Source: an uncultured Poribacteria bacterium (GTDB taxonomy: Bacteria > Poribacteria > WGA-4E > WGA-3G). From it: a stretch of DNA of 64,000 nt. Numbering within the stretch: the first letter of the stretch is position 1; every line of letters starts with the position of its first letter. Below, piece by piece: positions 1 through 64,000 of the stretch. Location: NCBI GenBank assembly GCA_951828515.1, contig OX639992.1, forward strand, positions 558,001 to 622,000, given 5' to 3'. Made by a program: the position numbers and the translations under genes. The notes beneath the pieces are model-generated. The model was not told the origin of the DNA, ran no database searches, and saw nothing but the letters and a program-made list of their open reading frames with translations.

Positions 1-2
1 TT

Positions 3-248
3 GCCGCGGCACTTCACGTCTTTGCGACGAACCCTGATTTCAATCTATTAGAATACCCAGCGGCGGGATCGGAATTGTCGCAGCAGTTGGTAGCGGAACC
101 GTTCCAAGTTGGATCAGATGGACTGGTTCGGATAAAGGAATTACCCGGACTCGGTGTCCGTATAGATACGGAAACTATCCGTCCCTACTTAGCCCCAGTA
201 AGGATTGAAGTAGGAACGGATGCCGTCTTTGAACAAGCAAATTTATAG
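3..248 (+). CDS. Enolase-superfamily enzyme (mandelate racemase/muconate lactonizing type), C-terminal end, partial
   Basis: An open frame enters the window from the left and stops at TAG 246-248. The visible 81 residues contain the segment EYPAAGSELSQQLV, later DGLVRIKELPGLGVRIDTE, and end PYLAPVRIEVG. The 'dG-x-i-x-PGLGvxiD' block close to the C-terminus is typical of mandelate racemase/muconate lactonizing enzymes, which abstract an alpha-proton from sugar acids and related carboxylates. The catalytic barrel lies outside the window, so the substrate cannot be named. Assignment rests on this C-terminal block only. Confidence 0.6.
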   Translation, partial: AAALHVFATNPDFNLLEYPAAGSELSQQLVAEPFQVGSDGLVRIKELPGLGVRIDTETIRPYLAPVRIEVGTDAVFEQANL

Positions 249-338
249 ATATGAGTTAGACTTTAGCACATAGGTTGGGTTTCACTATTGCTGCCCATAT
301 AAGAAATTGTATCGGTATTCGGGAGTTAAAAGCGCAAA

Positions 339-2894
339 TTACTTCAGAATCAGCATCTTCCGTGTAGCAGTAAAATCGCCTGCTGTTAACGTATAGAAAT
401 ATACGCCACTCGCTACTGACTCTCCCAGTGTATTCCTGCCATCCCAATATGTCGCACGACTACGAGATTCATAGATACCCGTCGGTTGATGTCCTAACGC
501 TAACGTCCGAACCAACTGTCCATCCGCAGAATAGATGGAAATACTGACATCCGCAGGCACTGCGAGTTGATAAGGGATCCACGTTTCTGGATTAAACGGA
601 TTTGGATAGTTGGCAAGCAACACCGTCCTTTGTGGAGCCAACGTTCTCAACAGTCGTTCCAGGACCATAACCCCTCGCTCATAAGAGAAACGATCAGGTA
701 TGGAAGTTTGGAGCGGCTGTGATGCTCCTCGCTTGGCGAGACGCAGCCATTGCTCCACCTGTGCGGCTGACAATGCGTGTGCAGAAGGCGCGCCTGCCGC
801 ATTTCCGAACGCATTTGCAATTAAAACGAGATCTTGAATGTTGACGACCCCATCACCGTTCAGGTCAGCACTGCTTTCACCAACTTCCCCGAAACCAGCC
901 GCAATCAACACCACGTCTTGGATATTGACAACACCGTCACCATTAACATCTGCCAGAACTTCGGCTGTCTCTGTTAACACAGGGAATTTCCACAAGAGAA
1001 CCGTGCCATCGAAACTCCCACTTGCGATTGTGCTACCATCAGCACTGACTGCCACGCTTGTGATCGAATAAGTATGACCTTCAAGTGTTTCGAGTTGTTC
1101 GCCTGTCGCAATGTCCCACAAGCGGATGGTCGCGTCATAACTGCCACTTACAAGTATCGCGCCATCTGGACTGAAAACAATGCTTGTGGCATTCGCTGGA
1201 TTCTCCGTCGGCACCTCACCCTCTGTTTCTTCCGTAGCCTCAACAGCAGTCTCAGGGTCAATCGGTTTGACGAAGGTTTGCTGACGTTCAGCCGTGTTAA
1301 CATCCCAGAGAGAAACCGTGTCGCCACCGCCACTTGCGAGTGTCTTGCCATCTGGGCTAAAAGCAACCGCCCAAACGTCATCTTCGTGCTCGGTGATGGT
1401 GTGGAGGACCTCATGTGTTTCAACATCCCACAAACGAATGGTATCGTCTCGGCTTCCACTTGCGAGCGTACTACCATCAGGGCTGAACGCCAAGGCTTCA
1501 ACCCCTGCCTCGTGTTCCCATAGGGTTGTTATGTGTGCGCCTGTGATAGCATCCCATAATCGTATGCTATCGTCCTCGCTTCCACTGGCGAGTATACTGC
1601 TATCAGGACTGAACGCGAGGCTTATCAGGTAAGAATGATGTCCCCTGAGCGTCCTTATATGTTCACCTGTGACGGCATCCCATAGGCGAACGGTATCGTC
1701 TTGGCTGCCACTTGCGAGTGTTTTGCCATCAGGGGCAAACACAACGATGTCAACATCATCTCGGTGCCCGATAAGTGTATGCCGGAGTTGCCCTGTGGTT
1801 GCATCCCAGAGACGGATGGTTTTGTCCCAACTCCGAGTGGCAAGCGTACTGCCATCAGCACTGAAAGTGACGCTCACAACAACATCTGTGTGTCCAGTAA
1901 TAGTTTTCAGATGTGCTCCTGTCGTAGGATCCCATGAACGAATTGAGGCGTCCCATGCGCCACTGGTAAGCATACCGCCATCAGGCGTAAAAGCGATTCC
2001 ATAGACATCGGCAGTGTGTCCGATGAGTGTATTTAGGGAGTCCCCCGTGGTTGCATCCCACAACCGGACGGTATCATCTTCACCAGCACTCGCGAGGAGG
2101 CTCCCATCAGGACTATACACAATATGGTAGATGTGAGATGTATGTCCAACAAGGGTCTGTTTAACCGTCCACGTCGCAGTGTCCCAGAGGTGGATAATCG
2201 CGTTCAGGTCTCCGCTGGCAAGTGTAGCCCCATCTGGGCTGAGCGCAATGCTGGCGACATTATCGCGATGTTCCTCAAGGGTCTGCTTTCGTTCACCCGT
2301 GGCGACATCCCAGAGACGGATCGTATCGTCTCGACTCCCACTGATGAGCGTGCCGCCATCAGCGCTGAAAACCAGACTATTGATGCCTTCTGTATGACCC
2401 TCAAGCGTGTTCAAGAGTTCGCCTGTTTCAAGATTCCACAGCGTAATCGTATTATCCCTACTGCCGCTGGCGAGGATAGTCCCATCAGGACTAAAAACGA
2501 GGGTGCGGACACTCCGTCTATGCTCCTCCAAGGCGTGTAGAACTTCACCTGTTTCAGGATCCCACAAGCGAATAGTGCCATCCAAACTCCCACCGGCAAG
2601 CATGCTTCCATCTGGGGCATAAGTGAGTGCCGAAACACCATATCCATACCCAGTAAAGAGAGAGATTTCCTTATCCGTTGCAGTATCATAGATCCAAACG
2701 CCGAGAGCTCCTGCAGCAGCGAGCCGTGTGCCATCGGGTGAATATTGAATTTCAGAGAGCCAGCCTTTGCCGAGACGCGCCGTGGCACTTTCCGGCAGAT
2801 GCCATTGCGGCGAATCTTGGGCAAAACTGTTGTAAGAGAAAAATAGGGTCGTCAGACCGAGAATAGCCAATAAGAAAAAAAACCTGACTTTCAT
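339..2894 (-). CDS. Secreted 14-repeat WD40 protein with dockerin-like repeats and type-IX-like sorting tail
   Basis: An 851-residue secreted protein. The N-terminus is a clear signal peptide (MKVRFFFLLAILGLTTLFFSYNSFAQ). About 14 WD40 repeats follow, each of the form 'FSPDG-x-LASGS-x-D-x-TIRLWD', enough for two seven-bladed propellers. At roughly residues 645-700 there are two dockerin-like calcium loops (ADVNGDGVVNIQDVVLIA and ADLNGDGVVNIQDLVLIA). From about residue 761 there is a C-terminal beta-sandwich of the FlgD/Por-secretion tail type (YPNPFNPETWIPYQL, later GVYFYTLTAGDFTATRKM). Such tails mark type IX-like cargo in the FCB group. The start has an AAGGAAA ribosome site. It probably acts as an extracellular or surface scaffold; ligands are unknown. 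A damaged relative lies at 36415-37093. Confidence 0.88.
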   Translation of the reverse strand: MKVRFFFLLAILGLTTLFFSYNSFAQDSPQWHLPESATARLGKGWLSEIQYSPDGTRLAAAGALGVWIYDTATDKEISLFTGYGYGVSALTYAPDGSMLAGGSLDGTIRLWDPETGEVLHALEEHRRSVRTLVFSPDGTILASGSRDNTITLWNLETGELLNTLEGHTEGINSLVFSADGGTLISGSRDDTIRLWDVATGERKQTLEEHRDNVASIALSPDGATLASGDLNAIIHLWDTATWTVKQTLVGHTSHIYHIVYSPDGSLLASAGEDDTVRLWDATTGDSLNTLIGHTADVYGIAFTPDGGMLTSGAWDASIRSWDPTTGAHLKTITGHTDVVVSVTFSADGSTLATRSWDKTIRLWDATTGQLRHTLIGHRDDVDIVVFAPDGKTLASGSQDDTVRLWDAVTGEHIRTLRGHHSYLISLAFSPDSSILASGSEDDSIRLWDAITGAHITTLWEHEAGVEALAFSPDGSTLASGSRDDTIRLWDVETHEVLHTITEHEDDVWAVAFSPDGKTLASGGGDTVSLWDVNTAERQQTFVKPIDPETAVEATEETEGEVPTENPANATSIVFSPDGAILVSGSYDATIRLWDIATGEQLETLEGHTYSITSVAVSADGSTIASGSFDGTVLLWKFPVLTETAEVLADVNGDGVVNIQDVVLIAAGFGEVGESSADLNGDGVVNIQDLVLIANAFGNAAGAPSAHALSAAQVEQWLRLAKRGASQPLQTSIPDRFSYERGVMVLERLLRTLAPQRTVLLANYPNPFNPETWIPYQLAVPADVSISIYSADGQLVRTLALGHQPTGIYESRSRATYWDGRNTLGESVASGVYFYTLTAGDFTATRKMLILK

Positions 2895-3482
2895 AAATTT
2901 TCCTTTTATTATTGGGTTACCAAATTTTAGGTAACCAGAATTTAGAATAATCTCATAAATATTTCGTGCAATGATCCCCTATGCCCTGCCAGCCACTTCT
3001 ACCCAAGTCCTCTTTTAGGTATTTCGCAGTTCTACCAGAGATCCTTATATTTTATGAAGACTGTTGCAAATCCGAATCAATTATTTACGAGATGGGTTGT
3101 ATTCAATGGTATCACAAATTCTGTTTTTAGGCAAGTTTTTGAGGCAAGAAAAATCAGTCATAACAAAGGTTCACGGCATTCATCATATAAACACATCATC
3201 GCATAAAACTTTGTAAGATATATGATCGGCTTGATATGATTTTTTTGAGAAATAATCGTTTATCCATAGGACTTACGCATTTTTGACCGTAGCACGTTCT
3301 GTTAGGTGGGGATACTTGAAAAAACGCAGACGGTCTTCTGACAAAAACTACGGTAAAATATACAATGACTGTAAATCAATTTCCATGCAGTACAATACCC
3401 ACCATCTCAGGGGAGTTAAAATAATAAGTAAGAATAGTCGCGGAACAGTAGCATGTAGAACGCACGATGTAACCCTCCATTC
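2895..3482. other. Intergenic region without a convincing gene
   Basis: AT-rich spacer between two genes read leftwards. The upstream part must carry the promoter of the WD40 gene, but I see no clear -35/-10 pair. The only recognisable element is a short repeat at about 3268-3349, also found near 29644. The 67-residue open frame near 3283 has no recognisable features and I do not call it a gene. Confidence 0.5.
3268..3349. repeat. Dispersed repeat, copy 1 (AGGACYTACRCA...GTAGCACG)
   Basis: About 80 bp that align with 29644-29726, sharing AGGACYTACRCA, TTTGACNGTAGCACG and GTTAGRTGNGGAT in the same order. Both copies lie in non-coding DNA. It may be the end of a decayed mobile element; no open frame is linked to it. 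Confidence 0.5.
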
Positions 3483-4532
3483 TTAATTCACTTTAATTTT
3501 TCCCCATGTTGTTGTTAAGGAATGCGCTGAAGGTGAAATCTCTAAGACGTTTGGATGAGACCAATCTGCGCCGAAATTATTTCCTTCACGCGTAAGTTGC
3601 GTTGGGTTGCCACCGTTGAAATCGGTTTTGTAAAGTTGAAAAACATCTCCTATATTATTATTGTAGATGAGTTGATTTCCTTGTGGGGACCATGTCGGAT
3701 CAAGAGCGCTACCATCGGCGACTTGTTGTAGTGCCGTGCCGTCCGGATTTGCGATGTAGAGTGTGCTGTTCCGAAACGCAACAACTCCTCGCTCATTGAA
3801 TCTCGCCCTATCAAGTTTACCGAAGGCGACCTTGTCCCCTTGTGGAGACCAGCGCGGTGAAATCGTCCAAGGCAGCTTCTCTGGACGGAGTACTTTTTGG
3901 GTGCGCGTCTGCAAATCGAAAAGTCCCAATGGGATATGTTTGAGCCCAGCTACTACAAAGATGAGTTGACTCCCATCGGGGGACCAACTCGGATCGAATC
4001 CTTTCGTTAATTTCTCAATGGAAGTCCCGTTTGGTGCAGCAATATAAAGCGTGTGTTCCGCTGTAGGTGCGAATCGGGCACCGAATGCGAGGATTGCCTT
4101 TCGTTTGTCTGCTTGTGCGTAGGCGATGTGTTTTCCATCGGGTGACCAAGCTGGTTCTCTTCTATATTCATTGTCTTTAAACACCTTCTGGACATTTTTG
4201 CCATCTGGGTTCATAAGGTACAAATCGAAGACACCATCTGTTCGATCGGAACTGAAAACTATCTGCTTTCCATTTGGTGACCAAGCTGGGTCATAGTCTT
4301 CTGCGGGGTGTTGTGTTAGGTTCACCTGTTGGCTTCCATCGGGATTCATGATATAGATTTCGGCATTGCCATCGCGTTTCGAGACGAAGACGATTTTCTC
4401 GGTCTCTGGGGCTTGTGCATATACACTGGGACTGTGACTAAACAGGAATAATGCACCGATGGTGTAGCTCAGGATGAGAAACAGGCGAACGATTTGGATA
4501 CCTGAATGTGCGAGTGTCGCTATGCCTTTCAT
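3483..4532 (-). CDS. Secreted TolB-like (PD40) beta-propeller protein with LTTTWGKIK tail
   Basis: A 349-residue protein. I take the ATG at 4532 because AAGGAGAA lies 8 nt upstream and a hydrophobic signal segment follows ([18 protein letters not shown], then YAQAPE). The longer open frame starts inside DNA that belongs to a duplicated, truncated neighbour gene. The mature part consists of PD40/TolB-type repeats ('[20 protein letters not shown]', '[12 protein letters not shown]'), predicted to form a six- or seven-bladed propeller. The C-terminus [12 protein letters not shown] carries the tag shared with five other TolB-like and four LamG proteins in the window. It reads away from the peptide locus. 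No enzymatic role is visible. Confidence 0.85.
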
Positions 4533-4582
4533 AAGTGAATTCTCCTTTTCGCTTGTCTTGATATTTAAGAGTTTGTCTACTC

Positions 4583-4658
4583 TTAAACCTATAATCTGAA
4601 TTTGGCCTCGCGTGATAAGCGTATTGAATTCATCTTCAAAGTCTCTGATGATCCGCAT
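4583..4658 (-). pseudogene. 5' fragment of a duplicated hypothetical gene (copy of 18994-19458)
   Basis: The first 26 codons ([19 protein letters not shown]...) match the start of the 154-residue gene at 18994-19458. Homology ends abruptly at about 4583, which marks the left boundary of the segmental duplication (the counterpart lies at about 19383). Downstream of this point the frame runs into the TolB-like gene's upstream region, so this is a truncation. Confidence 0.7.
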
Positions 4659-4822
4659 AGTTCCGCCCCCTTTTTACTTCATAAATGTAAGGAACCCGGT
4701 GTTCTCTCACGTTTGAAAACCTATACTTTACAACTTCTCCACCCGCAAGAAATACTCCTAAACCCAATAGCCATATTTTTTTCTGTGGGATTAAGTAAAA
4801 ATACTTTATCCGCTGACTTGCC

Positions 4823-4988
4823 ATTAAAAGACACAATTTCTGAGAGAAAACGTGCATAATTGACAGAAAAATTTGATTTTTTTCTTTTTTTCGGCAGTTA
4901 CAAGCAGTTTTTGGTAATTTTTTAGATAAAATTTTCATTTTTTTTTTGGATTATGCACGTTTTTAGACAAAAAATGTGTCTTTAAATA
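4823..4988. repeat. Long imperfect inverted repeat upstream of GT-A copy 1
   Basis: The left arm (4823-4860) and right arm (4950-4988) are about 38 nt each. They share AAAACGTGCATAAT / ATTATGCACGTTTT exactly and AAAGACACA / TGTGTCTTT further out. A T-rich spacer of about 90 nt separates them. The same structure precedes GT-A copy 2 at 19623-19775. It could be a large cruciform regulatory site or a small inverted-repeat element. Confidence 0.6.
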
Positions 4989-5029
4989 GTTCAGAAGTTT
5001 TAATTACAATGGAAAGGTAAAAAGAAATA

Positions 5030-6450
5030 TTGTTTGATTTTCCAAAAACTTTGCACCAACTGCATCTCTTTGAGGCGGATGGTGTCCTTTATGCGGCAGA
5101 CATTGAGAAAGTACGCGTCGTTGAGATTTCTGCCGTGATGGCGGACATTTTAGAACTGGCAGAGACGCAAACGAACGAGGAAATCGTCCAGGCGCTAAAG
5201 TCCTCTTATATAAAGGACGACATTCTTGAAGCATTTGAGAGATTCGAGGAACTCGAAAAGGAAGGTTTACTATTCAATCGGGGTGAAAGTCTCACAGAAA
5301 CCCTCGCGTTAGAAAGTGAGCGTCGAAAGTTGCTTGTTGCGATACCGGGAATTTCGGTAGATTCGTTTTTTGATATTGAAACGTTGTATGCCGGGACCAA
5401 CATGGCACTCTCTTACATGTTTCAACATCTCACCGAATATGTAGATCTCCACTTTGCTGGCAACCAAAATCGAAAGTTAGCCGATAACGTCTATGAAGTC
5501 GATATCAGCGTGACTGATTTCGGCAGACTGAGCCGAAGCATCAACGAAACCTATTTCGGCATTCTCACGCTACATCGCGACCACGAAACGTGGCTCCTTC
5601 CGCTTTATCAGTATACGGAACTGCCCCCGATGCTTGTGCAATGCCATGCACCACGTGGACACGGTGGAAAGGCACTCAATTCTATGCTGCGGCATTACGC
5701 GGCGATGCGGGATTATGATGCCTTCACCGCGCCATCGGATTACGTTCGTGAATTCTATGCAGATTACGTCTGGGATACCAGCTTCTTCAACACCCTACCC
5801 AACGGCGTGGATTCAGCGTTGTTCTGTCCAATGGACAAAGAAAATCGGTTTAACAGTCCTCGAAGCGATGGCGTGCGGCGTTCCGCCTATCGTTCCCGAC
5901 TTTGATGGTGTGCCTTCAGTCGTTGGAGATGCTGGCTTGATTGCTGATGCCGATAATTTCAACAACGATATAGGAACACTCGTGAGTTATCCATCGCCAG
6001 TAGACTTCTCAGAAAAGATTAACTTGCTATTGAACGATGATGAAATGCGGGAAGCACTTTCCCAAAAAGCGAGAGCACGCGCGCTGTCTTTCACTTGGGA
6101 CAAAACAGCGCCGCATTATCCGATTTTTTGAGGAACTCCATCAAAAACGGCAACTCGTTAGTCCAAACGGACTTTTGAATGTCTTTGCGACCGAAATTGA
6201 AGCATCGAATCCAGAGCAACGGTATCTCAGATATAAGTCCATTCTATTGGGTATGAATAACCACTATGAACGTTCTCTGATGGGAGATGCCCTCTATTCT
6301 CAGCGTGTTGAAGAGGGGCTTGTGATGACGCTCTTGAAAAACCATACTGTCAGAGAAGCGGAGGCACTCCTTGCTGGATTCATCGAAGATGAAACAGAAG
6401 CAAAGGCGATTCTCAAAAGGGTTCAAGGCTTAATCCATGCAACCGCTTAA
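5030..6450 (+). pseudogene. PqqD-like-domain glycosyltransferase GT-A, copy 1, broken by a deletion and a frameshift
   Basis: The start is TTG 5030 behind GGAAAGG, as in copy 2. Residues 1-85 form a PqqD/RRE-like domain (LFEADGVLYAADIEKVRVVEI ... LEKEGLLFNRG). A GT-B-fold glycosyltransferase follows. Compared with the copy at 19817, about 290 bp are missing at position ~5842, just after the codons for CPMDKE. This removes the first part of the nucleotide-sugar-binding half and shifts the frame. The signature LEAMACGVPPIVPDFDGVPSVVG continues in another frame. A second frameshift at ~6107 (two bases missing in GCG[CG]CCGC) puts the last ~110 codons in a third frame. The product of this copy is very unlikely to be active. 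Confidence 0.85.
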
Positions 6451-6457
6451 ATAACCT

Positions 6458-6602
6458 AAGTTGCCACCTATCTATAGACATAGCACCCCTACGGGGTGCG
6501 GTTGCTTAAATACGCCGTTTTCTATAGACATAGCACCCCTACGGGGTGGAGAAGCACCTGAACAATCCTCTTAAAATGTTCAAAACTCGTCAGTGGCAAC
6601 TT
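6458..6602. mobile_element. MITE-like element, AAGTTGCYAC family, copy 1
   Basis: A 145-bp element bounded by the perfect 10-bp inverted repeat AAGTTGCCAC ... GTGGCAACTT. Inside are two direct copies of CTATAGACATAGCACCCCTA followed by CGGGGTG; CACCCCTACGGGGTG is itself palindromic. Other copies lie at 21538-21682 (identical, within the duplicated segment) and at 61622-61767 (diverged). It has no coding capacity. Confidence 0.7.
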
Positions 6603-6606
6603 GGCT

Positions 6607-6741
6607 CATAGTAAGTCTAAGAATTAATGAGACACTCTTCAGCAGGCGAAGGGACCTTGAAGAAACACCAAGCAAAAACCCCGTACGACAGAGGCACTCT
6701 GATATTGTTAAAATGTATTTTTAATTCTAAGTTCTACTATA
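6607..6741. mobile_element. MITE-like element, TATAGTA...ATTAA family, upstream of GT-B copy 1
   Basis: A 135-bp element with imperfect terminal inverted repeats of about 21 bp: CATAGTAAGTCTAAGAATTAA at the left, TTAATTCTAAGTTCTACTATA at the right. Other copies are at 21687-21821 and 27849-28005. All three end 17-21 bp before a start codon, so the element's right end forms the 5' leader of the following gene and may supply its promoter. Confidence 0.55.
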
Positions 6742-6762
6742 AATAACAGAAGGGAATACACT

Positions 6763-8409
6763 ATGGAATTTCACGCGCGCTATCGCTTGAAGCGTCACCA
6801 TAAATTTGAACAGGACGGTCACAAATATGTCGCAGATATCGAGACGAACGACCTCATTCAGATCAATGATGTGGAATGGGAAATTCTGGATCGCTATGGG
6901 ACGCAGACGGAACACCAAATCGTTGAAGGACTCAAGGATAAATATAAGATCGCCTCTATTTTTAACGGGATTGAACGTTTGGAACGGCTTGGGCAGCGAG
7001 GATCACTTTTAAGTCCAATAGATGGGGTGGTGGCGCAAACCGCCGACAGTTGGAAACAGGAAGATCGGAAACCGAAGTTGTTGGTGCCGTTTCACTTTAC
7101 GAAAGAGAAAACATCCTTGGATTACACAACAAATCTAAACCGCTACCAACTTTTGATACACTTGGCAAAGTCAGCAGTGTTAGAGACGCTCACCTTCTCC
7201 GAAGCAGGGAAAACAGATCTAAAACCGGAGGACTTCCAAGGTTTTGGAGAGATCCAGGTTCGGAACATAGAGGTCGAGGAGGGCAGTGCCTTCAGTCCAC
7301 CCTGGTATGCGATGGATGGCTATGACGGCATTTTACTCCTCTCCCAATTCTTGACAGACGACTTGTTATACTATCGGACTCCGGGTGTGCCAATCGTTCA
7401 CTGCATAGAAGATGACCAGAGGTTGCAACGTTCAACGCTTGAAACACTTCTGAATATTTGTGCCTTCCAAGACGCAAAAGATACGTTAGTCGTCAGAGCC
7501 TCGTGGGTAAAGGAGTGGCTCAGGGAGTGTGGTGTTCCAGGAGGAAATGTCCGTGTTGTTCCGAACGGTATCAACGTCGGTGAACCGATAGACAAACCCT
7601 TGGCGAAACAACATACCGCCGCACTTTTTGAAAAACCGATATTTGCCCAACAACCCATGGTAGGGTTTATTTTCGGGTTCCAACCCAACTTTGGGGTAAA
7701 ATTTATTTCTGAGTTCGCTCGTGCCAATCCACATCTTTCGATTTTTGTCTACGATCCGTTCTTGGCAGAACATTATACCAACCCACCAAAAAACGTGGTA
7801 ATATTTAGTGCAGATGATGAGGAAACGCATTCCATTTTACCCATCTTCTTTCAGGCACTCGATCTCGTCTGTTTTCCTGCGATTCCGGGAACACCGCTTT
7901 CGTTGGTTTTAGAGGCGATGGTGTATGGGACTCCCTGTGTCGCTATGACGAAATATGGACTGCCACCAGAGGTTTTGGAAGCGGGAACTGTTGTGAAGTC
8001 GGAGTGGCGTGGTTTGGGTAATTTCCATGTCTCGATGTCCGAGTTGTCCAACACGATAAATCAATGGTTAAAACCCGCTCATACACGCACTGAATGCGAA
8101 AACGCCGCAAGAAGTTTGGCTCAGAAATTTACTTGGGAAAAAACAGCACAAGACATCGTTCAGTCCATTGCAGAAAGACATCGGCAAAGTGCGAATACCT
8201 TCAGAAGCGAAAGAAATGTGTCCCCGTCGGTTTTCTGCCGTCGGTATGATCCGGGAACTGGAACTACCGAGTCCAGTGTGTATCGCCTGGGGACCAATAG
8301 ATATAACTGCCTTAAAACCGCTTTGATGGAAATGTTGGCGGAACAGCATACACCTGCTGAAGTCAAGGCAGTTTTCAAGCATCTCCAAGGGAAGGCTTCA
8401 CTTCCGTAG
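6763..8409 (+). CDS. PqqD-like-domain glycosyltransferase GT-B, copy 1
   Basis: A 548-residue cytoplasmic protein with no signal peptide. Residues 1-85 are a PqqD/RRE-like domain (KFEQDGHKYVADIETNDLIQI ... WEILDRYGTQTEHQIVEGLKD), the type that binds leader peptides in RiPP maturases. The rest resembles a GT-B-fold glycosyltransferase of the GT4 kind: VRVVPNGINVGEP, then GFIFGFQPNFGVKF, then FPAIPGTPLSLVLEAMVYGTPCVAM, where the E-x7-E region is recognisable but weaker than in GT-A. It lies directly upstream of peptide gene 1, whose structured leader overlaps its last codons. I infer that it glycosylates the peptides; sugar and acceptor are unknown. The start is ATG 6763 behind AGAAGGGAA. Confidence 0.75.
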   Translation: MEFHARYRLKRHHKFEQDGHKYVADIETNDLIQINDVEWEILDRYGTQTEHQIVEGLKDKYKIASIFNGIERLERLGQRGSLLSPIDGVVAQTADSWKQEDRKPKLLVPFHFTKEKTSLDYTTNLNRYQLLIHLAKSAVLETLTFSEAGKTDLKPEDFQGFGEIQVRNIEVEEGSAFSPPWYAMDGYDGILLLSQFLTDDLLYYRTPGVPIVHCIEDDQRLQRSTLETLLNICAFQDAKDTLVVRASWVKEWLRECGVPGGNVRVVPNGINVGEPIDKPLAKQHTAALFEKPIFAQQPMVGFIFGFQPNFGVKFISEFARANPHLSIFVYDPFLAEHYTNPPKNVVIFSADDEETHSILPIFFQALDLVCFPAIPGTPLSLVLEAMVYGTPCVAMTKYGLPPEVLEAGTVVKSEWRGLGNFHVSMSELSNTINQWLKPAHTRTECENAARSLAQKFTWEKTAQDIVQSIAERHRQSANTFRSERNVSPSVFCRRYDPGTGTTESSVYRLGTNRYNCLKTALMEMLAEQHTPAEVKAVFKHLQGKASLP

Positions 8410-8503
8410 CGAATCAATCCGTCTTGGAAATGGGTTTCCCAACCAACGTTGGGAAGTCAATCTTGCCGGAAGAGAAGCACCGGCAGAAAGGAGAAAAACC
8501 GAT
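8379..8503 (+). ncRNA. Structured leader RNA of peptide gene 1 (L1)
   Basis: Conserved 5' element with four predicted helices. Helix A: CATCTCCAAG with CTTGGAAATG (one mismatch). Helix B around GCGAATCAATCCGT is weak here. Helix C: TTCCCAA-CCAACG-TTGGGAA. Helix D: TGCCGG-AAGAGAAGCA-CCGGCA. The ribosome site AAAGGAGA follows directly. Its 5' part overlaps the last codons of GT-B. Comparable leaders precede the other peptide genes, and base changes mostly preserve pairing. Confidence 0.75.
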
Positions 8504-8725
8504 ATGAAAAAGAATCTCCGCGGTAAAATCCGCGAGTTTGTCCAATCTGAGGAAGGCAAAGTGGGAGTCAAATCCCCACTGACGCTCGGTGCGGCGGTGG
8601 GTAGCGTGCTACTCGCACAGGCTATCATTGGAACACCACAGGCCGAGGCAAAGCCTTGTAATAACAACGATGAGTGTGGTGCGGGTTATGTTTGCCATCC
8701 AGACGGTAGCTGCGTCCCAGATTAA
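8504..8725 (+). CDS. Small secreted Cys-rich peptide precursor 1
   Basis: A 73-residue peptide. The N-terminal leader is KNLRGKIREFVQSEEGK, then VGVKSPLTLGAAVGSVLLAQ as hydrophobic segment, then TPQAEA, a good signal-peptidase site. The core has four cysteines spaced C-x5-C-x5-C-x5-C (CNNNDECGAGYVCHPDGSC). The charged stretch plus 'SEEG' before a hydrophobic helix also resembles class IVb (Flp) prepilins, but +5 is Lys where pilins have Glu. The family is seen eight times in this window. The cysteines probably form two disulfides outside the cytoplasm. Function unknown; a modified secreted peptide is the best guess. Confidence 0.8.
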   Translation: MKKNLRGKIREFVQSEEGKVGVKSPLTLGAAVGSVLLAQAIIGTPQAEAKPCNNNDECGAGYVCHPDGSCVPD

Positions 8726-8742
8726 GAGCCTCTCACAAACTG

Positions 8743-8771
8743 CTGGGGTGATTTTTTACCACTCGCCCCAG
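8743..8771 (+). terminator. Hairpin after peptide gene 1
   Basis: CTGGGGTGA pairs with TCGCCCCAG (one G-U) around an 11-nt loop, 17 nt after the peptide stop codon. There is no immediate U-tract, so it may stabilise the short transcript or attenuate rather than terminate fully. Confidence 0.5.
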
Positions 8772-9116
8772 CCCTCGTGTTCATAACTTTTTTTAATGAA
8801 TGCGTTCGCTGTCGGATAATTGATGGCAACTCATATCATTCCGCTGTAGGGGGACCTATCTTTCCAGATTTATCGGGACTGAGAGGTTCCCTTCCTACGG
8901 ATGTTATCAAGACGAACCTAACAGGGGACTATTGGACTGTCCACTCGTAAATTATAGGTGGATTGGTTCGTAGTAGGTTGATTTATTGCTCATCGCAACG
9001 GAAAGTAAATCAAACGACTCTAAATGATCCCTAATTTTTAGAATAGACAGACTACGGTAGTATATAACGCCCAAGTTGGAATCTTAGGCACCTATCCCAT
9101 TGCAGAGGAACATCTT
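8772..9116. other. Spacer between peptide gene 1 hairpin and TolB-like gene
   Basis: About 345 bases with no open frame that I can support and no repeat matching the other families here. It presumably holds the promoter of the TolB-like gene at 9117; I do not see a clear pair of hexamers. GAGGAACATCTT just before the ATG includes a ribosome site. Confidence 0.4.
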
Positions 9117-10106
9117 ATGAAATTGAAGCAACTCTTTCTTTCTTGTGTATTCCTCGTTGCTGTGTTGTGTGCAAGCATCTGTTTGGTTTTTGCTAAGGCA
9201 CCCACTACGGCGAAAATTGCGTTTGCGTCAACGCGTGAAGAAACCATGGACATCTACTTGATGAATCCAGATGGCAGCGATCGGGTCAACATAACGAATC
9301 ATTCCGCAAATGATGTCAATCCTGTTTGGTCGCCGACGGGTGAACAGATCCTTTTTGCCTCCGACCGAGATCGTTTTCCCCTGAGCTGGGACCTGTATCT
9401 GATGGATCCAGATGGTGCCAATGTCCGACGCGTTTTTGGTAAATCGGCAAGGCGATCCAGCCCAACATGGTCGCCAGATGGCAAACGAATCGCCTATACT
9501 TATGGAGAAATTGGCAACACTTTGCTCTATATTGGCACAATTGATGGAAAAGATGAAGAGCGTGTGGCGATTGGTTACTCACCGGCATGGTCGCCAGATG
9601 GCACAGAAATCATCTTTGGCAGCGGCGCATTGAACAAACCGAGACGTTTCAGTTTGCTCAAAGTGCGAACGAAAAGACAAACATTCTTTCCTTTTCCCAA
9701 GGAACCAAAGTGGGTTCGGTATCCTGCCTGGTCTCCGCTTGGCGATAAACTGGCGTTCTCCTGGTACAATCGCGTGGAGGTTCGGCGAGCGGACATTGCG
9801 TTAGAGACCCTCTATATTGTGAATCGAGATGGTACCGGACTCCAACAGATTGTTGAAGAAGGAAAGCGAGCTGTCAGACCGGTGTGGTCGCCGCGTGGAG
9901 ATGAACTGCTTTATGCAGGGATGAACGCTGCCAACAAAGGCTCACTAATTTACAAAATTGCGTTGGCAGGTGGGAAGCCGGTGCTTCTCACAGATCCTAA
10001 ATTCTGGAGTACTCGGGGAGATTGGTTTGACCCTGCGTTTGCGTTGCCTATTTCACCACAGCCACAATTGCTAACCACAATATGGGGAGAACTCAAACGA
10101 GAGTAG
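9117..10106 (+). CDS. Secreted TolB-like beta-propeller protein with LTTIWGELK tail
   Basis: A 329-residue protein with a signal peptide (LFLSCVFLVAVLCASICLVFAKAP; likely cleaved after FAKA or near it). PD40/TolB repeats follow: IAFASTREETMDIYLMNPDG, PVWSPTGEQILFASDRD, PTWSPDGKRIAY, PAWSPDGTEIIF, PVWSPRGDELLY. It ends QPQLLTTIWGELKRE, the shared tag. It stands 391 bp after peptide gene 1; the same peptide-then-propeller order recurs four more times in the locus. This constancy suggests that the propeller works with the peptide, perhaps as surface receptor, chaperone or display partner. No catalytic motif is visible. Confidence 0.83.
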   Translation: MKLKQLFLSCVFLVAVLCASICLVFAKAPTTAKIAFASTREETMDIYLMNPDGSDRVNITNHSANDVNPVWSPTGEQILFASDRDRFPLSWDLYLMDPDGANVRRVFGKSARRSSPTWSPDGKRIAYTYGEIGNTLLYIGTIDGKDEERVAIGYSPAWSPDGTEIIFGSGALNKPRRFSLLKVRTKRQTFFPFPKEPKWVRYPAWSPLGDKLAFSWYNRVEVRRADIALETLYIVNRDGTGLQQIVEEGKRAVRPVWSPRGDELLYAGMNAANKGSLIYKIALAGGKPVLLTDPKFWSTRGDWFDPAFALPISPQPQLLTTIWGELKRE

Positions 10107-10206
10107 GATCTATCGGAAATAGAGTCTTTCTCTACCTTGCGGATAAATTATTGTGAACGTAATATCAACCAACTTCGAGTCCGATATGAAAAAAGGTAAC
10201 TGATGA

Positions 10207-11103
10207 ATGCACTACCATGAATTTGAAACCGCGTTTGAAGTACAATTTCAAACACACACAGATGCATATCCACACGCAGTGGAATACCATCGCGCCCGTT
10301 TTAATCAGACAATTCAGTATCTGTTGTCCTCCATCTTGAAGCAGACGGAAACGCTGATTCAACAACCGAAAACGAGTTGGGCACACACTGAAGAAATTGT
10401 CAGTGACATTCTGTATTGTGGGGAGATAACTGTTGAACAACTTTTCGCGCTTGAGCTTCCTACTCAACTCCCAGCAGATAGGGACTTTGAGGCGGTAAAA
10501 ACGAAACTCTATGAAACGAAATACTATCCGATCAGCGAACACTTGAACTATATCTCCTTTCCACCTGCTTTGGAACGGAAAGCGTTCATCGGTAAGCATT
10601 TGGATTGTTTCAAAGAAAAATCGCACTTCTGCGATCTCGGTTTCGGTCCTGGGGTGTTGACAGCGTTTATTCTACAGCAGGATTCCTCATGGCAAACTAA
10701 CGGGGTTGATATTAGCCAGCACTGCCTTCACCATGCCCAAAGACTCCTGAGCAAAAAAGGAGTACTTGAAAGAAGTGAGCTGTCCGTTGGAGATGTCCTC
10801 GCCTTACCGTATCCCGACGAAAGCTTCGATGTGGTTATCGCTGTTGAAGTGCTTGAGCATATCCCAGATCCAGAAACTGGTTTGTCGGAAGCACTGCGTG
10901 TGCTAAAACCGGGCGGATATGCAATAACAGCACTACCGGTGCAGTTGCCGCTGTTAATGCACCTCTACGATTTTGATTCTCCCGATGAGGTCTTAGCACT
11001 CTACGAAAAAGTTGGACTCAAGGTCATCGACTTTGAAACGAAGGAATTTCAACGTCAATCAGATTCCTTCGTTGATACATTCGCGTTAAGCATAAAACCC
11101 TAA
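10207..11103 (+). CDS. Class I SAM-dependent methyltransferase
   Basis: A 298-residue cytoplasmic protein. The N-terminal 135 residues are a helical extension without a recognised domain. A Rossmann methyltransferase domain follows: motif I CDLGFGPGVLTAF near residue 142, an acidic strand-2 region NGVDISQHC, then LPYPDESFDVVIAVEVLEHI and LRVLKPGGYAITALP. This is the methyltransf_11/25 pattern. It lies between a TolB-like gene and the A24 peptidase gene (24 bp spacing), so it is likely part of the peptide locus. Its substrate could be the peptide, its glycan or a lipid; nothing in the sequence decides. A truncated duplicate is at 25043-25376. Confidence 0.8.
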   Translation: MHYHEFETAFEVQFQTHTDAYPHAVEYHRARFNQTIQYLLSSILKQTETLIQQPKTSWAHTEEIVSDILYCGEITVEQLFALELPTQLPADRDFEAVKTKLYETKYYPISEHLNYISFPPALERKAFIGKHLDCFKEKSHFCDLGFGPGVLTAFILQQDSSWQTNGVDISQHCLHHAQRLLSKKGVLERSELSVGDVLALPYPDESFDVVIAVEVLEHIPDPETGLSEALRVLKPGGYAITALPVQLPLLMHLYDFDSPDEVLALYEKVGLKVIDFETKEFQRQSDSFVDTFALSIKP

Positions 11104-11127
11104 AGAAAGGATCTTTCTGTTCATATT

Positions 11128-12264
11128 ATGTCGCACTACGAATACTTTCTGATTTTTCTGGCACTCGTCTTCTGTGGATATGCGAGTTATACCGACTTGA
11201 AGACACAGAAGATTCGCAACTTCTGTTCTCTCGGACTCCTGTATGTCGGAACCCTCAGCCAACTGATGGCGTGGTATCTCGGCACGACAACGCCTCTCTA
11301 CATCTTAGGACTCTTCTTCGGGAGCGGACTTATCGCCTTTGCCTTCTATTGGTTCGGTATCTTCTCGCCGGGGGATTCCAAACTTTTTTGGGGACTCTGT
11401 TTAATCTTCCCACTATCACTGTTTAGGAACCTGAGCGGTGCTCTGAGTTTTCCACCGTTAATACTCACACTCAATATCATCGTTCCGTACTCGATAGGGA
11501 TATTGGGTTACCTACTTTTCAAGTTTGTGTCCATGCGAAATAAGTTGGATCTTTTTCGGTATTTCTTTAAGTCAAACTTTCAAAAGGATACGCTGCTCGA
11601 AAAACTTTTCGGTTTGCTTCTGTTTATTGGCATTGGATCTGCGTTCACCTATCTGTTGCAGTGGGTTGGCTGGGAACCTGACAGATTTCTGCATCTCATT
11701 TTGGTTTTGGTGGCATTCACGTTGATACAGAAAGGACTATCCGTGTTACCAAAAACGCCGGTCTATTATGCTGTCGTTAGTTTTGTGTGCATTTGGTTAG
11801 CCGTGCAAGCAACACCATCTGTGTCGGTATTTCTCTCCGGCTTCGCTTTTTTCTTAGGGTTATATCTCGTCGTTTTCGTTATTGCGAAGCAGTTAGTTCT
11901 CAGTTTAGCAAGTGTAACTTTGGACAACGCTGTTGATGTGAATGGTCTCCAGGTTGGTATGATCCCTGCGGAACAAATCGTTCGGGTTGAACAACTGGAC
12001 GGTACTGCCCGTTACGAAAAGAAACAGGTTGCGTTTTCAAGCGGTCAGAACGACAACATTGTTATTTCGCCGGATCCCGCGGGGTTGACGACTGAGGAGA
12101 TTGCCCATTTGAAAGACCTGGCAGCGGAGGGTGCTCTTGCCGAGTTTGGTAATCGGATAAACGTCCAACCCTCTATCCGTTTTGCTCCTGTTATTGCTGT
12201 TGGTGCCTTGCTAACGGTGCTTTGCCAGGGTCCCTTTTATCTGAAACTGATACAATTGTTTTGA
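11128..12264 (+). CDS. A24-type prepilin peptidase-like membrane protein, copy 1
   Basis: A 378-residue polytopic membrane protein. The N-terminal 130 residues resemble A24 aspartyl prepilin peptidases: TM1 is followed by YTDLKTQKIRN (Asp23), and a later loop has FSPGDSKLFWG (Asp83), corresponding to the catalytic Asp pair and the GxGD motif (here PGD). Further membrane segments and a hydrophilic region (~265-345), then a last TM helix, are beyond the usual family length. A24 enzymes cleave after Gly in prepilin leaders. The neighbouring peptides have an invariant Gly in SEEGK just before a hydrophobic helix, so they are plausible substrates. No pilus assembly genes are seen nearby. Confidence 0.75.
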   Translation: MSHYEYFLIFLALVFCGYASYTDLKTQKIRNFCSLGLLYVGTLSQLMAWYLGTTTPLYILGLFFGSGLIAFAFYWFGIFSPGDSKLFWGLCLIFPLSLFRNLSGALSFPPLILTLNIIVPYSIGILGYLLFKFVSMRNKLDLFRYFFKSNFQKDTLLEKLFGLLLFIGIGSAFTYLLQWVGWEPDRFLHLILVLVAFTLIQKGLSVLPKTPVYYAVVSFVCIWLAVQATPSVSVFLSGFAFFLGLYLVVFVIAKQLVLSLASVTLDNAVDVNGLQVGMIPAEQIVRVEQLDGTARYEKKQVAFSSGQNDNIVISPDPAGLTTEEIAHLKDLAAEGALAEFGNRINVQPSIRFAPVIAVGALLTVLCQGPFYLKLIQLF

Positions 12265-12269
12265 TTTTG

Positions 12270-12402
12270 GTGGGTAGGTACAAGACCTACCCCTACGGAC
12301 GCGGGTCGACACAAATGGGTAGGAGAACCCAAGACCTACCCCTACGGACGCGGGTCGGCACAAACGGGTAGGAGAACCTAAGACCTACCCCTACATATGA
12401 TA
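12270..12402. repeat. Tandem palindromic repeats, GGGTAGG...CCTACCCCTA family, copy 1
   Basis: Three units of about 50 bp. Each has GGGTAGG, a short spacer, and the complementary CCTACCC; units are joined by CTACGGACGCGGGTCGRCAC. The same array follows the duplicate A24 gene at 26541-26672. Each unit can form a hairpin. They lie just after the A24 stop codon and may protect or end the transcript. Units are too short and too palindromic for CRISPR. Confidence 0.7.
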
Positions 12403-12453
12403 TGAATGATATGAAAGGATTACAAATCAATAGGTTTTGATTTAGCTTATTTT

Positions 12454-14304
12454 ATGAAACGTGCGATCATTATTTTAATTGTTTTGACGGTAGTCGTAAC
12501 TTTACCACCTTTTTACCTACAATGGGCAGAATCCCAAAGACTCAACCAGATACAAGAAGTAAAGCAACAGGCGCGCCCTGTGTTCGGAGAACGGTTAGAA
12601 ACAGTTCTGTCGGAACTCAAAAGCAGCGAACCTCCTTCTGTCGTTATCTTATATACCGGCGGCACAAAGAGCCATCTGGAGCCGTGTGGGTGTTATCAAG
12701 AGCAATCGGGTGGACTCCCGAGGCGCGCTTACATTGTGGAACAGATTCGGAAGGGCGGATTCCCAACGCTCTTGGTTGATACCGGAAACATCTTTGACGG
12801 GAAAGAGGATATAGACACAAAGCGGTGTCAAGTCAACCTCAAGGCAATGTCCGCGATGGGATACGACGCAGTCGCCCTGAGCCAAACCGATCTTTCTTAC
12901 GGAGATGCGTATCTTAGTCAACAACGTGCCATTGCTACGTTTCCATTTTTAGCATCCACACAAAACGATTTCACACAATCGTTCGTCGTCAAAAGCACTG
13001 GACAGCATACAATTGCTTTTGTCCGTGATGTAGCCCAAGAGCAAGCAGCCTCACAAGCAGATGTTGTTGTGGCTTTAGGCAATGTCAAAGCGTCAAAGCA
13101 CATTGATGTCGTGATTCAACCGGACGAATTTGAAATAACGAAGTCTAAGAATGGAACGCTTTATGTTGGCTCCAAACCTGAAGGCAAAACGTTAGGATTG
13201 TTAGCACTTTGGATAGATTCAGATGGAGAACTCACACGCCATTACGCGACACAATTGGCGTTGACAGGTGATGTGAAGGAATCTGAATCGGTGCGCCAAC
13301 TGCTAACTGATTTTTATCGCGAGGTCTCGCAATCGTCTGACATCACGCCTCTTTTTGCTGAGCAACATTTGGAACGAGATAAACAAAATGGATACGCCTC
13401 GGCAACAGCATGTCAGAAGTGTCACGAACAAGAATACCTCCAATGGTCGGCGACGCGGCACGCTTTTGCCTTTGAAACCCTTCTGAAAAAGGAACGCTAT
13501 TTCGATTCAGGGTGTGTCTCCTGCCACACTACTGGGTTCGGTTACTCAACGGGATTTCAGATAGGCGACCATGACTCAACACTCAAAGGTGTGCAGTGTG
13601 AGACCTGCCACGGTCCCGGCAAACAGCACGCCGGCAATCCGAAGAAGAGCAACATCCGTAGTGGTGCGGATACATCGCTGTGTTTGGACTGCCACGACAC
13701 AAAACACTCTCCGGGATTCGCAGATGTGGTGGCACTCCATACTAAGGATGTTGACCACACTCGCGAACCGATGAATTTGGAAGAACTCTTGAACTCTCGC
13801 ACGGCACGGATGGGGAAACCAACGCTGGAACTGTTTGTGATGAGTTACTGTCCCTTTGGTGTTCAGGCGGAAGAGAAGATTATTCCAATCGTGAAGGAGT
13901 TTGGTAACAAGATTGACTTCAAACTCCAGTTTATTGCGCAGGAGAAGGAAGCACCTTCCGCGCAGGATATAACGCCGTTTACGAGCCTTCACGGTTATCC
14001 CGAAGTGGCGGAAAATATCCGACAACTTCTGATAGCACAGGAATACCCTGATCGGTATCTCGACTATATTTTGTGTCGGGGCAAGAAGTTGGACAAGAGT
14101 TGGGAGGACTGCGCGGAGAAACTCGACATTGATGTGGCAAAGATTCAGAATTTGTTTGACACGCCGGAAGCAGAGCAACTTTTCCGAGAAAACATTCAGC
14201 GTGCCTCGGAACTCGGTGTTCGTGCCTCCCCAACGATTTTCGTTGATAATCACAAATTCCGTGCGAATCAGTTGTTACGGGCGAGTGGAACACCGTGCCA
14301 ATAG
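12454..14304 (+). CDS. Metallophosphatase-like / tetraheme cytochrome c / DsbA-like fusion protein
   Basis: A 616-residue exported protein with an N-terminal anchor (AIIILIVLTVVVTLPPFYL). Residues ~60-290 resemble the UshA/5'-nucleotidase-type metallophosphatase domain (ILYTGGTKSHLEPCGCYQEQ, LLVDTGNIFDG, MGYDAVALSQTDL), though several metal ligands are not obvious. Four c-type heme sites follow: CQKCH (320), CVSCH (354), CETCH (382), CLDCH (410). From ~460 there is a thioredoxin-fold DsbA-like domain with YCPFG (Cys466; second CxxC cysteine replaced by Gly) and a cis-Pro loop SPTIFVDN. The protein could move electrons and act on thiols outside the cytoplasm. It lies directly before a Cys-rich peptide gene, so a role in peptide oxidation is plausible but inferred. 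Confidence 0.8.
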   Translation: MKRAIIILIVLTVVVTLPPFYLQWAESQRLNQIQEVKQQARPVFGERLETVLSELKSSEPPSVVILYTGGTKSHLEPCGCYQEQSGGLPRRAYIVEQIRKGGFPTLLVDTGNIFDGKEDIDTKRCQVNLKAMSAMGYDAVALSQTDLSYGDAYLSQQRAIATFPFLASTQNDFTQSFVVKSTGQHTIAFVRDVAQEQAASQADVVVALGNVKASKHIDVVIQPDEFEITKSKNGTLYVGSKPEGKTLGLLALWIDSDGELTRHYATQLALTGDVKESESVRQLLTDFYREVSQSSDITPLFAEQHLERDKQNGYASATACQKCHEQEYLQWSATRHAFAFETLLKKERYFDSGCVSCHTTGFGYSTGFQIGDHDSTLKGVQCETCHGPGKQHAGNPKKSNIRSGADTSLCLDCHDTKHSPGFADVVALHTKDVDHTREPMNLEELLNSRTARMGKPTLELFVMSYCPFGVQAEEKIIPIVKEFGNKIDFKLQFIAQEKEAPSAQDITPFTSLHGYPEVAENIRQLLIAQEYPDRYLDYILCRGKKLDKSWEDCAEKLDIDVAKIQNLFDTPEAEQLFRENIQRASELGVRASPTIFVDNHKFRANQLLRASGTPCQ

Positions 14305-14352
14305 ACAAACCATAGTGAAGTGAGATTTAGCGTTCTTGTAAAAGTTTTGAAT

Positions 14353-14421
14353 ACCTTGAAAACGCTTTAGCAGAGATGTTATTCCATATTTCATATTTGC
14401 TGAAGTAGAACCTGTTTTCAA
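14353..14421 (+). pseudogene. Relic of the GT-B 3' end in front of peptide cassette 2
   Basis: CTTGAAAACGCTTTAGCAGA, then GATGTTA, then TTTGCTGAAGTAGA, then GTTTTCAAGC align in order with the last ~25 codons of GT-B (23388-23460), with substitutions and no open frame. The same relic precedes peptide genes 3, 5, 7 and 8 (about 15989-16071, 18002-18084, 27276-27345, 29010-29085). The peptide cassettes therefore seem to have multiplied by copying a unit that began inside a GT-B gene. Confidence 0.6.
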
Positions 14422-14545
14422 GCGTTTCTAAGGGGAGAACTCTACTCTCACTGCGAAGTAATTCGCCTTGGAAATGGGTTTCCCAATCAGAGTTGGGAAA
14501 TCAACCTTGCCGAACGAGAGAACCGGCAGAAAGGAGAAAACCGAG
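14422..14545 (+). ncRNA. Structured leader RNA of peptide gene 2 (L2)
   Basis: Helix A: CGTTTCTAAGG with CCTTGGAAATG, two changes both leaving G-U pairs. Helix B: GCGAA-GTAA-TTCGC. Helix C: TTTCCCAA-TCAGAG-TTGGGAAA. Helix D: TGCCG-x11-CGGCA. AAAGGAGA and the start codon follow. Confidence 0.75.
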
Positions 14546-14767
14546 ATGAAAAATAACCTTCGCGGTAAAATCCGCGATTTCATCGCATCCGAAAAAGGGC
14601 GTGTTAGCATTAAAGGCCCTTTAACGCTTGGCATTGCGACTGGTAGCGTCTTGCTTGCGCAGTCTATTGTCGGGACACCAGATGCTGTAGCAAAACCATG
14701 CAAGTTCAACTGGGAGTGTCCTGACGGATTTTTCTGCCATCAAGATGGCAGTTGTGCAAAAAAGTGA
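14546..14767 (+). CDS. Small secreted Cys-rich peptide precursor 2
   Basis: A 73-residue member of the family. The start at 14546 (MKNNLRGKIRDF) is set by AAAGGAG and by alignment with the other members; the longer frame from 14468 would translate the structured leader. The leader reads SEKGRVSIKGPLTLGIATGS, one of two departures from SEEGK. The putative site is TPDAVA. The core has four cysteines spaced 5-5-5 (CKFNWECPDGFFCHQDGSC). It sits 241 bp after the cytochrome/DsbA-like gene and 225 bp before a TolB-like gene. Confidence 0.8.
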   Translation: MKNNLRGKIRDFIASEKGRVSIKGPLTLGIATGSVLLAQSIVGTPDAVAKPCKFNWECPDGFFCHQDGSCAKK

Positions 14768-14782
14768 TGCACTCCTAGAAAC

Positions 14783-14818
14783 TATTGGGCACGGGAAAAT
14801 AAATTCCCTGTGCCCAAT
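14783..14818 (+). terminator. Hairpin after peptide gene 2
   Basis: ATTGGGCAC-GGGAA pairs with TTCCCTGTGCCCAAT (one bulge) around AATAAA, 15 nt after the stop codon. No U-tract follows. Its sequence is unrelated to the hairpin after peptide gene 1, but its position is equivalent. Confidence 0.5.
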
Positions 14819-14992
14819 ACGCCCAGTATGCAGCATCTCTTTCAAACGTAGAGAAATTTCCTGGTTAGCAAGTAATCAGCCTTTCAGCAAAGCACCTATT
14901 CGTTTTAGACAGCATGGAAGATGTAGACGCTAACCATCTAATACCAAGTGAGTAAATTGTGATGTTTCCTGGCACCTCCAAAGGAATATCTT

Positions 14993-15976
14993 ATGAAATA
15001 TAAATCTCTTTTTCTTTTTTATCTTTTTAGCCAGATAGTGTTGTACACGAATATTTGCCCTGTTTCATGGGGAGAGGCACCCACAACCGCAAAAATTGTA
15101 TTTGCATCGCGAAAAGATGGAAATCTGGATATTTACACAATGAATCCTGAGGGGAGGGAACAGACTCGACTAACTCAGCATCGCTCAGTAGATGCCAATC
15201 CCAAATGGTCACCGACCGGAGAACATATTATTTTCTCATCGGATCGAGATGGTATTCTAGACCTGTACCTGATGGAGGCTGACGGAGCAAATGTCCAACG
15301 CTTTTTCACTAAATCGGCCGATAGAGATACCCCGACTTGGGCACCAGACGGGAAATGGATCGCTTACAATCGCTGGGAACATGGCAAGTTTTCTATCTAC
15401 ATCGCTTCAACAGACAGCAGAAAAGAAGAACAAGTGGGACTTGGCATTTACCCCACGTGGTCTCCTGATGGGACAGAAATAGCCTTCATCGAAGGTGCAC
15501 CAAGAAAACCAAAACGAATTAGTATTCTGAACGTGCACACACGTAGACATAAATTCTTCTTTCCGCCAAAAGGTCCCTCGTGGGTCCGGTATCCTGCATG
15601 GTCACCAAGGGGTAGCAAATTAGCGTTTTCTTGGCTGAATCGCGTTGAGTTTCGGCGTGAGGACTTTGAAGCGGAAACAATCTATATTGTAAATCGTGAT
15701 GGTACAGCCCTTCAACAGATACTTGCAGAAGCTGGACCTCCGGCTGTCAATCCGGTATGGTCTCCCGGAGGCAGTGATCTCCTTTATGAGAGACCTGATG
15801 TAGAAAACCAGTCCCAAATTTTTAAGATTGCGTTGGATGGAAACCCGCCGGTGCAACTTACGGAGTCAGGACTCTCACATTTTTTAGGCGATTGGTTTGA
15901 TCCAGAGTTTGCGTTGTCTGTCTCACCACAACCCTACTTGTTAACAACACAATGGGCAGAAGTGAAAAAGAAATAG
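14993..15976 (+). CDS. Secreted TolB-like beta-propeller protein with LTTQWAEVK tail
   Basis: A 327-residue protein with a hydrophobic N-terminus (SLFLFYLFSQIVLYTNICPVSWGEAP) and PD40 repeats (IVFASRKDGNLDIYTMNPEG, PKWSPTGEHIIFSSDRDG, PTWSPDGTEIAF, PVWSPGGSDLLY). It ends QPYLLTTQWAEVKKK, the shared tag. The start at 14993 has AAGGAAT upstream. It follows peptide gene 2 in the recurrent pairing. Similarity to the other propellers of the locus is high throughout, including the segment WSPxGxKLAFSWxxR, indicating recent paralogues. No catalytic motif is visible. Confidence 0.82.
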   Translation: MKYKSLFLFYLFSQIVLYTNICPVSWGEAPTTAKIVFASRKDGNLDIYTMNPEGREQTRLTQHRSVDANPKWSPTGEHIIFSSDRDGILDLYLMEADGANVQRFFTKSADRDTPTWAPDGKWIAYNRWEHGKFSIYIASTDSRKEEQVGLGIYPTWSPDGTEIAFIEGAPRKPKRISILNVHTRRHKFFFPPKGPSWVRYPAWSPRGSKLAFSWLNRVEFRREDFEAETIYIVNRDGTALQQILAEAGPPAVNPVWSPGGSDLLYERPDVENQSQIFKIALDGNPPVQLTESGLSHFLGDWFDPEFALSVSPQPYLLTTQWAEVKKK

Positions 15977-16071
15977 TGTTTTATATCTAACCACCTTGAA
16001 AATACTTTAGCAGCGATATTATTCATAACCTTAGAAAATCTTAGAATTGCTAAAATTATATTTGTTTTCAA

Positions 16072-16197
16072 GCATTTCCAAGGGGAGAGCTCTGCTCCTA
16101 CAGCGAATTAATTCGCCTCGGAAATGAATTTCCCAACCAAAATTGGGAAATCAATCTCGCCGGAGTAGAAGCACCGGCAGAAAGGAGATAAACCCAG
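16072..16197 (+). ncRNA. Structured leader RNA of peptide gene 3 (L3)
   Basis: Helix A: CATTTCCAAGG with CCTCGGAAATG (one A-C mismatch). Helix B: GCGAA-TTAA-TTCGC. Helix C: ATTTCCCAA-CCAAAA-TTGGGAAAT. Helix D: GCCGG-x10-CCGGC. AAAGGAGA precedes the ATG. It is almost identical to L5, and a relic of the GT-B 3' end lies immediately upstream. Confidence 0.75.
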
Positions 16198-16419
16198 ATG
16201 AAAAACAGCCTACGTGGTAAAATCCGTGATTTCATTAAGTCTGAGGAAGGCAAAGTGGGAGTCAAATCTCCATTGACTCTCGGTGTGGCAACCGGTAGTA
16301 TCTTGCTCTTACAAGTTATTGTTGGAACACCACATGCAGAAGCACAGCCATGTGAACATCACTACCAGTGTTATTCGACCGATTACTGTGCTGCCGATGG
16401 GGTCTGCAGACCTATATAG
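16198..16419 (+). CDS. Small secreted Cys-rich peptide precursor 3
   Basis: A 73-residue family member. Leader KNSLRGKIRDFIKSEEGK, hydrophobic segment PLTLGVATGSILLLQVIVG, putative signal-peptidase site TPHAEA. The core has four cysteines spaced 5-5-5 (CEHHYQCYSTDYCAADGVC). It differs from peptides 1 and 2 in being aromatic and His-rich. It is not followed by its own propeller gene; peptide gene 4 comes next, 198 bp later. Confidence 0.8.
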   Translation: MKNSLRGKIRDFIKSEEGKVGVKSPLTLGVATGSILLLQVIVGTPHAEAQPCEHHYQCYSTDYCAADGVCRPI

Positions 16420-16504
16420 TCTATGGTAGCTTACAACCAGTAGATTGCCTCCGTTCGTTGTAAAATGGAGACAATTATATTATTTACTGTGTCTACATTC
16501 TCAA

Positions 16505-16617
16505 GCATTTTCAAGCGGAGAGTCGCACTCTGATCACCTTGGAAATGGTTTCCTCAACAAAGGTTGGAGGAATAATTCCGCCGGAGTATACTACCGGCAG
16601 AAAGGAGATAAATCCAA
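16505..16617 (+). ncRNA. Structured leader RNA of peptide gene 4 (L4)
   Basis: The most informative variant. Helix A: CATTTTCAAG with CTTGGAAATG (one U-G). Helix C is rewritten on both sides: TTCCTC-AAC-AAAG-GTT-G-GAGGAA, so the CCC/GGG of other copies became CCTC/GAGG and still pairs. Helix D: GCCGG-AGTATACTA-CCGGC. Helix B is absent. Confidence 0.75.
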
Positions 16618-16872
16618 ATGAAAAACAGCCTACGCGGTAAAATCCGTGATTTCATTGCATCTGAGGAAGGCAAAGTGGGTGTCAAAGGTCCTTTGACCCT
16701 TGGTATTGCTACTGGCAGTGTCCTCCTGGCACAGGCAATTATCGGAACCTCTGCTGAAGCCCGTACATGTGTGAATCATGCTGATTGCGGAAGAGATGGG
16801 CTTTGTGTACAGAAATGTTATGGTCCTCCAGATGAAAATGGAAATCTGACGTGCATCATGGAATGTGCATGA
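16618..16872 (+). CDS. Small secreted Cys-rich peptide precursor 4 (six cysteines)
   Basis: An 84-residue family member. Leader KNSLRGKIRDFIASEEGK, then PLTLGIATGSVLLAQAIIG and the site TSAEA. The longer core has six cysteines: C-x5-C-x5-C-x3-C-x10-C-x3-C (starting CVNHADCGRDGLCVQKC, ending CIMECA). It is followed by a perfect hairpin and a TolB-like gene. Confidence 0.8.
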   Translation: MKNSLRGKIRDFIASEEGKVGVKGPLTLGIATGSVLLAQAIIGTSAEARTCVNHADCGRDGLCVQKCYGPPDENGNLTCIMECA

Positions 16873-16911
16873 GATTTCTTTGTGCCTTAAGGAAATCATA
16901 TTAAAGGCTAA

Positions 16912-16940
16912 GAACATGGCGGATTTTCGCCGCCATGTTC
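16912..16940 (+). terminator. Perfect hairpin between peptide gene 4 and its TolB-like gene
   Basis: GAACATGGCGG pairs perfectly with CCGCCATGTTC around ATTTTCG. It lies 39 nt after the peptide stop and 47 nt before the next ATG. No run of U follows, so partial termination or mRNA 3' protection is more likely than full termination. Confidence 0.55.
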
Positions 16941-16987
16941 CATCGCTTATGCCTTCACCTCTTCCTTTTAAACGAAGGAGAAAACAG

Positions 16988-17989
16988 ATGGATCTTACCA
17001 AACTTTTTTATAGTTTCGGTCTAATCCTCGTATGTTCAGGTGTTTGTAATGCTTGGGCAAAAGCCCCAAAAACAGCGAAAATTGTGTTTACCTCGGCAGA
17101 TGAGATTAGTAGAGAAATCTACTTGATGAATATAGATGGAAGTGGGCAGATTAACATAACGAATCATCCCGCAGATGATCTCTTTCCGGTCTGGTCCCCC
17201 ACAGGAGAAGAGATTCTCTTTGTATCAGACCGCGTGCGGATGCGCGACCTGTATCTCATGGATGCCGATGGCGGAAATGTTAGGCGAATCTTCAGAAATC
17301 ACGCATATAGGCACCGCCCCACGTGGTCCCCAGACGGTAAACAAATCGTATACGAACGAATTGAGGCGGACGAAAGATTCATTTATACTGCGACAATTGA
17401 CGGTAAGCATGAAGAACAAATAGGAGTGGGAAATCAGCCAGCGTGGTCTCCTAACACTCAAGAACTTGCTTTTTGCAGACAACGCCGAATTGTTTTGCTC
17501 AACCTGCGCACCCGGGTTGAAAAAACACTTCGTCCGGACGGCATAGCATGGCAAAGTAAACCTGCGTGGTCTCCCGCGGGGGACAAACTTGCTTTCTCTT
17601 GGATTCTTCAACTCATAGAACCACCGCCTGGAGTATTGCCAGGGGAACGCTTTGTTATACCAAATGCATGGTTTGATAATGAAACAATCTTTATTGTAAA
17701 CCGGGATGGCACGGGACTGGAACAAATTGTTGATGAGGCTGGACCAGAGGCCATCTGGCCCACTTGGTCGCCGGATGGCACCGAACTGATTTATAACCAG
17801 CAGGTTAGAGGTTACTTTCAATTGTTTAAAATAAACTTGGTTAATCGAGTTCCAGAACAGTTAACTCATACTGAAAGGGCTCTTCAGGCAAACACATTGG
17901 CAGATTGGTTTGACCCGACGTATGCTTTGCCAGTTTCCTCACAGCCGCAGTTGCTAACTACAACATGGGCAGAAGTGAAAAAGAAATAG
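16988..17989 (+). CDS. Secreted TolB-like beta-propeller protein with LTTTWAEVK tail
   Basis: A 333-residue protein. I choose ATG 16988 because GAAGGAGAA lies upstream and a signal peptide follows (MDLTKLFYSFGLILVCSGVCNAWAKAP); the longer frame would run through the intergenic hairpin. PD40 repeats: IVFTSADEISREIYLMNIDG, PVWSPTGEEILFVSDR, PTWSPDGKQIVYER, PTWSPDGTELIYNQQ. The end is QPQLLTTTWAEVKKK, identical over this stretch to the protein at 28023-29000. It is the partner propeller of peptide 4. Confidence 0.83.
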   Translation: MDLTKLFYSFGLILVCSGVCNAWAKAPKTAKIVFTSADEISREIYLMNIDGSGQINITNHPADDLFPVWSPTGEEILFVSDRVRMRDLYLMDADGGNVRRIFRNHAYRHRPTWSPDGKQIVYERIEADERFIYTATIDGKHEEQIGVGNQPAWSPNTQELAFCRQRRIVLLNLRTRVEKTLRPDGIAWQSKPAWSPAGDKLAFSWILQLIEPPPGVLPGERFVIPNAWFDNETIFIVNRDGTGLEQIVDEAGPEAIWPTWSPDGTELIYNQQVRGYFQLFKINLVNRVPEQLTHTERALQANTLADWFDPTYALPVSSQPQLLTTTWAEVKKK

Positions 17990-18084
17990 TGTTTTATATC
18001 TAACCACCTTGAAAATACTTTAGCAGCGATATTATTCATAACCTTAGAAAATCTTAGAATTGCTGAAGTTATATTTGTTTTCAA

Positions 18085-18210
18085 GCATTTCCAAGGGGAG
18101 AGCTCTGCTCCTACAGCGAATTAATTCGCCTCGGAAATGAATTTCCCAACCAAAATTGGGAAATCAATCTCGCCGGAGTAGAAGCACCGGCAGAAAGGAG
18201 ATAAACCCAG
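18085..18210 (+). ncRNA. Structured leader RNA of peptide gene 5 (L5)
   Basis: Nearly identical to L3 over its whole length, with the same four helices (A with one mismatch, B GCGAA-TTAA-TTCGC, C, D). About 85 nt upstream of it also match the region before L3 closely, indicating recent cassette copying even though the peptide gene behind it is frameshifted. Confidence 0.75.
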
Positions 18211-18470
18211 ATGAAAAACAGCCTACGTGGTAAAATCCGTGAGTTCATTGCATCTGAGGAAGGTAAGGTTGGGATCAAGCTCCGTTGACAGTTGGTGTCG
18301 CGACTGGCTGCATTTTGCTGGCACAAGCTATTGTCGCCCCAACAACCCAAGCCGTGGTGACGTGCAACGGACCACAGCATTGTCAGCCCGGTGGAGACTG
18401 TGTTGATATTGTATGTGTACCGATGGACAACGGCGGAGAGACCTGTTGGGGTGTATGTGCATGGGATTGA
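18211..18470 (+). pseudogene. Small Cys-rich peptide precursor 5, frameshifted
   Basis: The leader KNSLRGKIREFIASEEGKVGIK runs into TGA because one base is missing at about 18279 (ATCAAG-CTCCG instead of ATCAAGGCTCCG). The rest continues in the next frame: PLTVGVATGCILLAQAIV, then a core with six cysteines (CNGPQHCQPGGDC ... CWGVCAWD). The TGA is the product of the frameshift, not a selenocysteine codon. A sequencing error is possible; otherwise the gene is dead or needs a -1/+2 shift. Confidence 0.75.
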
Positions 18471-18516
18471 ACCTGTGCCTATAGCTTAACTGAGATGTTA
18501 TCTCAATCTGCTATGT

Positions 18517-18546
18517 GGGCTGTGGTATCTTTTGATGCCGCAGCCC
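18517..18546 (+). terminator. Hairpin after peptide gene 5
   Basis: GGGCTGTGG pairs with CCGCAGCCC (one G-U) around a 12-nt loop, 46 nt after the peptide stop. It matches the placement of hairpins after the other peptide genes. Confidence 0.45.
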
Positions 18547-18687
18547 ATATTTACCTGAAAATTTTCTTGTAAAAAACAGAAGGAACTATTTAGCCTTTGA
18601 CAGGAAACATATCTCATGCGATTCAGAGAGCCAGTTTTTTGTTAATGACAGGCGTTTATTTAGAAATGGTATTATATTTGTTTTCAA

Positions 18688-18736
18688 GCATGCCCAGAAG
18701 GTCTGTTCCCTTATGAATGCCGTTTATTCTGGAGTT
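18688..18736 (+). pseudogene. Truncated peptide-leader relic without a peptide gene
   Basis: GTTTTCAAGCATGCCCAGAAGG, split as the L8-type helix A left arm, and TTATTCTGGAGTT as a decayed right arm align with L8 (29086). No peptide gene follows. The segment runs into the 3' end of the leftward gene fragment at 18724. Confidence 0.4.
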
Positions 18737-18906
18737 GGTTCGAGTTCCAGATCTTCATCGCGAATAATGACGTAGATAACCTCAAATGGTTCTGGAACAC
18801 CTGTCGTGTAGAGTTCATTTGCACGCTCACGAGCCGTTCTTTTTCTATGCTCGATTTTTATCAAGTTAGGCATAGCCGGATTCTTTAAGATATAGACACA
18901 TCCCAT
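18724..18906 (-). pseudogene. Fragment of a T5orf172/GIY-YIG-like protein
   Basis: A 60-residue frame beginning MGCVYILKNPAMPNLIKIEH, later RANELYTTGVPEPFEVIYVI. This is the N-terminal half of the T5orf172 (MUG113) subgroup of GIY-YIG domains, in which the pattern 'YVLxNPxMPxLVKIGxTxR...ELxxxTGVPxPFxV' is typical. It stops after EPTPE where the domain should continue, so it is probably truncated by the cassette relic at its 3' end. Activity is unlikely. Confidence 0.55.
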
Positions 18907-18993
18907 AGTGATTTCTTTCCCTTTATCGCCAATTATTTCTCTGAGATTTCATAAAAGCAGAATTCTTACTTGCATCAATATGCTGCTATGTTT

Positions 18994-19458
18994 TCATAAG
19001 TTAATGGGATTGTAAACACCGAGTAGGTCATAAGATTTTTCATCTGTTTTAAACTCACCGTTGGTTGACTTCCCTGTAATCTGTAAGAGTCTGACTTTGG
19101 TGCCGTATAGATCGGCGAGTATTTGGGCATAATTGCACATCTCTTTCGATTGAGTGGTGACTCGATTCTCGGTCCCGTATTCCCATTCCACGGTTTTCCA
19201 TCTGAATGTTTCTCGGAGTTGGAAGCAGTATAAGTGCGTAAATTCAAACGATTCAGGATTCGGAATGTTAGACAACATCCCCAAAATCGGGTTGATTTTC
19301 TCTTCAATCTGATGGATTGCCGACTTAAACTCCTCCGATTGGGTATGCTCTGCGTATTTTCCAATTCTATTCACGATGTCCCTTAAACCTATAATTTGAA
19401 TTTGGCCTCGCATGACAAGCATATTGAATTTATCTTCAAAGTCTCTGATGATCCGCAT
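18994..19458 (-). CDS. Hypothetical protein, 154 residues
   Basis: An unrecognised soluble protein starting [19 protein letters not shown]. It is rich in charged and aromatic residues (FRWKTVEWEYGTENR, NYAQILADLYGTKVRLLQITGKS) and has no signal peptide or membrane segment. The first 26 codons are duplicated at 4583-4658, which shows it marks the edge of the duplicated segment. It is read leftwards, divergent from GT-A copy 2. No function can be assigned. Confidence 0.55.
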   Translation of the reverse strand: MRIIRDFEDKFNMLVMRGQIQIIGLRDIVNRIGKYAEHTQSEEFKSAIHQIEEKINPILGMLSNIPNPESFEFTHLYCFQLRETFRWKTVEWEYGTENRVTTQSKEMCNYAQILADLYGTKVRLLQITGKSTNGEFKTDEKSYDLLGVYNPINL

Positions 19459-19622
19459 AGTTCCGCCCCCTTTTTACTTCATAAATGTAAGGAACCCGGT
19501 GTTCTCTCACGTTTGAAAACCTATACTTTACAACTTCTTTACCCGCAAGAAATACTCCTAAACCCAATAGCCATATTTTTTTCTGTGGGATTAAGTAAAA
19601 ATACTTTATCCGCTGACTTGCC

Positions 19623-19775
19623 ATTAAAAGACACAATTTCTGAGGCAAAACGTGCATAATTGACAGAAAAATTTGATTTTTTTCTTTTTTTCGGCAGTTA
19701 CAAGCAATTTTGGGGTGAAATTTTCATTTTTTTTCAGATTATGCACGTTTTTAGACAAAAAATGTGTCTTTAATA
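19623..19775. repeat. Long imperfect inverted repeat upstream of GT-A copy 2
   Basis: Same element as 4823-4988: AAAACGTGCATAAT (19647-19660) pairs with ATTATGCACGTTTT (19738 onward), and AAGACACA pairs with TGTGTCTT. The internal T-rich spacer is shorter than in copy 1, while the arms are kept. Confidence 0.6.
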
Positions 19776-19816
19776 GTTCAGAAGTTTTAATTACAATGGA
19801 AAGGTAAGAAAGAATA

Positions 19817-21211
19817 TTGTTTGATTTTCCAAAAACTTTGCACCAACTGCATCTCTTTGAGGCAGATGGTGTCCTCTATGCTGCAGACATTGAGAAAGTA
19901 CGCGTCGTTGAGCTTTCTGCCGTGATGGCAGACATTTTAGAACTTGCAGAGACGCAAACGAACGAGGAAATCGTCCAGACGCTAAAGACCTCTTATATAG
20001 AGGACGACATTCTTGAAGCATTTGAGAGATTCGAGGAACTCGAAAAGGAAGGCTTGCTATTCAATCGGGGTGAAAGTCTCACAGAAACCCTCGCGTTAGA
20101 AAGTGAGCGTCGAAAGTTACTTGTTGCGATACCGGGAATTTCGGTAGATTCGTTTTTTGATATTGAAACGTTGTATGCCGGGACCAACATGGCACTCTCT
20201 TACATGTTTCAACATCTCACCGAATATGTAGATCTCCACTTTGCTGGCAACCAAAATCGAAAGTTAGCCGATAACGTCTATGAAGTCGATATCAGTGTGA
20301 CTGATTTCGGCAGACTGAGCCGAAGCATCAACGAAACCTATTTTGGCATTCTCACGCTACATCGCGACCACGAAACGTGGCTCCTTCCGCTTTATCAGTA
20401 TACGGAACTGCCGCCGATGCTTGTGCAATGTCATGCCCCGCGCGGACACGGTGGAAAGGCACTCAATTCTATGCTGCGGCATTACGCGGCGATGCGGGAT
20501 TTTGACGCTTTTACTGCGCCCTCGGATTATGTGGCGGAATTTTATTCCAATTACATCTGGGATCCGAGTTTCTTCAAAACGCTGCCGAACGGCGTGGATT
20601 CGGTATTGTTCTGTCCAATGGACAAAGAAGCAGCAAAGCGGAAACTTGCCGAAGAGATCGGAGATGAACGGATCCTGACAACGCCGACAGTCGGCTACCT
20701 CTCGCGGGTGCAGTCTGAAAAAGGCGCGTCCGTCTACTTAAAATTGGCTGAGTTAAATCCGCACCTGTTGTTTTTAATTGCGGGACCACACTTCGGAAGG
20801 TATCAATTGCGGGAACTCCCTGATAATCTCGTCTATGCTGGATTCCATCCTCGCGAGAAGTTGCCGATAGTCTATAACGCATTTGATGTCTACTGTTTCC
20901 TATCAATGTCCGGTGAGGAGACCTTCGGTTTAACAGTCCTCGAAGCGATGGCGTGTGGCGTTCCGCCTATCGTTCCCGACTTTGATGGTGTGCCTTCAGT
21001 CGTTGGAGATGCAGGCTTGGTTGCTGATGCCGATAATTTCAACAACGATATAGGAACACTCGTGAGTTATCCATCGCCAGTAGACTTCTCAGAAAAGATT
21101 AACTTGCTATTGAACGATGATGAAATGCGGGAAGCACTTTCCCAAAAAGCGAGAGCACGCGCGCTGTCTTTCACTTGGGACAAAACAGCGCCGCATTATC
21201 CGATTTTTTGA
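19817..21211 (+). CDS. PqqD-like-domain glycosyltransferase GT-A, copy 2 (C-terminus shifted)
   Basis: 464 residues from TTG 19817 behind GGAAAGG. Residues 1-85 are a PqqD/RRE-like domain (LFEADGVLYAADIEKVRVVEL ... FEELEKEGLLFNRG). The GT4-type glycosyltransferase part follows: LPNGVDSVLFCPMDKEAAKR, PTVGYLSRVQSEKGASVYL, then EETFGLTVLEAMACGVPPIV with the E-x7-E nucleotide-sugar motif. A missing dinucleotide near 21187 makes the frame end in PHYPIF; the natural continuation (RRIIRFFEELHQKRQ) is in the next frame to 21530. All predicted catalytic parts precede the shift, so a shortened enzyme could still work. The same shift occurs in copy 1. Confidence 0.78.
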   Translation: MFDFPKTLHQLHLFEADGVLYAADIEKVRVVELSAVMADILELAETQTNEEIVQTLKTSYIEDDILEAFERFEELEKEGLLFNRGESLTETLALESERRKLLVAIPGISVDSFFDIETLYAGTNMALSYMFQHLTEYVDLHFAGNQNRKLADNVYEVDISVTDFGRLSRSINETYFGILTLHRDHETWLLPLYQYTELPPMLVQCHAPRGHGGKALNSMLRHYAAMRDFDAFTAPSDYVAEFYSNYIWDPSFFKTLPNGVDSVLFCPMDKEAAKRKLAEEIGDERILTTPTVGYLSRVQSEKGASVYLKLAELNPHLLFLIAGPHFGRYQLRELPDNLVYAGFHPREKLPIVYNAFDVYCFLSMSGEETFGLTVLEAMACGVPPIVPDFDGVPSVVGDAGLVADADNFNNDIGTLVSYPSPVDFSEKINLLLNDDEMREALSQKARARALSFTWDKTAPHYPIF

Positions 21212-21530
21212 GGAACTCCATCAAAAACGGCAACTCGTTAGTCCAAACGGACTTTTGAATGTCTTTGCGACCGAAATTGAAGCATCGAATCCAGAGCAAC
21301 GGTATCTCAGATATAAGTCCATTCTATTGGGTATGAATAACCACTATGAACGTTCTCTGATGGGAGATGCCCTCTATTCTCAGCGTGTTGAAGAGGGGCT
21401 TGTGATGACGCTCTTGAAAAACCATACTGTCAGAGAAGCGGAGGCACTCCTTGCTGGATTCATCGAAGATGAAACAGAAGCAAAGGCGATTCTCAAAAGG
21501 GTTCAAGGCTTAATCCATGCAACCGCTTAA
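21188..21530 (+). pseudogene. Out-of-frame C-terminal part of GT-A copy 2
   Basis: About 112 codons, beginning RRIIRFFEELHQ and ending VQGLIHATA, that restore the normal C-terminus if two bases are added near 21187. This region is nearly or fully identical to 6108-6450. The tail ends in helices resembling the C-terminal part of GT-B, which lie just before the peptide leader there. Confidence 0.7.
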
Positions 21531-21537
21531 ATAACCT

Positions 21538-21682
21538 AAGTTGCCACCTATCTATAGACATAGCACCCCTACGGGGTGCGGTTGCTTAAATACGCCGTTT
21601 TCTATAGACATAGCACCCCTACGGGGTGGAGAAGCACCTGAACAATCCTCTTAAAATGTTCAAAACTCGTCAGTGGCAACTT
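21538..21682. mobile_element. MITE-like element, AAGTTGCYAC family, copy 2
   Basis: Identical as far as I can read to 6458-6602 (AAGTTGCCAC ... GTGGCAACTT, two internal ATAGACATAGCACCCC units). It was copied as part of the segmental duplication. Confidence 0.7.
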
Positions 21683-21686
21683 GGCT

Positions 21687-21821
21687 CATAGTAAGTCTAA
21701 GAATTAATGAGACACTCTTCAGCAGGCGAAGGGACCTTGAAGAAACACCAAGCAAAAACCCCGTACGACAGAGGCACTCTGATATTGTTAAAATGTATTT
21801 TTAATTCTAAGTTCTACTATA
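21687..21821. mobile_element. MITE-like element, TATAGTA...ATTAA family, upstream of GT-B copy 2
   Basis: Same 135-bp element as 6607-6741, with ends CATAGTAAGTCTAAGAATTAA and TTAATTCTAAGTTCTACTATA. It ends 21 bp before the GT-B start. Confidence 0.55.
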
Positions 21822-21842
21822 AATAACAGAAGGGAATACACT

Positions 21843-23588
21843 ATGGAATTTCACGCGCGCTATCGCTTGAACCGTCACCGTAAGTTTGAACAGGACGGTC
21901 GCAAATATGTCGCAGATCTCGAAACGAACGACATCATTCAGGTCAATGATGTGGAATGGGAGATTCTGGATCGCTATGGGACGCAGACGGAACACCAAAT
22001 CGTTGAAGGACTCAAGGATAAATATAAGATCGCCTCTATTTTTAACGGGATTGAACGTTTGGAACGGCTTGGGCAGCGAGGATCACTTTTAAGTCCAATA
22101 GATGGGGTGGTGGCGCAAACCGCCGACAGTTGGAAACAGGAAGATCGGAAACCGAAGTTGTTGGTGCCGTTTCACTTTACGAAAGAGAAAACATCCTTGG
22201 ATTACACAACAAATCTAAACCGCTACCAACTTTTGATACACTTGGCAAAGTCAGCAGTGTTAGAGACGCTCACCTTCTCCGAAGCAGGGAAAACAGATCT
22301 AAAACCGGAGGACTTCCAAGGTTTTGGAGAGATCCAGGTTCGGAACATAGAGGTCGAGGAGGGCAGTGCCTTCAGTCCACCCTGGTATGCGATGGATGGC
22401 TATGACGGCATTTTACTCCTCTCCCAATTCTTGACAGACGACTTGTTATACTATCGGACTCCGGGTGTGCCAATCGTTCACTGCATAGAAGATGACCAGA
22501 GGTTGCAACGTTCAACGCTTGAAACACTTCTGAATATTTGTGCCTTCCAAGACGCAAAAGATACGTTAGTCGTCAGAGCCTCGTGGGTAAAGGAGTGGCT
22601 CAGGGAGTGTGGTGTTCCAGGAGGAAATGTCCGTGTTGTTCCGAACGGTATCAACGTCGGTGAACCGATAGACAAACCCTTGGCGAAACAACATACCGCC
22701 GCACTTTTTGAAAAACCGATATTTGCCCAACAACCCATGGTAGGGTTTATTTTCGGGTTCCAACCCAACTTTGGGGTAAAATTTATTTCTGAGTTCGCTC
22801 GTGCCAATCCACATCTTTCGATTTTTGTCTACGATCCGTTCTTGGCAGAACATTATACCAACCCACCAAAAAACGTGGTAATATTTAGTGCAGATGATGA
22901 GGAAACGCATTCCATTTTACCCATCTTCTTTCAGGCACTCGATCTCGTCTGTTTTCCTGCGATTCCGGGAACACCGCTTTCGTTGGTTTTAGAGGCGATG
23001 GTGTATGGGACTCCCTGTGTCGCTATGACAACATACGGACTTCCACCGGAGGTGGCGGGTGCGGGTGTTGTTGTGAAATCGGAGTGGCGTGGTTTCGGCA
23101 ATTTCCGTGTCCCGATGTCTGAGTTGTCGAACACGATAAATCAGTGGTTAAAACCCTCTCATACACGCACTGAATGCGAAAATGCTGCAAAACGTTTGGC
23201 ACAGAAATTCACTTGGGAAAAAGTAGCACAAGAAATCGTTCAGGGCATTGAAGAGGGGCATCGGCAAAAGGTGAATGCTTTTAGAAGAGAAAGAAATTTG
23301 TCCCCGTCGGTTTTTTGCCGTCGGTATGACCCGGGAACGGGAACCACCGAATCCAGCGTATATCGCCTGGGGACTCATAGATATGACTGCCTTCAAACCG
23401 CTTTGATAGAGATGTTAGCGGAACAGCACACATCTGCTGAAATTGAGGCAGTTTTCAAGCATTTCCAAGGAAAAGGCTTTATTTCCGTAGCGAATGCATT
23501 CGTCTTGGAAATGGGTTTCCCAACCAACGTTGGGAAGTCAATCTTGCCGGAAGAGAAGCACCGGCAGAAAGGAGAAAAACCGAGATGA
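21843..23588 (+). CDS. PqqD-like-domain glycosyltransferase GT-B, copy 2
   Basis: A 581-residue paralogue of 6763-8409. The first ~60 codons differ (RLNRHRKFEQDGRKYVADLE), then a stretch of roughly 1 kb (about 21980-23025) appears identical to copy 1, and divergence resumes at YGLPPEVAGAGVVV. This mosaic points to gene conversion. The C-terminus is 33 residues longer because an indel after FKHFQGKG moves the frame past the normal stop; the extra residues are translated from the peptide leader and have no homology. The stop overlaps the ATG of peptide gene 6 (ATGA, 23585-23588). The PqqD-like domain and the VPNGINVGEP and LVLEAMVYGTPC motifs are intact. Confidence 0.75.
   Translation: MEFHARYRLNRHRKFEQDGRKYVADLETNDIIQVNDVEWEILDRYGTQTEHQIVEGLKDKYKIASIFNGIERLERLGQRGSLLSPIDGVVAQTADSWKQEDRKPKLLVPFHFTKEKTSLDYTTNLNRYQLLIHLAKSAVLETLTFSEAGKTDLKPEDFQGFGEIQVRNIEVEEGSAFSPPWYAMDGYDGILLLSQFLTDDLLYYRTPGVPIVHCIEDDQRLQRSTLETLLNICAFQDAKDTLVVRASWVKEWLRECGVPGGNVRVVPNGINVGEPIDKPLAKQHTAALFEKPIFAQQPMVGFIFGFQPNFGVKFISEFARANPHLSIFVYDPFLAEHYTNPPKNVVIFSADDEETHSILPIFFQALDLVCFPAIPGTPLSLVLEAMVYGTPCVAMTTYGLPPEVAGAGVVVKSEWRGFGNFRVPMSELSNTINQWLKPSHTRTECENAAKRLAQKFTWEKVAQEIVQGIEEGHRQKVNAFRRERNLSPSVFCRRYDPGTGTTESSVYRLGTHRYDCLQTALIEMLAEQHTSAEIEAVFKHFQGKGFISVANAFVLEMGFPTNVGKSILPEEKHRQKGEKPR
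23459..23584 (+). ncRNA. Structured leader RNA of peptide gene 6 (L6)
   Basis: Helix A: CATTTCCAAG with CTTGGAAATG (perfect). Helix B: GCGAA-TGCA-TTCGT with a G-U closing pair. Helix C: TTCCCAA-CCAACG-TTGGGAA. Helix D: TGCCGG-x10-CCGGCA. In this copy the whole leader is also translated as the extended end of GT-B. Confidence 0.75.
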
Positions 23589-23818
23589 AAAAGAATCTCC
23601 GCGGTAAAATCCGCGAGTTTGTCCAATCCGAAGAAGGCAAGGTGGGAGTCAAATCCCCACTGACGCTCGGCGTGGCAGCCGGAAGCATGTTATTAGCACA
23701 TGCTATTATTGGCACGCCACGGGCAGAAGCGTGGCAGTGCCTTGAGCACGAGGATTGTGGGATGGGAAAGAAGTGCTACGGTCCTAAGGATCCCTGGGGC
23801 TCATGTGGCAGTGCATAA
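23585..23818 (+). CDS. Small secreted Cys-rich peptide precursor 6
   Basis: A 77-residue family member. Leader KKNLRGKIREFVQSEEGK, then PLTLGVAAGSMLLAHAIIG, site TPRAEA. The core has four cysteines (CLEHEDCGMGKKCYGPKD, then WGSCGSA). The start codon overlaps the GT-B stop by four bases, so translation may be coupled. It is followed after 128 bp by a TolB-like gene. Confidence 0.8.
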   Translation: MKKNLRGKIREFVQSEEGKVGVKSPLTLGVAAGSMLLAHAIIGTPRAEAWQCLEHEDCGMGKKCYGPKDPWGSCGSA

Positions 23819-23867
23819 TGCCAATATAGACTGTGGCGTAGATCGTCACAATCTTATTGCCGTTCCA

Positions 23868-23895
23868 GCGTGCGGTAGTTTTTGCTGCTGCACGC
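23868..23895 (+). terminator. Hairpin after peptide gene 6
   Basis: GCGTGCGGTAG pairs with CTGCTGCACGC (with G-U pairs) around TTTTTG, 49 nt after the stop codon and about 50 nt before the TolB-like start. Confidence 0.45.
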
Positions 23896-23946
23896 CCCTG
23901 CACTTTGTGTCTATTATCCTTTTAAGCAATTATCGGAGGAAGGTGC

Positions 23947-24972
23947 ATGAAATTTGTATATACTTTTTGTATGCTCAGCCTAGTGCTACTGTATGTGGGC
24001 GTTTGTCTGCTTTTCGCGAAGGCACCAACAAGTCCTAAAATTCTGTTTACCTCCTCACGTGATGGAAATCGCGAAGTCTACATCATGAATCCAGATGGTA
24101 GCGAACAAGTTAATTTAACGCGGCATCCCACAGATGATCTGAATGCCACTTGGTCTCCGACCGGCGAGCATATTCTTTTCCTGTCGGATCGAGCGGGTGT
24201 TCGAGACCTATATCTAATGGATCCGGATGGAACCAAGGTCCGACGCATTTTCAAGAAAGAAACTTATAGAAGGAATCCGACATGGTCCCCAGATGGCAAA
24301 CAGTTCGCTTACACGAACGTAAACTGGGATGCCGCCACATCTCATATCTGTATTGCAACCTTAGGAGAGCAAGAAGAGGAATGCATCGTCGTCGATGGTT
24401 TTGATTCGGTGTGGTCGCCAGATGGAACAGAAATCGCTTATGTCGCTTTTATCTTAGATGCCCATCGAATTACACTGGTTGACATCCGCACACGCAAGCA
24501 AAAACGCCTTCTACCCAGAAAAGCAATGTCTTGGCAAAATAATCCATCTTGGTCGACAACTGGAAACAGACTCGTTTTTTCTTGGAATAAGAATCCACTA
24601 CCTCCAGGACACAGACCGGGTAGAGATCGCTTTCCTCCCGAATGGGTTAAGAAGGAGACAATCTATATTGTCAACCGCGATGGCACCGGTCTCCAGCAAT
24701 TGGTTGCTGAAGCCGGACCTTCTGCAACGGATCCGGAATTATCGCCAAATGGGGATGAAATTCTCTATACACAGGAAATTAAGGGTCGGTTACAAATCTT
24801 CAAAGTTGATGTAAACAGCGGGATTCGGACGCAGCTGACGCATCTTGGGGGTATTTTTCAAGCGAATGCTGGCGGGGATTGGTTTGATCCGGCGTATGCG
24901 TTACCGGTTTCCCCACAACCCCAGTTGCTAACTACGATATGGGGAAAAGTGAAAGGGAAGAACAATCCATAG
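23947..24972 (+). CDS. Secreted TolB-like beta-propeller protein with LTTIWGKVK tail
   Basis: A 341-residue protein. Signal peptide FVYTFCMLSLVLLYVGVCLLFAKAP; PD40 repeats ILFTSSRDGNREVYIMNPDG, ATWSPTGEHILFLSDRAG, PTWSPDGKQFAY, VWSPDGTEIAYVAF. The end is QPQLLTTIWGKVKGKNNP, with the tag a few residues further from the C-terminus than in its relatives. CGGAGGAAGGTGC before the ATG is a strong ribosome site. It is the partner propeller of peptide 6. Confidence 0.83.
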   Translation: MKFVYTFCMLSLVLLYVGVCLLFAKAPTSPKILFTSSRDGNREVYIMNPDGSEQVNLTRHPTDDLNATWSPTGEHILFLSDRAGVRDLYLMDPDGTKVRRIFKKETYRRNPTWSPDGKQFAYTNVNWDAATSHICIATLGEQEEECIVVDGFDSVWSPDGTEIAYVAFILDAHRITLVDIRTRKQKRLLPRKAMSWQNNPSWSTTGNRLVFSWNKNPLPPGHRPGRDRFPPEWVKKETIYIVNRDGTGLQQLVAEAGPSATDPELSPNGDEILYTQEIKGRLQIFKVDVNSGIRTQLTHLGGIFQANAGGDWFDPAYALPVSPQPQLLTTIWGKVKGKNNP

Positions 24973-25042
24973 AGAAAACAGTTTTCCTCATTCTACTAAC
25001 AAAGTATTGTGCAGGCAATAGTGAGCAATTCCAAGCGAAGGG

Positions 25043-25376
25043 GTGAACTTTCCCTGGGAGATGTTCGCACCTTACCGTATCCAGATAATACCTTACCTTC
25101 GATTTGCTTGTTGCAGTCGAAGTACTTGAGCATATACCGGATCCGGAAACTGGCTTGTTAGAAGCAATGTGCGTGCTGAAACCGGGTGGACACGCAATAA
25201 CAGCACTCTCGGTGCAGCTACCGCTGTTAATGCACCTCTACGATTTTGATTCTCCCGATGAGGTTTTAGCACTCTACGAAAAAGTTGGGCTGAAGGTTAT
25301 TGATTTTGAGACGAAGGAATTCCAACGTCAAGCGGGTCCCTTCGTCGATACATTCGCGTTAAGCGTAAAATTCTAA
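25043..25376 (+). pseudogene. Truncated and frameshifted copy of the SAM methyltransferase
   Basis: Homology to 10207-11103 starts near LSLGDVRTLPYPDN, so the N-terminal two thirds, including the SAM-binding GxGxG loop, are missing. A frameshift near 25097 (extra bases in ACCTTACCTTCGAT) separates this from VAVEVLEHIPDPETG and the rest of the C-terminus. It cannot bind SAM and is a decayed duplicate. Confidence 0.8.
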
Positions 25377-25400
25377 AGAAAGGCTCTTTTTGTTTATATT

Positions 25401-26537
25401 ATGTCGCACTATGAATATCTCCTGATTTTTTTGGCACTCGTTTTCTGTGGATATGCGAGTTATACTGATCTGAAAACACAGAAGATTCGCAACTTCTGTT
25501 CCCTCGGACTTCTATATGTAGGAACCCTCAGCCAAGTGATGGCGTGGTATCTCGGCACGACAACGCCTCTCTACATCTTAGGACTCTTCTTCGGGAGCGG
25601 ACTTATCGCCTTTGCCTTCTATTGGTTCGGTATCTTCTCGCCGGGGGATTCCAAACTTTTTTGGGGACTCTGTTTAATCTTCCCACTATCACTGTTTAGG
25701 AACCTGAGCGGTGCTTTGAGTTTTCCGCCGTTAATACTCGCACTCAATATCATTGTTCCGTACTCGATAGGGATATTGGGTTACCTACTTTTCAAGTTTG
25801 TATCCATGCGAAATAAGTTGGACCTTTTTCGGTATTTCTTTAAGTCAAACTTTCAGAAGGCAGCACTTCTCGAAAAATTTTTCGGTCTACTTCTGTTTAT
25901 CGGTATCGGATCTGCATTCACCTATCTGTTGCAGTGGGTTGGGTGGGAACCTGACCGGTTTCTGCATCTCATTTTGGTTTTGGTGGCATTCACGTTGATA
26001 CAGAAAGTGCTATCCGTGCTACCAAAAACGCCTGTCTATTATACTGTCGTTAGTTTTGTATGTGTTTGGTTAGCCGTGCAAGCAACACCGTCTGTGTCGG
26101 TGTTTCTCTCCGGTTTTGCTTTTTTCTTAGGATTATATCTCGTCGTTTTCGTTATTGCGAAGCAGTTAGTTCTCAGTTTAGCAAGTGTAACCTTGGACAA
26201 CGCTGTTGATGTGAATGGTCTTCGAGTCGGTATGATTCCTGCGGAACAAATCGTTCGGGTTGAACAACTGGACGGTACTGCCCGTTACGAAAAGAAACAG
26301 GTTGCGTTTTCAAGCGGTCAGGATGATAGCATTGTTATCTCACCGGATCCCGTGGGGTTGACGACTGAGGAGATTGCCCACTTGAAAGACCTGGCAGCGG
26401 AGGGTGCATTTGCCGAGTTTGGTAATCGGATAAACGTCCAACCCTCTATCCGTTTTGCTCCTGTTATTGCTGTTGGTGCCTTACTAACGGTTCTTTGCGA
26501 AGGTCCCTTTTATCTGAAATTGATACAATTGTTTTGA
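25401..26537 (+). CDS. A24-type prepilin peptidase-like membrane protein, copy 2
   Basis: 378 residues, nearly identical to 11128-12264, with YTDLKTQKIRN and FSPGDSKLFWG both intact. Differences are scattered and mostly conservative (for example AFAEFGNR for ALAEFGNR). The flanking genes of this copy have decayed while this one stays open, which suggests selection for the peptidase, or that it is simply recent. Confidence 0.75.
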   Translation: MSHYEYLLIFLALVFCGYASYTDLKTQKIRNFCSLGLLYVGTLSQVMAWYLGTTTPLYILGLFFGSGLIAFAFYWFGIFSPGDSKLFWGLCLIFPLSLFRNLSGALSFPPLILALNIIVPYSIGILGYLLFKFVSMRNKLDLFRYFFKSNFQKAALLEKFFGLLLFIGIGSAFTYLLQWVGWEPDRFLHLILVLVAFTLIQKVLSVLPKTPVYYTVVSFVCVWLAVQATPSVSVFLSGFAFFLGLYLVVFVIAKQLVLSLASVTLDNAVDVNGLRVGMIPAEQIVRVEQLDGTARYEKKQVAFSSGQDDSIVISPDPVGLTTEEIAHLKDLAAEGAFAEFGNRINVQPSIRFAPVIAVGALLTVLCEGPFYLKLIQLF

Positions 26538-26540
26538 TTT

Positions 26541-26672
26541 TGTCGGGTAGGAGAACCCAAGACCTACCCCTACGGACGCGGGTAGACACAAACGGGTAGG
26601 AGAACCCAAGACCTACCCCTACGGACGCGGGTAGACACAAATGGGTAGGAGAACCCAAGACCTACCCCTACG
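26541..26672. repeat. Tandem palindromic repeats, GGGTAGG...CCTACCCCTA family, copy 2
   Basis: Three regular units (GGGTAGGAGAACCCAAGACC, then TACCCCTACGGACGCGGGTA). The array is more homogeneous than that at 12270-12402, consistent with unit turnover. Confidence 0.7.
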
Positions 26673-26721
26673 TATGATATGAAAGGATTACAAATCAAGA
26701 GGTTTTGATTTAGTTTATTTT

Positions 26722-27227
26722 ATGAAACGTGCGATCATTATTTTAATTGTTTTGACGGTAGTCGTAACTTTACCACCTTTTTACCTACAATGGGCAGAAT
26801 CTCAAAGACTGAACCAGATACAAGAAGTCAAGCAGCAGGCACGTCCTGTTTTCGGAGAACGGTTAGAAACAGTTCTGTCAGAACTCAAAAGCAGCGAGCC
26901 CCCTTCTGTCGTTATCTTACATACCGGTGGTACAAAGAGCCATCTGGAGCCATGCGGATGTTATCAAGAGCAATCGGGTGGGTTACCGAGGCGCGCTTAC
27001 ATTGTGGAACAGATTCGGGAGTATGGGAAAACTGCGCGGAGAAACTCGGCATTGACGTGGCAAGGATTCAGAAATTGTTTGACAGTCCTGAAGCGGAACA
27101 CCTTTTCCGAGAAAACATCAAGCGCGCAGCGGAACTCGGTGTTCGTGCCTCCCCAACGATTTTCGTCGATAATCACGAATTCCGAGCGAATCAACTGCTA
27201 CGAGCGAGTGGAACACCGTGCCAATAG
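26722..27227 (+). pseudogene. Internally deleted copy of the metallophosphatase/cytochrome/DsbA-like fusion
   Basis: The first ~100 codons match 12454 onward up to YIVEQIR (27018). A deletion of about 1.35 kb then joins this to WENCAEKLGIDVARI near the C-terminus, in a different frame, which runs to SGTPCQ at 27227. All four heme sites and the CPFG site are lost. It is non-functional. Confidence 0.85.
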
Positions 27228-27345
27228 ACAAAATCATAGTGAAGTGAGATTTAGCGTTCTTGTAAAAGTTTTGAATACCTTGAAAACGCTTTAGCAGAGA
27301 TGTTATTCCATATTTCATATTTGCTGAAGTAGAACCTGTTTTCAA

Positions 27346-27471
27346 GCATTTCCAAGGGAAAGGCTTCAGTTCCATAGCGAATTGATTCGTCTTGGAAATG
27401 GATTTCCTAATTAGAGTTGGGAAATCAATCTTGCCGGAAGAGAAGCACCGGCAGAAAGGAGAAAAACCCAG
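27346..27471 (+). ncRNA. Structured leader RNA of peptide gene 7 (L7)
   Basis: Helix A: CATTTCCAAG with CTTGGAAATG. Helix B: GCGAA-TTGA-TTCGT. Helix C: TTTCCTAA-TTAGAG-TTGGGAAA, where C to T leaves a U-G pair. Helix D: TGCCGG-x10-CCGGCA. AAAGGAGA precedes the ATG. Confidence 0.75.
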
Positions 27472-27705
27472 ATGAAAAATAACCTTCGCGGCAAAATCCG
27501 TGAATTCCTCGCGTCTGAGGATGGGAAGGTAAGTGTCAAGGCACCGCTCACGCTTGGTGTAGCCACCGGTAGTGTTTTATTAGCAAACACAATCGTTGGA
27601 ACAATGCCTGCTGAGGCTGGATCACCATGCGATGACGATGACGATTGTAATGCCTATGCTCCTTTTAACTGCTTAGAAGAACACGGCAGTTGTGAAACCC
27701 TCTAA
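27472..27705 (+). CDS. Small secreted Cys-rich peptide precursor 7
   Basis: A 77-residue family member. Leader KNNLRGKIREFLASEDGKVS, then PLTLGVATGSVLLANTIVG, site MPAEA. The core has four cysteines in an acidic setting (CDDDDDCNAYAPFNCLEEHGSC). Core composition differs strongly from the other members while the leader is kept, the usual pattern for leader-guided peptides. Confidence 0.8.
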   Translation: MKNNLRGKIREFLASEDGKVSVKAPLTLGVATGSVLLANTIVGTMPAEAGSPCDDDDDCNAYAPFNCLEEHGSCETL

Positions 27706-27729
27706 TTGAGGGAAGCTGAAGGATAGAGT

Positions 27730-27766
27730 CTAGGGCGTGATGGCATTTTGCCACCACACGCCCTAG
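27730..27766 (+). terminator. Hairpin after peptide gene 7
   Basis: CTAGGGCGTG pairs perfectly with CACGCCCTAG; inside, TGGCATTTTGCCA forms a second stem. It begins 24 nt after the stop codon. Confidence 0.55.
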
Positions 27767-27848
27767 TTCTTTGGATTGATTCATGGCATACTTTTTCTAA
27801 CAGATCTGAATTACGCTTTCAAACGCAGCAGGCACCCATGCGCGGATC

Positions 27849-28005
27849 TATAGTAAGTCCAAGAATTAATGAGACAATCTTAAGCGGGCGAGGGGATTTA
27901 GTCTTTAAATAGACTAAATCCATTCCTTGTATTACATTCCTCGCCCCTACGACAGAGGCACTCTGATATTGTCAAAATGTGTTTTTAATTCTAAGTTCTA
28001 CTATA
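27849..28005. mobile_element. MITE-like element, TATAGTA...ATTAA family, upstream of a TolB-like gene
   Basis: Ends TATAGTAAGTCCAAGAATTAA and TTAATTCTAAGTTCTACTATA. The right ~70 bp match 6607-6741; the middle is replaced by a palindromic segment (GATTTAGTCTTTAAATAGAC ... with AATACAAGGAAT-like sequence) also found at 40268-40470. It ends 17 bp before the TolB-like ATG. Confidence 0.55.
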
Positions 28006-28022
28006 AACAAGGAAGAACCTTC

Positions 28023-29000
28023 ATGAAACGAACACTTTTCCTTCTTTTTTCCGCTTTTAACTTCACGCTGTTAGGTACAAGTGTTTGCCCGCCTTTAGCA
28101 AAAGCACCGGAAACCGAAAAGATCATTTTTGGTACATACCGTGATGGAAATATGGAAGTCTATCTAATGGATCCGGACGGAAGTCAGCAGACGAACCTAA
28201 CCAATCATCGCGCAGCTGATTTCAGTGGAGTCTGGTCTCCAACGGGAGAACAGATCCTTTTTGCCTCAAATCGAGATCGGTTTCTGGGGAGCTCGGACCT
28301 GTATCTGATGGATTCAGACGGTAGAAACGTCCGACGGGTATTTGAAAAATCAGTGGATAGAAGGCATCCAACTTGGTCACCTAATGGGAAACAAATCGCT
28401 TACAAACGTTTTGATGGGGGTGTGGGATACATCTACATCGCCACCAGTGATGGAAAAAATGAGGAACGTGTAGCGATTGGTGGTTCCCCCGCATGGTCGC
28501 CGGATGGAAACGAAATCGCTTATGTTGTCAGAGTTGCCCCAGATCGCCTGAACATCTATATTCTCAACGTCCGCACCCGAAAACAGAAGCACTTCTTTCC
28601 GCCTGATGACATCAGCACAGCGAGAGAGCCTGTGTGGTCTCCGGACGGAACGAAACTTGCGTTTATGTGGCATCAAAAACGACCTCAGGATGAGGGGGAA
28701 ATCTATACGCTGAATCGAGATGGTACAGGTCTCCAAGAGCTTGTGCGAGAGCTTGGCATCGGTGCTGCTGCGCCGGTGTGGTCGCCAAGTGGAGACGCGC
28801 TTGTCTATAGAGGCCGATTAAAACAGATAAAACAGACACAGGTGTTCAAAACTACGCTGGGCAGGGAACCGGTTGAACAACTCACTCATATTGGGATTTG
28901 GAATATCCCAAACGATTGGTTTGATCCAGCGTATGCTTTGCCAGTTTCCTCACAGCCGCAGTTGCTAACCACGACCTGGGCGGAAGTGAAAAAGAAATAG
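28023..29000 (+). CDS. Secreted TolB-like beta-propeller protein with LTTTWAEVK tail
   Basis: A 325-residue protein from ATG 28023 (AAGGAAG upstream; the longer frame reads through the MITE). Signal peptide RTLFLLFSAFNFTLLGTSVC then PPLAKAP; PD40 repeats [73 protein letters not shown]. The end is QPQLLTTTWAEVKKK. It follows peptide gene 7. Confidence 0.83.
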   Translation: MKRTLFLLFSAFNFTLLGTSVCPPLAKAPETEKIIFGTYRDGNMEVYLMDPDGSQQTNLTNHRAADFSGVWSPTGEQILFASNRDRFLGSSDLYLMDSDGRNVRRVFEKSVDRRHPTWSPNGKQIAYKRFDGGVGYIYIATSDGKNEERVAIGGSPAWSPDGNEIAYVVRVAPDRLNIYILNVRTRKQKHFFPPDDISTAREPVWSPDGTKLAFMWHQKRPQDEGEIYTLNRDGTGLQELVRELGIGAAAPVWSPSGDALVYRGRLKQIKQTQVFKTTLGREPVEQLTHIGIWNIPNDWFDPAYALPVSSQPQLLTTTWAEVKKK

Positions 29001-29085
29001 TGTTTTAGATCTAATCACTTTGGAAGCACTTTGGTAGAGATGTTATTCAGAATGTTAGAGATGCTGAAGTTGTATTTGTTTTCAA

Positions 29086-29180
29086 GCATTTCCAGAAGGA
29101 TTCGTCCCTTATGGAAGTCACTCATTCTGGAAATGAAAGTACTGATACGAATTGCCAATAAGAGAAAGGAGGTGAACCCA
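29086..29180 (+). ncRNA. Shortened leader RNA of peptide gene 8 (L8)
   Basis: Only helix A is kept: CATTTCCAGAA with TTCTGGAAATG, a perfect 11-bp stem in which AGAA/TTCT replaces AAGG/CCTT of the other copies on both sides. Helices C and D are absent. AAAGGAGGTG is an almost ideal ribosome site. Confidence 0.6.
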
Positions 29181-29438
29181 ATGAAGAACAATTTACGTCG
29201 TAAGATTCATACATTTTTGCAATCTGAAGAAGGCAAAACTGGTGTCAAGGCACCGCTGGCGTTAACTGTAGCAACTGGGAGTTTCTTGTTAACTGAAATA
29301 ATGTTTACTCCGCCCGTTAGTGCCAGCGTTGGTTGCACTTTGGTTTGCGACGCAGGAGAGTATTGTCTCGTTTGGTGTACAGCGTGGAATTCAGCAGGGG
29401 ATTGTATATCTTCAAATAGTGTGTGCGTGCCATCCTAA
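29181..29438 (+). CDS. Small secreted Cys-rich peptide precursor 8 (six cysteines, most diverged)
   Basis: An 85-residue family member starting at ATG 29181, 6 nt after AAAGGAGGTG. Leader KNNLRRKIHTFLQSEEGKTG, then APLALTVATGSFLLTEIMF, site near PVSAS. The core is hydrophobic with six cysteines: CTLVCDAGEYCLVWC, then CISSNSVC. It keeps SEEGK and the proline before the hydrophobic stretch. It is the last peptide of the locus and is not followed by a propeller gene. Confidence 0.75.
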   Translation: MKNNLRRKIHTFLQSEEGKTGVKAPLALTVATGSFLLTEIMFTPPVSASVGCTLVCDAGEYCLVWCTAWNSAGDCISSNSVCVPS

Positions 29439-29897
29439 ACGTAGAAGAGAAATGAAAGACGGAAACTCCTGGAATCTGAGTCGTATAGCCGTCATTTGAT
29501 GCAGAAACACATGCAAGTCAGTATCCTGGGAAAAGCAAAAAGGATCCTGTCCAAGTTAGAATTTATTCCTTTATAGGTTCAGGCTTCCGCATGTTTTCCA
29601 AGAAAGCACGGACTTGCTTTCTCATGAGTTAATTGGATATCTCAGGACCTACACAGCTTTGACGGTAGCACGCCCCGTTAGATGCGGATTCCCAAAAACC
29701 CAGATGGTCTGCTGGCACAAACCAACAGTTTATGCTACAAAGGAGCATCATGCGTAAGTCCTATATCTTTTGGAGGAACTCTGGGAAAAGAGATCATCAA
29801 GAAATATGCCTTATAGATTCTGGGGTTTTCGTTGATATTAGAGAACGTGGCGGTTTTTTGCTGCCACTCCTCCTTGTAAAGGGAGTAACAGGAAACC
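29439..29897. other. Spacer at the right end of the peptide locus
   Basis: No supportable gene. It contains the second copy of the AGGACYTACRCA repeat (29644-29726) and a hairpin GTGGCGG-TTTTTTG-CTGCCAC at 29847-29867, like those that follow peptide genes. The hairpin may be left from a lost cassette. Confidence 0.45.
29644..29726. repeat. Dispersed repeat, copy 2 (AGGACYTACRCA...GTAGCACG)
   Basis: Aligns with 3268-3349. The two copies bracket the peptide locus at a distance of about 26 kb, which may be chance or may reflect the boundaries of an inserted segment. Confidence 0.5.
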
Positions 29898-30140
29898 ATG
29901 CAAGCGGTTATGTTGTGTGGCGGTTAGCGACGCGGCTCGGAAGCCTTAGCAAAACGACCCCAAAAATTCTATTGGAAGTTAGTGGGCACACTGTCTTAGA
30001 CTGGCAACTGAATCTGCTAAAAGAGATAGATATCACAGAGACCATTTTGGCTTCGGGACACCTGCATAACCTGCTCTATGAACACGTTGGGGTCTACCGC
30101 GACGGTATGCCCGACAGCATTTTCAAAACGAGGTCTTTCG
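29898..30140 (+). pseudogene. Sugar-phosphate nucleotidyltransferase, frameshifted and truncated
   Basis: ATG 29898 opens MQAVMLCGG and hits TAG; one T is missing at ~29917. Adding it gives CGGLATRLGSLSKTTPKILL, then DWQLNLLKEIDITETILASG, the classical N-terminus of NTP_transferase enzymes (GGxGTRLxPLTxxxPKxxxxV) such as mannose-1-phosphate guanylyltransferase. Homology stops after ~65 residues, where a full enzyme has over 220. The following phosphomannomutase makes the substrate of such an enzyme, so the pair once formed a GDP-mannose-type module. Confidence 0.75.
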
Positions 30141-31610
30141 ATGAATCGTGACATTTTCCGAGCGTATGATATCCGCGGCATCTTCGGCGTGGACTTTGCA
30201 CCGAACGACTTTTACCGAATTGCCCGCGCCTTTGCGGCTCATTTTCGACCGAAAACCGTCGCAGTGGGACACGATGTCCGCGAGAGTTCACGGCAGCTAT
30301 GGCAGAAGGTCGCGGAAGGACTCATGGATTCCGGTGTTGGTGTCCTCAATCTGGGTCGAATTTCGACCGATATGCTTTACTTTGCTGTGACACACTACCA
30401 GACAGACGGGGGGATTATCATCTCAGCCTCTCACAATCCTGCTGCATATAACGGTATGAAATTGGTCGGTCGGCATGCGACCCCAATTTCATCAGACACC
30501 GGCCTTTATGACCTTCGCGATGCTATTGGAAGTAATATTCTATTCGAGAAACGGAAAAGGCCCTGTCGCGGGACCCTTCAGTCCGTGTCGTTTCTGGAGG
30601 CATACCTGACGCACCTTCGCTCGTTTGTGTGCTTAAATAAGTTGTCTGGAAAACGGATTGTTATCAATGCAAATAGTGGACTTGCTGGAGAGATTGCCGA
30701 ACGCTTGTTATCAGAAACTCCAATACGAGTCTGTGAGCGGTTATTCACTGAGCCGGATGGAACGTTTTCCCAAATTCCGGCGAAGCGTCCCGATCCGCTG
30801 AGACCAGAGAATCGGGAATTGACCACGAAGACGGTTAAACAGACCGGAGCAGATTTGGCGGTGGCATGGGATGCGGATGCCGACAGATGCTTCTTTTTCG
30901 ATGAAAATGGAGAATTCGTTGAAGGATGTTACATTACGGCGTTACTTGCTGAGAAACTCCTACAGCAAAATGGGGGAGATGTTGTCATCTTCGATCCGCG
31001 GGCTATCTGGGCAGTAGAAAACGCTGTTATCACGACAAACGGCACACCAATTCTCAACAGGTGTGGACACTCGTTTATCAAAACCCGCATGCGCGAAACG
31101 AACGCACTTTTTGCCGGAGAGGCAAGTGGACACTACTACTTCCGAGACAACTTCTGCACCGATAACGGTATGATCCCGTTTTTGCTGATTCTTGAATACC
31201 TTAGCACAAACAGGGCATCCCTTGCTGAATCTGTTGATCGGCTCCGATCAGAGTATCCCGTCTCCGGTGAAATCAATTTTTCATTTGAAACCTATGGGCA
31301 TATCCAAGACGCAATGGCAGTAATCCGACAAACGATACATTCTTTGGGAAACCGCCCTTGCATTGAAACACCAATTGACGGTTTATCAGTTAGATTTCTC
31401 ACAAATCCCTACGCTCCTGCTCTTGAACACGGCAGCTGGCGATTCAACCTCCGAGAATCGAATACCGAACCATTATTGAGACTCAATGTCGAAACAATCG
31501 GTAATGAGCACCTTCTCATTGAACAGACGCTGAAAATCAGTGAGAAACTTGAAAGCCTCGGCGGAAAACGAGAAACAAAGTTCCGATGGGAGTCCGAACA
31601 GAAGGTGTAA
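30141..31610 (+). CDS. Phosphomannomutase/phosphoglucomutase
   Basis: A 489-residue alpha-D-phosphohexomutase from ATG 30141 (GAGGT upstream; MNRDIFRAYDIRG is the family N-terminus, so the longer frame is rejected). Motifs in order: FRAYDIRGIFG, phosphoserine loop GGIIISASHNPAAYNGMK, metal loop DADADRCFFFDENG, sugar-binding GEASGHYYF, phosphate-binding RESNTEPLLRLN. It interconverts hexose 6- and 1-phosphates for nucleotide-sugar synthesis. Next to a sugar nucleotidyltransferase relic and close to the glycosyltransferases, it may supply their donor sugar; that link is inferred. Confidence 0.93.
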   Translation: MNRDIFRAYDIRGIFGVDFAPNDFYRIARAFAAHFRPKTVAVGHDVRESSRQLWQKVAEGLMDSGVGVLNLGRISTDMLYFAVTHYQTDGGIIISASHNPAAYNGMKLVGRHATPISSDTGLYDLRDAIGSNILFEKRKRPCRGTLQSVSFLEAYLTHLRSFVCLNKLSGKRIVINANSGLAGEIAERLLSETPIRVCERLFTEPDGTFSQIPAKRPDPLRPENRELTTKTVKQTGADLAVAWDADADRCFFFDENGEFVEGCYITALLAEKLLQQNGGDVVIFDPRAIWAVENAVITTNGTPILNRCGHSFIKTRMRETNALFAGEASGHYYFRDNFCTDNGMIPFLLILEYLSTNRASLAESVDRLRSEYPVSGEINFSFETYGHIQDAMAVIRQTIHSLGNRPCIETPIDGLSVRFLTNPYAPALEHGSWRFNLRESNTEPLLRLNVETIGNEHLLIEQTLKISEKLESLGGKRETKFRWESEQKV

Positions 31611-31970
31611 TTGAAGCATTTTACAGTTGTACCCCACCCTAATTCTCCCGTGCTACCCTTTTAGTTTGATTAAAGTAACTCAAGTTGCTACTTACAAGAT
31701 TTTAGACCTGCAGTCCTCGCTTTTCACTCAAAGGCGTTGATGATCCGCGGGGCGTGGAACCTTTTTGCGGAATTCCTAAGTAATTGACGCATTTTACAGT
31801 TGTACCCCTATAGATTAAAATTGTTTCTTTAAGATTGGAATATGTATATAATTCGATATGGACATGAAAGAGGTACGTTTACATCCGCAAATGCAAACAT
31901 AAGGCGTGCTATAAAACTCAATGTCTGACGAAGGCAAGCAGGGACAAATTCGTCCGTTAGGATAAATTCT
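31611..31970. other. Intergenic region with a direct repeat and a half MITE end
   Basis: GCATTTTACAGTTGTACCCC occurs twice (about 31617 and 31789), each preceded by AATTGA. CAAGTTGCTACTTA at ~31681 matches one end of the AAGTTGCYAC MITE family without a partner. TATAAT at 31847-31852 could be a -10 box for the sigma-factor gene, but I find no good -35. Confidence 0.45.
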
Positions 31971-34900
31971 ATGGAACAAGAAAACGATGTTCAATTAATC
32001 AGCAGAATTTTGGCAGGTGATGATACGGCATTCAGTGCTTTAGTCGAAAAGTATCAGAAGGGTATCCATGCACTCGTGTGGCGAAAGGTTGATGATTTTC
32101 ACATTGCTGAAGAGCTTACGCAAGATACTTTCCTCAACGCATATAAAAAGCTTTCGACCCTAAAGGATCCGAGTCAGTTCGCTGGGTGGCTGTATGTCAT
32201 TGCAAACCGGCTCTGCATTAATTGGAATCAACGGAACAAATCTAAGATGCAATCGCTGGCATCTACCCCACTGGAAGAAATCGAACACTCCTCTTACAAC
32301 CATCACGTGTTAGAGCAGCGAGAGGTAGAAGCGACTGAGCGTCGCCATCACCTCGTGAAAGAACTTTTGGAAAAGCTGCCAGAGAGTGAACGCACGGTAA
32401 TCACGCTCTACTATCTCGGTGGAATGCAGTCCAAGGAAATAGGCAAATTTTTGGGTGTGTCCGTGAACACAGTTACGAGCCGTCTTCAGCGTGCGAGAAA
32501 GCGTTTAGCACAGGAAGAAGAACTGCTGGTTCAGGAGGTTCTCGGTGGTGTTCATATATCCACGGGTTTAACCCAGAACATCATGCGTCACGTCGCTGAG
32601 ATGAAACCGATACCGCCTCCGACTGGGAAACCTTTGCTCCCGTGGATGGCTTTTGGGACGGCTGCTGTTTTGTCCCTCCTGTTGATGTTGGGCATCAGCA
32701 ATCAATATCTTCTCCGTTTCCAAAAGCCGTATAGTTTTGAGGCACTCTCTGAACCGACGATCGAAATCATTGATACACCCATTACGCTTGCTATTGATTC
32801 AAAACCGGCGGTGCGAACGCAGGTTGGCAGGGATGTTGCCTTGAACGAGAATACGGGTGCAGGTCTACAGGTTTCTGAGAATGTCTTGGCACCAAATACG
32901 CAGAATAATTCGTTCAGATCCGCTATCTCGCAATGGACGCAGGCGAGTGGACCTCAAGGAAGTTCTGTATTTGAAATCTTTGCTACATCTGCCAGCACAG
33001 TCTATGCCACTACGCCAACAAATATCTACAGATTGACAACAGATGCAACTGTGTGGACACCGATCAATGTTGACTCATCCATCAGAGGGTTCGGAGCGAC
33101 CATGACTGAGCATAGAGGCGTGCTCTATATCGTTTATTCTAATCAAGTGCTTACTTCAATTGATAACGGAGAGACGTGGAACGCTTCAACTCCCCGTCCG
33201 AAAGGACATGCCGTTGGACTCGTCATTACGGATGAAACAGAAGAGAATAGTTCGCAAGATCATGTTTCAATGTATTTGGCTTTACGAGACAATGGTATTT
33301 TTCACTCTATAAATGGTGGCAAACAGTGGACACCTTTGAACGAAGGATTGTCAGGCAAACGCATTTATGCAGTAGCAGCAGTTGGAAATACTGTGTTTGC
33401 TGGGACAAATGAAGGTCTGTATCGCCTTAATTTGGATGTGTGGGAGCAATTGCAGGTAGACGTACCTAATGCAGTCCACTCCTTGGCAACAACAGGCAAT
33501 AATCTCTATGTTGGAATGGGCTCTGATCCTTTTATATTAGGACTACCTAAGGCAGGTGGAAAGTATGCGGTCCACATAGTAAGTAAAAACAGTCCAAGTT
33601 TATGGCAGATTTACCACTCAATCGACTTAGGAGAATCATGGACTGAGATAACACCTAAAGATCCATCTTCTGTTATGAGGGCACCGCGTAGGGTCAAAAT
33701 CTTGGCTTCTGGTAAGCGACTTTTGGTCTTAGATGCTGTCCTCAGTTTCCGTTCAAATGATGCAGGACAAACATGGGCAAACCTTGGGTTCGATAGAAAC
33801 GCAATCACACAGAATATTTTTCCAGCGGTAGCGGTTAATGAAAATACTTTTTACAGAGCTGGGGAGTTTGGAATTCATCGCACGACCGATGCTGGTGCCT
33901 TGTGGCATCCATTTATGGATGGTATTGTAGGGACGAGGATACAGAGTATGGTAACTTTCAATAACAGGCTCTATGTGCATACGGGCAGTGATATTGTCCA
34001 ATCAACCGATGGCGGTGAATCATGGAAAAGCATTCGCATTGATACCAATGAACAGACATTTGACTCCACTAAACAAGAGCGTTCTCACATTAATTTCTCT
34101 TATAATTCACAGATGACAGGTGCAGGTGGAGATCTTTATGGGATTGTTCCTGAAAAATACAACCTACGTATTTTTCGCCTATCTTTAGATGGTGATGTGC
34201 TCACTCCTATTCAAGAAATACCCGCTTTCAAGCGCGAAACGCTGTCCAACGAACTGATAGCAGCTATAGCAGAGGCAGAAGAAATATACTTGCCTAATGA
34301 TATAGAAAGAGATCCTAAGTTAACAAATGCGCTGTCCTATATTGTTTCCTTTGCAAAAGTCGGTGGGTTTGCAGTTAGTGGTGAAATTTTTTACATAGAG
34401 CATCAACGATCACTTTTCAAATGGAAACCCGGCGATCTGGAATGGACAAACACAGGACTTATAGACCTCGGCAAACAGTCAAGTGAAGATTCGGGAAAAG
34501 GATTCAAGTTAGCGGTTTCAGGGAAAATCGTTTACGTAGGGAAGCGAGCGGGTCATCTGTTCCAATCGCTGGATGAGGGGAACAGTTGGCAAGATATTAC
34601 GTCGCGTCTTCCACTCCACTTTTCCTATTTCAACGAGATCCTCTTTGTGGATTCAACGGTTTATGTCGCTACTGACACAGGTGTTTTGACTTCACAGAAT
34701 GGAGAATCCTGGCGTGTGCTCACCAATAGCACGGGTGAGCGTATCGTTATCGACAGGTTCACTGTGGACGGCATGACGGTTTATGGTGCTGGTGATACAG
34801 GACTCTATCGCTTGGATACCGGTGGACGCTGGGAGCAAATCTCTCCAAGTGTGCCTGATAAAGTGATCTCTCTTGTTATCAACAAGGATAGGCTTTATAT

Positions 34901-34973
34901 TGCGACGCAACAGCACGGAATATTTCACAGTCCCCTTGTGGAAGAATATCGCAACGAGTTCTCTCAAAGATAG
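31971..34973 (+). CDS. ECF sigma factor fused through a membrane segment to an extracytoplasmic propeller
   Basis: A 1000-residue protein. Residues ~5-185 are an ECF sigma-70 factor: region 2 (FSALVEKYQKGIHALVW, AEELTQDTFLNAYKKL, GWLYVIANRLCINW) and region 4 (LPESERTVITLYYLGGMQSK, VSVNTVTSRLQRARKRL). A single membrane helix follows at ~225-245 (PWMAFGTAAVLSLLLMLGI). The remaining ~750 residues carry BNR/Ycf48-like repeats (NGGKQWTPLNEGLSG, TDGGESWKSI, DEGNSWQDITSRLP). In ordinary ECF systems the sensor is a separate anti-sigma factor; here sensing and transcription parts are in one chain, implying release by proteolysis or action at the membrane. The target regulon is unknown. Confidence 0.9.
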   Translation: MEQENDVQLISRILAGDDTAFSALVEKYQKGIHALVWRKVDDFHIAEELTQDTFLNAYKKLSTLKDPSQFAGWLYVIANRLCINWNQRNKSKMQSLASTPLEEIEHSSYNHHVLEQREVEATERRHHLVKELLEKLPESERTVITLYYLGGMQSKEIGKFLGVSVNTVTSRLQRARKRLAQEEELLVQEVLGGVHISTGLTQNIMRHVAEMKPIPPPTGKPLLPWMAFGTAAVLSLLLMLGISNQYLLRFQKPYSFEALSEPTIEIIDTPITLAIDSKPAVRTQVGRDVALNENTGAGLQVSENVLAPNTQNNSFRSAISQWTQASGPQGSSVFEIFATSASTVYATTPTNIYRLTTDATVWTPINVDSSIRGFGATMTEHRGVLYIVYSNQVLTSIDNGETWNASTPRPKGHAVGLVITDETEENSSQDHVSMYLALRDNGIFHSINGGKQWTPLNEGLSGKRIYAVAAVGNTVFAGTNEGLYRLNLDVWEQLQVDVPNAVHSLATTGNNLYVGMGSDPFILGLPKAGGKYAVHIVSKNSPSLWQIYHSIDLGESWTEITPKDPSSVMRAPRRVKILASGKRLLVLDAVLSFRSNDAGQTWANLGFDRNAITQNIFPAVAVNENTFYRAGEFGIHRTTDAGALWHPFMDGIVGTRIQSMVTFNNRLYVHTGSDIVQSTDGGESWKSIRIDTNEQTFDSTKQERSHINFSYNSQMTGAGGDLYGIVPEKYNLRIFRLSLDGDVLTPIQEIPAFKRETLSNELIAAIAEAEEIYLPNDIERDPKLTNALSYIVSFAKVGGFAVSGEIFYIEHQRSLFKWKPGDLEWTNTGLIDLGKQSSEDSGKGFKLAVSGKIVYVGKRAGHLFQSLDEGNSWQDITSRLPLHFSYFNEILFVDSTVYVATDTGVLTSQNGESWRVLTNSTGERIVIDRFTVDGMTVYGAGDTGLYRLDTGGRWEQISPSVPDKVISLVINKDRLYIATQQHGIFHSPLVEEYRNEFSQR

Positions 34974-34989
34974 GGAGATCCATCGTTTC

Positions 34990-36207
34990 TTATGCCTTCT
35001 TCACCGCTTCTGCGACGAGTTGCCATAACGTTGTCCCTCTTGCACTAAACGAGATTAATTTGCCTTCTCTGTCAATGAGCCAAGGGGACGGAATTCCGCC
35101 AATGCCATACTGCTTTTTTAGCGAACCGTCCTGTCCATCGAAAATCTGCCGCCAAGGAATGTTGCATACTTTAAGATATTCGCGGAGTTCTGCCTCGTCA
35201 TTGTCGAAACTCACCCCGATGACATCAAATCCCCTATCCCTATAGGCATCGTAAACTTTTTTCACGTTCGGCATTTCCCCGAGGCATGGTCCACACCAGA
35301 CTGCCCAAAAATCGAGTAAGACGACTTTCCCGCGATATTGTTGGAGCGAAATCGGGTTGCCATCAAGGTCGGTTGTGGAAAAATCGGACATAGACTTCCC
35401 AATCAACTTTAACTTCGGGTTCGCCTTGACGCGATATGCCTCTGCTAACTCTGCATTCCCTAACTTCTCATGAATCTTGGCAAGTTCTCCAAAAACACCC
35501 GGAGGTCGTGGGTCCTGCTTCTCAAGTTCTTCAAAGAGCTGGAGTCTCTCCCCATGCCGTCCCATCTCCTCAAACATCTCGCTAAGAAAAAAATAATCAC
35601 GAAAACGCTCAAAACGTTCAGGTTGCATGATAGATTTGAAACTATTAATCAGGTTATCTGCTTCTTGTTCCCGACCCACTTCAACGTAAAGGCGAACGAG
35701 ATCCGGATAGAGTCTGAAGTAATCTCGATTCTCAGGGACTTGTTGTAGTCCTTTCTCAAACGCTTTAATGGCTGTTTCAAGGTTTCCGTATGCCTCTACG
35801 GGATGGTTAGTCCATCTACCGGTCGACTTGTAAATTCTGTAGGAAAAACTCAAGTTTAAATACAGTTGTGCCACTAAGGTAGAATCTGCGGTTGGATCCG
35901 CGTGATGTTTACACCGAACAATTGGGTTGATATCACCATACACGCGGCACTCCTCATCTATCCACACTCGATACTCAGGGCGGATCTCGTATTCGTAACT
36001 CACGGGTAAATTTGGGTCCTCGTCATAGGGCAACATTGGGATGCCCTTCTCTTCATCTGCGGGGCAGATCAAGGTGCGTTCATCCTTCAAGTGCTTGGGA
36101 TGGAGATCCGAGAGCCACTGAGGAAAATCGCCGTGCTTCTTCTCATAGGCTTGGAGTGCTTCACCTATTGCGATGAGATGTTGCGTACAGGCGTTCATTA
36201 AATTCAC
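34990..36207 (-). CDS. TlpA/ResA-like thioredoxin with TPR region
   Basis: About 405 residues. The start is uncertain: GTG 36216 abuts AGGAGT, so I prefer GTG 36207 at 9 nt spacing; ATG 36198 is also possible. The N-terminal ~130 residues include ALQAYEKKHGDFPQWLSDL and ICPADEEKG, a segment common beside pilin-like proteins of Planctomycetes-type genomes. Helical repeats follow (TPR-like, ~130-270). From ~275 there is a thioredoxin-fold domain with DFSTTDLDGNPISL, DFWAVWCGPCLGEMP (CxxC), GVSFDNDEAELREYL and cis-Pro GGIPSPWLID. No signal peptide is evident. It probably reduces or exchanges disulfides, substrate unknown. Confidence 0.8.
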   Translation of the reverse strand: MNLMNACTQHLIAIGEALQAYEKKHGDFPQWLSDLHPKHLKDERTLICPADEEKGIPMLPYDEDPNLPVSYEYEIRPEYRVWIDEECRVYGDINPIVRCKHHADPTADSTLVAQLYLNLSFSYRIYKSTGRWTNHPVEAYGNLETAIKAFEKGLQQVPENRDYFRLYPDLVRLYVEVGREQEADNLINSFKSIMQPERFERFRDYFFLSEMFEEMGRHGERLQLFEELEKQDPRPPGVFGELAKIHEKLGNAELAEAYRVKANPKLKLIGKSMSDFSTTDLDGNPISLQQYRGKVVLLDFWAVWCGPCLGEMPNVKKVYDAYRDRGFDVIGVSFDNDEAELREYLKVCNIPWRQIFDGQDGSLKKQYGIGGIPSPWLIDREGKLISFSARGTTLWQLVAEAVKKA

Positions 36208-36414
36208 TATGTTCACTCCTGTATCTCAATGCTTGTGTTTTGGGAATATGTGAATATGGAAAATGGAATTTGGATAAGACGTTGACAAAAAACGACTACG
36301 TTCCGTTTATACACATTCGTGGATGCACTTTTGGGAATTATGACGGGAAAAGAAGGTCGTGTAGGCACGGGACCCACCCCTACACACAAAAATTGATACC
36401 TATGATGTAAAGCT

Positions 36415-37093
36415 TCACTTCCGAATCAACATTTTTCTGGTAGCCGTGAAATCGCCAGCGGTGAGTGTGTAAAAATAGATTCCGCTTGCGACAGGTTCAC
36501 CGAGTTCATTCTTACCATCCCAGTCGCTGAATATCCCAGACCTTTACAGTAGTTTCCACGCCGTCATCTGTGGCGAGGTATCTTCCATCGGACGAAAAGG
36601 CGACTGTCCATACCCAATTGTCGTGTTGAAGTGTCGCAACCTCAGCCTGATTATTAATATCCAATAACTTTGCATGCCTACCGGAGGTAGCAAGCATCTG
36701 CCCATCAGGGTGAAATACCACCGTATGGACTGGGAAAGGCATTTGGATTGTAATAGGTTCACGGGTATCAATATTTTGCCATTGTGAAATATCCCATATT
36801 TTAAGGGTGCTATCCTCACTCCCACTCACAAGCAACCTACTATCTGGGGAGAATGCAACTGAATTGACTTTCTCCTTATGACCCGTGAGCGTTTTCACGG
36901 TCTTCTCCCGCAGGTTCCAGAGTTTGATGGTGTTATGTCCACCGGCACTCGCAACAATAGAATTATCCACTGGAGAGAAGGCAACCGATTGGACAGAACC
37001 ACCATGATCAAGAATAGTGACATCTTGCGCAAAACCGGAGGACACAAAAGGCAATAAAACAACTATCGCAATAAACAAGTGTGCAAATTGCAT
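36415..37093 (-). pseudogene. Secreted WD40 protein, internally deleted
   Basis: ATG 37093 (AAGGAC upstream) begins a signal peptide (FAHLFIAIVVLLPFVSSGFAQ) and about four WD40 repeats (SVAFSPDSRLLVSGSEDSTL). At ~36525 the frame meets a stop in VWDIQRLGW. The next bases encode, in another frame, DWDGKNELGEPVASGIYFYT, then LTAGDFTATRKMLIRK, the same sorting tail as in the protein at 339-2894. An internal deletion therefore joined repeats to tail out of frame. The truncated product would lack export through that tail. Confidence 0.8.
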
Positions 37094-37148
37094 TTTTAAG
37101 TCCTTCTTGATGTGTCTTGGGTGTGACCTCAAAGCATTATGCTATGGA

Positions 37149-38207
37149 CTAAAACTCTCCAGAGACAGAGATTCGCTGTGAGCCGCCAAGGGTGTGAGTA
37201 TTGAAGGCGTAGTTGACGAAAAATGACATGGCATTTATTCCCAAGCGGAGTCCAGCACCTGCAGAGAGTCCATGCCCATTCCAGCCACCACGGAGTGCGA
37301 GGGTATTAAAGAGCCAGTATTCCGCGCCGACACGTAGGACCAGTCCGCCGCCAGCACCACCTACCTCCAGATCGGCTTGGTCGGTTTCAAAGTCCGCACC
37401 AATAGCCCCTTTACCGAGACGTGGCACGGCAAAGTGGTAAGCTGCGCCGCATCGAAGTCGGCGCGTGCGCGTGAACGTCGGTTTGTCAGGCGTATCCCAA
37501 CGGACTTGGGTGCCCGTTGCGTCTAATAACATTGCGCCAACTCGTAAACCCTTGTAAGGTTCCGCAATCAGCCCAATGTCAATACCAAAACCGGTTCCAC
37601 TGTTCTGAAAAATGGATTGGTTGAGGAGTTTGAGGTTGCCACCGACAGCCACCATAGCGTGGACTTGACGTGCATAAGAGATGAGTAGGGCGTTATCGGT
37701 ATTGCTGAAATACTCGGCAACTTCAGGTTTGTCGATATAGGGTTCGCCATCCTCTTTGATGCCGTTACCGTTTTTATCCTGAAAATCGCCAAGGAACCCG
37801 TTATTGTTGACATCAATGAAAGTCGTGCGCGGTATATCGTCAACGCCGAGCCGGATCCAACTCAGACCGATGCTGCCGATATCCTCAATTTGATAGACGT
37901 AGTTGACGAAGTTGTAGGTAACCAAACCTCTGCTGAGCCAACTCCCATCTCCAGTACTAAAAGTATCTGAATACATTGCCGCGAAACTATGTTTCTTGAC
38001 TTTGGTAAGCCCAGCGGGGTTCCAGTAAGTAGCGGTTGCATCATCGGCGATGGCAACGAACGCGCCGCCCATTCCTAAGGCGCGAGCCCCTACGCCGTGG
38101 CTGAGAAATTCGGCGGTATGTGCGCCTTCGTCAGCGGCGTGTCCCGCCGAAAGCCCAATGAAGCACGCTGCCAGCACGCATAAGTAGATTGCTGATAATT
38201 TTACCAT
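37149..38207 (-). CDS. PorV/PorQ-like outer-membrane beta-barrel protein
   Basis: 352 residues with a signal peptide (LSAIYLCVLAACFIGLSAGHAA). The mature N-terminus AEFLSHGVGARALGMGGAFV followed by ADDATATYWNPAGL is the hallmark of the UPF0164/PorV family, FadL-like barrels. The protein ends in an aromatic residue (SVSGEF). An insert near residue 125 has a calcium-loop-like DVNNNGFLGDFQDKNGNGIK. PorV is the outer-membrane shuttle of type IX secretion, which fits the sorting tails of the WD40 proteins in this window; other T9SS genes are not seen here. Confidence 0.85.
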   Translation of the reverse strand: MVKLSAIYLCVLAACFIGLSAGHAADEGAHTAEFLSHGVGARALGMGGAFVAIADDATATYWNPAGLTKVKKHSFAAMYSDTFSTGDGSWLSRGLVTYNFVNYVYQIEDIGSIGLSWIRLGVDDIPRTTFIDVNNNGFLGDFQDKNGNGIKEDGEPYIDKPEVAEYFSNTDNALLISYARQVHAMVAVGGNLKLLNQSIFQNSGTGFGIDIGLIAEPYKGLRVGAMLLDATGTQVRWDTPDKPTFTRTRRLRCGAAYHFAVPRLGKGAIGADFETDQADLEVGGAGGGLVLRVGAEYWLFNTLALRGGWNGHGLSAGAGLRLGINAMSFFVNYAFNTHTLGGSQRISVSGEF

Positions 38208-38278
38208 GATATTAAAGTTTATCCTACCCGTCCTTCTTCGCTGTTACGGCACAGCAGCGTGTGCCTACTACCATTGTT

Positions 38279-40240
38279 CTAACCCGGTGCGAAGTCGTAT
38301 ATAGGTTCACGAATAATGACACTCAAGACACTCCAGAATGCCCCAACACAATATTCACCGAGGATAACGCCGAAAAAGAAGAAGACCATTGTTCGGTAGG
38401 TACCCGGTCCTCCAAATCGGAGTGCCATCCATTTGAGAAAACTACTGATAACGAGGCAGCTCCAAAAATAGCCAACGCCCCCTGTCATAGAGATAGGATA
38501 GCCTGCCGGATGGAGGGGCCACCAGATGAACCGCATCCGCATCACCATGAGGAAGAAGGTGAATCCCATCCCGCCTGCCATGAAGGACATTGCGGGGATG
38601 TCCGGGTCGCGCGGGAAAGCAAACAGCCCCGCGAGCCAACCGAATTGACCGATGTGCCCAACTGACGGACCGATACCACCCCCTGCGCCTGTAATTGCGC
38701 CCCCGAGACGATAGAGTTCGCTGAGCGTTGCCCAAAACGATGCGAGGGATCCAAGAACAACAGCAATAACCATAGCAAGAACCAAGCGTTTCGTGTTCAT
38801 ATTTGCCCGTTCTGCCATTTTGAAAGCTTCGAGCTGATGCGGCATGATATGTTCACGATATCCGCGCCCACTGAAGAACCAAAAGTAGGGGAAAACCGTC
38901 AGGTTATTAGGACCGATGCGACGCGTCCCCAAGATGTTGACTAAAAACTGTTGTGCGTTACACATCCCTGCCATCTCATGTGCGGGAGGACCGAGTTCCG
39001 CACGGACGCGCGTAATAGCAATCGAAATGGCAGAGAAGAAGGCAAAGAAGGGTAGAATAATTGGGAGGGTCATTCCTGCCTTCAGACAGAACCAGATAAT
39101 ATAGAGACTGGCAAGGACGATAAGTAAGAGTGCTGTACGGTAACGGATCGGTTCTTGTGAGTCATCAATACCATTGGGTCTACCCAAGATTGTGCGCACG
39201 ACATTCGCAATGTGTCTACGCGTTACAAGGAGCGCGATCACAAAGATCGCCATCCAGCCTCCAATTGACTGTTCACTACCGTACGGGAACGGGGCTGGGA
39301 TTGCGAGGGCACTGCCGAAAACCCGTTGTGCTTTTTCAAACAGGTAGAAAAACCACATAGAAAAGGAGAGATCAAGCGGTAACAGGAACCCTAAGCCGAT
39401 TACAAACGGGTAGAGCGGGACAGGGATATTCCCGACAGCGTTCCACGGTTTTTCAGTGAAGGCTCTGCCCCAATTTCGGGCGTTGTGACGCACACTGAAA
39501 TCCGGCAGGACCGGAAAAAAGTGTGCCAAACCGTGCCAGACATTTATCACCGCGGCGATGATAAATCCATACCATAGGATCCGACTTCGGAAGAGCTGCG
39601 CGGCACCCCCTCTTTCTGTAATTGCCATCGGAAGTTGGATAATTGGATATGCTAATTTCTCATGTTCCGTCCACTGCTTGCGAATCAGCACATTTACACA
39701 AATCATGATGGTGCCGAGTGCAAGAATAAGCGATGTCCACCACAAAGTCGGCATTATCCATGCCCCGCCAATTTTAGCATTATAGAAGGGTGTGTTACCT
39801 TCGTAAAATCCGCGGATAAGCTCTCTGTCGGCGACAACAAGATGTTGCGGAATGTAAGTATGGAACATATCCGCCCAATCGTTCTCAATTGTTGCGAACC
39901 AGAATGCGTGGGGGAGTGCTGGAATTGTAAGGGCTAAGGTATCATGCCCCGCCAAACCAGAGGCGATAGAGAGCATCGCGTAAATGGTAATCATCTCACC
40001 TTGCGTGAGTGCGGATCGTGGCGCGATACGCTTCAAGACAAGATTTATCAAGATCAAGAAAAAGATATTGAGAACGACATTCCAGAAGAGGGAGATGGTC
40101 GTTGGATGCCCAGAATGCCAGACACACTCAACTTCGATGACCCAAAAGACGTTAGGGGGAATTAAGAAGATAGCGATGAGGATAGCACGCCATGTGACAC
40201 CAGATTCACGGCGCTGGTTTTGTTCGTCAAGGTTTTGCAC
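38279..40240 (-). CDS. DUF6785/DUF6784-type polytopic membrane protein
   Basis: A 653-residue protein with about 14 predicted membrane segments (AILIAIFLIPPNVFWVIEV, NVVLNIFFLILINLVL, TALLLIVLASLYIIWF, KRLVLAMVIAVVLGSLASFW). Conserved-looking soluble pieces include LTQGEMITIYAMLSIASG and HEMAGMCNAQQFLVN. I recognise the pattern as the DUF6785 family, common in Planctomycetes and Poribacteria and resembling OPT-type transporters. The substrate is unknown. It is in the same orientation as the PorV-like gene downstream, with a 71-bp gap. Confidence 0.75.
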   Translation of the reverse strand: MQNLDEQNQRRESGVTWRAILIAIFLIPPNVFWVIEVECVWHSGHPTTISLFWNVVLNIFFLILINLVLKRIAPRSALTQGEMITIYAMLSIASGLAGHDTLALTIPALPHAFWFATIENDWADMFHTYIPQHLVVADRELIRGFYEGNTPFYNAKIGGAWIMPTLWWTSLILALGTIMICVNVLIRKQWTEHEKLAYPIIQLPMAITERGGAAQLFRSRILWYGFIIAAVINVWHGLAHFFPVLPDFSVRHNARNWGRAFTEKPWNAVGNIPVPLYPFVIGLGFLLPLDLSFSMWFFYLFEKAQRVFGSALAIPAPFPYGSEQSIGGWMAIFVIALLVTRRHIANVVRTILGRPNGIDDSQEPIRYRTALLLIVLASLYIIWFCLKAGMTLPIILPFFAFFSAISIAITRVRAELGPPAHEMAGMCNAQQFLVNILGTRRIGPNNLTVFPYFWFFSGRGYREHIMPHQLEAFKMAERANMNTKRLVLAMVIAVVLGSLASFWATLSELYRLGGAITGAGGGIGPSVGHIGQFGWLAGLFAFPRDPDIPAMSFMAGGMGFTFFLMVMRMRFIWWPLHPAGYPISMTGGVGYFWSCLVISSFLKWMALRFGGPGTYRTMVFFFFGVILGEYCVGAFWSVLSVIIREPIYDFAPG

Positions 40241-40267
40241 AGTTTTTTAAATTATTAACTCTGGACC

Positions 40268-40470
40268 CCGCGCTGTACGGGTGAGGACTGTAATACAAGG
40301 AATAGATTTGGTTTATTTAAAGACCAAATCCCCTCGCCCCTATCGTTTCGCGGTGGTTTCCGGTTAAGTCTACCCCTCTTTGGGTTGTGATAAGTTTCTT
40401 ATTGTAGAGGCGGGGACTGTAATACAAGGAACGGATTTAGTCTATTGCGAGACGCAATCCCCGCGCCAGT
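40268..40470. repeat. Two palindromic AATACAAGGAA...GCGAGGGG repeats in the intergenic region
   Basis: Two units, ~40268-40345 and ~40406-40466, share GGAC-TGTAATACAAGGAAYRG, then ATTTRGTYTAT and a complementary segment with AATCCCC. Each can fold into a hairpin (GGGGA...TCCCC with GATTTGGTTTA / AAACCAAATC-like arms). A related unit lies inside the MITE at 27849-28005. No gene is present between 40241 and 40489. Confidence 0.5.
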
Positions 40471-40489
40471 TTCAATTGTTAAAAAACCG

Positions 40490-42004
40490 CTAAAAATGTG
40501 TAGGCGGTTCGAGTTCCTTCAACTCCCAAAGGATATGATCAAATTCAAACGCGCCAGCGGCGTTCCCCCGGATCAGTTCTCCATCGATCCCCCACGCCAG
40601 TTTGTAAGCCGCGAGAATCTGTGTCAGCGAATTTTCTACATTACCGTGGCACAGCAAGGCAACAGTGCCGCCACCGCCACCCCCGGTAATCTTAGCACCG
40701 TAGATACCCCCGTGTTCTCCAATTTTCCGAGCAATGTTCACAAGTCCATCAACTTCACGGGAACCGAGACCTGCAAAATCTCGGTAACTCGTATTGGATT
40801 CGTACATGAGATTACCTGCTTCGCTAAGGTAGTCTTGGATACGCTCGGCATCTTCATCGGCATTTTTTATAGCAGCAATAAACCGCTTGACGCGGGCATG
40901 TTCGTAAATAGCATGTTGGACCCGACTCCTAATAGAATATGACTTCTCTGGGTCAACCTGCGTAGCGGTATCGACTGTTTCGCCGTACTTGTCAAGAAAC
41001 TCTGCGCCGTGCATCTGCTCAGGCAATAAGTGTTCGCACTGCTCGCGAAAATCCTGTACAGAAATGTTGCACAGGTAGTTATCTGCCAACGCCTCGGATA
41101 ACTTTCGAGCGATGCTGCCTTCCTCAGAATCGAGATCCACCTCTGACGAGAACGCCGCTTTGAGGATAGTCAATCCCATAAAGGTTCCAGTGCGTGTATC
41201 AATATAGGCAGTGCTCGTTGTGCTTCTGCGGACCTTTGTATAGACCCCGACAAAACTCACGTTTAATGGGCATGAGACGAATTCGAGAATTTTGTCCGGT
41301 TGACAAAGAATCGAGAGAATTTTAGTTGACGTGCCAGCAGCAGCAGTCACCTGATCCATAATCCCACAAGGGGCACCAACGATTCTATTTTCAACGATTT
41401 GTGCGAGGCGGGCTATCTCCATCGCGCCCAATTCTAAGCCATAAAGTCGGTTGATCGCCATCAACGCAGCCACTTCAATAGCGGCAGAGGAGGCGACCCC
41501 ACCGCCGATCGGAATATCACTTTTGATAACTATCGTGGCACCGTGCGAAAATCGATCGATTTTTCCTTCTTTGAGGAGCACATAAAAAGCCCCAAGTATG
41601 TATCCCGTCCACTCAGCCCCTTGTTCTTCACTGAAAAGTTCTCGAACCTGTGAATACGTTTTGAGAGTGCCATTCGTATAGAAACTATCAAGCGAAAGAT
41701 GAAAGTTAGCTCTGAATTGATCTCCCACGCGAAGCGTAATAGCACAGAGGTTTCTATCTTCTCTGGCTTGACATGCGGCGATTGCAGTGCGATTGAGTGT
41801 CATCTCAAAAACATTCGCGCCACAGTAATCAGCGATACCGCCCATAATGTCAAGTCTTGCTGGCGCACGGGTGACAATCATCTGTCCACCCCTTTGTAAG
41901 CCAAACGAAAAGAAGAGCTCAGGAGAATCTTCCTGTAAGAGATACTCCAACTCAAGAACCTGAAAGGATTTCACTCTGGGACCGTGGAGCTGTTCAACTT
42001 TCAT
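40490..42004 (-). CDS. GHMP-family sugar kinase (galactokinase/arabinokinase-like)
   Basis: About 504 residues from ATG 42004; a TTG at 42016 would add four. After ~45 residues comes the substrate motif TRAPARLDIMGGIADYCGA, then the ATP loop IGGGVASSAAIEVAAL, ENRIVGAPCGIMDQVTAAAG, and near the C-terminus AKITGGGGGGTVALL. These are the three GHMP motifs in galactokinase order. MGGIADYCGA instead of GEHTDYN resembles L-arabinokinase/plant-type sugar kinases and several Poribacteria/Planctomycetes enzymes. It should phosphorylate a free hexose or pentose at C1; the sugar cannot be named. Confidence 0.83.
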   Translation of the reverse strand: MKVEQLHGPRVKSFQVLELEYLLQEDSPELFFSFGLQRGGQMIVTRAPARLDIMGGIADYCGANVFEMTLNRTAIAACQAREDRNLCAITLRVGDQFRANFHLSLDSFYTNGTLKTYSQVRELFSEEQGAEWTGYILGAFYVLLKEGKIDRFSHGATIVIKSDIPIGGGVASSAAIEVAALMAINRLYGLELGAMEIARLAQIVENRIVGAPCGIMDQVTAAAGTSTKILSILCQPDKILEFVSCPLNVSFVGVYTKVRRSTTSTAYIDTRTGTFMGLTILKAAFSSEVDLDSEEGSIARKLSEALADNYLCNISVQDFREQCEHLLPEQMHGAEFLDKYGETVDTATQVDPEKSYSIRSRVQHAIYEHARVKRFIAAIKNADEDAERIQDYLSEAGNLMYESNTSYRDFAGLGSREVDGLVNIARKIGEHGGIYGAKITGGGGGGTVALLCHGNVENSLTQILAAYKLAWGIDGELIRGNAAGAFEFDHILWELKELEPPTHF

Positions 42005-42197
42005 TTCTCTTCCCAACCAGACTTCATTGTCCGAATGTGGTCGGCAACCGCTTTCTCGAACTCAGAACAGAAAATGCGTTTCGATGGGTCTCATTTAGTA
42101 TACACCTACCCCGTTAATTTATCAAGCCGTTTTTTCAAACAGACACCCGCAAAATTCCTCTTATCTTCTCGATAGTGAAGTCCCAATGTAGAAACAT

Positions 42198-43805
42198 CTA
42201 TGGATTAACGACTCTGACCCTTTCGCCCTGTTTTAGGGAGTGCTGTCCAGCAGTGACAACAGCTTCGCCTTCGGTAAGTCCGCTAAGTACCTCAACTTCA
42301 CCGCCCCGCAAGAGACCTATTTCCACAACACGACGTTGGCTGACCCCATTTTCAATGACAAAGACGTTCTGCGTCTTTGTGTTAGTATCTTCAACGAGTG
42401 AGGCACGCGAGATGAGAATTGCATCCGTGTGTACTTCGATAGGAACGGTAACTTTCGCGAACATCCCCGGTTTAAGAGTTCCTTCTGGGTTGTCAATGAG
42501 AACTTCAACAGTAGCCGTGCGACGCGCAGGCATTAAAGTTGGACTAATAAAATCAACACGACCGGACATCTGAACATCTATGCCATCCACTTCTATAGAT
42601 GCCAGTTGATTCAGTGCCAATTGGCTCAACTGGACTTCAATAGCCTCAACGGCGGCTTTGACGGTATCGATATTAATGGTCTCAAAAAGCGGTGATGCGG
42701 GAAGAGCCATACCTCCCAAATCCAAGTAGCGTCTGGAGACAACCCCGGAAATTGGGGCGTGAATTGTGGCATCGTTCAATCGTTTTTGAGCGAGCTTAAG
42801 TGCAACCTGTGCCTGCGTGCGTGCGGTTTTCGCAGACGTAATTTCGGCTTCCCAACTTTTGGCAGTCTTTAGTGCCTCCACGGCGTCGAGTCCAGCCCGC
42901 GCAGTTTCGACTTGCGAACGCGCAAGTTCAATATCTTTCTCCCATGTCTTCGTAGCAGCTTGGGTTTGAACCAATCGTAAGGAGGCTTCCGCTTGCTCAA
43001 CTTGTGCCTCCATGGCTTGAATATCCTCAGCACGCGCGCCATTATCAATAAGTTGAAGTTGTTCGGAAGCTATTCTATGTTGGGCAACGGCAACGTCTAA
43101 TTGCGTCTTCGCACTCTCAAGAGATTGCTGGCTAATCGCGCCATTCTGGAAGAGTTGCCCCATCCGCTCGTGATTTCTTTTGGCATTTGCGAGGTTCGCA
43201 TCGGCTTGACTCAATCCTGCCTGTGCTTGCCGCCGGTCTTCATCACGAGCACCGCTTTTGATTTTCTGAAGATTCGCGACAAGCGACTCCAATGCGGCTT
43301 GTGCCTGATCTATTTGCGTGACAGTTCGGATTTCAGAGAGGTCCTCTACCTGTTGTAGCGCGATCTCTGCGGCGCGAAACTGTGCCTCCGCCTGTGCAAT
43401 CTGTGAGTGTACCCGCACTTTTGCGAGTTGTTTTGTCTGTGCATAAGCGGTTTCGGCCGCCTCCAGCGTCGCTTCTGCTTGTTGCACTGCGAGTTTCAGT
43501 TCCTCATGCTCCACCACAGCAAGGGGTGCCCCTTTTTCTACGCTGTCCCCCTCATCTACATTTAAGACAATGAGACGACCCGCGACTTTGGGAAAGACGC
43601 TGACTTGTGATTCCGCTTGAATAGTGCCGGACAATTCAAGTTCTGAACGAATCTCTCCGCGTTTTGCTTTTGCAACTTCCACCGGCTTCAGAACCGTAGC
43701 TTGTGCCTGTTGGGTTGTGGATTGTTCGGGTTTTAGGAGCCGTGGCAGGCTAATAATCACTGCTATCGCTAATACTATGAGAACACCAATGAGTACTTTC
43801 TTCAA
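42198..43805 (-). CDS. Efflux periplasmic adaptor (membrane fusion protein, AcrA/HlyD type)
   Basis: A 535-residue protein with one N-terminal anchor (VLIGVLIVLAIAVIISL). The biotinyl-lipoyl-like half (GEIRSELELSGTIQAESQVS, GRLIVLNVDEGDSVEKGAPL) is followed by an unusually long Ala/Gln/Glu-rich coiled coil (~90-330), then the second half (LNDATIHAPISGVVSRRYLD) and a beta-barrel (GRVDFISPTLMPARRTATVE, GTLKPGMFAKVTVP). It should bridge an inner-membrane pump and TolC. The TolC gene is directly upstream (42 bp). No pump gene follows; the next gene on this strand is the sugar kinase. Confidence 0.9.
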   Translation of the reverse strand: MKKVLIGVLIVLAIAVIISLPRLLKPEQSTTQQAQATVLKPVEVAKAKRGEIRSELELSGTIQAESQVSVFPKVAGRLIVLNVDEGDSVEKGAPLAVVEHEELKLAVQQAEATLEAAETAYAQTKQLAKVRVHSQIAQAEAQFRAAEIALQQVEDLSEIRTVTQIDQAQAALESLVANLQKIKSGARDEDRRQAQAGLSQADANLANAKRNHERMGQLFQNGAISQQSLESAKTQLDVAVAQHRIASEQLQLIDNGARAEDIQAMEAQVEQAEASLRLVQTQAATKTWEKDIELARSQVETARAGLDAVEALKTAKSWEAEITSAKTARTQAQVALKLAQKRLNDATIHAPISGVVSRRYLDLGGMALPASPLFETINIDTVKAAVEAIEVQLSQLALNQLASIEVDGIDVQMSGRVDFISPTLMPARRTATVEVLIDNPEGTLKPGMFAKVTVPIEVHTDAILISRASLVEDTNTKTQNVFVIENGVSQRRVVEIGLLRGGEVEVLSGLTEGEAVVTAGQHSLKQGERVRVVNP

Positions 43806-43847
43806 TTTCTTTTCTCCTTTTAACCGATGTCACCAAGAATTTTGTGT

Positions 43848-45248
43848 CTATTGTAGTTTTTGTCCTATCGCTTTTTCGAGTCTCGCTAAACCGACAATGT
43901 AATCGTGATATGCCTGCAGGCGGTTAACTTCCGCCTGTGTGAGTGCGAGTTGTGTATCAGTCAACGCGACTGTGGTAATAATTCCGTTCTGAAATTGGAG
44001 ATTCCCAATACGGACGCTCTCCCGTGCTTGGGTGACTGCTTCGCGTTGGACCTCAATGATCGTTTCTGCCCCACGGAGGTTGAGATACGCTGAGCGCACT
44101 TCAAATTCAACCCCGACTTTCACTTGAGCACTGCCCAATTGAACCTGTTCGAGAGCGGATTCGGTTTGTTGCACAGCTGCACGCGTCGCAAATCCATCGA
44201 AAATCGGAATATTGATTTGGATTCCGAGACTCCAAATTCTATTCATTTCGGTGAGTCTTTCATTCTGTGAAATTTGATAGTTTGTGAAGAATCCGAGATC
44301 CGGACGGCTTCGTGTTTTGGCGATGTCGATCTGTTTGCGGGCAGCCTGTTCAGTGAATTGTGTGCGATGCACTTCGGGACGATTTTCAAATGCCTGTCGG
44401 ATGAGTGAATCAAGGTTTAACGCTGGTATTTTATGGTTTTCTGGAATTTCAAGTGTGCCTTTAACGGATATGTTCCCGGCGAGGGGTACATTCAGCACTG
44501 TTTTATAGGCGTTTTTAGCGGTTTGAACACCATTCTGAGCACGAATGAGTTGTGATTTGGCATTTGCGAGTTGGACCTTAGCACGAAGGACATCGAAATT
44601 GGTTGCCGCCCCTGCATTAAGCGATACCTCTGCGATTGCGAGTTGCTCTTCAACCAAGGAAACACTTTGCTGAGCGACTCTTACAAACTCCTGAGCGACC
44701 AACGCACCATAGAACGCTTCGGATACATCCAAGCGGAGCTGATTATAAGCGGCATCAACATCACGTTGCAGTGCCTGATAGTTGAGTTCCGCGGCTTGAT
44801 AGCCGTAATAATAGCGGCCCCAAGCGAAGATGGGTTGCGTTAAATTGACGGTGCCTTGCGCGTTATGGTGAGCACCGAATTCCAATTCGATTAGGTCGGA
44901 TTCGTTATCTGCGCTGGGTGGTACCGGAGCGTCCATTCCTTCGCCCGGCATTGGGAATCCAAAGCCACCGTCGGCTTGAATTACCGATTTTTGTATATCT
45001 TTAAAATAGGTATAATTACCACTGGCTGTTATTCTTGGTAAGAGTCCGGCGCGTGCTGCGCGAACTTGTGCCTCGGCGGCTTTAAGGTTCTGCTCAGCGG
45101 TCTGAAGGGTAAGATTGCTCTGTTTGGCAATCTCAACACTCTCTTCTAATGTCAATACTTGTGGTTCTTGTGCTACAACGGAGAGATTAATCAGAAGGAA
45201 TAGAAAGGCTCCAACACATAAGAAGTGGTAGAACCGTAATGTATTCAT
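43848..45248 (-). CDS. TolC-like outer-membrane efflux protein
   Basis: About 466 residues from ATG 45248, with GGAGGA 10 nt upstream and a signal peptide (FYHFLCVGAFLFLLINLSVVAQ). Two OEP repeats are seen: LTLEESVEIAKQSNLTLQ, AARAGLLPRITASGNY, then later LIRQAFENRPEVHRTQ, AKTRSRPDLGFFTNY and the end ALTQAEVNRLQAYHDYIVGL. This forms the trimeric alpha-barrel outlet of tripartite pumps. It is the first gene of a two-gene operon with the adaptor. Confidence 0.92.
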   Translation of the reverse strand: MNTLRFYHFLCVGAFLFLLINLSVVAQEPQVLTLEESVEIAKQSNLTLQTAEQNLKAAEAQVRAARAGLLPRITASGNYTYFKDIQKSVIQADGGFGFPMPGEGMDAPVPPSADNESDLIELEFGAHHNAQGTVNLTQPIFAWGRYYYGYQAAELNYQALQRDVDAAYNQLRLDVSEAFYGALVAQEFVRVAQQSVSLVEEQLAIAEVSLNAGAATNFDVLRAKVQLANAKSQLIRAQNGVQTAKNAYKTVLNVPLAGNISVKGTLEIPENHKIPALNLDSLIRQAFENRPEVHRTQFTEQAARKQIDIAKTRSRPDLGFFTNYQISQNERLTEMNRIWSLGIQINIPIFDGFATRAAVQQTESALEQVQLGSAQVKVGVEFEVRSAYLNLRGAETIIEVQREAVTQARESVRIGNLQFQNGIITTVALTDTQLALTQAEVNRLQAYHDYIVGLARLEKAIGQKLQ

Positions 45249-45329
45249 TGCGGCTGCGTCCTCCAATATTAAACAGAGACGGACGTTTACGAAAACACGT
45301 CCTTATTAATGAAATCGTGACAGTTTAGA

Positions 45330-45466
45330 TATAGTAAAACCCATAATTAAGTTTACACTCTGTAATGCGGCGAGGTTAGGGGGAAACGCCCTATCAAAAA
45401 CACCTCGCCAGCAATGTGGGGTTTTGTGTTTTCGAGAGTGTGCAAGTATTTTCGGGCTTTACTATA
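45330..45466. mobile_element. 137-bp MITE with TA target duplication, copy 1
   Basis: Ends TATAGTAAAACCC and GGGCTTTACTATA form a 13-bp inverted repeat with one G/A difference. The interior has a palindromic GGCGAGG...CCTCGCC. The second copy at 57177-57313 differs at one base that I can see. TA at both ends and the TIR type fit non-autonomous relatives of IS630/Tc1-mariner elements. No transposase is in the window. Confidence 0.8.
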
Positions 45467-45514
45467 AAATGGGGGCGAGTCTAAGACCCGCCCACCACGT
45501 TATTTCAACCACCC

Positions 45515-47404
45515 TTAATAGCGAATAATGGTTGTCGAATCGCCAACTGCCCAGATCTGACCACTTGGCGTTTGGACGAGATCCCACAGATTGCTCATCG
45601 TTGGTGATTCCTGCATCAACCAAGTAACGCCGCCATCAGTTGTGTGAAGAATTGTTCCACCGTCTCCGGCTGCCCACCCTTCGTTGGTGTCTCGGAACAG
45701 AACAGCATTCAGGTTAGCATCCGTTGGGACTGTCTGATCGGTCCATGTTGCGCCACCATCGGTAGTTGCCACGATAGCCCCCTGGTCGCCAGCGATCCAT
45801 GCGGTCTGTTCGTTGATGGCATAGACATCATTCAATTTCGGTCCTTGCAAGATAGATGCCCAAGTTAGCCCGCCATCCATTGTTTTTGCGATGGTCCCAG
45901 CATCACCGACGATCCAACCGATACTTTCATTTACGAAGTGAACACCATAGAGGTTGTTAAAGCCTGCGCCTGTCATCATGGGATCCATGTCTTGACCGAC
46001 CCATGTTTGTCCTGCGTCGTTAGTGTGCATAAGCCTTCCGGTTTCCCCGACTGCCCAAGCGTGTGTCGGAGTGCCGAAACTCATGCCGTAAGATCCCATA
46101 GCACTCCGCCAACTCATTATGCCTTCAAACTGGATTCGCGAGGCAGTGCCGTGTCCCTCATCGCCTGGGTCGCTAACCCCATGCCACGATTTTCCGCCAT
46201 CAAGTGTTTCGATTAACGCGGCATTGCTACCGACGATATACCCTCTATTTTCATCAACAAACCCAACGCCGAAGAGTTCAAAGACATCGCCACTACTTTG
46301 AGGTTTCCAAGTCTCGCCACCATCGTTGGTATGGAGTACACTTCCTGATAACCCGACTGCCCAACCGAGTTTATCATTATGAAAATGGGCGGAGCGAAGT
46401 TCGCTCGTACTGGAAACGACATCCCAAGTGTCCCCCCCATCAGTTGTATGCAGAACCGTAGCGTCTTTACCAACTATCCATGCCTCGGTTGGACTCAGCA
46501 TGTGAACACCTTCAAGGCGAGAAGCAACCGGACGCGGTTCAAGTGGCTCCCAAGTCGTGCCACCATCTGTTGTCCGGAGGATTACACCGAATTCCGCAGC
46601 GGCGATACCCACCTTTTCATCGGCAAAATGGACATCCCAAACAGGTTCAGGCATACCGTTAGAATGCGGGACTTTACTCTCTTGAACGGCCCACTCGTCC
46701 CCGTCAACCGTTGCGACGACAGCGCCACCAGCACCGACTGCCCAGCCTACTTTGTCATTTAGCATGGAAATAGCATCGAGCGTGTTGACTGTGGCACTGG
46801 TCTGGAATTCCCATGTCTCGCCACCGTCTTTGGTGTGGAGAAGTGTGCCACCCCCACCTGCCGCCCAACCGACGGTCTCGCTTACAAAATCAATGCCTTC
46901 AATTGTGTTATTCGTATCAATTTCCTGTTTCGCCCAAGTTGTACCACCATTTTTCGTGTTAATGATAAGACCACCATCTCCACTTGCCCACCCATGCTGG
47001 TCATCGGCAAAAGAGACCCCTAAGAGCGCGGTGCGGGTGCCTGTATTCTTTTTCATCCAAGTCTGCCCGCCATCCGTGGTTTTCAGGACCATCCCATCGT
47101 CTCCGACAACCCAGCCGGTTTGCGGATCAATAAAGCGGGCTTTCTTGAGCATGATGTCAAACGGCAGTGGTTGACTCGGTTGCCTATTCCATGTCATACC
47201 GCCATCTGTGGTATGCAGAATTGTTGAATTGCTACCCACAATCCATCCATGTTGTGCGTCTACAAAAAAGACATCTGAAAAACCCGCCTGCCACTCAGAC
47301 TCGTTCACTTTCACCCATGCTTTTTGTGCAAACGCGAACTGCAGGGTGCCAAGTAGAAGCAGGGCTATCAGAATAGATAAGATCTGTCTTCTCAGTTTCA
47401 TCAA
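45515..47404 (-). CDS. Secreted Ycf48-like/BNR-repeat propeller protein
   Basis: A 629-residue protein with a signal peptide (RRQILSILIALLLLGTLQFAFAQ). The rest is a series of ~12 repeats of the type GWAAGDGGTILHTTDGGVTW, each of ~45 residues, as in the photosystem II assembly factor Ycf48 and related sialidase-like propellers. The organism shows no photosynthesis genes here, so Ycf48 is only a fold name. It ends ...GQIWAVGDSTTIIRY without the LTTxW tag or a type-IX-like tail. The first or second Met (47404 or 47401) could be used. Confidence 0.85.
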   Translation of the reverse strand: MMKLRRQILSILIALLLLGTLQFAFAQKAWVKVNESEWQAGFSDVFFVDAQHGWIVGSNSTILHTTDGGMTWNRQPSQPLPFDIMLKKARFIDPQTGWVVGDDGMVLKTTDGGQTWMKKNTGTRTALLGVSFADDQHGWASGDGGLIINTKNGGTTWAKQEIDTNNTIEGIDFVSETVGWAAGGGGTLLHTKDGGETWEFQTSATVNTLDAISMLNDKVGWAVGAGGAVVATVDGDEWAVQESKVPHSNGMPEPVWDVHFADEKVGIAAAEFGVILRTTDGGTTWEPLEPRPVASRLEGVHMLSPTEAWIVGKDATVLHTTDGGDTWDVVSSTSELRSAHFHNDKLGWAVGLSGSVLHTNDGGETWKPQSSGDVFELFGVGFVDENRGYIVGSNAALIETLDGGKSWHGVSDPGDEGHGTASRIQFEGIMSWRSAMGSYGMSFGTPTHAWAVGETGRLMHTNDAGQTWVGQDMDPMMTGAGFNNLYGVHFVNESIGWIVGDAGTIAKTMDGGLTWASILQGPKLNDVYAINEQTAWIAGDQGAIVATTDGGATWTDQTVPTDANLNAVLFRDTNEGWAAGDGGTILHTTDGGVTWLMQESPTMSNLWDLVQTPSGQIWAVGDSTTIIRY

Positions 47405-47795
47405 GTTTCACAGCGTCGAGCCCCACATCCTTCAGGTGTGGAGTGAACGCCGACCTCCTTACGTTTTATTAACATGGGCTTACAAACAATGCCCTTCGTT
47501 TTAGATAGTGCCTTATCCTGTCCAAGAACTGTGAATCGAAGCCTACACGCTTCATTCTATGCTTAATATAATACCACGACCCCATAATTCATGTCAATCG
47601 AAAAGTATAAGAGGTTCGGTTTCAGTTTCCTGTTATATTTGCATAGCAGCAACAATGATTCTATCGCCACAAAATTTGGATTGACACCTGCTCAATACTC
47701 ATGGCATAATAATTAGACGTAATTTCAAATAAGTCACACACCCCTTAAACTCGGTTTGTCCGGAGGCAAACATCTAAATAGATTAGGAGATTTTC
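47405..47795. other. Divergent intergenic region
   Basis: 391 bases between the Ycf48-like gene (leftward) and the first LamG gene (rightward). It holds a plausible promoter at 47681-47710 for the LamG gene. I see no gene or repeat in the rest. Confidence 0.5.
47681..47710 (+). promoter_or_regulatory. Possible sigma-70 promoter of the LamG gene
   Basis: TTGACA, an 18-nt spacer, then CATAAT, about 85 nt before the ATG at 47796. This is the best match to a housekeeping promoter that I saw in the window. Confidence 0.5.
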
Positions 47796-48599
47796 ATGAA
47801 TTTTATAACGCGATTAACCTTTGTAGGACTCAGCTTAATACTGAGCGTCTGTCTACTCGGCAACCCTGCGCTTGCACAACTTGAGATGAAAACGTTGACA
47901 GGTCTCTGGTTGTTCGATGAAGGTAGCGGTGATGTTGCCGCAGATTCTTCAGATAGCGCGCTTGATGCGGCAGTGGTAGGTAACCCGACGTGGGTTAGCG
48001 GCGTATTCGGTTCCGGATTAGAACTCAATGGCTCAGATGCTTACGTTGAAGTTCCTGCGCACGTGAATCCGACTGATGCTATCACTGTCTCGATTTGGGT
48101 TAAAAGTATGACAGATAACTGGAATCAGCACGGTTGGATGGTAGAAAAACGGGATGCGTATATTATCCACCCGAATGCGGACACCAAAAACGTATCGTGG
48201 CCGATTTGTAACGGTGGCTGCTGGAACAAGCCGGGCGGTTGGCGCGACGGCGAAGTCGGTCCGGGGGACATCACCGATTGGCATCTGTATACCGCCACCT
48301 TCGATAGTGCAACGGGTGAGTGGAATATCTATATTGACGGTGTGGCAGAAAGCACAATGGAAATCGACACGAATCCACTCGATGCCGACGATGGCGAACT
48401 TTTCATCGGTAGAGACACCTGTTGTGACGGTCGATTCGGCGATGCGGTCATTGACGAGGTCGCTATCTTTAACGTCGCGTTGAGTGCTGCCGAGATCAAA
48501 ACAATGATGGACAAAGGGCTCTCCGCGTTGCTACTGACACCGGTTGAACCCGCGGACAAACTCTCAACGACCTGGGCGGATGTTAAACAGCAGTATTAA
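47796..48599 (+). CDS. Secreted LamG (concanavalin-like) protein with LSTTWADVK tail
   Basis: A 267-residue protein: signal peptide LTFVGLSLILSVCLLGNPALAQ, then a single LamG/Laminin_G_3 jelly-roll domain (GLWLFDEGSGDVAADSSDSA, NGSDAYVEVPAH, YIDGVAESTMEIDT, GDAVIDEVAIFNVALSAAEI). The C-terminus KLSTTWADVKQQY carries the shared tag. LamG domains bind glycans or proteins; here probably at the cell surface. First of two consecutive LamG genes. Confidence 0.87.
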   Translation: MNFITRLTFVGLSLILSVCLLGNPALAQLEMKTLTGLWLFDEGSGDVAADSSDSALDAAVVGNPTWVSGVFGSGLELNGSDAYVEVPAHVNPTDAITVSIWVKSMTDNWNQHGWMVEKRDAYIIHPNADTKNVSWPICNGGCWNKPGGWRDGEVGPGDITDWHLYTATFDSATGEWNIYIDGVAESTMEIDTNPLDADDGELFIGRDTCCDGRFGDAVIDEVAIFNVALSAAEIKTMMDKGLSALLLTPVEPADKLSTTWADVKQQY

Positions 48600-48608
48600 T
48601 CTAACAAA

Positions 48609-48643
48609 AAGGTGGACGATGCTTGCTACTTGTCCGCCTTTTC
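48609..48643 (+). terminator. Terminator-like hairpin between the two LamG genes
   Basis: AAGGTGGAC pairs with GTCCGCCTT (one G-U) around 14 nt, ending in TTTT (48639-48642). It starts about 10 nt after the first LamG stop codon. The short U-tract makes it a weak intrinsic terminator. Confidence 0.5.
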
Positions 48644-48672
48644 TGAACCTAAGTACAAGGAAATAAAATTAC

Positions 48673-49461
48673 ATGTTTCCAAGAATATTAGTGTCAATCC
48701 TATTTATTGCGTGCCTCTTTGTAGTTACCCCTTTAACGTCCGCCCAACTTCCATTAGATGGTGTTGTAAGCTACTGGCCCTTTGACGAAGGGACTATCGC
48801 TGGTGGCACCGTTGAGGATGTTTTAGGCGACAACGACGGTGAACTCGACGGGAACCCAAAATCCGTTCCCGGAAAAGTCGGAAACGCACTTGAATTCAAC
48901 GGCGAGAATTTCGTCCACATTCCCGGCACTGGTTCATTAGAATTTGCCGGTGCAGAAGAGATGAGCGTTGTGGCCTGGGTGAATGCTGACAGCGACAGTC
49001 CGGTCAAAGGTGTTGTCGCTGGATGTTGTGGCACGATTGTAGCACAGCGTGATGTCAACGGTTGGGCGTTACGGTTTGATGGTAGAAATGCCGGACAGGA
49101 AATGGAATTCATTGTCACACCCGGATGGCAAGGCGATGGTGGGTTCGGTGCTGCGGCTTTCAACAAAGGTGAATGGCACCACATCGTAGGCATTGTGAAT
49201 AATAAAGATATGCAGCTTTATGTTGATGGTGAATTAGAGAAAGAACAGAACTATAACGGACCTATGACAACCGGTGGTTCAGAAACCGAGATTGGTAAAG
49301 CAGGCGATGGCGGCTTTGTCGGTATCATCGACGAGGTCATGATTTACAGCAAAGCCCTCTCAGCAGATGAAGTTGAACAAATCTTTGAAGCGGAAGGTCT
49401 TCCGGTACAACCGCAGGGTAAACTGACGACCCGTTGGGCGAGCATCAAAATGGCTTGGTAA
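48673..49461 (+). CDS. Secreted LamG protein with LTTRWASIK tail
   Basis: A 262-residue protein: signal peptide ILVSILFIACLFVVTPLTSAQ, LamG domain (VSYWPFDEGTIAGGTVEDVL, ALEFNGENFVHIPGTGSLEF, WHHIVGIVNNKDMQLYVDGE, IIDEVMIYSKALSADEV), C-terminus GKLTTRWASIKMAW with the shared tag. It lies 74 bp after the other LamG gene, but sequence identity between them is modest outside motifs, so this is not a recent tandem copy. Confidence 0.87.
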   Translation: MFPRILVSILFIACLFVVTPLTSAQLPLDGVVSYWPFDEGTIAGGTVEDVLGDNDGELDGNPKSVPGKVGNALEFNGENFVHIPGTGSLEFAGAEEMSVVAWVNADSDSPVKGVVAGCCGTIVAQRDVNGWALRFDGRNAGQEMEFIVTPGWQGDGGFGAAAFNKGEWHHIVGIVNNKDMQLYVDGELEKEQNYNGPMTTGGSETEIGKAGDGGFVGIIDEVMIYSKALSADEVEQIFEAEGLPVQPQGKLTTRWASIKMAW

Positions 49462-49576
49462 GTGTCTTCCCTGGAGTCGTAGTTATAATCTCGTGTACCT
49501 TACAATTGTCTTTCTCTCATGGTATAGGAGTAGATGATGTGTTTGCCCTTCACCCCGAAAATAAGAGGTATTAGTC

Positions 49577-50059
49577 ATGCAATACATAGAAGCCCCACAT
49601 CCCTATTCTCAACACGTCTTGCATAAAAGTATCTTCCTCGCTGGTGGCATTACGAATTGCCCTGATTGGCAGCAACAAATAGTTCAGTTGCTGCACCATA
49701 CAGACTATACGCTACTAAATCCCCGCCGAAAGTGTTTCCCCATTTCGGACCCAAACGCGTCCCGCGAGCAAATAACATGGGAACACCATGCTCTTCGAGA
49801 TGCAAGCGTAATTCTGTGTTGGTTCCCATGCGAAACGCTCTGTCCAATTGTCCTCTACGAATTAGGAGCGTGGTCAATGACAGAAAAACCGTTGTATGTC
49901 GGCGTACACCCTCAATACGCGCGGCGCACTGATGTTGAAATTCAGACCTCACTGGTTCGTCCCGAAGTAAAAATTGTTTATTCGATAGAGGCTCTTGCTG
50001 AGCAAGTACAGAATCATACGTTCAACCAGGTAACACGGACGCAATTGAAAACCGCTTGA
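49577..50059 (+). CDS. Nucleoside 2-deoxyribosyltransferase-like protein
   Basis: 160 residues, soluble. The N-terminal strand-loop SIFLAGGITNCPDWQ is the nucleotide-binding start of the Nuc_deoxyrib_tr family, followed by LLNPRRKCFPISDPN, ITWEHHALRDASVILCWFP and IVLYELGAWSMTEKPLYVGV; the Glu of YELG is the usual catalytic position. Family members cleave or exchange bases of nucleosides and nucleotides. It is 12-48 bp upstream of a three-TM protein and a TIR-domain protein, which suggests a role in nucleotide-based immunity, though a salvage enzyme is also possible. ATG 49577 lies after AAGAGGTATTAGTC. Confidence 0.75.
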   Translation: MQYIEAPHPYSQHVLHKSIFLAGGITNCPDWQQQIVQLLHHTDYTLLNPRRKCFPISDPNASREQITWEHHALRDASVILCWFPCETLCPIVLYELGAWSMTEKPLYVGVHPQYARRTDVEIQTSLVRPEVKIVYSIEALAEQVQNHTFNQVTRTQLKTA

Positions 50060-50107
50060 CAACTGGGAAACGTGGATTGGCATAATAATCCAAGACAGGG
50101 AAAAACA

Positions 50108-50521
50108 GTGGAAAAGAAAATAAAGCATTTAGAAATGATTCAGAATATCATTACTCGATTGGCAAATAACTCCTTTTCACTCAAAGGTTGGACGGTGATT
50201 TTTATCGCCGCCGTGTTAGGTTTTGCTATCAAGGAATCCGACCCTAATTATATCCCCTTGGTCCTCCTTCCTATATTTGCCTTTTGGGGTTTAGATGGCT
50301 ACTATCTGAGACGGGAAAAACTCTTCCGAGCATTATACGATAAGGTTAGAAAATTAGATGAACAAGATATAAATTTTGAAATGGATATATCTGCGACCAA
50401 GGATGAAGTTGATAGTTGGCAATCCGTTTGTATTTCCCGAACGATTTTAGGATTCTACGGTCCGATCTTCATCGTTATCTTAATCCTAATCGTCATTGCG
50501 ATTATTCGTATCTTAAAATAA
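50108..50521 (+). CDS. Small membrane protein with three TM segments, partner of the TIR protein
   Basis: 137 residues from GTG 50108 (AGGGA 7 nt upstream; GTG 50072 is poorer). A helical start (KKIKHLEMIQNIITRLANNS) leads to TM1 (GWTVIFIAAVLGFAI), TM2 (YIPLVLLPIFAFWGLDGYYL), then the amphipathic LRREKLFRALYDKVRKLDEQ, and TM3 (FIVILILIVIAIIRIL). Small proteins with FWGLDGYYLRxExLFRxLYD accompany MTH538-type TIR genes in many genomes; I know the pairing from gene neighbourhoods, not from an experiment. It could form the membrane effector or anchor of the TIR protein. Confidence 0.7.
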   Translation: MEKKIKHLEMIQNIITRLANNSFSLKGWTVIFIAAVLGFAIKESDPNYIPLVLLPIFAFWGLDGYYLRREKLFRALYDKVRKLDEQDINFEMDISATKDEVDSWQSVCISRTILGFYGPIFIVILILIVIAIIRILK

Positions 50522-50530
50522 GGAGGACGT

Positions 50531-51109
50531 ATGGCAAAACGAGTGTTTTTTAGCTTCCATTATCAGGACGTAATAGATTTCAGAGCAAATGTTGTGCGGA
50601 ACCACTGGCTTACTAAGCCCGATAGAAAAGATGCTGGTTTCTTTGATGCTTCAATTTGGGAGAAAGCTAAAAGAACAAGCCCTTTGGCGTTAAAACGTCT
50701 AATCAACGGTGAGCTTCAGGGCACTACCGTGACAACTGTTTTGATTGGAAGTGGAACTTACGCGCGAAGGTGGGTTCGATACGAAATCATAAAAAGTATG
50801 GAAAAAGGAAATCAAATCTTGGGCGTACATATCAACGGCATTAAAGATAAAAATCAAAGAACAAGACGTTTAGGTCCTAATCCATTTGCCTGCCTTGGCT
50901 ACAAATACAGCGATGATGGAAAGAAGTTGCACGTTTATGAGTTGAAAAATGGAAAATGGGTTCAATACCAAGACCTCGCCCCTTATACCTTAAAAACTGT
51001 AGCCCCACCACCCAAACGAGGGAAATTTTACAAGCTTTCGTCAGATTATAAAATCTACGATTGGGTAAAAGATGATGGCTATAGCAGCTTTGCAAAATGG
51101 GTAGAATGA
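50531..51109 (+). CDS. MTH538-like TIR-domain protein (Thoeris ThsB-like)
   Basis: 192 residues, soluble, from ATG 50531 behind AAGGAGGACGT. The start RVFFSFHYQDVIDFRANVVR and the later VTTVLIGSGTYARRWVRYEI are signatures of the MTH538/TIR_like (DUF1863) family, in which ThsB of Thoeris produces an NAD-derived signal. The catalytic Glu region corresponds to RYEIIKSMEKGNQILGVHIN. The C-terminal ~60 residues contain further WD- or Trp-rich motifs. It is 9 bp after the TM gene, so the two are co-transcribed. An anti-phage role is inferred from family and context. Confidence 0.8.
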   Translation: MAKRVFFSFHYQDVIDFRANVVRNHWLTKPDRKDAGFFDASIWEKAKRTSPLALKRLINGELQGTTVTTVLIGSGTYARRWVRYEIIKSMEKGNQILGVHINGIKDKNQRTRRLGPNPFACLGYKYSDDGKKLHVYELKNGKWVQYQDLAPYTLKTVAPPPKRGKFYKLSSDYKIYDWVKDDGYSSFAKWVE

Positions 51110-51369
51110 ATATCTTGCTCGGTCCCTCGTTGTGATTGCCAATGCAGGTAACCAAGGGCACACAACTACATAGTGGAAACTTGTCCATCTCCAGAAACAA
51201 AAAGGGGTAATATACCTCTCATGAGACTTTCAAATACATTTGAATTTTCTTGACATCAATTCGCTTTTACACCACACTAAATGAATAAGTTCGGGCTTAT
51301 TCCAACTGTAAGTCTTGTTATCAAGATTATGATAAGTAATTTTACAGTAATTTTTTTAGAGGAGAATAT

Positions 51370-52563
51370 ATGAAGTTTCAGTTGCATGAAAAAGTGAAGT
51401 ATATGGTGTTGGGAGCTTTGATAGCCCTTGCCGGTTTTATGTTGGGGAGCATTACTAAAGGTATAGAAGCACAATCTGAAGATGCTAAATTTGATGTTAT
51501 TGAAGGGACATTATTCGTGACTCAAGGTATTTTCGTTGGGGATGTTGTAAAACGATCTGGGGTATTGATCACTTCAGAAGGTGGTGGATCGGTAGGCATT
51601 ATGCATGAGGACAATATTATTAATATTATGGGCGTTACTCCTGAGGGGCATAGTGTAACAACGTTAAGGTCTAGAGATGGGAAAGGTGGCATTGTGCTCA
51701 AGGTTCCTAATAACAGCGATGGTGTAATTTCCACACTGGACAAATATGGAAAAGAGTCTAATTTGGAGTCGGGGAGTATAAAAGGTACTGTTAGACCACA
51801 ACATGAACGAAGTGCCGTTAGACCACAACGTGAATCAGGTGCTGTTAACAACAATAGATCCAAAACTTCATCAACCGATGGTAGTAAAGGAACCTTTGGC
51901 GTTGATTCACAGAAGATCTTGAATAAGATTGGTGGTGATATAGAATATAAAATAGCTGTCGTCTCTGATATAGATCTGGATAAGAATGATGATGGTACTT
52001 GGTATATTGATAATTGTAGACTATATAGTTACTTGGACATGGGGCTTTACTTTGCCTCACCCTATCCACGACAAAATGCTTTGAAGGATGGAAATTTTAT
52101 TGCCTTTAAAGCCAAGCGTAAATCCTTATTTGTTCAGGGAAGAGAAGTAAATTATTTGGGTGATGCTAAGATACTTGATTATATATCTTTGCAATCAGTT
52201 AAGTGTAAGATAGATGATATAAGGAATTTATCTACGCCATCTAAAGAAATGCCACCGTTTGCAAGTAGGAAGGATTTTGTCAGTGTGACGGGTGTAATAA
52301 TGGCTGTCGAAATAATAGAAAATGAGGATCCAGAACCTGATAATCCATCTGATTATTTAATAGATAAAGCTGTTATGAAGTGTGCAGATGGCAAGTTGTA
52401 TATGGTTGATTTTGATCCTCACATGCATCTATTAATGGATGATCCTATATCAAGTCTTCACCGCCCAAGCCAAGCTGCATTTGGTGAAGGGGACGTAGTT
52501 ACTGTCACACAGACTGGTCCTGTTTTTAGAAACGCTTTTTCAGCCTATTATAAAGAGGAATAG
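51370..52563 (+). CDS. Hypothetical exported or membrane-anchored protein
   Basis: A 397-residue protein of unknown family. The N-terminus has one hydrophobic anchor (YMVLGALIALAGFMLGSI). Residues ~40-125 have a beta-rich pattern (FDVIEGTLFVTQGIFVGD, VLITSEGGGSVGIM). A low-complexity linker follows with two RPQ-E repeats (GTVRPQHERSAVRPQRESGA). The C-terminal ~220 residues (KIAVVSDIDLDKNDDGTWYI, KDFVSVTGVIMAVEII) look like OB-fold-type strands. Codon use is more AT-rich than in neighbours, so it may be acquired. AGAGGAGAATAT precedes the ATG. It abuts the oxidoreductase gene. Confidence 0.65.
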   Translation: MKFQLHEKVKYMVLGALIALAGFMLGSITKGIEAQSEDAKFDVIEGTLFVTQGIFVGDVVKRSGVLITSEGGGSVGIMHEDNIINIMGVTPEGHSVTTLRSRDGKGGIVLKVPNNSDGVISTLDKYGKESNLESGSIKGTVRPQHERSAVRPQRESGAVNNNRSKTSSTDGSKGTFGVDSQKILNKIGGDIEYKIAVVSDIDLDKNDDGTWYIDNCRLYSYLDMGLYFASPYPRQNALKDGNFIAFKAKRKSLFVQGREVNYLGDAKILDYISLQSVKCKIDDIRNLSTPSKEMPPFASRKDFVSVTGVIMAVEIIENEDPEPDNPSDYLIDKAVMKCADGKLYMVDFDPHMHLLMDDPISSLHRPSQAAFGEGDVVTVTQTGPVFRNAFSAYYKEE

Positions 52564-53622
52564 ATGAAACCAGTAAAAGTAGGTGTAATTGGGTGCGGTG
52601 TGATCGGAAGTCGGCACCTCAGTATCGCATCAGAGGCATCACATATTGAGTTAGTTGCTGCAGCAGACCTCATTGAGGCAAACAGAACACGTGCTGCTGA
52701 ACATTTCAACCCACCCAAAATGTATAGCAATGACGATGATTTGCTCAACGACGATGATGTCGAAGCGGTTGTTCTGGCATTTCCGACGCAATACCGGACC
52801 GCAGTCGCCCTGCGCGCTTTTGAAAGGGGCAAGCATGTGCTGATCGAAAAACCGATTGCGATGAACGCGGCTGAGGTCGAACAACTCATCGCTGCGCGGG
52901 GGGACTTAATCTCAGGATGTTGTTCTTCGCGTAATCGTTTCAGCGCAGCTGCTCGGCTTGCAACGCAACTCATCACGACAGGTGGTTTGGGCAAACTCCG
53001 CAGTGTACACTGCCGCGCGATTAGAGGTGCGGGGAAAGAACCAGACACACCTCGTCCCGCTTGGCGGTTGATTAAGGCTCTCAACGGTGGTGGTATCCTT
53101 GTCAATTGGGGATGTTACGACCTCGACTATCTGCTCGGCATTACAGGGTGGCAACTCAAACCACAAACTGTATTTGCGCAAACGTGGACTGTGCCTGAAG
53201 TATTTGAATCGCATATCGCGTCCGGTTCCGATGCTGAAACGCATTATACTGCACTCATCCGGTGTGATGCTGGGATTCTCCTAAGTGTAGAACGGGGTGA
53301 GTTTATGACGATGCATTCACACGAGGATTGGGAAATTATCGGTACAGAAGGCTCCCTCAAGTTGACCATGGGTGATGGTAAACCAGAAAATGTTATCTAT
53401 AATCGCACGACGACAGAAGGCGGTGTTGATTCGACATCCCTCACGGAAGTAGGTGATGCCCCGGAATCACAACACAGCACACCGTTGTCTGATTTCGCTG
53501 CCGGTATACGGGAAAACCGACAGCCATTGACAAACTTGGAAAACGCGCTTGTTGTTCAAAAAATAACCGATGGTATCTACGCCTCTGCAGAGACAGGAAA
53601 TGCTGTGGAGATAGGAGGATAG
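52564..53622 (+). CDS. Gfo/Idh/MocA-family NAD(P)-dependent oxidoreductase
   Basis: A 352-residue protein with the Rossmann motif VGVIGCGVIGSRHL, then LVAAADLIEANRTRAAEHF, and the hallmark EKPIAMNAAEVEQLI (EKP). The C-terminal alpha/beta domain follows (RPAWRLIKALNGGGILVNWG, DYLLGITGWQ). Members oxidise or reduce sugars, inositols and related compounds. The ATG directly follows the preceding stop codon and uses GAGGAA inside that gene, so the two are co-translated or the arrangement is accidental. The LamG gene downstream starts 3 nt after its stop. Confidence 0.92.
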   Translation: MKPVKVGVIGCGVIGSRHLSIASEASHIELVAAADLIEANRTRAAEHFNPPKMYSNDDDLLNDDDVEAVVLAFPTQYRTAVALRAFERGKHVLIEKPIAMNAAEVEQLIAARGDLISGCCSSRNRFSAAARLATQLITTGGLGKLRSVHCRAIRGAGKEPDTPRPAWRLIKALNGGGILVNWGCYDLDYLLGITGWQLKPQTVFAQTWTVPEVFESHIASGSDAETHYTALIRCDAGILLSVERGEFMTMHSHEDWEIIGTEGSLKLTMGDGKPENVIYNRTTTEGGVDSTSLTEVGDAPESQHSTPLSDFAAGIRENRQPLTNLENALVVQKITDGIYASAETGNAVEIGG

Positions 53623-53624
53623 AC

Positions 53625-54383
53625 ATGAAATGCCGCGGATTTGTGATATTGGGCAGTATTTGCCTCAGCCTCATCATCACCTCACTTGGCGATGCCGAAA
53701 TTAATCTCGACGATTTTGCAGGCGTGTGGCTCTTCGATGAAGGTAAAGGACAAACTGCTAAAGATTTTACTGAGAACGGGAATGATGGAGAATTCGACGG
53801 ACCCAAATGGATAAATGGAAAGTTCGGTAAAGCACTGGAATTCGATGGAAGCCCGAAATATGTCGTAATTGCGCATAACGACCTCTTCAACTTTGAGGAT
53901 GATGACTTTACTGTCGGGTGTTGGATGAATTCGGAAAACAAAGATGCGTATGTTATCATCAAACGGAACGGTGGTGCCGGGTTCTGGGCGATGAGTTCAA
54001 GTATCGATAGAGATACCGGCTTCTTTATCTTTGAAGGTGGTGGAAACCACATCGACGACGGTAAAACCGACATTGTTGGAAATGGTTGGCATCATACCGT
54101 CGCTGTTCGTAAGAAAGGGGTTATTTCTTTGTATGTGAACGGCAAAAAGGAAACAGAACGGAACGTCGGTGCGAACATGGATAATCCCGCCATCCTAAAG
54201 TTCGGCGGCTGGGGCAGTGAAAACCTCGTCGGTGGATTAGATGAAGTTTTTGTCACCAAAAAGGGTGTGGCATTAGAGGAAGAGGATATTCAACTTCTCG
54301 CAGAGGAAGGCTGGGAGACTGCGTTAGACGTTTCGTCGAAAGGTAAATTAGCGACGACATGGGCAACATTGAAAGTCCAATAG
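53625..54383 (+). CDS. Secreted LamG protein with LATTWATLK tail
   Basis: 252 residues: signal peptide FVILGSICLSLIITSLGDAE, LamG domain (GVWLFDEGKGQTAKDFTENG, ALEFDGSPKYVVIAHNDLF, GNGWHHTVAVRKKGVISLYV, LVGGLDEVFVTKKGVALEEE), and C-terminal GKLATTWATLKVQ, the shared tag. The start follows GGAGGATAGAC. It is in one operon with the oxidoreductase. Confidence 0.87.
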   Translation: MKCRGFVILGSICLSLIITSLGDAEINLDDFAGVWLFDEGKGQTAKDFTENGNDGEFDGPKWINGKFGKALEFDGSPKYVVIAHNDLFNFEDDDFTVGCWMNSENKDAYVIIKRNGGAGFWAMSSSIDRDTGFFIFEGGGNHIDDGKTDIVGNGWHHTVAVRKKGVISLYVNGKKETERNVGANMDNPAILKFGGWGSENLVGGLDEVFVTKKGVALEEEDIQLLAEEGWETALDVSSKGKLATTWATLKVQ

Positions 54384-54428
54384 CCATCGGGACGTTCTTA
54401 GCGAGAAAAAGGTGTGGACGAGATGAAT

Positions 54429-55415
54429 TTACACGAAAAATTTCTCGGCAACTTCGGTTTTGAAATTCTTGCCCATGACTCGGTAGCCTTCCGCATCTGG
54501 ATGTAGGGCATCTGGGAGCAGATGTTCATAATCAGCCCCAAATACACTCAACCCGTCAACGTAATGGACATTCCGATCACCGTGCGATTGAAGAGCTTCG
54601 GCGGCGGCTTGCACTTCTTCGCGCATCCCCTTCAAATGGAATCCTACGGTATTTGGTGTCTCCTCTCTCGGTGGAGAATAGATAGGAGACATCAGCACAA
54701 GCGGTATATCTGGATGTTTCTCACGGACAATCTGGACTGCCCCGATAATTGCGGGACGAAACGCCCGGGGTCCCAAACTGGATGCCCCTTGGATGTTAAT
54801 ACCGAGACACATTGAAATATAATCAGCAGGCGTATCTCGGATCATCCGTGCTACCATGGCATCGAGATGGCACTGCCCACCGTAACCGAGACAGGTTAAG
54901 TTAAGCCCATGTCCACGGGCAACAATCGCGGGCCACGTTTGTGTCGGTGATGCCGCCGTCCGGCACTGTGTGATAGAACTCCCATACGTCACCCACCGCG
55001 AGCGTGTATCGGTAAATGGTTGCAGAGTTGCCCCATCATCTATCTCCAAGTTTCGGAGTTGAAACTGTCCGAATTGCGGCAACCATAATTCAATCAATTT
55101 TTCCTCACCAGACAACCCCTGAAAAGTAAAGTTGTCTTTTTGCGTCAGGTCAAGCGAAGCCACGACTTTACCCTCACAACAGAGATCAAGTATTCCGCTT
55201 TCGTTTTGCGGTACGATATTGCCTGAAACCCGCGTTGTATTGCTCCGCAAACTGATACGAACGCCGGCGGGCATTGCCGAGCGTTCCAGTAACGGCTCTG
55301 GAAATAGGACATGCATCGGGTGCGGTGTGCGCCACGGCATCACCCAATCCTCAGTTTTCTGTAGGGAGACAGCCCCCTGCCAAGTTAATTGTGGTGCGTC
55401 CGGTTTCAATTGCAT
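54429..55415 (-). CDS. SGNH/GDSL hydrolase
   Basis: A 328-residue protein with no clear signal peptide. An N-terminal beta-sandwich of ~140 residues (carbohydrate-binding-like) precedes an SGNH esterase domain: WVTYGSSITQC (block I with nucleophile Ser), CLGYGGQCHLDAM (block II Gly), MCLGINIQGASSL (block III Asn) and LLPDALHPDAEGY (block V Asp/His). Such enzymes deacylate polysaccharides or other esters. ATG 55415 has AAGGAGA upstream. It is the last gene of a leftward group with the isomerase and the peroxiredoxin-like gene. Confidence 0.87.
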   Translation of the reverse strand: MQLKPDAPQLTWQGAVSLQKTEDWVMPWRTPHPMHVLFPEPLLERSAMPAGVRISLRSNTTRVSGNIVPQNESGILDLCCEGKVVASLDLTQKDNFTFQGLSGEEKLIELWLPQFGQFQLRNLEIDDGATLQPFTDTRSRWVTYGSSITQCRTAASPTQTWPAIVARGHGLNLTCLGYGGQCHLDAMVARMIRDTPADYISMCLGINIQGASSLGPRAFRPAIIGAVQIVREKHPDIPLVLMSPIYSPPREETPNTVGFHLKGMREEVQAAAEALQSHGDRNVHYVDGLSVFGADYEHLLPDALHPDAEGYRVMGKNFKTEVAEKFFV

Positions 55416-55441
55416 CGTGATTCTCCTTCACTCATAGATGG

Positions 55442-56254
55442 TCAAATGGTATCAATTAAGGCACGCAGTTGCTGCACCCCCCTCAACATATCTTCTGGTT
55501 GTCCCCAATGTTCAATGCTCGCTGCCCCCGTGAATCCATCAGCGACGAGTGTTTCTAACACCTGTTTATAGTGTAAGTCTGTGTCTCCAATTGGATCAAG
55601 GTTTTTCTCACTGTTGGGTTTCACATGGACATGCCGTACCAATCCCTTAATATGGGAGTATCCGTCCGGCAACGGATTTTCTCCGCAGTGCAGTCCGTTG
55701 TTGACATCCCAACACGAAGTAAGAGACGGAGAATTTCCGAGCGCATTTATGACGGCACGTGTCTCTTCGCAGGTTCCCGCGAGGCAGGCACTTTCGTTTT
55801 CAAAGCACAGCGTAACGTCTGCATCCTCTGCTACCGGAACGACAAGCGAGAGTTTCTCGACGATGCGTTCCATATAGTCGTTAATATCTGGGCGCGGTGC
55901 GCCTTTCGTGCGACGATTCGGATTCCAAAACGTAAATCCTCGAATGACTTGGGTATCAAATGCGTGTGCCAACGTCACCATTCGGTCAAAGTGTCGTCGA
56001 TGCTGTTCGTACTCCTGTGGATCGTCAATGGAGCATTTACCGAACGGCGATCCGACACTCGCCACACGGACATTATAAGTGCTGAGTACATCTTGAGCAC
56101 GTTTGACATCGTCATCGTCAATCTCGGTCACGTGTTTTCCCCAAACACCGCCACGGACTTCGACGGTATTTGCCCCGGCTTCAACACCGAGTTTAATAGC
56201 TTCCTCAAAATCGGTTTTAGAAACCTCGTCAGCAAAATAGCAAACATCAATCAT
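55442..56254 (-). CDS. Sugar phosphate isomerase/epimerase-like TIM-barrel protein
   Basis: 270 residues, cytoplasmic. The pattern FEEAIKLGVEAGANTVEVRG, FTFWNPNRRTKGAP, VTLCFENESACLAGTCEE, LTSCWDVNNGLHCGENPLP, VRHVHVKPNSEK is that of the xylose-isomerase-like (AP_endonuc_2) family with metal ligands Glu, Asp, His and Glu in the usual order. It would isomerise or epimerise a sugar or keto acid; substrate unknown. AGGAGGAG precedes ATG 56254. Confidence 0.88.
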   Translation of the reverse strand: MIDVCYFADEVSKTDFEEAIKLGVEAGANTVEVRGGVWGKHVTEIDDDDVKRAQDVLSTYNVRVASVGSPFGKCSIDDPQEYEQHRRHFDRMVTLAHAFDTQVIRGFTFWNPNRRTKGAPRPDINDYMERIVEKLSLVVPVAEDADVTLCFENESACLAGTCEETRAVINALGNSPSLTSCWDVNNGLHCGENPLPDGYSHIKGLVRHVHVKPNSEKNLDPIGDTDLHYKQVLETLVADGFTGAASIEHWGQPEDMLRGVQQLRALIDTI

Positions 56255-56269
56255 TTCAAATGACTCCTC

Positions 56270-57043
56270 CTAAAATTTCTTTAACTGTGCAAGTATTGGT
56301 TCAGGACCGATGCGTTTACCACCCCTTGCATCAAGGTATTTCCACGCGACGTTCCCATCCTGATTAACAATATAGACCGCTGGACGTGCTACTTCGACCT
56401 CACTCGGATCAACGACATTATAAGCCTCAATTATCTTCGTTTTTTCATCCGAAAGCAAGATATAGCCAATTTGGAGCGTCTGCTGCGTTGAATTAACAGT
56501 CGCTATCGGATCGGCACTGATAGCAATCAGTTCGGCACCTTCGGCTTGAATGTCTTCATAACCTTCCTGCAACTCCCCGAGTTGCGTTCGACAGTCGCCT
56601 CATGTACCGGTGCGGTAGAAAACGATAACCAGTTTCTGTTCGCGATACTCCGAAAGACTATGGAATTCCCCATCACCATCTGGAAGCGAGAATTCAGGGG
56701 CGAGTGCGCCGATATCCAGCCCTTCACCCATAGGAAGTTTTTTAGCGGCATCCTCCGGTGCTGTTACGACGTTGGTCGTTCGTTCTGCGTCGCCACAAGC
56801 AAGGGATAAAAACATGCTAACGACGCACAGGGCTGAGAAACCCGCTAAATCAGCCTTCCTCGAAAATGGCGATTTCAGGTTTAGAATTTTTCTAATTGTT
56901 CGCAAAGCGGTTAAAATGAGACAGTATGTTTGTTGTCCTTCTTCTTTCTTATCCGCCTGCTCCGCTGTTGCAGGCTGCTCCCTTAATCTAATTTGCATTC
57001 TGGACAGATAAAACTTTGAATTGTCCCTCAGTTTAGGTTGCAT
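56270..57043 (-). CDS. Peroxiredoxin-like lipoprotein with selenocysteine (UGA codon 148)
   Basis: 257 residues read through one in-frame TGA (56600-56602). I take ATG 57043, 7 nt after GGGAGA. The lipobox SMFLSLAC predicts a lipoprotein. The thioredoxin-fold domain follows: PEFSLPDGDGEFHSLSEYRE, then VIVFYRTGT-U-GDCRTQLGEL. In AhpC/TSA relatives the motif is FYRGxWCPxCRxQL, so the UGA sits at the peroxidatic cysteine, and the second cysteine is kept. The downstream part continues in frame (ELIAISADPIATVNSTQQTL, ARPAVYIVNQDGNVAWKY). A hairpin suited to be the SECIS element lies 21 nt after the UGA. The organism's SelA-D genes are outside the window. Confidence 0.85.
56569..56585 (-). promoter_or_regulatory. 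SECIS-like hairpin of the peroxiredoxin-like selenoprotein
   Basis: On the coding strand GCAACTC-GGG-GAGTTGC is a perfect 7-bp stem with a three-base loop starting with G. The loop begins 21 nt after the UGA. Both the spacing and the G at the loop start agree with the known bacterial SECIS model (16-37 nt; G in the first two loop bases). Confidence 0.75.
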
Positions 57044-57510
57044 GTTCACGTCTCCCTTCATCGCCTTGTGCGTGCATCCAATGTCGGACATCGGCGCGCC
57101 TCTCTTCAAGAATTGAGCGCGCTTCTGGACTGAAAGCCAAATTGTTGAACTCATACGGATCCGCCGTCACATCATATATAGTAAAACCCATAATTAAGTT
57201 TACACTCTGTAATGCGGCGAGGTTAAGGGGAAACGCCCTATCAAAAACACCTCGCCAGCAATGTGGGGTTTTGTGTTTTCGAGAGTGTGCAAGTATTTTC
57301 GGGCTTTACTATAATTCCTCTACAGGGTGATGTTGGGTGAGATAAACAAGTTGTGCCGTTTGCGGATCGGTCTCGGCTTTTTCGACCCAACTGTTCCACA
57401 CCTCAGCGTGACTTTCCGTTATGCCTTCAACCTCAGTAAAATGGGTTGTCCATGTGTTATCGGGCATCAGGTTCAAGATGTATTTATAGCGGTTATTGCG
57501 GACGCAACGC
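57034..57510 (-). pseudogene. C-terminal sulfatase relic split by a MITE
   Basis: On the minus strand RCVRNNRYKYILNLMPDNTW ... YLTQHHPVEEL is interrupted by the MITE at 57177-57313 and continues YDVTADPYEFNNLAFSPEAR ... EGRREHAT to TAA at 57034. The phrases RxxRYKYIxNL and LYDxxADPYExNNLA are typical sulfatase C-termini. The catalytic N-terminus with the Cys/Ser formylglycine site is absent. The 5' end merges with the end of the PhyH gene. It overlaps the start of the peroxiredoxin-like gene by 10 bases. Confidence 0.8.
57177..57313. mobile_element. 137-bp MITE with TA target duplication, copy 2, inside the sulfatase relic
   Basis: Same element as 45330-45466. Removing the element and one TA rejoins GAG GAA TTA TAT GAT GTG, which restores the sulfatase frame as EELYDV. 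This shows that the insertion site is a TA dinucleotide that was duplicated, as in IS630/Tc1-mariner transposition. Confidence 0.9.
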
Positions 57511-58326
57511 TGTGGGAATACGTTCATGAGGGACAACTTCGGGTGGGAATTGGATGCAGACTTCACCGTCCTTCAATACCCAGCGGAAGTTATGCCAACG
57601 ATTACGCGTCTTAGAGATCTCTGGATTTGTATAGACCCCTGCGACAGCAATACGGCTCTTTTCGCTCTTGTTCGGCGGACTATAGTGCCACATACTGCTA
57701 TGCCAAATGACGACATCTCCGGTATCCAATTCAATATGATGCACGCCGTGCTTTTCGATCATCTCCTGAACGTCTTCCCGTGGCAGCTCGCCGTGTATGC
57801 TATCGGGATATAGAACGTGTTCAACGATCTCGGTTTTGTGGCTACTGGGGATAAACTGCATGCATCCATTTTCTCGGGTTGCAGGCTCAAGGGGTATCCA
57901 GAAGTTGAAAGGCTCCGTTTCACCATCACGCCAGAGTCCGTTGTCTTGGTGCCACGGTGTTGCGGCACCGGTGCGCGCTGGTTTGAGGAAGCAACTGTTG
58001 AACTTCATGATGATATCGTCGCCGAGAAAATAGCGTGCGATGTTGAGTACTGTCGGACCGGCGTGGATATTGTGCCATATTAGCGGAGATTCAATACAGT
58101 AGTTGGCGAGTTTGCGAAAGCGTGCGATACGTCCTTGCGGTGAGTCGTCCATTGGGTCCATCGGATCATAATCGGCGAACTCACCAGCGTTGGGTAGCAT
58201 AAGGGCGTTACGAATGACACCGCGGAGTTCTGCGGCTAAGTCTTTCGAGATAATATTACGAAGGATAAAGTAGCCTTCGGTCTCATATTGCGTTTTTTGT
58301 GCAGATGTTGGTTGCCATCGCGTCAT
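57493..58326 (-). CDS. Phytanoyl-CoA dioxygenase (PhyH) family protein
   Basis: About 277 residues from ATG 58326 (GGGAGAAGGAA upstream). Fe(II)/2-oxoglutarate dioxygenase motifs: QYETEGYFILRNIISKDLAA, then TPWHQDNGLWRDGETEPFNF (HxD iron ligands), GCMQFIPSSHKTEI, and the distal VIWHSSMWHYSPPNKSEKSR with His and the 2-OG-binding Arg. It hydroxylates an unknown small molecule. The last ~10 residues (VPHERIPTALRPQ) appear to be encoded by DNA that belonged to the sulfatase relic, so the C-terminus may be altered. Confidence 0.9.
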   Translation of the reverse strand: MTRWQPTSAQKTQYETEGYFILRNIISKDLAAELRGVIRNALMLPNAGEFADYDPMDPMDDSPQGRIARFRKLANYCIESPLIWHNIHAGPTVLNIARYFLGDDIIMKFNSCFLKPARTGAATPWHQDNGLWRDGETEPFNFWIPLEPATRENGCMQFIPSSHKTEIVEHVLYPDSIHGELPREDVQEMIEKHGVHHIELDTGDVVIWHSSMWHYSPPNKSEKSRIAVAGVYTNPEISKTRNRWHNFRWVLKDGEVCIQFPPEVVPHERIPTALRPQ

Positions 58327-58416
58327 TGGAATGTTCCTTCTCCCGTTGTTGACCGGTGGACGTGCGATGAATCGCACGACTACGAACCTACCCTCGATGT
58401 CAAAGTGGACAAAACA

Positions 58417-59007
58417 CTACACAAAGATGTCTTGAACCTGACATCGGAAGCCTTCGACGACATCACCGCCATCCAGAATGTCAGTTCCACGTAAAACGGT
58501 AAAATCCTCATTGGAGCGATACACCTCCACCGTTTCCCGCCGTGGATTGATGACCCATACCATTGCACAACCCGCAGTTAACCATTCTTCCACCTTCTCG
58601 GCAACCTCAGCGTAGGTATCACCAGGGGAGATAACTTCAACAGCCAAATCGGGTGCTCCCTCCCAATAGCCTTTAACAATACCTTGCCGTTCAATTAATG
58701 CCTGACAAACAAAGGCGGCATCTGGGGCACGCACCGTATCAGGATTTTGGGCAATCTTAAAACCTGTTTCAGCACCACAAACATATCCTAATTTATGAGT
58801 TTTGACGTACACGTTAAGTTTGCTTCCGATTTCAGCGGCGCAGATGCCACGCTCAAATCCAGCAGGCGGCATTTTTTGGAGTACTCCTTTCACAAGTTCA
58901 TAGCGAGTGCCATCATCAGGTTGCTTGGCGAGGTCATCAGCTGTTAAAAAATTGCGCTGCGCAGCTGGCAATGCAGGTTTGAGTTGATTCAGTTGCGTGT
59001 CTGCCAC
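58417..59007 (-). CDS. Uma2 family protein (PD-(D/E)XK-like, DUF820)
   Basis: 196 residues. Motifs NFLTADDLAKQPDDGTRYEL, then VKGVLQKMPPAGFERG, RAPDAAFVC, and DLAVEVISPGDTYAEVAEKV, followed by WLTAGCAMVWVINPRRETVE. This is the Uma2/DUF820 pattern with the nuclease-like D-x-EVxSP core. The family is very abundant in Cyanobacteria and Poribacteria-like genomes; its cellular role is not established. It is read leftwards, 91 bp before the PhyH start. Confidence 0.88.
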   Translation of the reverse strand: MADTQLNQLKPALPAAQRNFLTADDLAKQPDDGTRYELVKGVLQKMPPAGFERGICAAEIGSKLNVYVKTHKLGYVCGAETGFKIAQNPDTVRAPDAAFVCQALIERQGIVKGYWEGAPDLAVEVISPGDTYAEVAEKVEEWLTAGCAMVWVINPRRETVEVYRSNEDFTVLRGTDILDGGDVVEGFRCQVQDIFV

Positions 59008-59085
59008 GATGCCCTCCTTAAAAGACTATTTAATAATCTTTGGTTTCTCACATGATAACACTTGCAAGCACGTATGTCAACCGCC

Positions 59086-59829
59086 TCAGCGATCCTTGAG
59101 TCGTCCCCAAGTGGTTGTCAGCAAACCATCTGGAGAGACAGGTAGAACAACTTCCACGCCTTTCATCAACTCAGCAATTTCTGCCTCCGTGATGCCGCGG
59201 TCAAAGAAGATAACTTCGTCCAACCTACCGATGAATTTTTCACCACCGAAGGTGCCGAAAAGCAGCTCGCCTGCTTGATCTACATCACCACCCTGTTTGA
59301 CGGCAGATTCAAGCGTGCCATCTACATAAAGTTTCATTTCACTGCCGTCGTAGAGCCCAACGATGTGATACCATTTTTCAGGTTCAATGACAGTTTTCCC
59401 CCACACGCCGCCGGTAAATCCACCCCCCGACCAGATGCCGAAGACATAGCCACCCGGTACCCTTTCGCCTCCGGATTGGACTTCCAGTAGATAAGAACCG
59501 TTCCGCCGAATAGCGGTATCGGAAACGCCTTTATTCATATAGACCCAAGTTGCGATGGTCATCTGGTCTTTGAAATTGAGGCTATCAGAGGCTTCAACAG
59601 TCACGACCTCCGGTGGTTCAAATTCCAAAGCACCGCCGAATTTTCCCTCCGCCCATTCCGCGCCGGTAATTGCGCCGTCGTTCCCGTTGCCCGATGTATC
59701 CGCTGCGACACCACCTTTGCCTTCGTCAAAAAGCCAGATGCCGACCGCATCGTCCAGCAGTTCTGCCGAAAGCGGAGTTATTGCGACACAAAAACCACCA
59801 ATGATAACAAGCCAATATATTCGTTTCAT
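59086..59829 (-). CDS. Secreted LamG protein with LTTTWGRLK tail
   Basis: 247 residues from ATG 59829 (GGGGGAAAG upstream). Signal peptide RIYWLVIIGGFCVAITPLSAE, LamG domain (AVGIWLFDEGKGGVAADTSG, ALEFEPPEVVTVEASDSLNF, WYHIVGLYDGSEMKLYVDGT, FIGRLDEVIFFDRGITEAEI), C-terminus GLLTTTWGRLKDR, the shared tag. It resembles the LamG proteins at 47796, 48673 and 53625. Confidence 0.87.
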   Translation of the reverse strand: MKRIYWLVIIGGFCVAITPLSAELLDDAVGIWLFDEGKGGVAADTSGNGNDGAITGAEWAEGKFGGALEFEPPEVVTVEASDSLNFKDQMTIATWVYMNKGVSDTAIRRNGSYLLEVQSGGERVPGGYVFGIWSGGGFTGGVWGKTVIEPEKWYHIVGLYDGSEMKLYVDGTLESAVKQGGDVDQAGELLFGTFGGEKFIGRLDEVIFFDRGITEAEIAELMKGVEVVLPVSPDGLLTTTWGRLKDR

Positions 59830-59962
59830 TTTCTTTCCCCCCTGATATACAAGTTTAACAGAAAGAAAAAAATGTGTCAAGATTCTGCCTACGCGTGCCT
59901 GTTGAATAATTTTGGAAAATATGATAGAGTGTAACAGCAAACATTACTCTGTGAATTGAACT

Positions 59963-60703
59963 ATGATAACTCAAGAAATGGTAGCCGATGTCCCTTCGGA
60001 TCCAGGGGTTTACTTTTTTCGCGGAGCTTCGGGGCAAATCCTCTACATCGGCAAGGCGAAATGTCTACGGAAGCGTGTCCGTTCCTATCTCCATAAAGTC
60101 AAAAAACGTCCAAGCAAAATCAAACGGCTTATCCGGTGGACAACAGATGTTCGATATCAGGTCTGTCGTTCGGAACAGGAAGCACTCTTCTTAGAATCGC
60201 GACTCATCCAAGAATATCAACCTTCCTATAACACCGCTCTGAAGTTTGGACGAGCCTCTTGGTTCATTCGGATAGATGCTGGAGAGACTTTTCCGCGTCT
60301 TGAAAAAGTGTCCGAAACACAACCAGATGGTGCGAGATATTTCGGTCCGTTGTCGAGTCGGCGATGGACAGATGAAGCGATAGACGTTTTACAGCGGATT
60401 TTTCCGGTTCGTACCTGCGAAGGTGAGATTACACCGATTCCGGGGTTTCGCGCCTGTTTCCAGTACGACCTGAAACGGTGCGATGCGCCTTGCGCTGCAC
60501 TCATTACGCGCGAACTCTATGGAGAAATGATAACCGATATTGTGAATTTGCTGGACGGCGAGTACGAAGAAGTGCAGACAAGTCTGGTCGCAAAACGAGA
60601 TAGGGCATCGGAGGCACTGGAATTCGAGCGGGCGGCTTCATTTCAAAAACAGTTGCAACGGATACAGAAGGTTTTTACGTTTTTAGACGTGCATCGGAGG
60701 TAA
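59963..60703 (+). CDS. UvrC-related GIY-YIG endonuclease, short (Cho-like)
   Basis: 246 residues. The GIY-YIG domain PGVYFFRGASGQILYIGKAK is followed by CLRKRVRSYLH, a Glu in SEQEALFLESRLIQEYQPSYN, and the UvrC middle segment ARYFGPLSSRRWTDEAIDVL, RACFQYDLKRCDAPC. A UVR helix pair ends the protein (ASEALEFERAASFQKQL). The RNase-H-like 5' nuclease and HhH regions of full-length UvrC (about 600 residues) are missing, as in the E. coli Cho protein, which makes only the 3' incision. Confidence 0.88.
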   Translation: MITQEMVADVPSDPGVYFFRGASGQILYIGKAKCLRKRVRSYLHKVKKRPSKIKRLIRWTTDVRYQVCRSEQEALFLESRLIQEYQPSYNTALKFGRASWFIRIDAGETFPRLEKVSETQPDGARYFGPLSSRRWTDEAIDVLQRIFPVRTCEGEITPIPGFRACFQYDLKRCDAPCAALITRELYGEMITDIVNLLDGEYEEVQTSLVAKRDRASEALEFERAASFQKQLQRIQKVFTFLDVHRR

Positions 60704-60707
60704 AACC

Positions 60708-61037
60708 GTGGCATCAGAAAAAACTCAGAAAGCGGTACTTGGTGGTCCTGACGGAACGGCACGATGCCGCTGCGGTCGCCTTCGTTACCCGCGTTATTCG
60801 TCGTGTCCGAAGTGTTATTACGATGGACCTCAGGTTTCTATAGACCCCAAGAAATTGTCGCGCGCTGACTTACTCAAGATGCAGGCACCCAAAACGATGC
60901 CGCTTTCGGATCGACAGGAGCGGATCCGGTTTTTGGAAAATCGGTATGGATCGAAACTGCGTGGACAGGATATTCGTTTCATGAAAAACACGCAATTATA
61001 CGCGTTATCAGAACAAGCGGGCTATCGCCGTCGGTAA
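60708..61037 (+). CDS. Small zinc-ribbon protein downstream of the Cho-like nuclease
   Basis: 109 residues from GTG 60708, 7 nt after CGGAGG, and 4 nt after the preceding stop. The N-terminal half has CRCGRLRYPRYSSCPKC, a four-cysteine zinc ribbon. The rest is basic and helical (LSDRQERIRFLENRYGSKL). Tight spacing suggests co-expression with the nuclease and perhaps a DNA- or RNA-binding role. No family name can be given. Confidence 0.75.
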   Translation: MASEKTQKAVLGGPDGTARCRCGRLRYPRYSSCPKCYYDGPQVSIDPKKLSRADLLKMQAPKTMPLSDRQERIRFLENRYGSKLRGQDIRFMKNTQLYALSEQAGYRRR

Positions 61038-61146
61038 CTTTTACATATTCGGTGGATAATTTTGAATTCACAAAAAAATATGTTGCCAAGAAAACGGATA
61101 TCCGTTAAAATACTACAGATAAATAATTATTCAAGGAGGTTAACCC

Positions 61147-61533
61147 ATGCATATTGTAAGATTATCGCTAATTTGTCTTATCGCCTTTGCATTCATGGTG
61201 GGTTGTGGGATGCTCGGGAAACAGGCAGAGATGTCTGAATCCACTGTCGAGGAAACCGCAATGGAATCCGACATGAAAGGCGGAGACACGGCAGAAGCCA
61301 TGGAGGAAGCCGCCATTGAAGAGATAACACTGAATGTTACAGGGATGACATGAGGCGCGTGTACCAGCAAGGTGCAGGATGCACTCAGTAAAGTCACCGG
61401 TGTCTCTGAAGTGGTGAGCGTCTCTGACGCGGATAACACAGCTGTTGTGAAAGTTGAGAAAGGCAAAGTTAAGACTGCCGATCTCACGACTGCAGTTCAA
61501 GGCGCAGGCTTCAGTGCCGAAGTCGCCCAATAA
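61147..61533 (+). CDS. HMA-domain lipoprotein with selenocysteine (UGA codon 69)
   Basis: 128 residues read through TGA 61351-61353. Lipoprotein signal LICLIAFAFMVGC, an acidic linker (SESTVEETAMESDMKGGDTA), then a heavy-metal-associated fold: ITLNVTGMT-U-GACTSKVQDA, VTGVSEVVSVSDADNTAVVK, and VQGAGFSAEVAQ. HMA domains have GMTCxxC for binding copper, mercury or similar; here the first Cys is encoded as UGA and the second is kept, with the rest of the domain intact in frame. AGGAGGTTAACCC precedes the ATG. A SECIS-like hairpin follows the UGA. A close paralogue with the same feature is at 61857. Confidence 0.88.
61371..61385 (+). promoter_or_regulatory. SECIS-like hairpin of HMA selenoprotein 1
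   Basis: GGTGCA-GGA-TGCACT forms a six-pair stem (one G-U) with loop GGA. The loop starts 23 nt after the UGA. It lies within the coding region, as bacterial SECIS elements do. Confidence 0.7.
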
Positions 61534-61621
61534 GGCTGAATCGGAGGAGGGTGGGGTTCCCCACCCTTTCTCTATATGAACAGGTTGCAAACTATAATTC
61601 TCTTGCAGCCTTGATTAACGC

Positions 61622-61767
61622 AAGTTGCTACCTTATTTATAGACATAGCACTCCGCTGGAGTGCAGTATTTTGACGGCACGGTTTTCTATAGACATACCA
61701 CCCCTACGGGGTGTAGAAGGGGTCTGGAAAGTTTGTTGAAATGTTCAAAATTTGTGAGTAGCAACTT
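61622..61767. mobile_element. MITE-like element, AAGTTGCYAC family, copy 3
   Basis: A 146-bp diverged copy with ends AAGTTGCTAC and GTAGCAACTT. The change from CC to CT at one end is matched at the other, so the terminal repeat remains perfect. It lies between the two HMA genes and includes TATAGACATACCACCCCTAC. Confidence 0.7.
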
Positions 61768-61856
61768 GGGTTTAATTAGATAAAGTTATAACCATTAGAA
61801 CTAAAGCCGAAAAGGTGCGATCGAGAGGTCGCCCTACCAATAAGGGGTATAAACTT

Positions 61857-62201
61857 ATGCGTCAGTTAAACGCGAGGATGCTATTCGTCTGCTTTGCAGC
61901 ACTGCTGTTTGTGTTCGCGTGTGCAGACACCGGAAAGAAAGAGGCAGAAGAAGCAGCACCAGCACAGACGGCAGAGGCAACTGTTGAGGAAGTGACACTA
62001 ACTGTAACCGGTATGACATGAGGTGCGTGTACCAGCAAGGTGCAGGATGCACTTACGAAAGTTACTGGGGTCTCTGAAGTTGTCAGTGTTTCTATGGAAG
62101 AGAATAAAGCTGTGGTGAAAGTTGAAAAGGACAAGGTTGAGAACGACACGCTCGTGAAGGCGGTTACAGACGTAGGTTTCAGCGCGCAAGTCGCCAATTA
62201 A
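61857..62201 (+). CDS. HMA-domain lipoprotein with selenocysteine (UGA codon 55), second copy
   Basis: 114 residues from ATG 61857 (AAGGGGT 8 nt upstream), read through TGA 62019-62021. Lipobox LLFVFAC; a short acidic linker; then VTLTVTGMT-U-GACTSKVQDA, VTGVSEVVSVSMEENKAVVK, and VTDVGFSAQVAN. The signal peptide and linker differ from those of the paralogue, while the HMA domain, the UGA and the SECIS-like hairpin are conserved. This conservation at a single codon argues against an accidental stop. Confidence 0.88.
62039..62053 (+). promoter_or_regulatory. SECIS-like hairpin of HMA selenoprotein 2
   Basis: GGTGCA-GGA-TGCACT, identical to the hairpin in the first HMA gene, with the loop again 23 nt after the UGA. 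Confidence 0.7.
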
Positions 62202-62324
62202 GACTGAGTTGACTGATCGAAATTCGCTCGTCTTGCCTTGTCAGAGAAAAGTAAATCATGTTCCAATGCGAGGTTATTACACCTCGCATTTTCTATTTTG
62301 TCCAGAAATTATCCGATTTCTAAA

Positions 62325-63188
62325 CTACTGTTCCTTGTTCGCATAAAGCGGGTCGTCAAGTAGAGATTGCACTTCGTAGATTGAGCCTTTCAACTCTGCG
62401 TAGGGTTCCGGCATACGCACTGGCGCAGCCACCATACGCGGTTGATTCGTCGGCTCGCCGCGAATGATGGAGCCGTTGAAAGTCTCCCAATCTGGAATAC
62501 CTTTTAGGGGCCACGCATCCACTGCACAGTACTGAGCGAGCATTAAGCGACGCGGTTTGCCTGAGGTGTTCGGGGCAGAACCGTGCAACGCTCGAACGTG
62601 ATGGATCGTGATTCCACCAGCTTTTAACTCAACAGGCACCGCACCCTCTGGTGTGAAATTGGGATCCGTTACTGCTCCGATAAATGCGCCGTCCTGATGA
62701 TGGTCTAAAGTCGGTCCCTTGTGAGAACCAGGAAGTATCATCAATGCGCCGTTCTCTACCGTCATGTCATCAATGACGACACCGACTGCGAGTAGGTCGT
62801 CGTTTGTATGCGGATAGAACGCCCAATCCTGATGCCATTCAACCGGACTTCCAAACTCCGGGTACTTCATATTCAATTTATGTCCATTATACCGAACCCC
62901 CGATCCGATCAGTTGCTCCACAATATCCAAAATCCTGGGATGCCGTAAGGCGTAATCGTAAACGACGTGGTGTAATCCGGGATTTTTGATCCGCCGCACG
63001 CGCGGGTTTGTCGGCGTATGTCCCGGTTCCAGGTCAAAGATGTCGGTATGTTCGGTAACCTCTCTCGATTTTTCGACGAATTCATCGGTGACGCGTTGGA
63101 GATCCGCAACTTCTTCTGCTGTCAACACCGCCTCAACACCGAGGTAACCATTCTCGTGATAAAAATCACGTTGTTCTTGCGTGAGCAT
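62325..63188 (-). CDS. Phytanoyl-CoA dioxygenase (PhyH) family protein
   Basis: 287 residues. EQRDFYHENGYLGVEAVLTA, then VEWHQDWAFYPHTNDDLLAV (HxD), NGALMILPGSHKGPT, and the distal ITIHHVRALHGSAPNTSGKP with His, then RRLMLAQYCAVDAWPL. This is a second Fe(II)/2-oxoglutarate dioxygenase, only distantly similar to that at 57493. Substrate unknown; expansion of this family is typical for Poribacteria-like genomes. Confidence 0.9.
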   Translation of the reverse strand: MLTQEQRDFYHENGYLGVEAVLTAEEVADLQRVTDEFVEKSREVTEHTDIFDLEPGHTPTNPRVRRIKNPGLHHVVYDYALRHPRILDIVEQLIGSGVRYNGHKLNMKYPEFGSPVEWHQDWAFYPHTNDDLLAVGVVIDDMTVENGALMILPGSHKGPTLDHHQDGAFIGAVTDPNFTPEGAVPVELKAGGITIHHVRALHGSAPNTSGKPRRLMLAQYCAVDAWPLKGIPDWETFNGSIIRGEPTNQPRMVAAPVRMPEPYAELKGSIYEVQSLLDDPLYANKEQ

Positions 63189-63250
63189 TGTTCTGTCACA
63201 CTCCTCTTCGCGAAATGATGCTTCTATTATAGTTCAAAACGTTAAAATTT

Positions 63251-64000
63251 TCAACTCACAATTAACAATTTTTTATAAACGTCCTGTATCTTCTGAACAT
63301 GCCTTTCAACACCGAAGGCTTCCTCAGCGTATTTTCTTCCCTGTTGTCCCATACGTACGCTTCGGTTCGGATCTTTAGCGAGCTTAACAATCTTATCTGC
63401 CATTCTCTCTATGGGGTCTAACGGCACAACGTATCCTGTTTCACCGTGAACAATCATTTCAGCAGTACTGCCAACTGGAGTGCCAACGACAGGCTTGCCT
63501 ACCGCCATCGCCTCTGCGATCACACTCCCTGCTGAAAGGGTTACGAGTAGATCGAGTTCCTGCATCGCCTTGGGCATATCGGTGCGGTGACCTGTGAAGT
63601 GAACGAACTCCTGCAACCCATATTTGGCTATCAATTGACGGACTTCCCGTTCGTAAGAGCGATGCTCCGGTGCCCCCAGTGCGCTACCGATAATACGAAA
63701 CCTAACCTTTTTGCACTGTGGGACAATCTTGGCGGCTATTTCAACAAACGCTTTTTGACGTTTGAAGGGTTCAATCCTACCGACAATACCGACGACATAT
63801 TCCACTGAGTGGACGGGTTCAGAAGCCGGTTGAAAACCCGATAAATCAACACAATTGCGGACGACATCAATCTTTTGGGTATCAATCCCTGCTTGAATCA
63901 GTGGAACACTACTCTGTTCCGAGATAGCGATGATACTGTCCATCCGGTCGAATTTGTATTTTCGTACCTGTGTCGGCGTGAGGAGATTCCGCACATGCGA
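63251..64000 (-). CDS. Glycosyltransferase family 4-like, C-terminal part, runs off the window
   Basis: At least 247 residues of a GT-B-fold glycosyltransferase. YVVGIVGRIEPFKRQKAFVE, FRIIGSALGAPEHRSYEREV, HFTGHRTDMPKAMQELDLLV, then VIAEAMAVGKPVVGTPVGST, with part of the E-x7-E motif, and LGQQGRKYAEEAFGVERHV at the end. The acceptor-binding N-terminal domain should lie beyond position 64000; the first visible Met may not be the start. It has no PqqD-like domain in the visible part. Confidence 0.82.
   Translation of the reverse strand, partial: SHVRNLLTPTQVRKYKFDRMDSIIAISEQSSVPLIQAGIDTQKIDVVRNCVDLSGFQPASEPVHSVEYVVGIVGRIEPFKRQKAFVEIAAKIVPQCKKVRFRIIGSALGAPEHRSYEREVRQLIAKYGLQEFVHFTGHRTDMPKAMQELDLLVTLSAGSVIAEAMAVGKPVVGTPVGSTAEMIVHGETGYVVPLDPIERMADKIVKLAKDPNRSVRMGQQGRKYAEEAFGVERHVQKIQDVYKKLLIVS

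Follow-up and report, generated by a model that had tools for sequence, protein, structure and literature searches.

Tandem Poribacteria lipoproteins with a predicted selenocysteine at the metal-binding site of an HMA domain

Two neighbouring genes of an uncultured Poribacteria bacterium, lying in the 64,000-nt stretch of DNA analysed here (the window), carry an in-frame TGA exactly where an HMA domain should have the first cysteine of its metal-binding CxxC motif. This arrangement raises the question of whether the codon is a stop or is read as selenocysteine (Sec) and, in the latter case, what a selenium-containing metal site would do in an exported protein.

Two lipoprotein genes with an in-frame UGA

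The original prediction, made from the letters of the window, placed two adjacent HMA lipoprotein genes at 61147-62201, with TGA at the first position of the CxxC in both copies. Both the coordinates and the codons proved right (Table 1), and each gene encodes one HMA domain and one lipobox. A single TGA is found in frame in each ORF, in the context GMT-UGA-GAC, and the C-terminal HMA domain (PF00403) spans it, scoring 39.7 bits in ORF1 (E 6e-10) and 40.7 bits in ORF2 (E 3e-10) in Pfam, where the cut-off is 24.8. In the ORF1 product the signal peptide MHIVRLSLICLIAFAFMVG, after which C is the next residue, is followed by an acidic linker and then by the HMA domain; that of ORF2 has the same order of signal peptide, linker and domain, and the linkers of the two read-through products are acidic/Thr-rich. 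The lipobox, MVGC in ORF1 and VFAC in ORF2, stands after a hydrophobic stretch and is retained in most orthologues according to a simple motif scan. Translation of ORF1 starts at ATG 61147, with AGGAGG upstream. For ORF2 a longer mechanical call begins at GTG 61815, and the start is most plausibly ATG 61857, judging from an upstream AAGGGG and from the N-termini of the orthologues. The DNA of the two genes is 75% identical over a 224-nt stretch covering the HMA domain.

A MITE-like element, whose two inner repeat units sit 50 nt apart, lies between the genes. The distance from UGA to UGA is 668 nt in the window versus 508 in the nearest relative because a copy of this element has inserted there, and the insertion is dispensable for the pair. 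The window holds three copies of the element (61617-61772, about 6450-6620 and about 21530-21700), two of which are nearly identical.

Table 1. Coordinates of the predicted Sec-HMA genes and of the features associated with them (window positions unless a locus is named)
Feature	Position	Strand	Description
ORF1, Sec-containing lipoprotein	61147..61533	+	128 aa with TGA read as U; Sec at codon 69
UGA (Sec) codon 1	61351..61353	+	first position of the U-x-x-C metal site; Cys in orthologous domains
SECIS-like hairpin 1	61372..61384	+	GUGCA GGA UGCAC; outer A/G-U pair 61371/61385; from pair counts, resampling and Cys-domain contrast
MITE-like insertion	61617..61772		156 bp, between ORF1 and ORF2; 15-nt terminal inverted repeats; two inner 'TATAGACATA'+palindrome units
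ORF2, Sec-containing lipoprotein	61857..62201	+	about 114 aa; Sec at codon 55
UGA (Sec) codon 2	62019..62021	+	in ORF2; GMT-UGA-GAC context
SECIS-like hairpin 2	62040..62052	+	core as in hairpin 1; from pair counts, resampling and Cys-domain contrast
Third Sec-HMA gene	L022:2640-4238 (genome C1:2016139-2017737)		signal peptide + PSCyt1 + WD40 + HMA
Exported poly-HMA proteins	L181:2847-4073, L182:2847-3839, L183:2565-3599, L184:3011-4162	+	3-4 Sec and 1-2 Cys domains
Exported poly-HMA protein	L180, about 3322-4518	minus	3-4 Sec and 1-2 Cys domains

Decoding of the UGA

The host genome, a single contig of 5.85 Mb, contains a complete Sec-decoding set, formed by SelA (594 bits), SelB (347 bits), the tRNA-Sec (78 bits) whose gene adjoins that of SelB, and SelD (359 bits). 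The last of these (L177:1501-2424) carries a UGA of its own at the known Sec/Cys site (KCAG-U-ASK) and is thus a predicted selenoprotein too. SelA is present in 72 of the 85 genomes of the phylum. Genome-wide reassignment of UGA can be ruled out, since this codon is the ordinary stop for 8 of 36 long ORFs in the window.

Every one of the 59 genomes of the taxonomic family has a match to the domain, as do 76 of 85 in the phylum; among the family matches listed, nearly all have exactly one TGA at this codon. G058 is of the same genus as the window genome and G003 of the same family. After removal of duplicates the set comprised 127 domains (113 UxxC, 1 UxxU and 13 CxxC), in which the in-frame UGA of the UxxC forms aligns with Cys in the CxxC ones. 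The search for Cys homologues proposed with the original prediction was therefore productive, and it also returned the full-length Cys orthologues described below. Of the two outcomes that had been named as fatal to the prediction neither occurred: the homologues in the relatives listed run on past the UGA rather than stopping there, and the Sec machinery is in place. The purifying selection noticed past the TGA is likewise borne out, with median pairwise dN/dS values of 0.12 for 17 copy-2 genes, 0.18 for 19 copy-1 genes and 0.11 for 14 WD40 fusions, the other two frames giving pN/pS values of 1.05-1.66.

One relative, G036 (96% complete, SelA not found), has a copy 2 (L186, minus strand, C111:8998-9165) from which an in-frame deletion has removed the metal site TGMTUGACTS and nothing else, so that the frame is open and contains no UGA; copy 1 of this genome still has the UGA. 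When the genome collection was scanned for the GMTUGA pattern, most of the matches listed were due to chance, and those resembling HMA domains came from Poribacteria, from one deltaproteobacterial UxxU protein (L055) and from one unclassified sequence at a contig end (L058). The short translated stretch 'GMTUGAVFQRS' occurs many times in Syntrophaceae UBA4767 contigs (L034, L042, L065, L079, L080, L095, L100, L101 and L130), where it looks like a dispersed DNA repeat with an accidental likeness to the motif.

ORF1 and ORF2 share the hairpin GGTGCAGGATGCACT letter for letter; its apical loop begins 23 nt past the TGA, as had been described. Numbering from the T of TGA as 0, GUGCA at 21-25 pairs with UGCAC at 29-33, and the loop (26-28) has G first. 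All five pairs are kept in 100 of 107 distinct Sec domains, the other seven being without the innermost pair only, as against 1 of 12 Cys domains and 7% (maximum 14%) after synonymous codon resampling with local codon usage in 200 runs. Synonymous sites bear out the conservation of the hairpin: codon +10 reads GCA or GTA, with A as third base, in 113 of 113 domains, GCA making up 33% of the Ala codons in the window, and the third-position entropy of codons +7, +8 and +10 is 0.07, 0 and 0 bits, whereas most of the remaining codons have about 1-2 bits. Furthermore, pairs have changed on both sides, 23-31 from G-C to A-U (L220) and 25-29 from A-U to G-C (L214, L215), and wobble intermediates are found in L221 and L201. 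The 5.85-Mb genome has exactly three instances of a UGA followed by TGY and this hairpin, in the window pair and in one further homologue, against none for the reversed control, so that chance is excluded.

The bSECIS consensus describes an apical loop of 3-9 nt, a stem of 4-16 bp, a G in the first two loop positions and a distance of 16-37 nt from the UGA, with a minimum free energy of -7.5 kcal/mol or lower (PMC13188914). The geometry agrees with it, the loop being of 3 nt and starting with G26 (113 of 113), the stem of 5-6 bp and the spacing of 23 nt. The energy is borderline: the window copies give -7.0 and -7.1 kcal/mol in a local window, 17 of 113 domains reach -7.5 in a 20-nt window, and longer windows fold at -13 but partly with other pairing. 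Folded singly over +3..+44, both window copies favour a different, longer pairing, the hairpin being dominant only in shorter windows, and the SECIS case rests for this reason on the comparison between sequences. Rfam gave no match to a SECIS family.

Taking together the Sec machinery, the conservation of the UGA, the selection past it, the hairpin and the full-length Cys orthologues, we hold it to be nearly certain that ORF1 and ORF2 are true selenoproteins, with Sec predicted as the first metal ligand of the HMA domain; following known bacterial biology, the SelB-GTP-Sec-tRNASec complex would bind the hairpin and deliver Sec at the UGA. Decoding of the UGA as some other amino acid, by near-cognate insertion of Trp or Cys or by unprogrammed read-through, and so with no part played by selenium, could appeal to the modest energies in single-sequence folding and to the fact that Sec is read from sequence. 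It is nevertheless very improbable in a genome with complete Sec machinery and a SelD of the Sec type, where other ORFs of the window end normally at UGA, where the exchange is specifically between UGA and Cys at a metal ligand, and where the hairpin persists in domains with UGA but is degraded in those with Cys, even within the same proteins. We give practically no credence to the view that the UGAs are ordinary stops, leaving short lipopeptides and a decaying HMA remnant downstream: the standard code does end both ORFs at this codon, and the lost metal site of copy 2 in G036, where SelA was not found, can be cited for it, but a dN/dS of 0.11-0.18 past the UGA and a frame that is open through the whole domain in 113 UxxC copies rule out pseudogenes.

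Related Sec-HMA genes in the genome and the phylum

Although the coordinates given for the pair stood, the feature is not confined to it, as a third Sec-HMA gene lies elsewhere in the genome and relatives have versions with several Sec. The third gene joins a planctomycete-type cytochrome c domain (PSCyt1) and a WD40 propeller to an HMA domain with the same GMT-UGA-GAC, and is conserved in relatives. Three genomes of another family in the same order have orthologues of this fusion with Cys (L210, L211, L212), 59-61% identical over almost the entire length; by sequence comparison, these are the Sec/Cys pairs normally demanded for calling a selenoprotein. Five HMA proteins score above the Pfam cut-off in the host genome: all three exported ones have Sec, and Cys is found in the CopZ-like protein of the cytosol (L023) and in the P1B-type ATPase with a CPC motif (L229). 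This rule is not absolute in relatives, where the last domains of the poly-HMA proteins and some WD40 fusions have Cys.

The exported poly-HMA proteins of relatives combine Sec and Cys domains in one chain, which offers a natural internal control for SECIS function. The protein of G051 has five HMA domains, the first four with Sec and the last with Cys; those of G022, G046 and G002 have three Sec and one Cys each, and that of G003 has three Sec and two Cys. The repeats are up to 98% identical in DNA, the figure reached by domains 2 and 3 of the four-Sec gene of G051, and a short-read artefact is unlikely in G002 and G003 because their contigs are long (5.0 and 5.5 Mb). A 2026 review covering 119 families and subfamilies of prokaryotic selenoproteins gives one Sec for almost all of them and 2-3 for a small subset (PMC13188914), a range that these arrays, with 3-4 predicted Sec, would surpass in the four-Sec protein, whose nearly identical domains make the count provisional.

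In G022, G046, G051 and G002 the poly-HMA gene is located at or beside the locus of the window pair, near UvrC-like and/or PhyH genes. A UvrC-like GIY-YIG gene and PhyH dioxygenases are also the only constant neighbours of the pair; no conserved metal-transport gene was found among the neighbourhoods compared, and a function could therefore not be drawn from them. A mer operon was ruled out by the absence of MerT from the host genome and of any MerA match above the cut-off, the MerA-like hits all scoring lower. In G003 and in one genus the pair is followed directly, on the same strand, by a member of an unannotated family of about 400 aa (cluster 12; L199:6445-7716 and seven other loci) with no Pfam or NCBIfam match, a possible partner. 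In G063, where SelA was not found, a gene near that of a Fur-family regulator (L213:2188-2886) encodes an exported protein of 232 aa in which a Cys-rich segment (SCCINPTCDFC...CPCG...CPEC) precedes a Cys-type HMA domain.

Predicted role and relation to known systems

The AlphaFold model shows a beta-alpha-beta-beta-alpha-beta fold, and its pLDDT exceeds 90 over most of the HMA domain. Its best match among solved structures is oxidised MerP (1osd; TM 0.92 by target length, 42% identity), and the relatives of the domain with a solved structure are Cu/Hg binders. We propose that, once exported, the Sec-HMA protein would receive a lipid at the Cys of the lipobox and be tethered outside the cytoplasm, a flexible linker carrying the domain; there a selenolate/thiolate pair may bind a soft thiophilic ion, most likely Cu(I) or Hg(II), in two-coordinate geometry. 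The bound metal could be buffered or sequestered there or handed to a partner, and Sec would raise the affinity for soft metals and let the site stay ionised when the pH is low. Cu is favoured because CopZ and a Cu-type P1B ATPase are present, and Hg because of the similarity to MerP; it is the fold and the motif that suggest one metal or the other. Arrays with 3-4 Sec would be more in keeping with a sink or buffer than with a chaperone that works one-to-one.

Binding of soft metals outside the cytoplasm is, in our judgement, the probable function of these proteins. A different use of the same selenoproteins, with U-x-x-C as an extracytoplasmic redox pair (a selenenylsulfide oxidoreductase) that exchanges electrons with the cytochrome c-like fusion, finds support in the predominance of UxxC redox proteins among predicted bacterial selenoproteins (PMC1088965), in the union of PSCyt1, WD40 and HMA(U) in the third gene, and in an oxidising compartment. 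However, the clear HMA fold, with solved relatives that bind Cu or Hg, the retention of the GMT-UxxC motif together with the surrounding HMA positions, and domain repeats that look like the metal-binding arrays of Cu ATPases all speak against it. HMA domains are not known as oxidoreductases, and we regard this alternative as unlikely, though deserving attention. That the Sec domains, above all in arrays, store or carry selenium, banking it or handing it over as animal selenoprotein P does, would agree with several Sec per exported protein in relatives and with a domain number that differs among species; it is quite improbable, since every Sec keeps the exact context of an HMA metal site and its partner Cys, neither of which a store would need, and the last domain or domains of the arrays have only Cys.

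As the original prediction stated, Sec in HMA domains is already known. A survey of GOS environmental sequences listed a Sec form of MerP and a UxxC P-type ATPase selenoprotein (PMC2398784), and a UxxU metal-binding (seleno)protein, NF041115 (PMC13188914), is listed as 'putative mercuric reductase' of the Olavius algarvensis delta symbiont (PMC9312934, PMC13188914). NF041115 is likewise a selenoprotein that has one HMA domain as its scaffold and Sec in its metal site, and is the best NCBIfam match of ORF2 (61.2 bits) and the second-best of ORF1 (48.7 bits), both below its 95-bit cut-off; it differs in having two Sec where ORF1 and ORF2 have one Sec and a Cys, and its description as retrieved has no lipoprotein form, tandem pair, WD40/cytochrome fusion or poly-Sec array. 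MerP (TIGR02052; 45.8 bits for ORF1 and 48.2 for ORF2, cut-off 92.55) shares the exported single HMA domain and, through 1osd, the closest solved fold; it is however soluble, whereas ORF1 and ORF2 are lipoproteins in a genome without MerT and without a MerA match above the cut-off. The MerT/CopZ fusion-like heavy metal transport selenoprotein NF045683 also has an HMA domain and a link to metals, but its MerT membrane part is missing here and the scores of 39.6 (ORF1) and 45.1 bits (ORF2), for a cut-off of 375, reflect the domain only. Both proteins fall below the cut-off of every NCBIfam family matched. The UxxC P-type ATPase (PMC2398784, PMC13188914) has the same U-x-x-C motif within a transport ATPase, in contrast to the stand-alone exported lipoproteins described here, and the ATPase of the host has Cys. 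The multi-HMA N-termini of ATP7B/ATP7A resemble the poly-HMA proteins as tandem arrays in a single chain, yet they are cytosolic, Cys-only and ATPase-linked, whereas the Poribacteria arrays are exported, contain Sec and have no ATPase. Within the literature and libraries searched, where no paper on Poribacteria selenoproteins was found, the lipoprotein form, the conserved tandem pair, the cytochrome/WD40 fusion, the 3-4-Sec arrays and the family-wide fixation appear as new.

Standard annotation would cut genes of this type at the UGA, and the annotation of the Sec-HMA proteins in Poribacteria genomes is for that reason probably wrong. Redox catalysis is the usual explanation for Sec; in this case Sec is kept family-wide in a non-enzymatic metal-binding fold, and since the cytosolic HMA proteins of the same genome keep Cys, this is a testable case for Sec as an extracytoplasmic metal ligand. 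We put forward, as a tentative proposal on which we lean slightly to the sceptical side, that Poribacteria hold an exported and expandable selenium-based sink, made of lipoproteins and of poly-HMA arrays in which one chain has as many as four Sec-Cys sites, and that this sink would trap a soft metal such as Hg(II) or Cu(I) outside the membrane. Such a sink, if true, would represent a selenoprotein class defined by metal sequestration and not by catalysis, and its arrays would hold more Sec per chain than the prokaryotic 2-3 of the 2026 review (PMC13188914).
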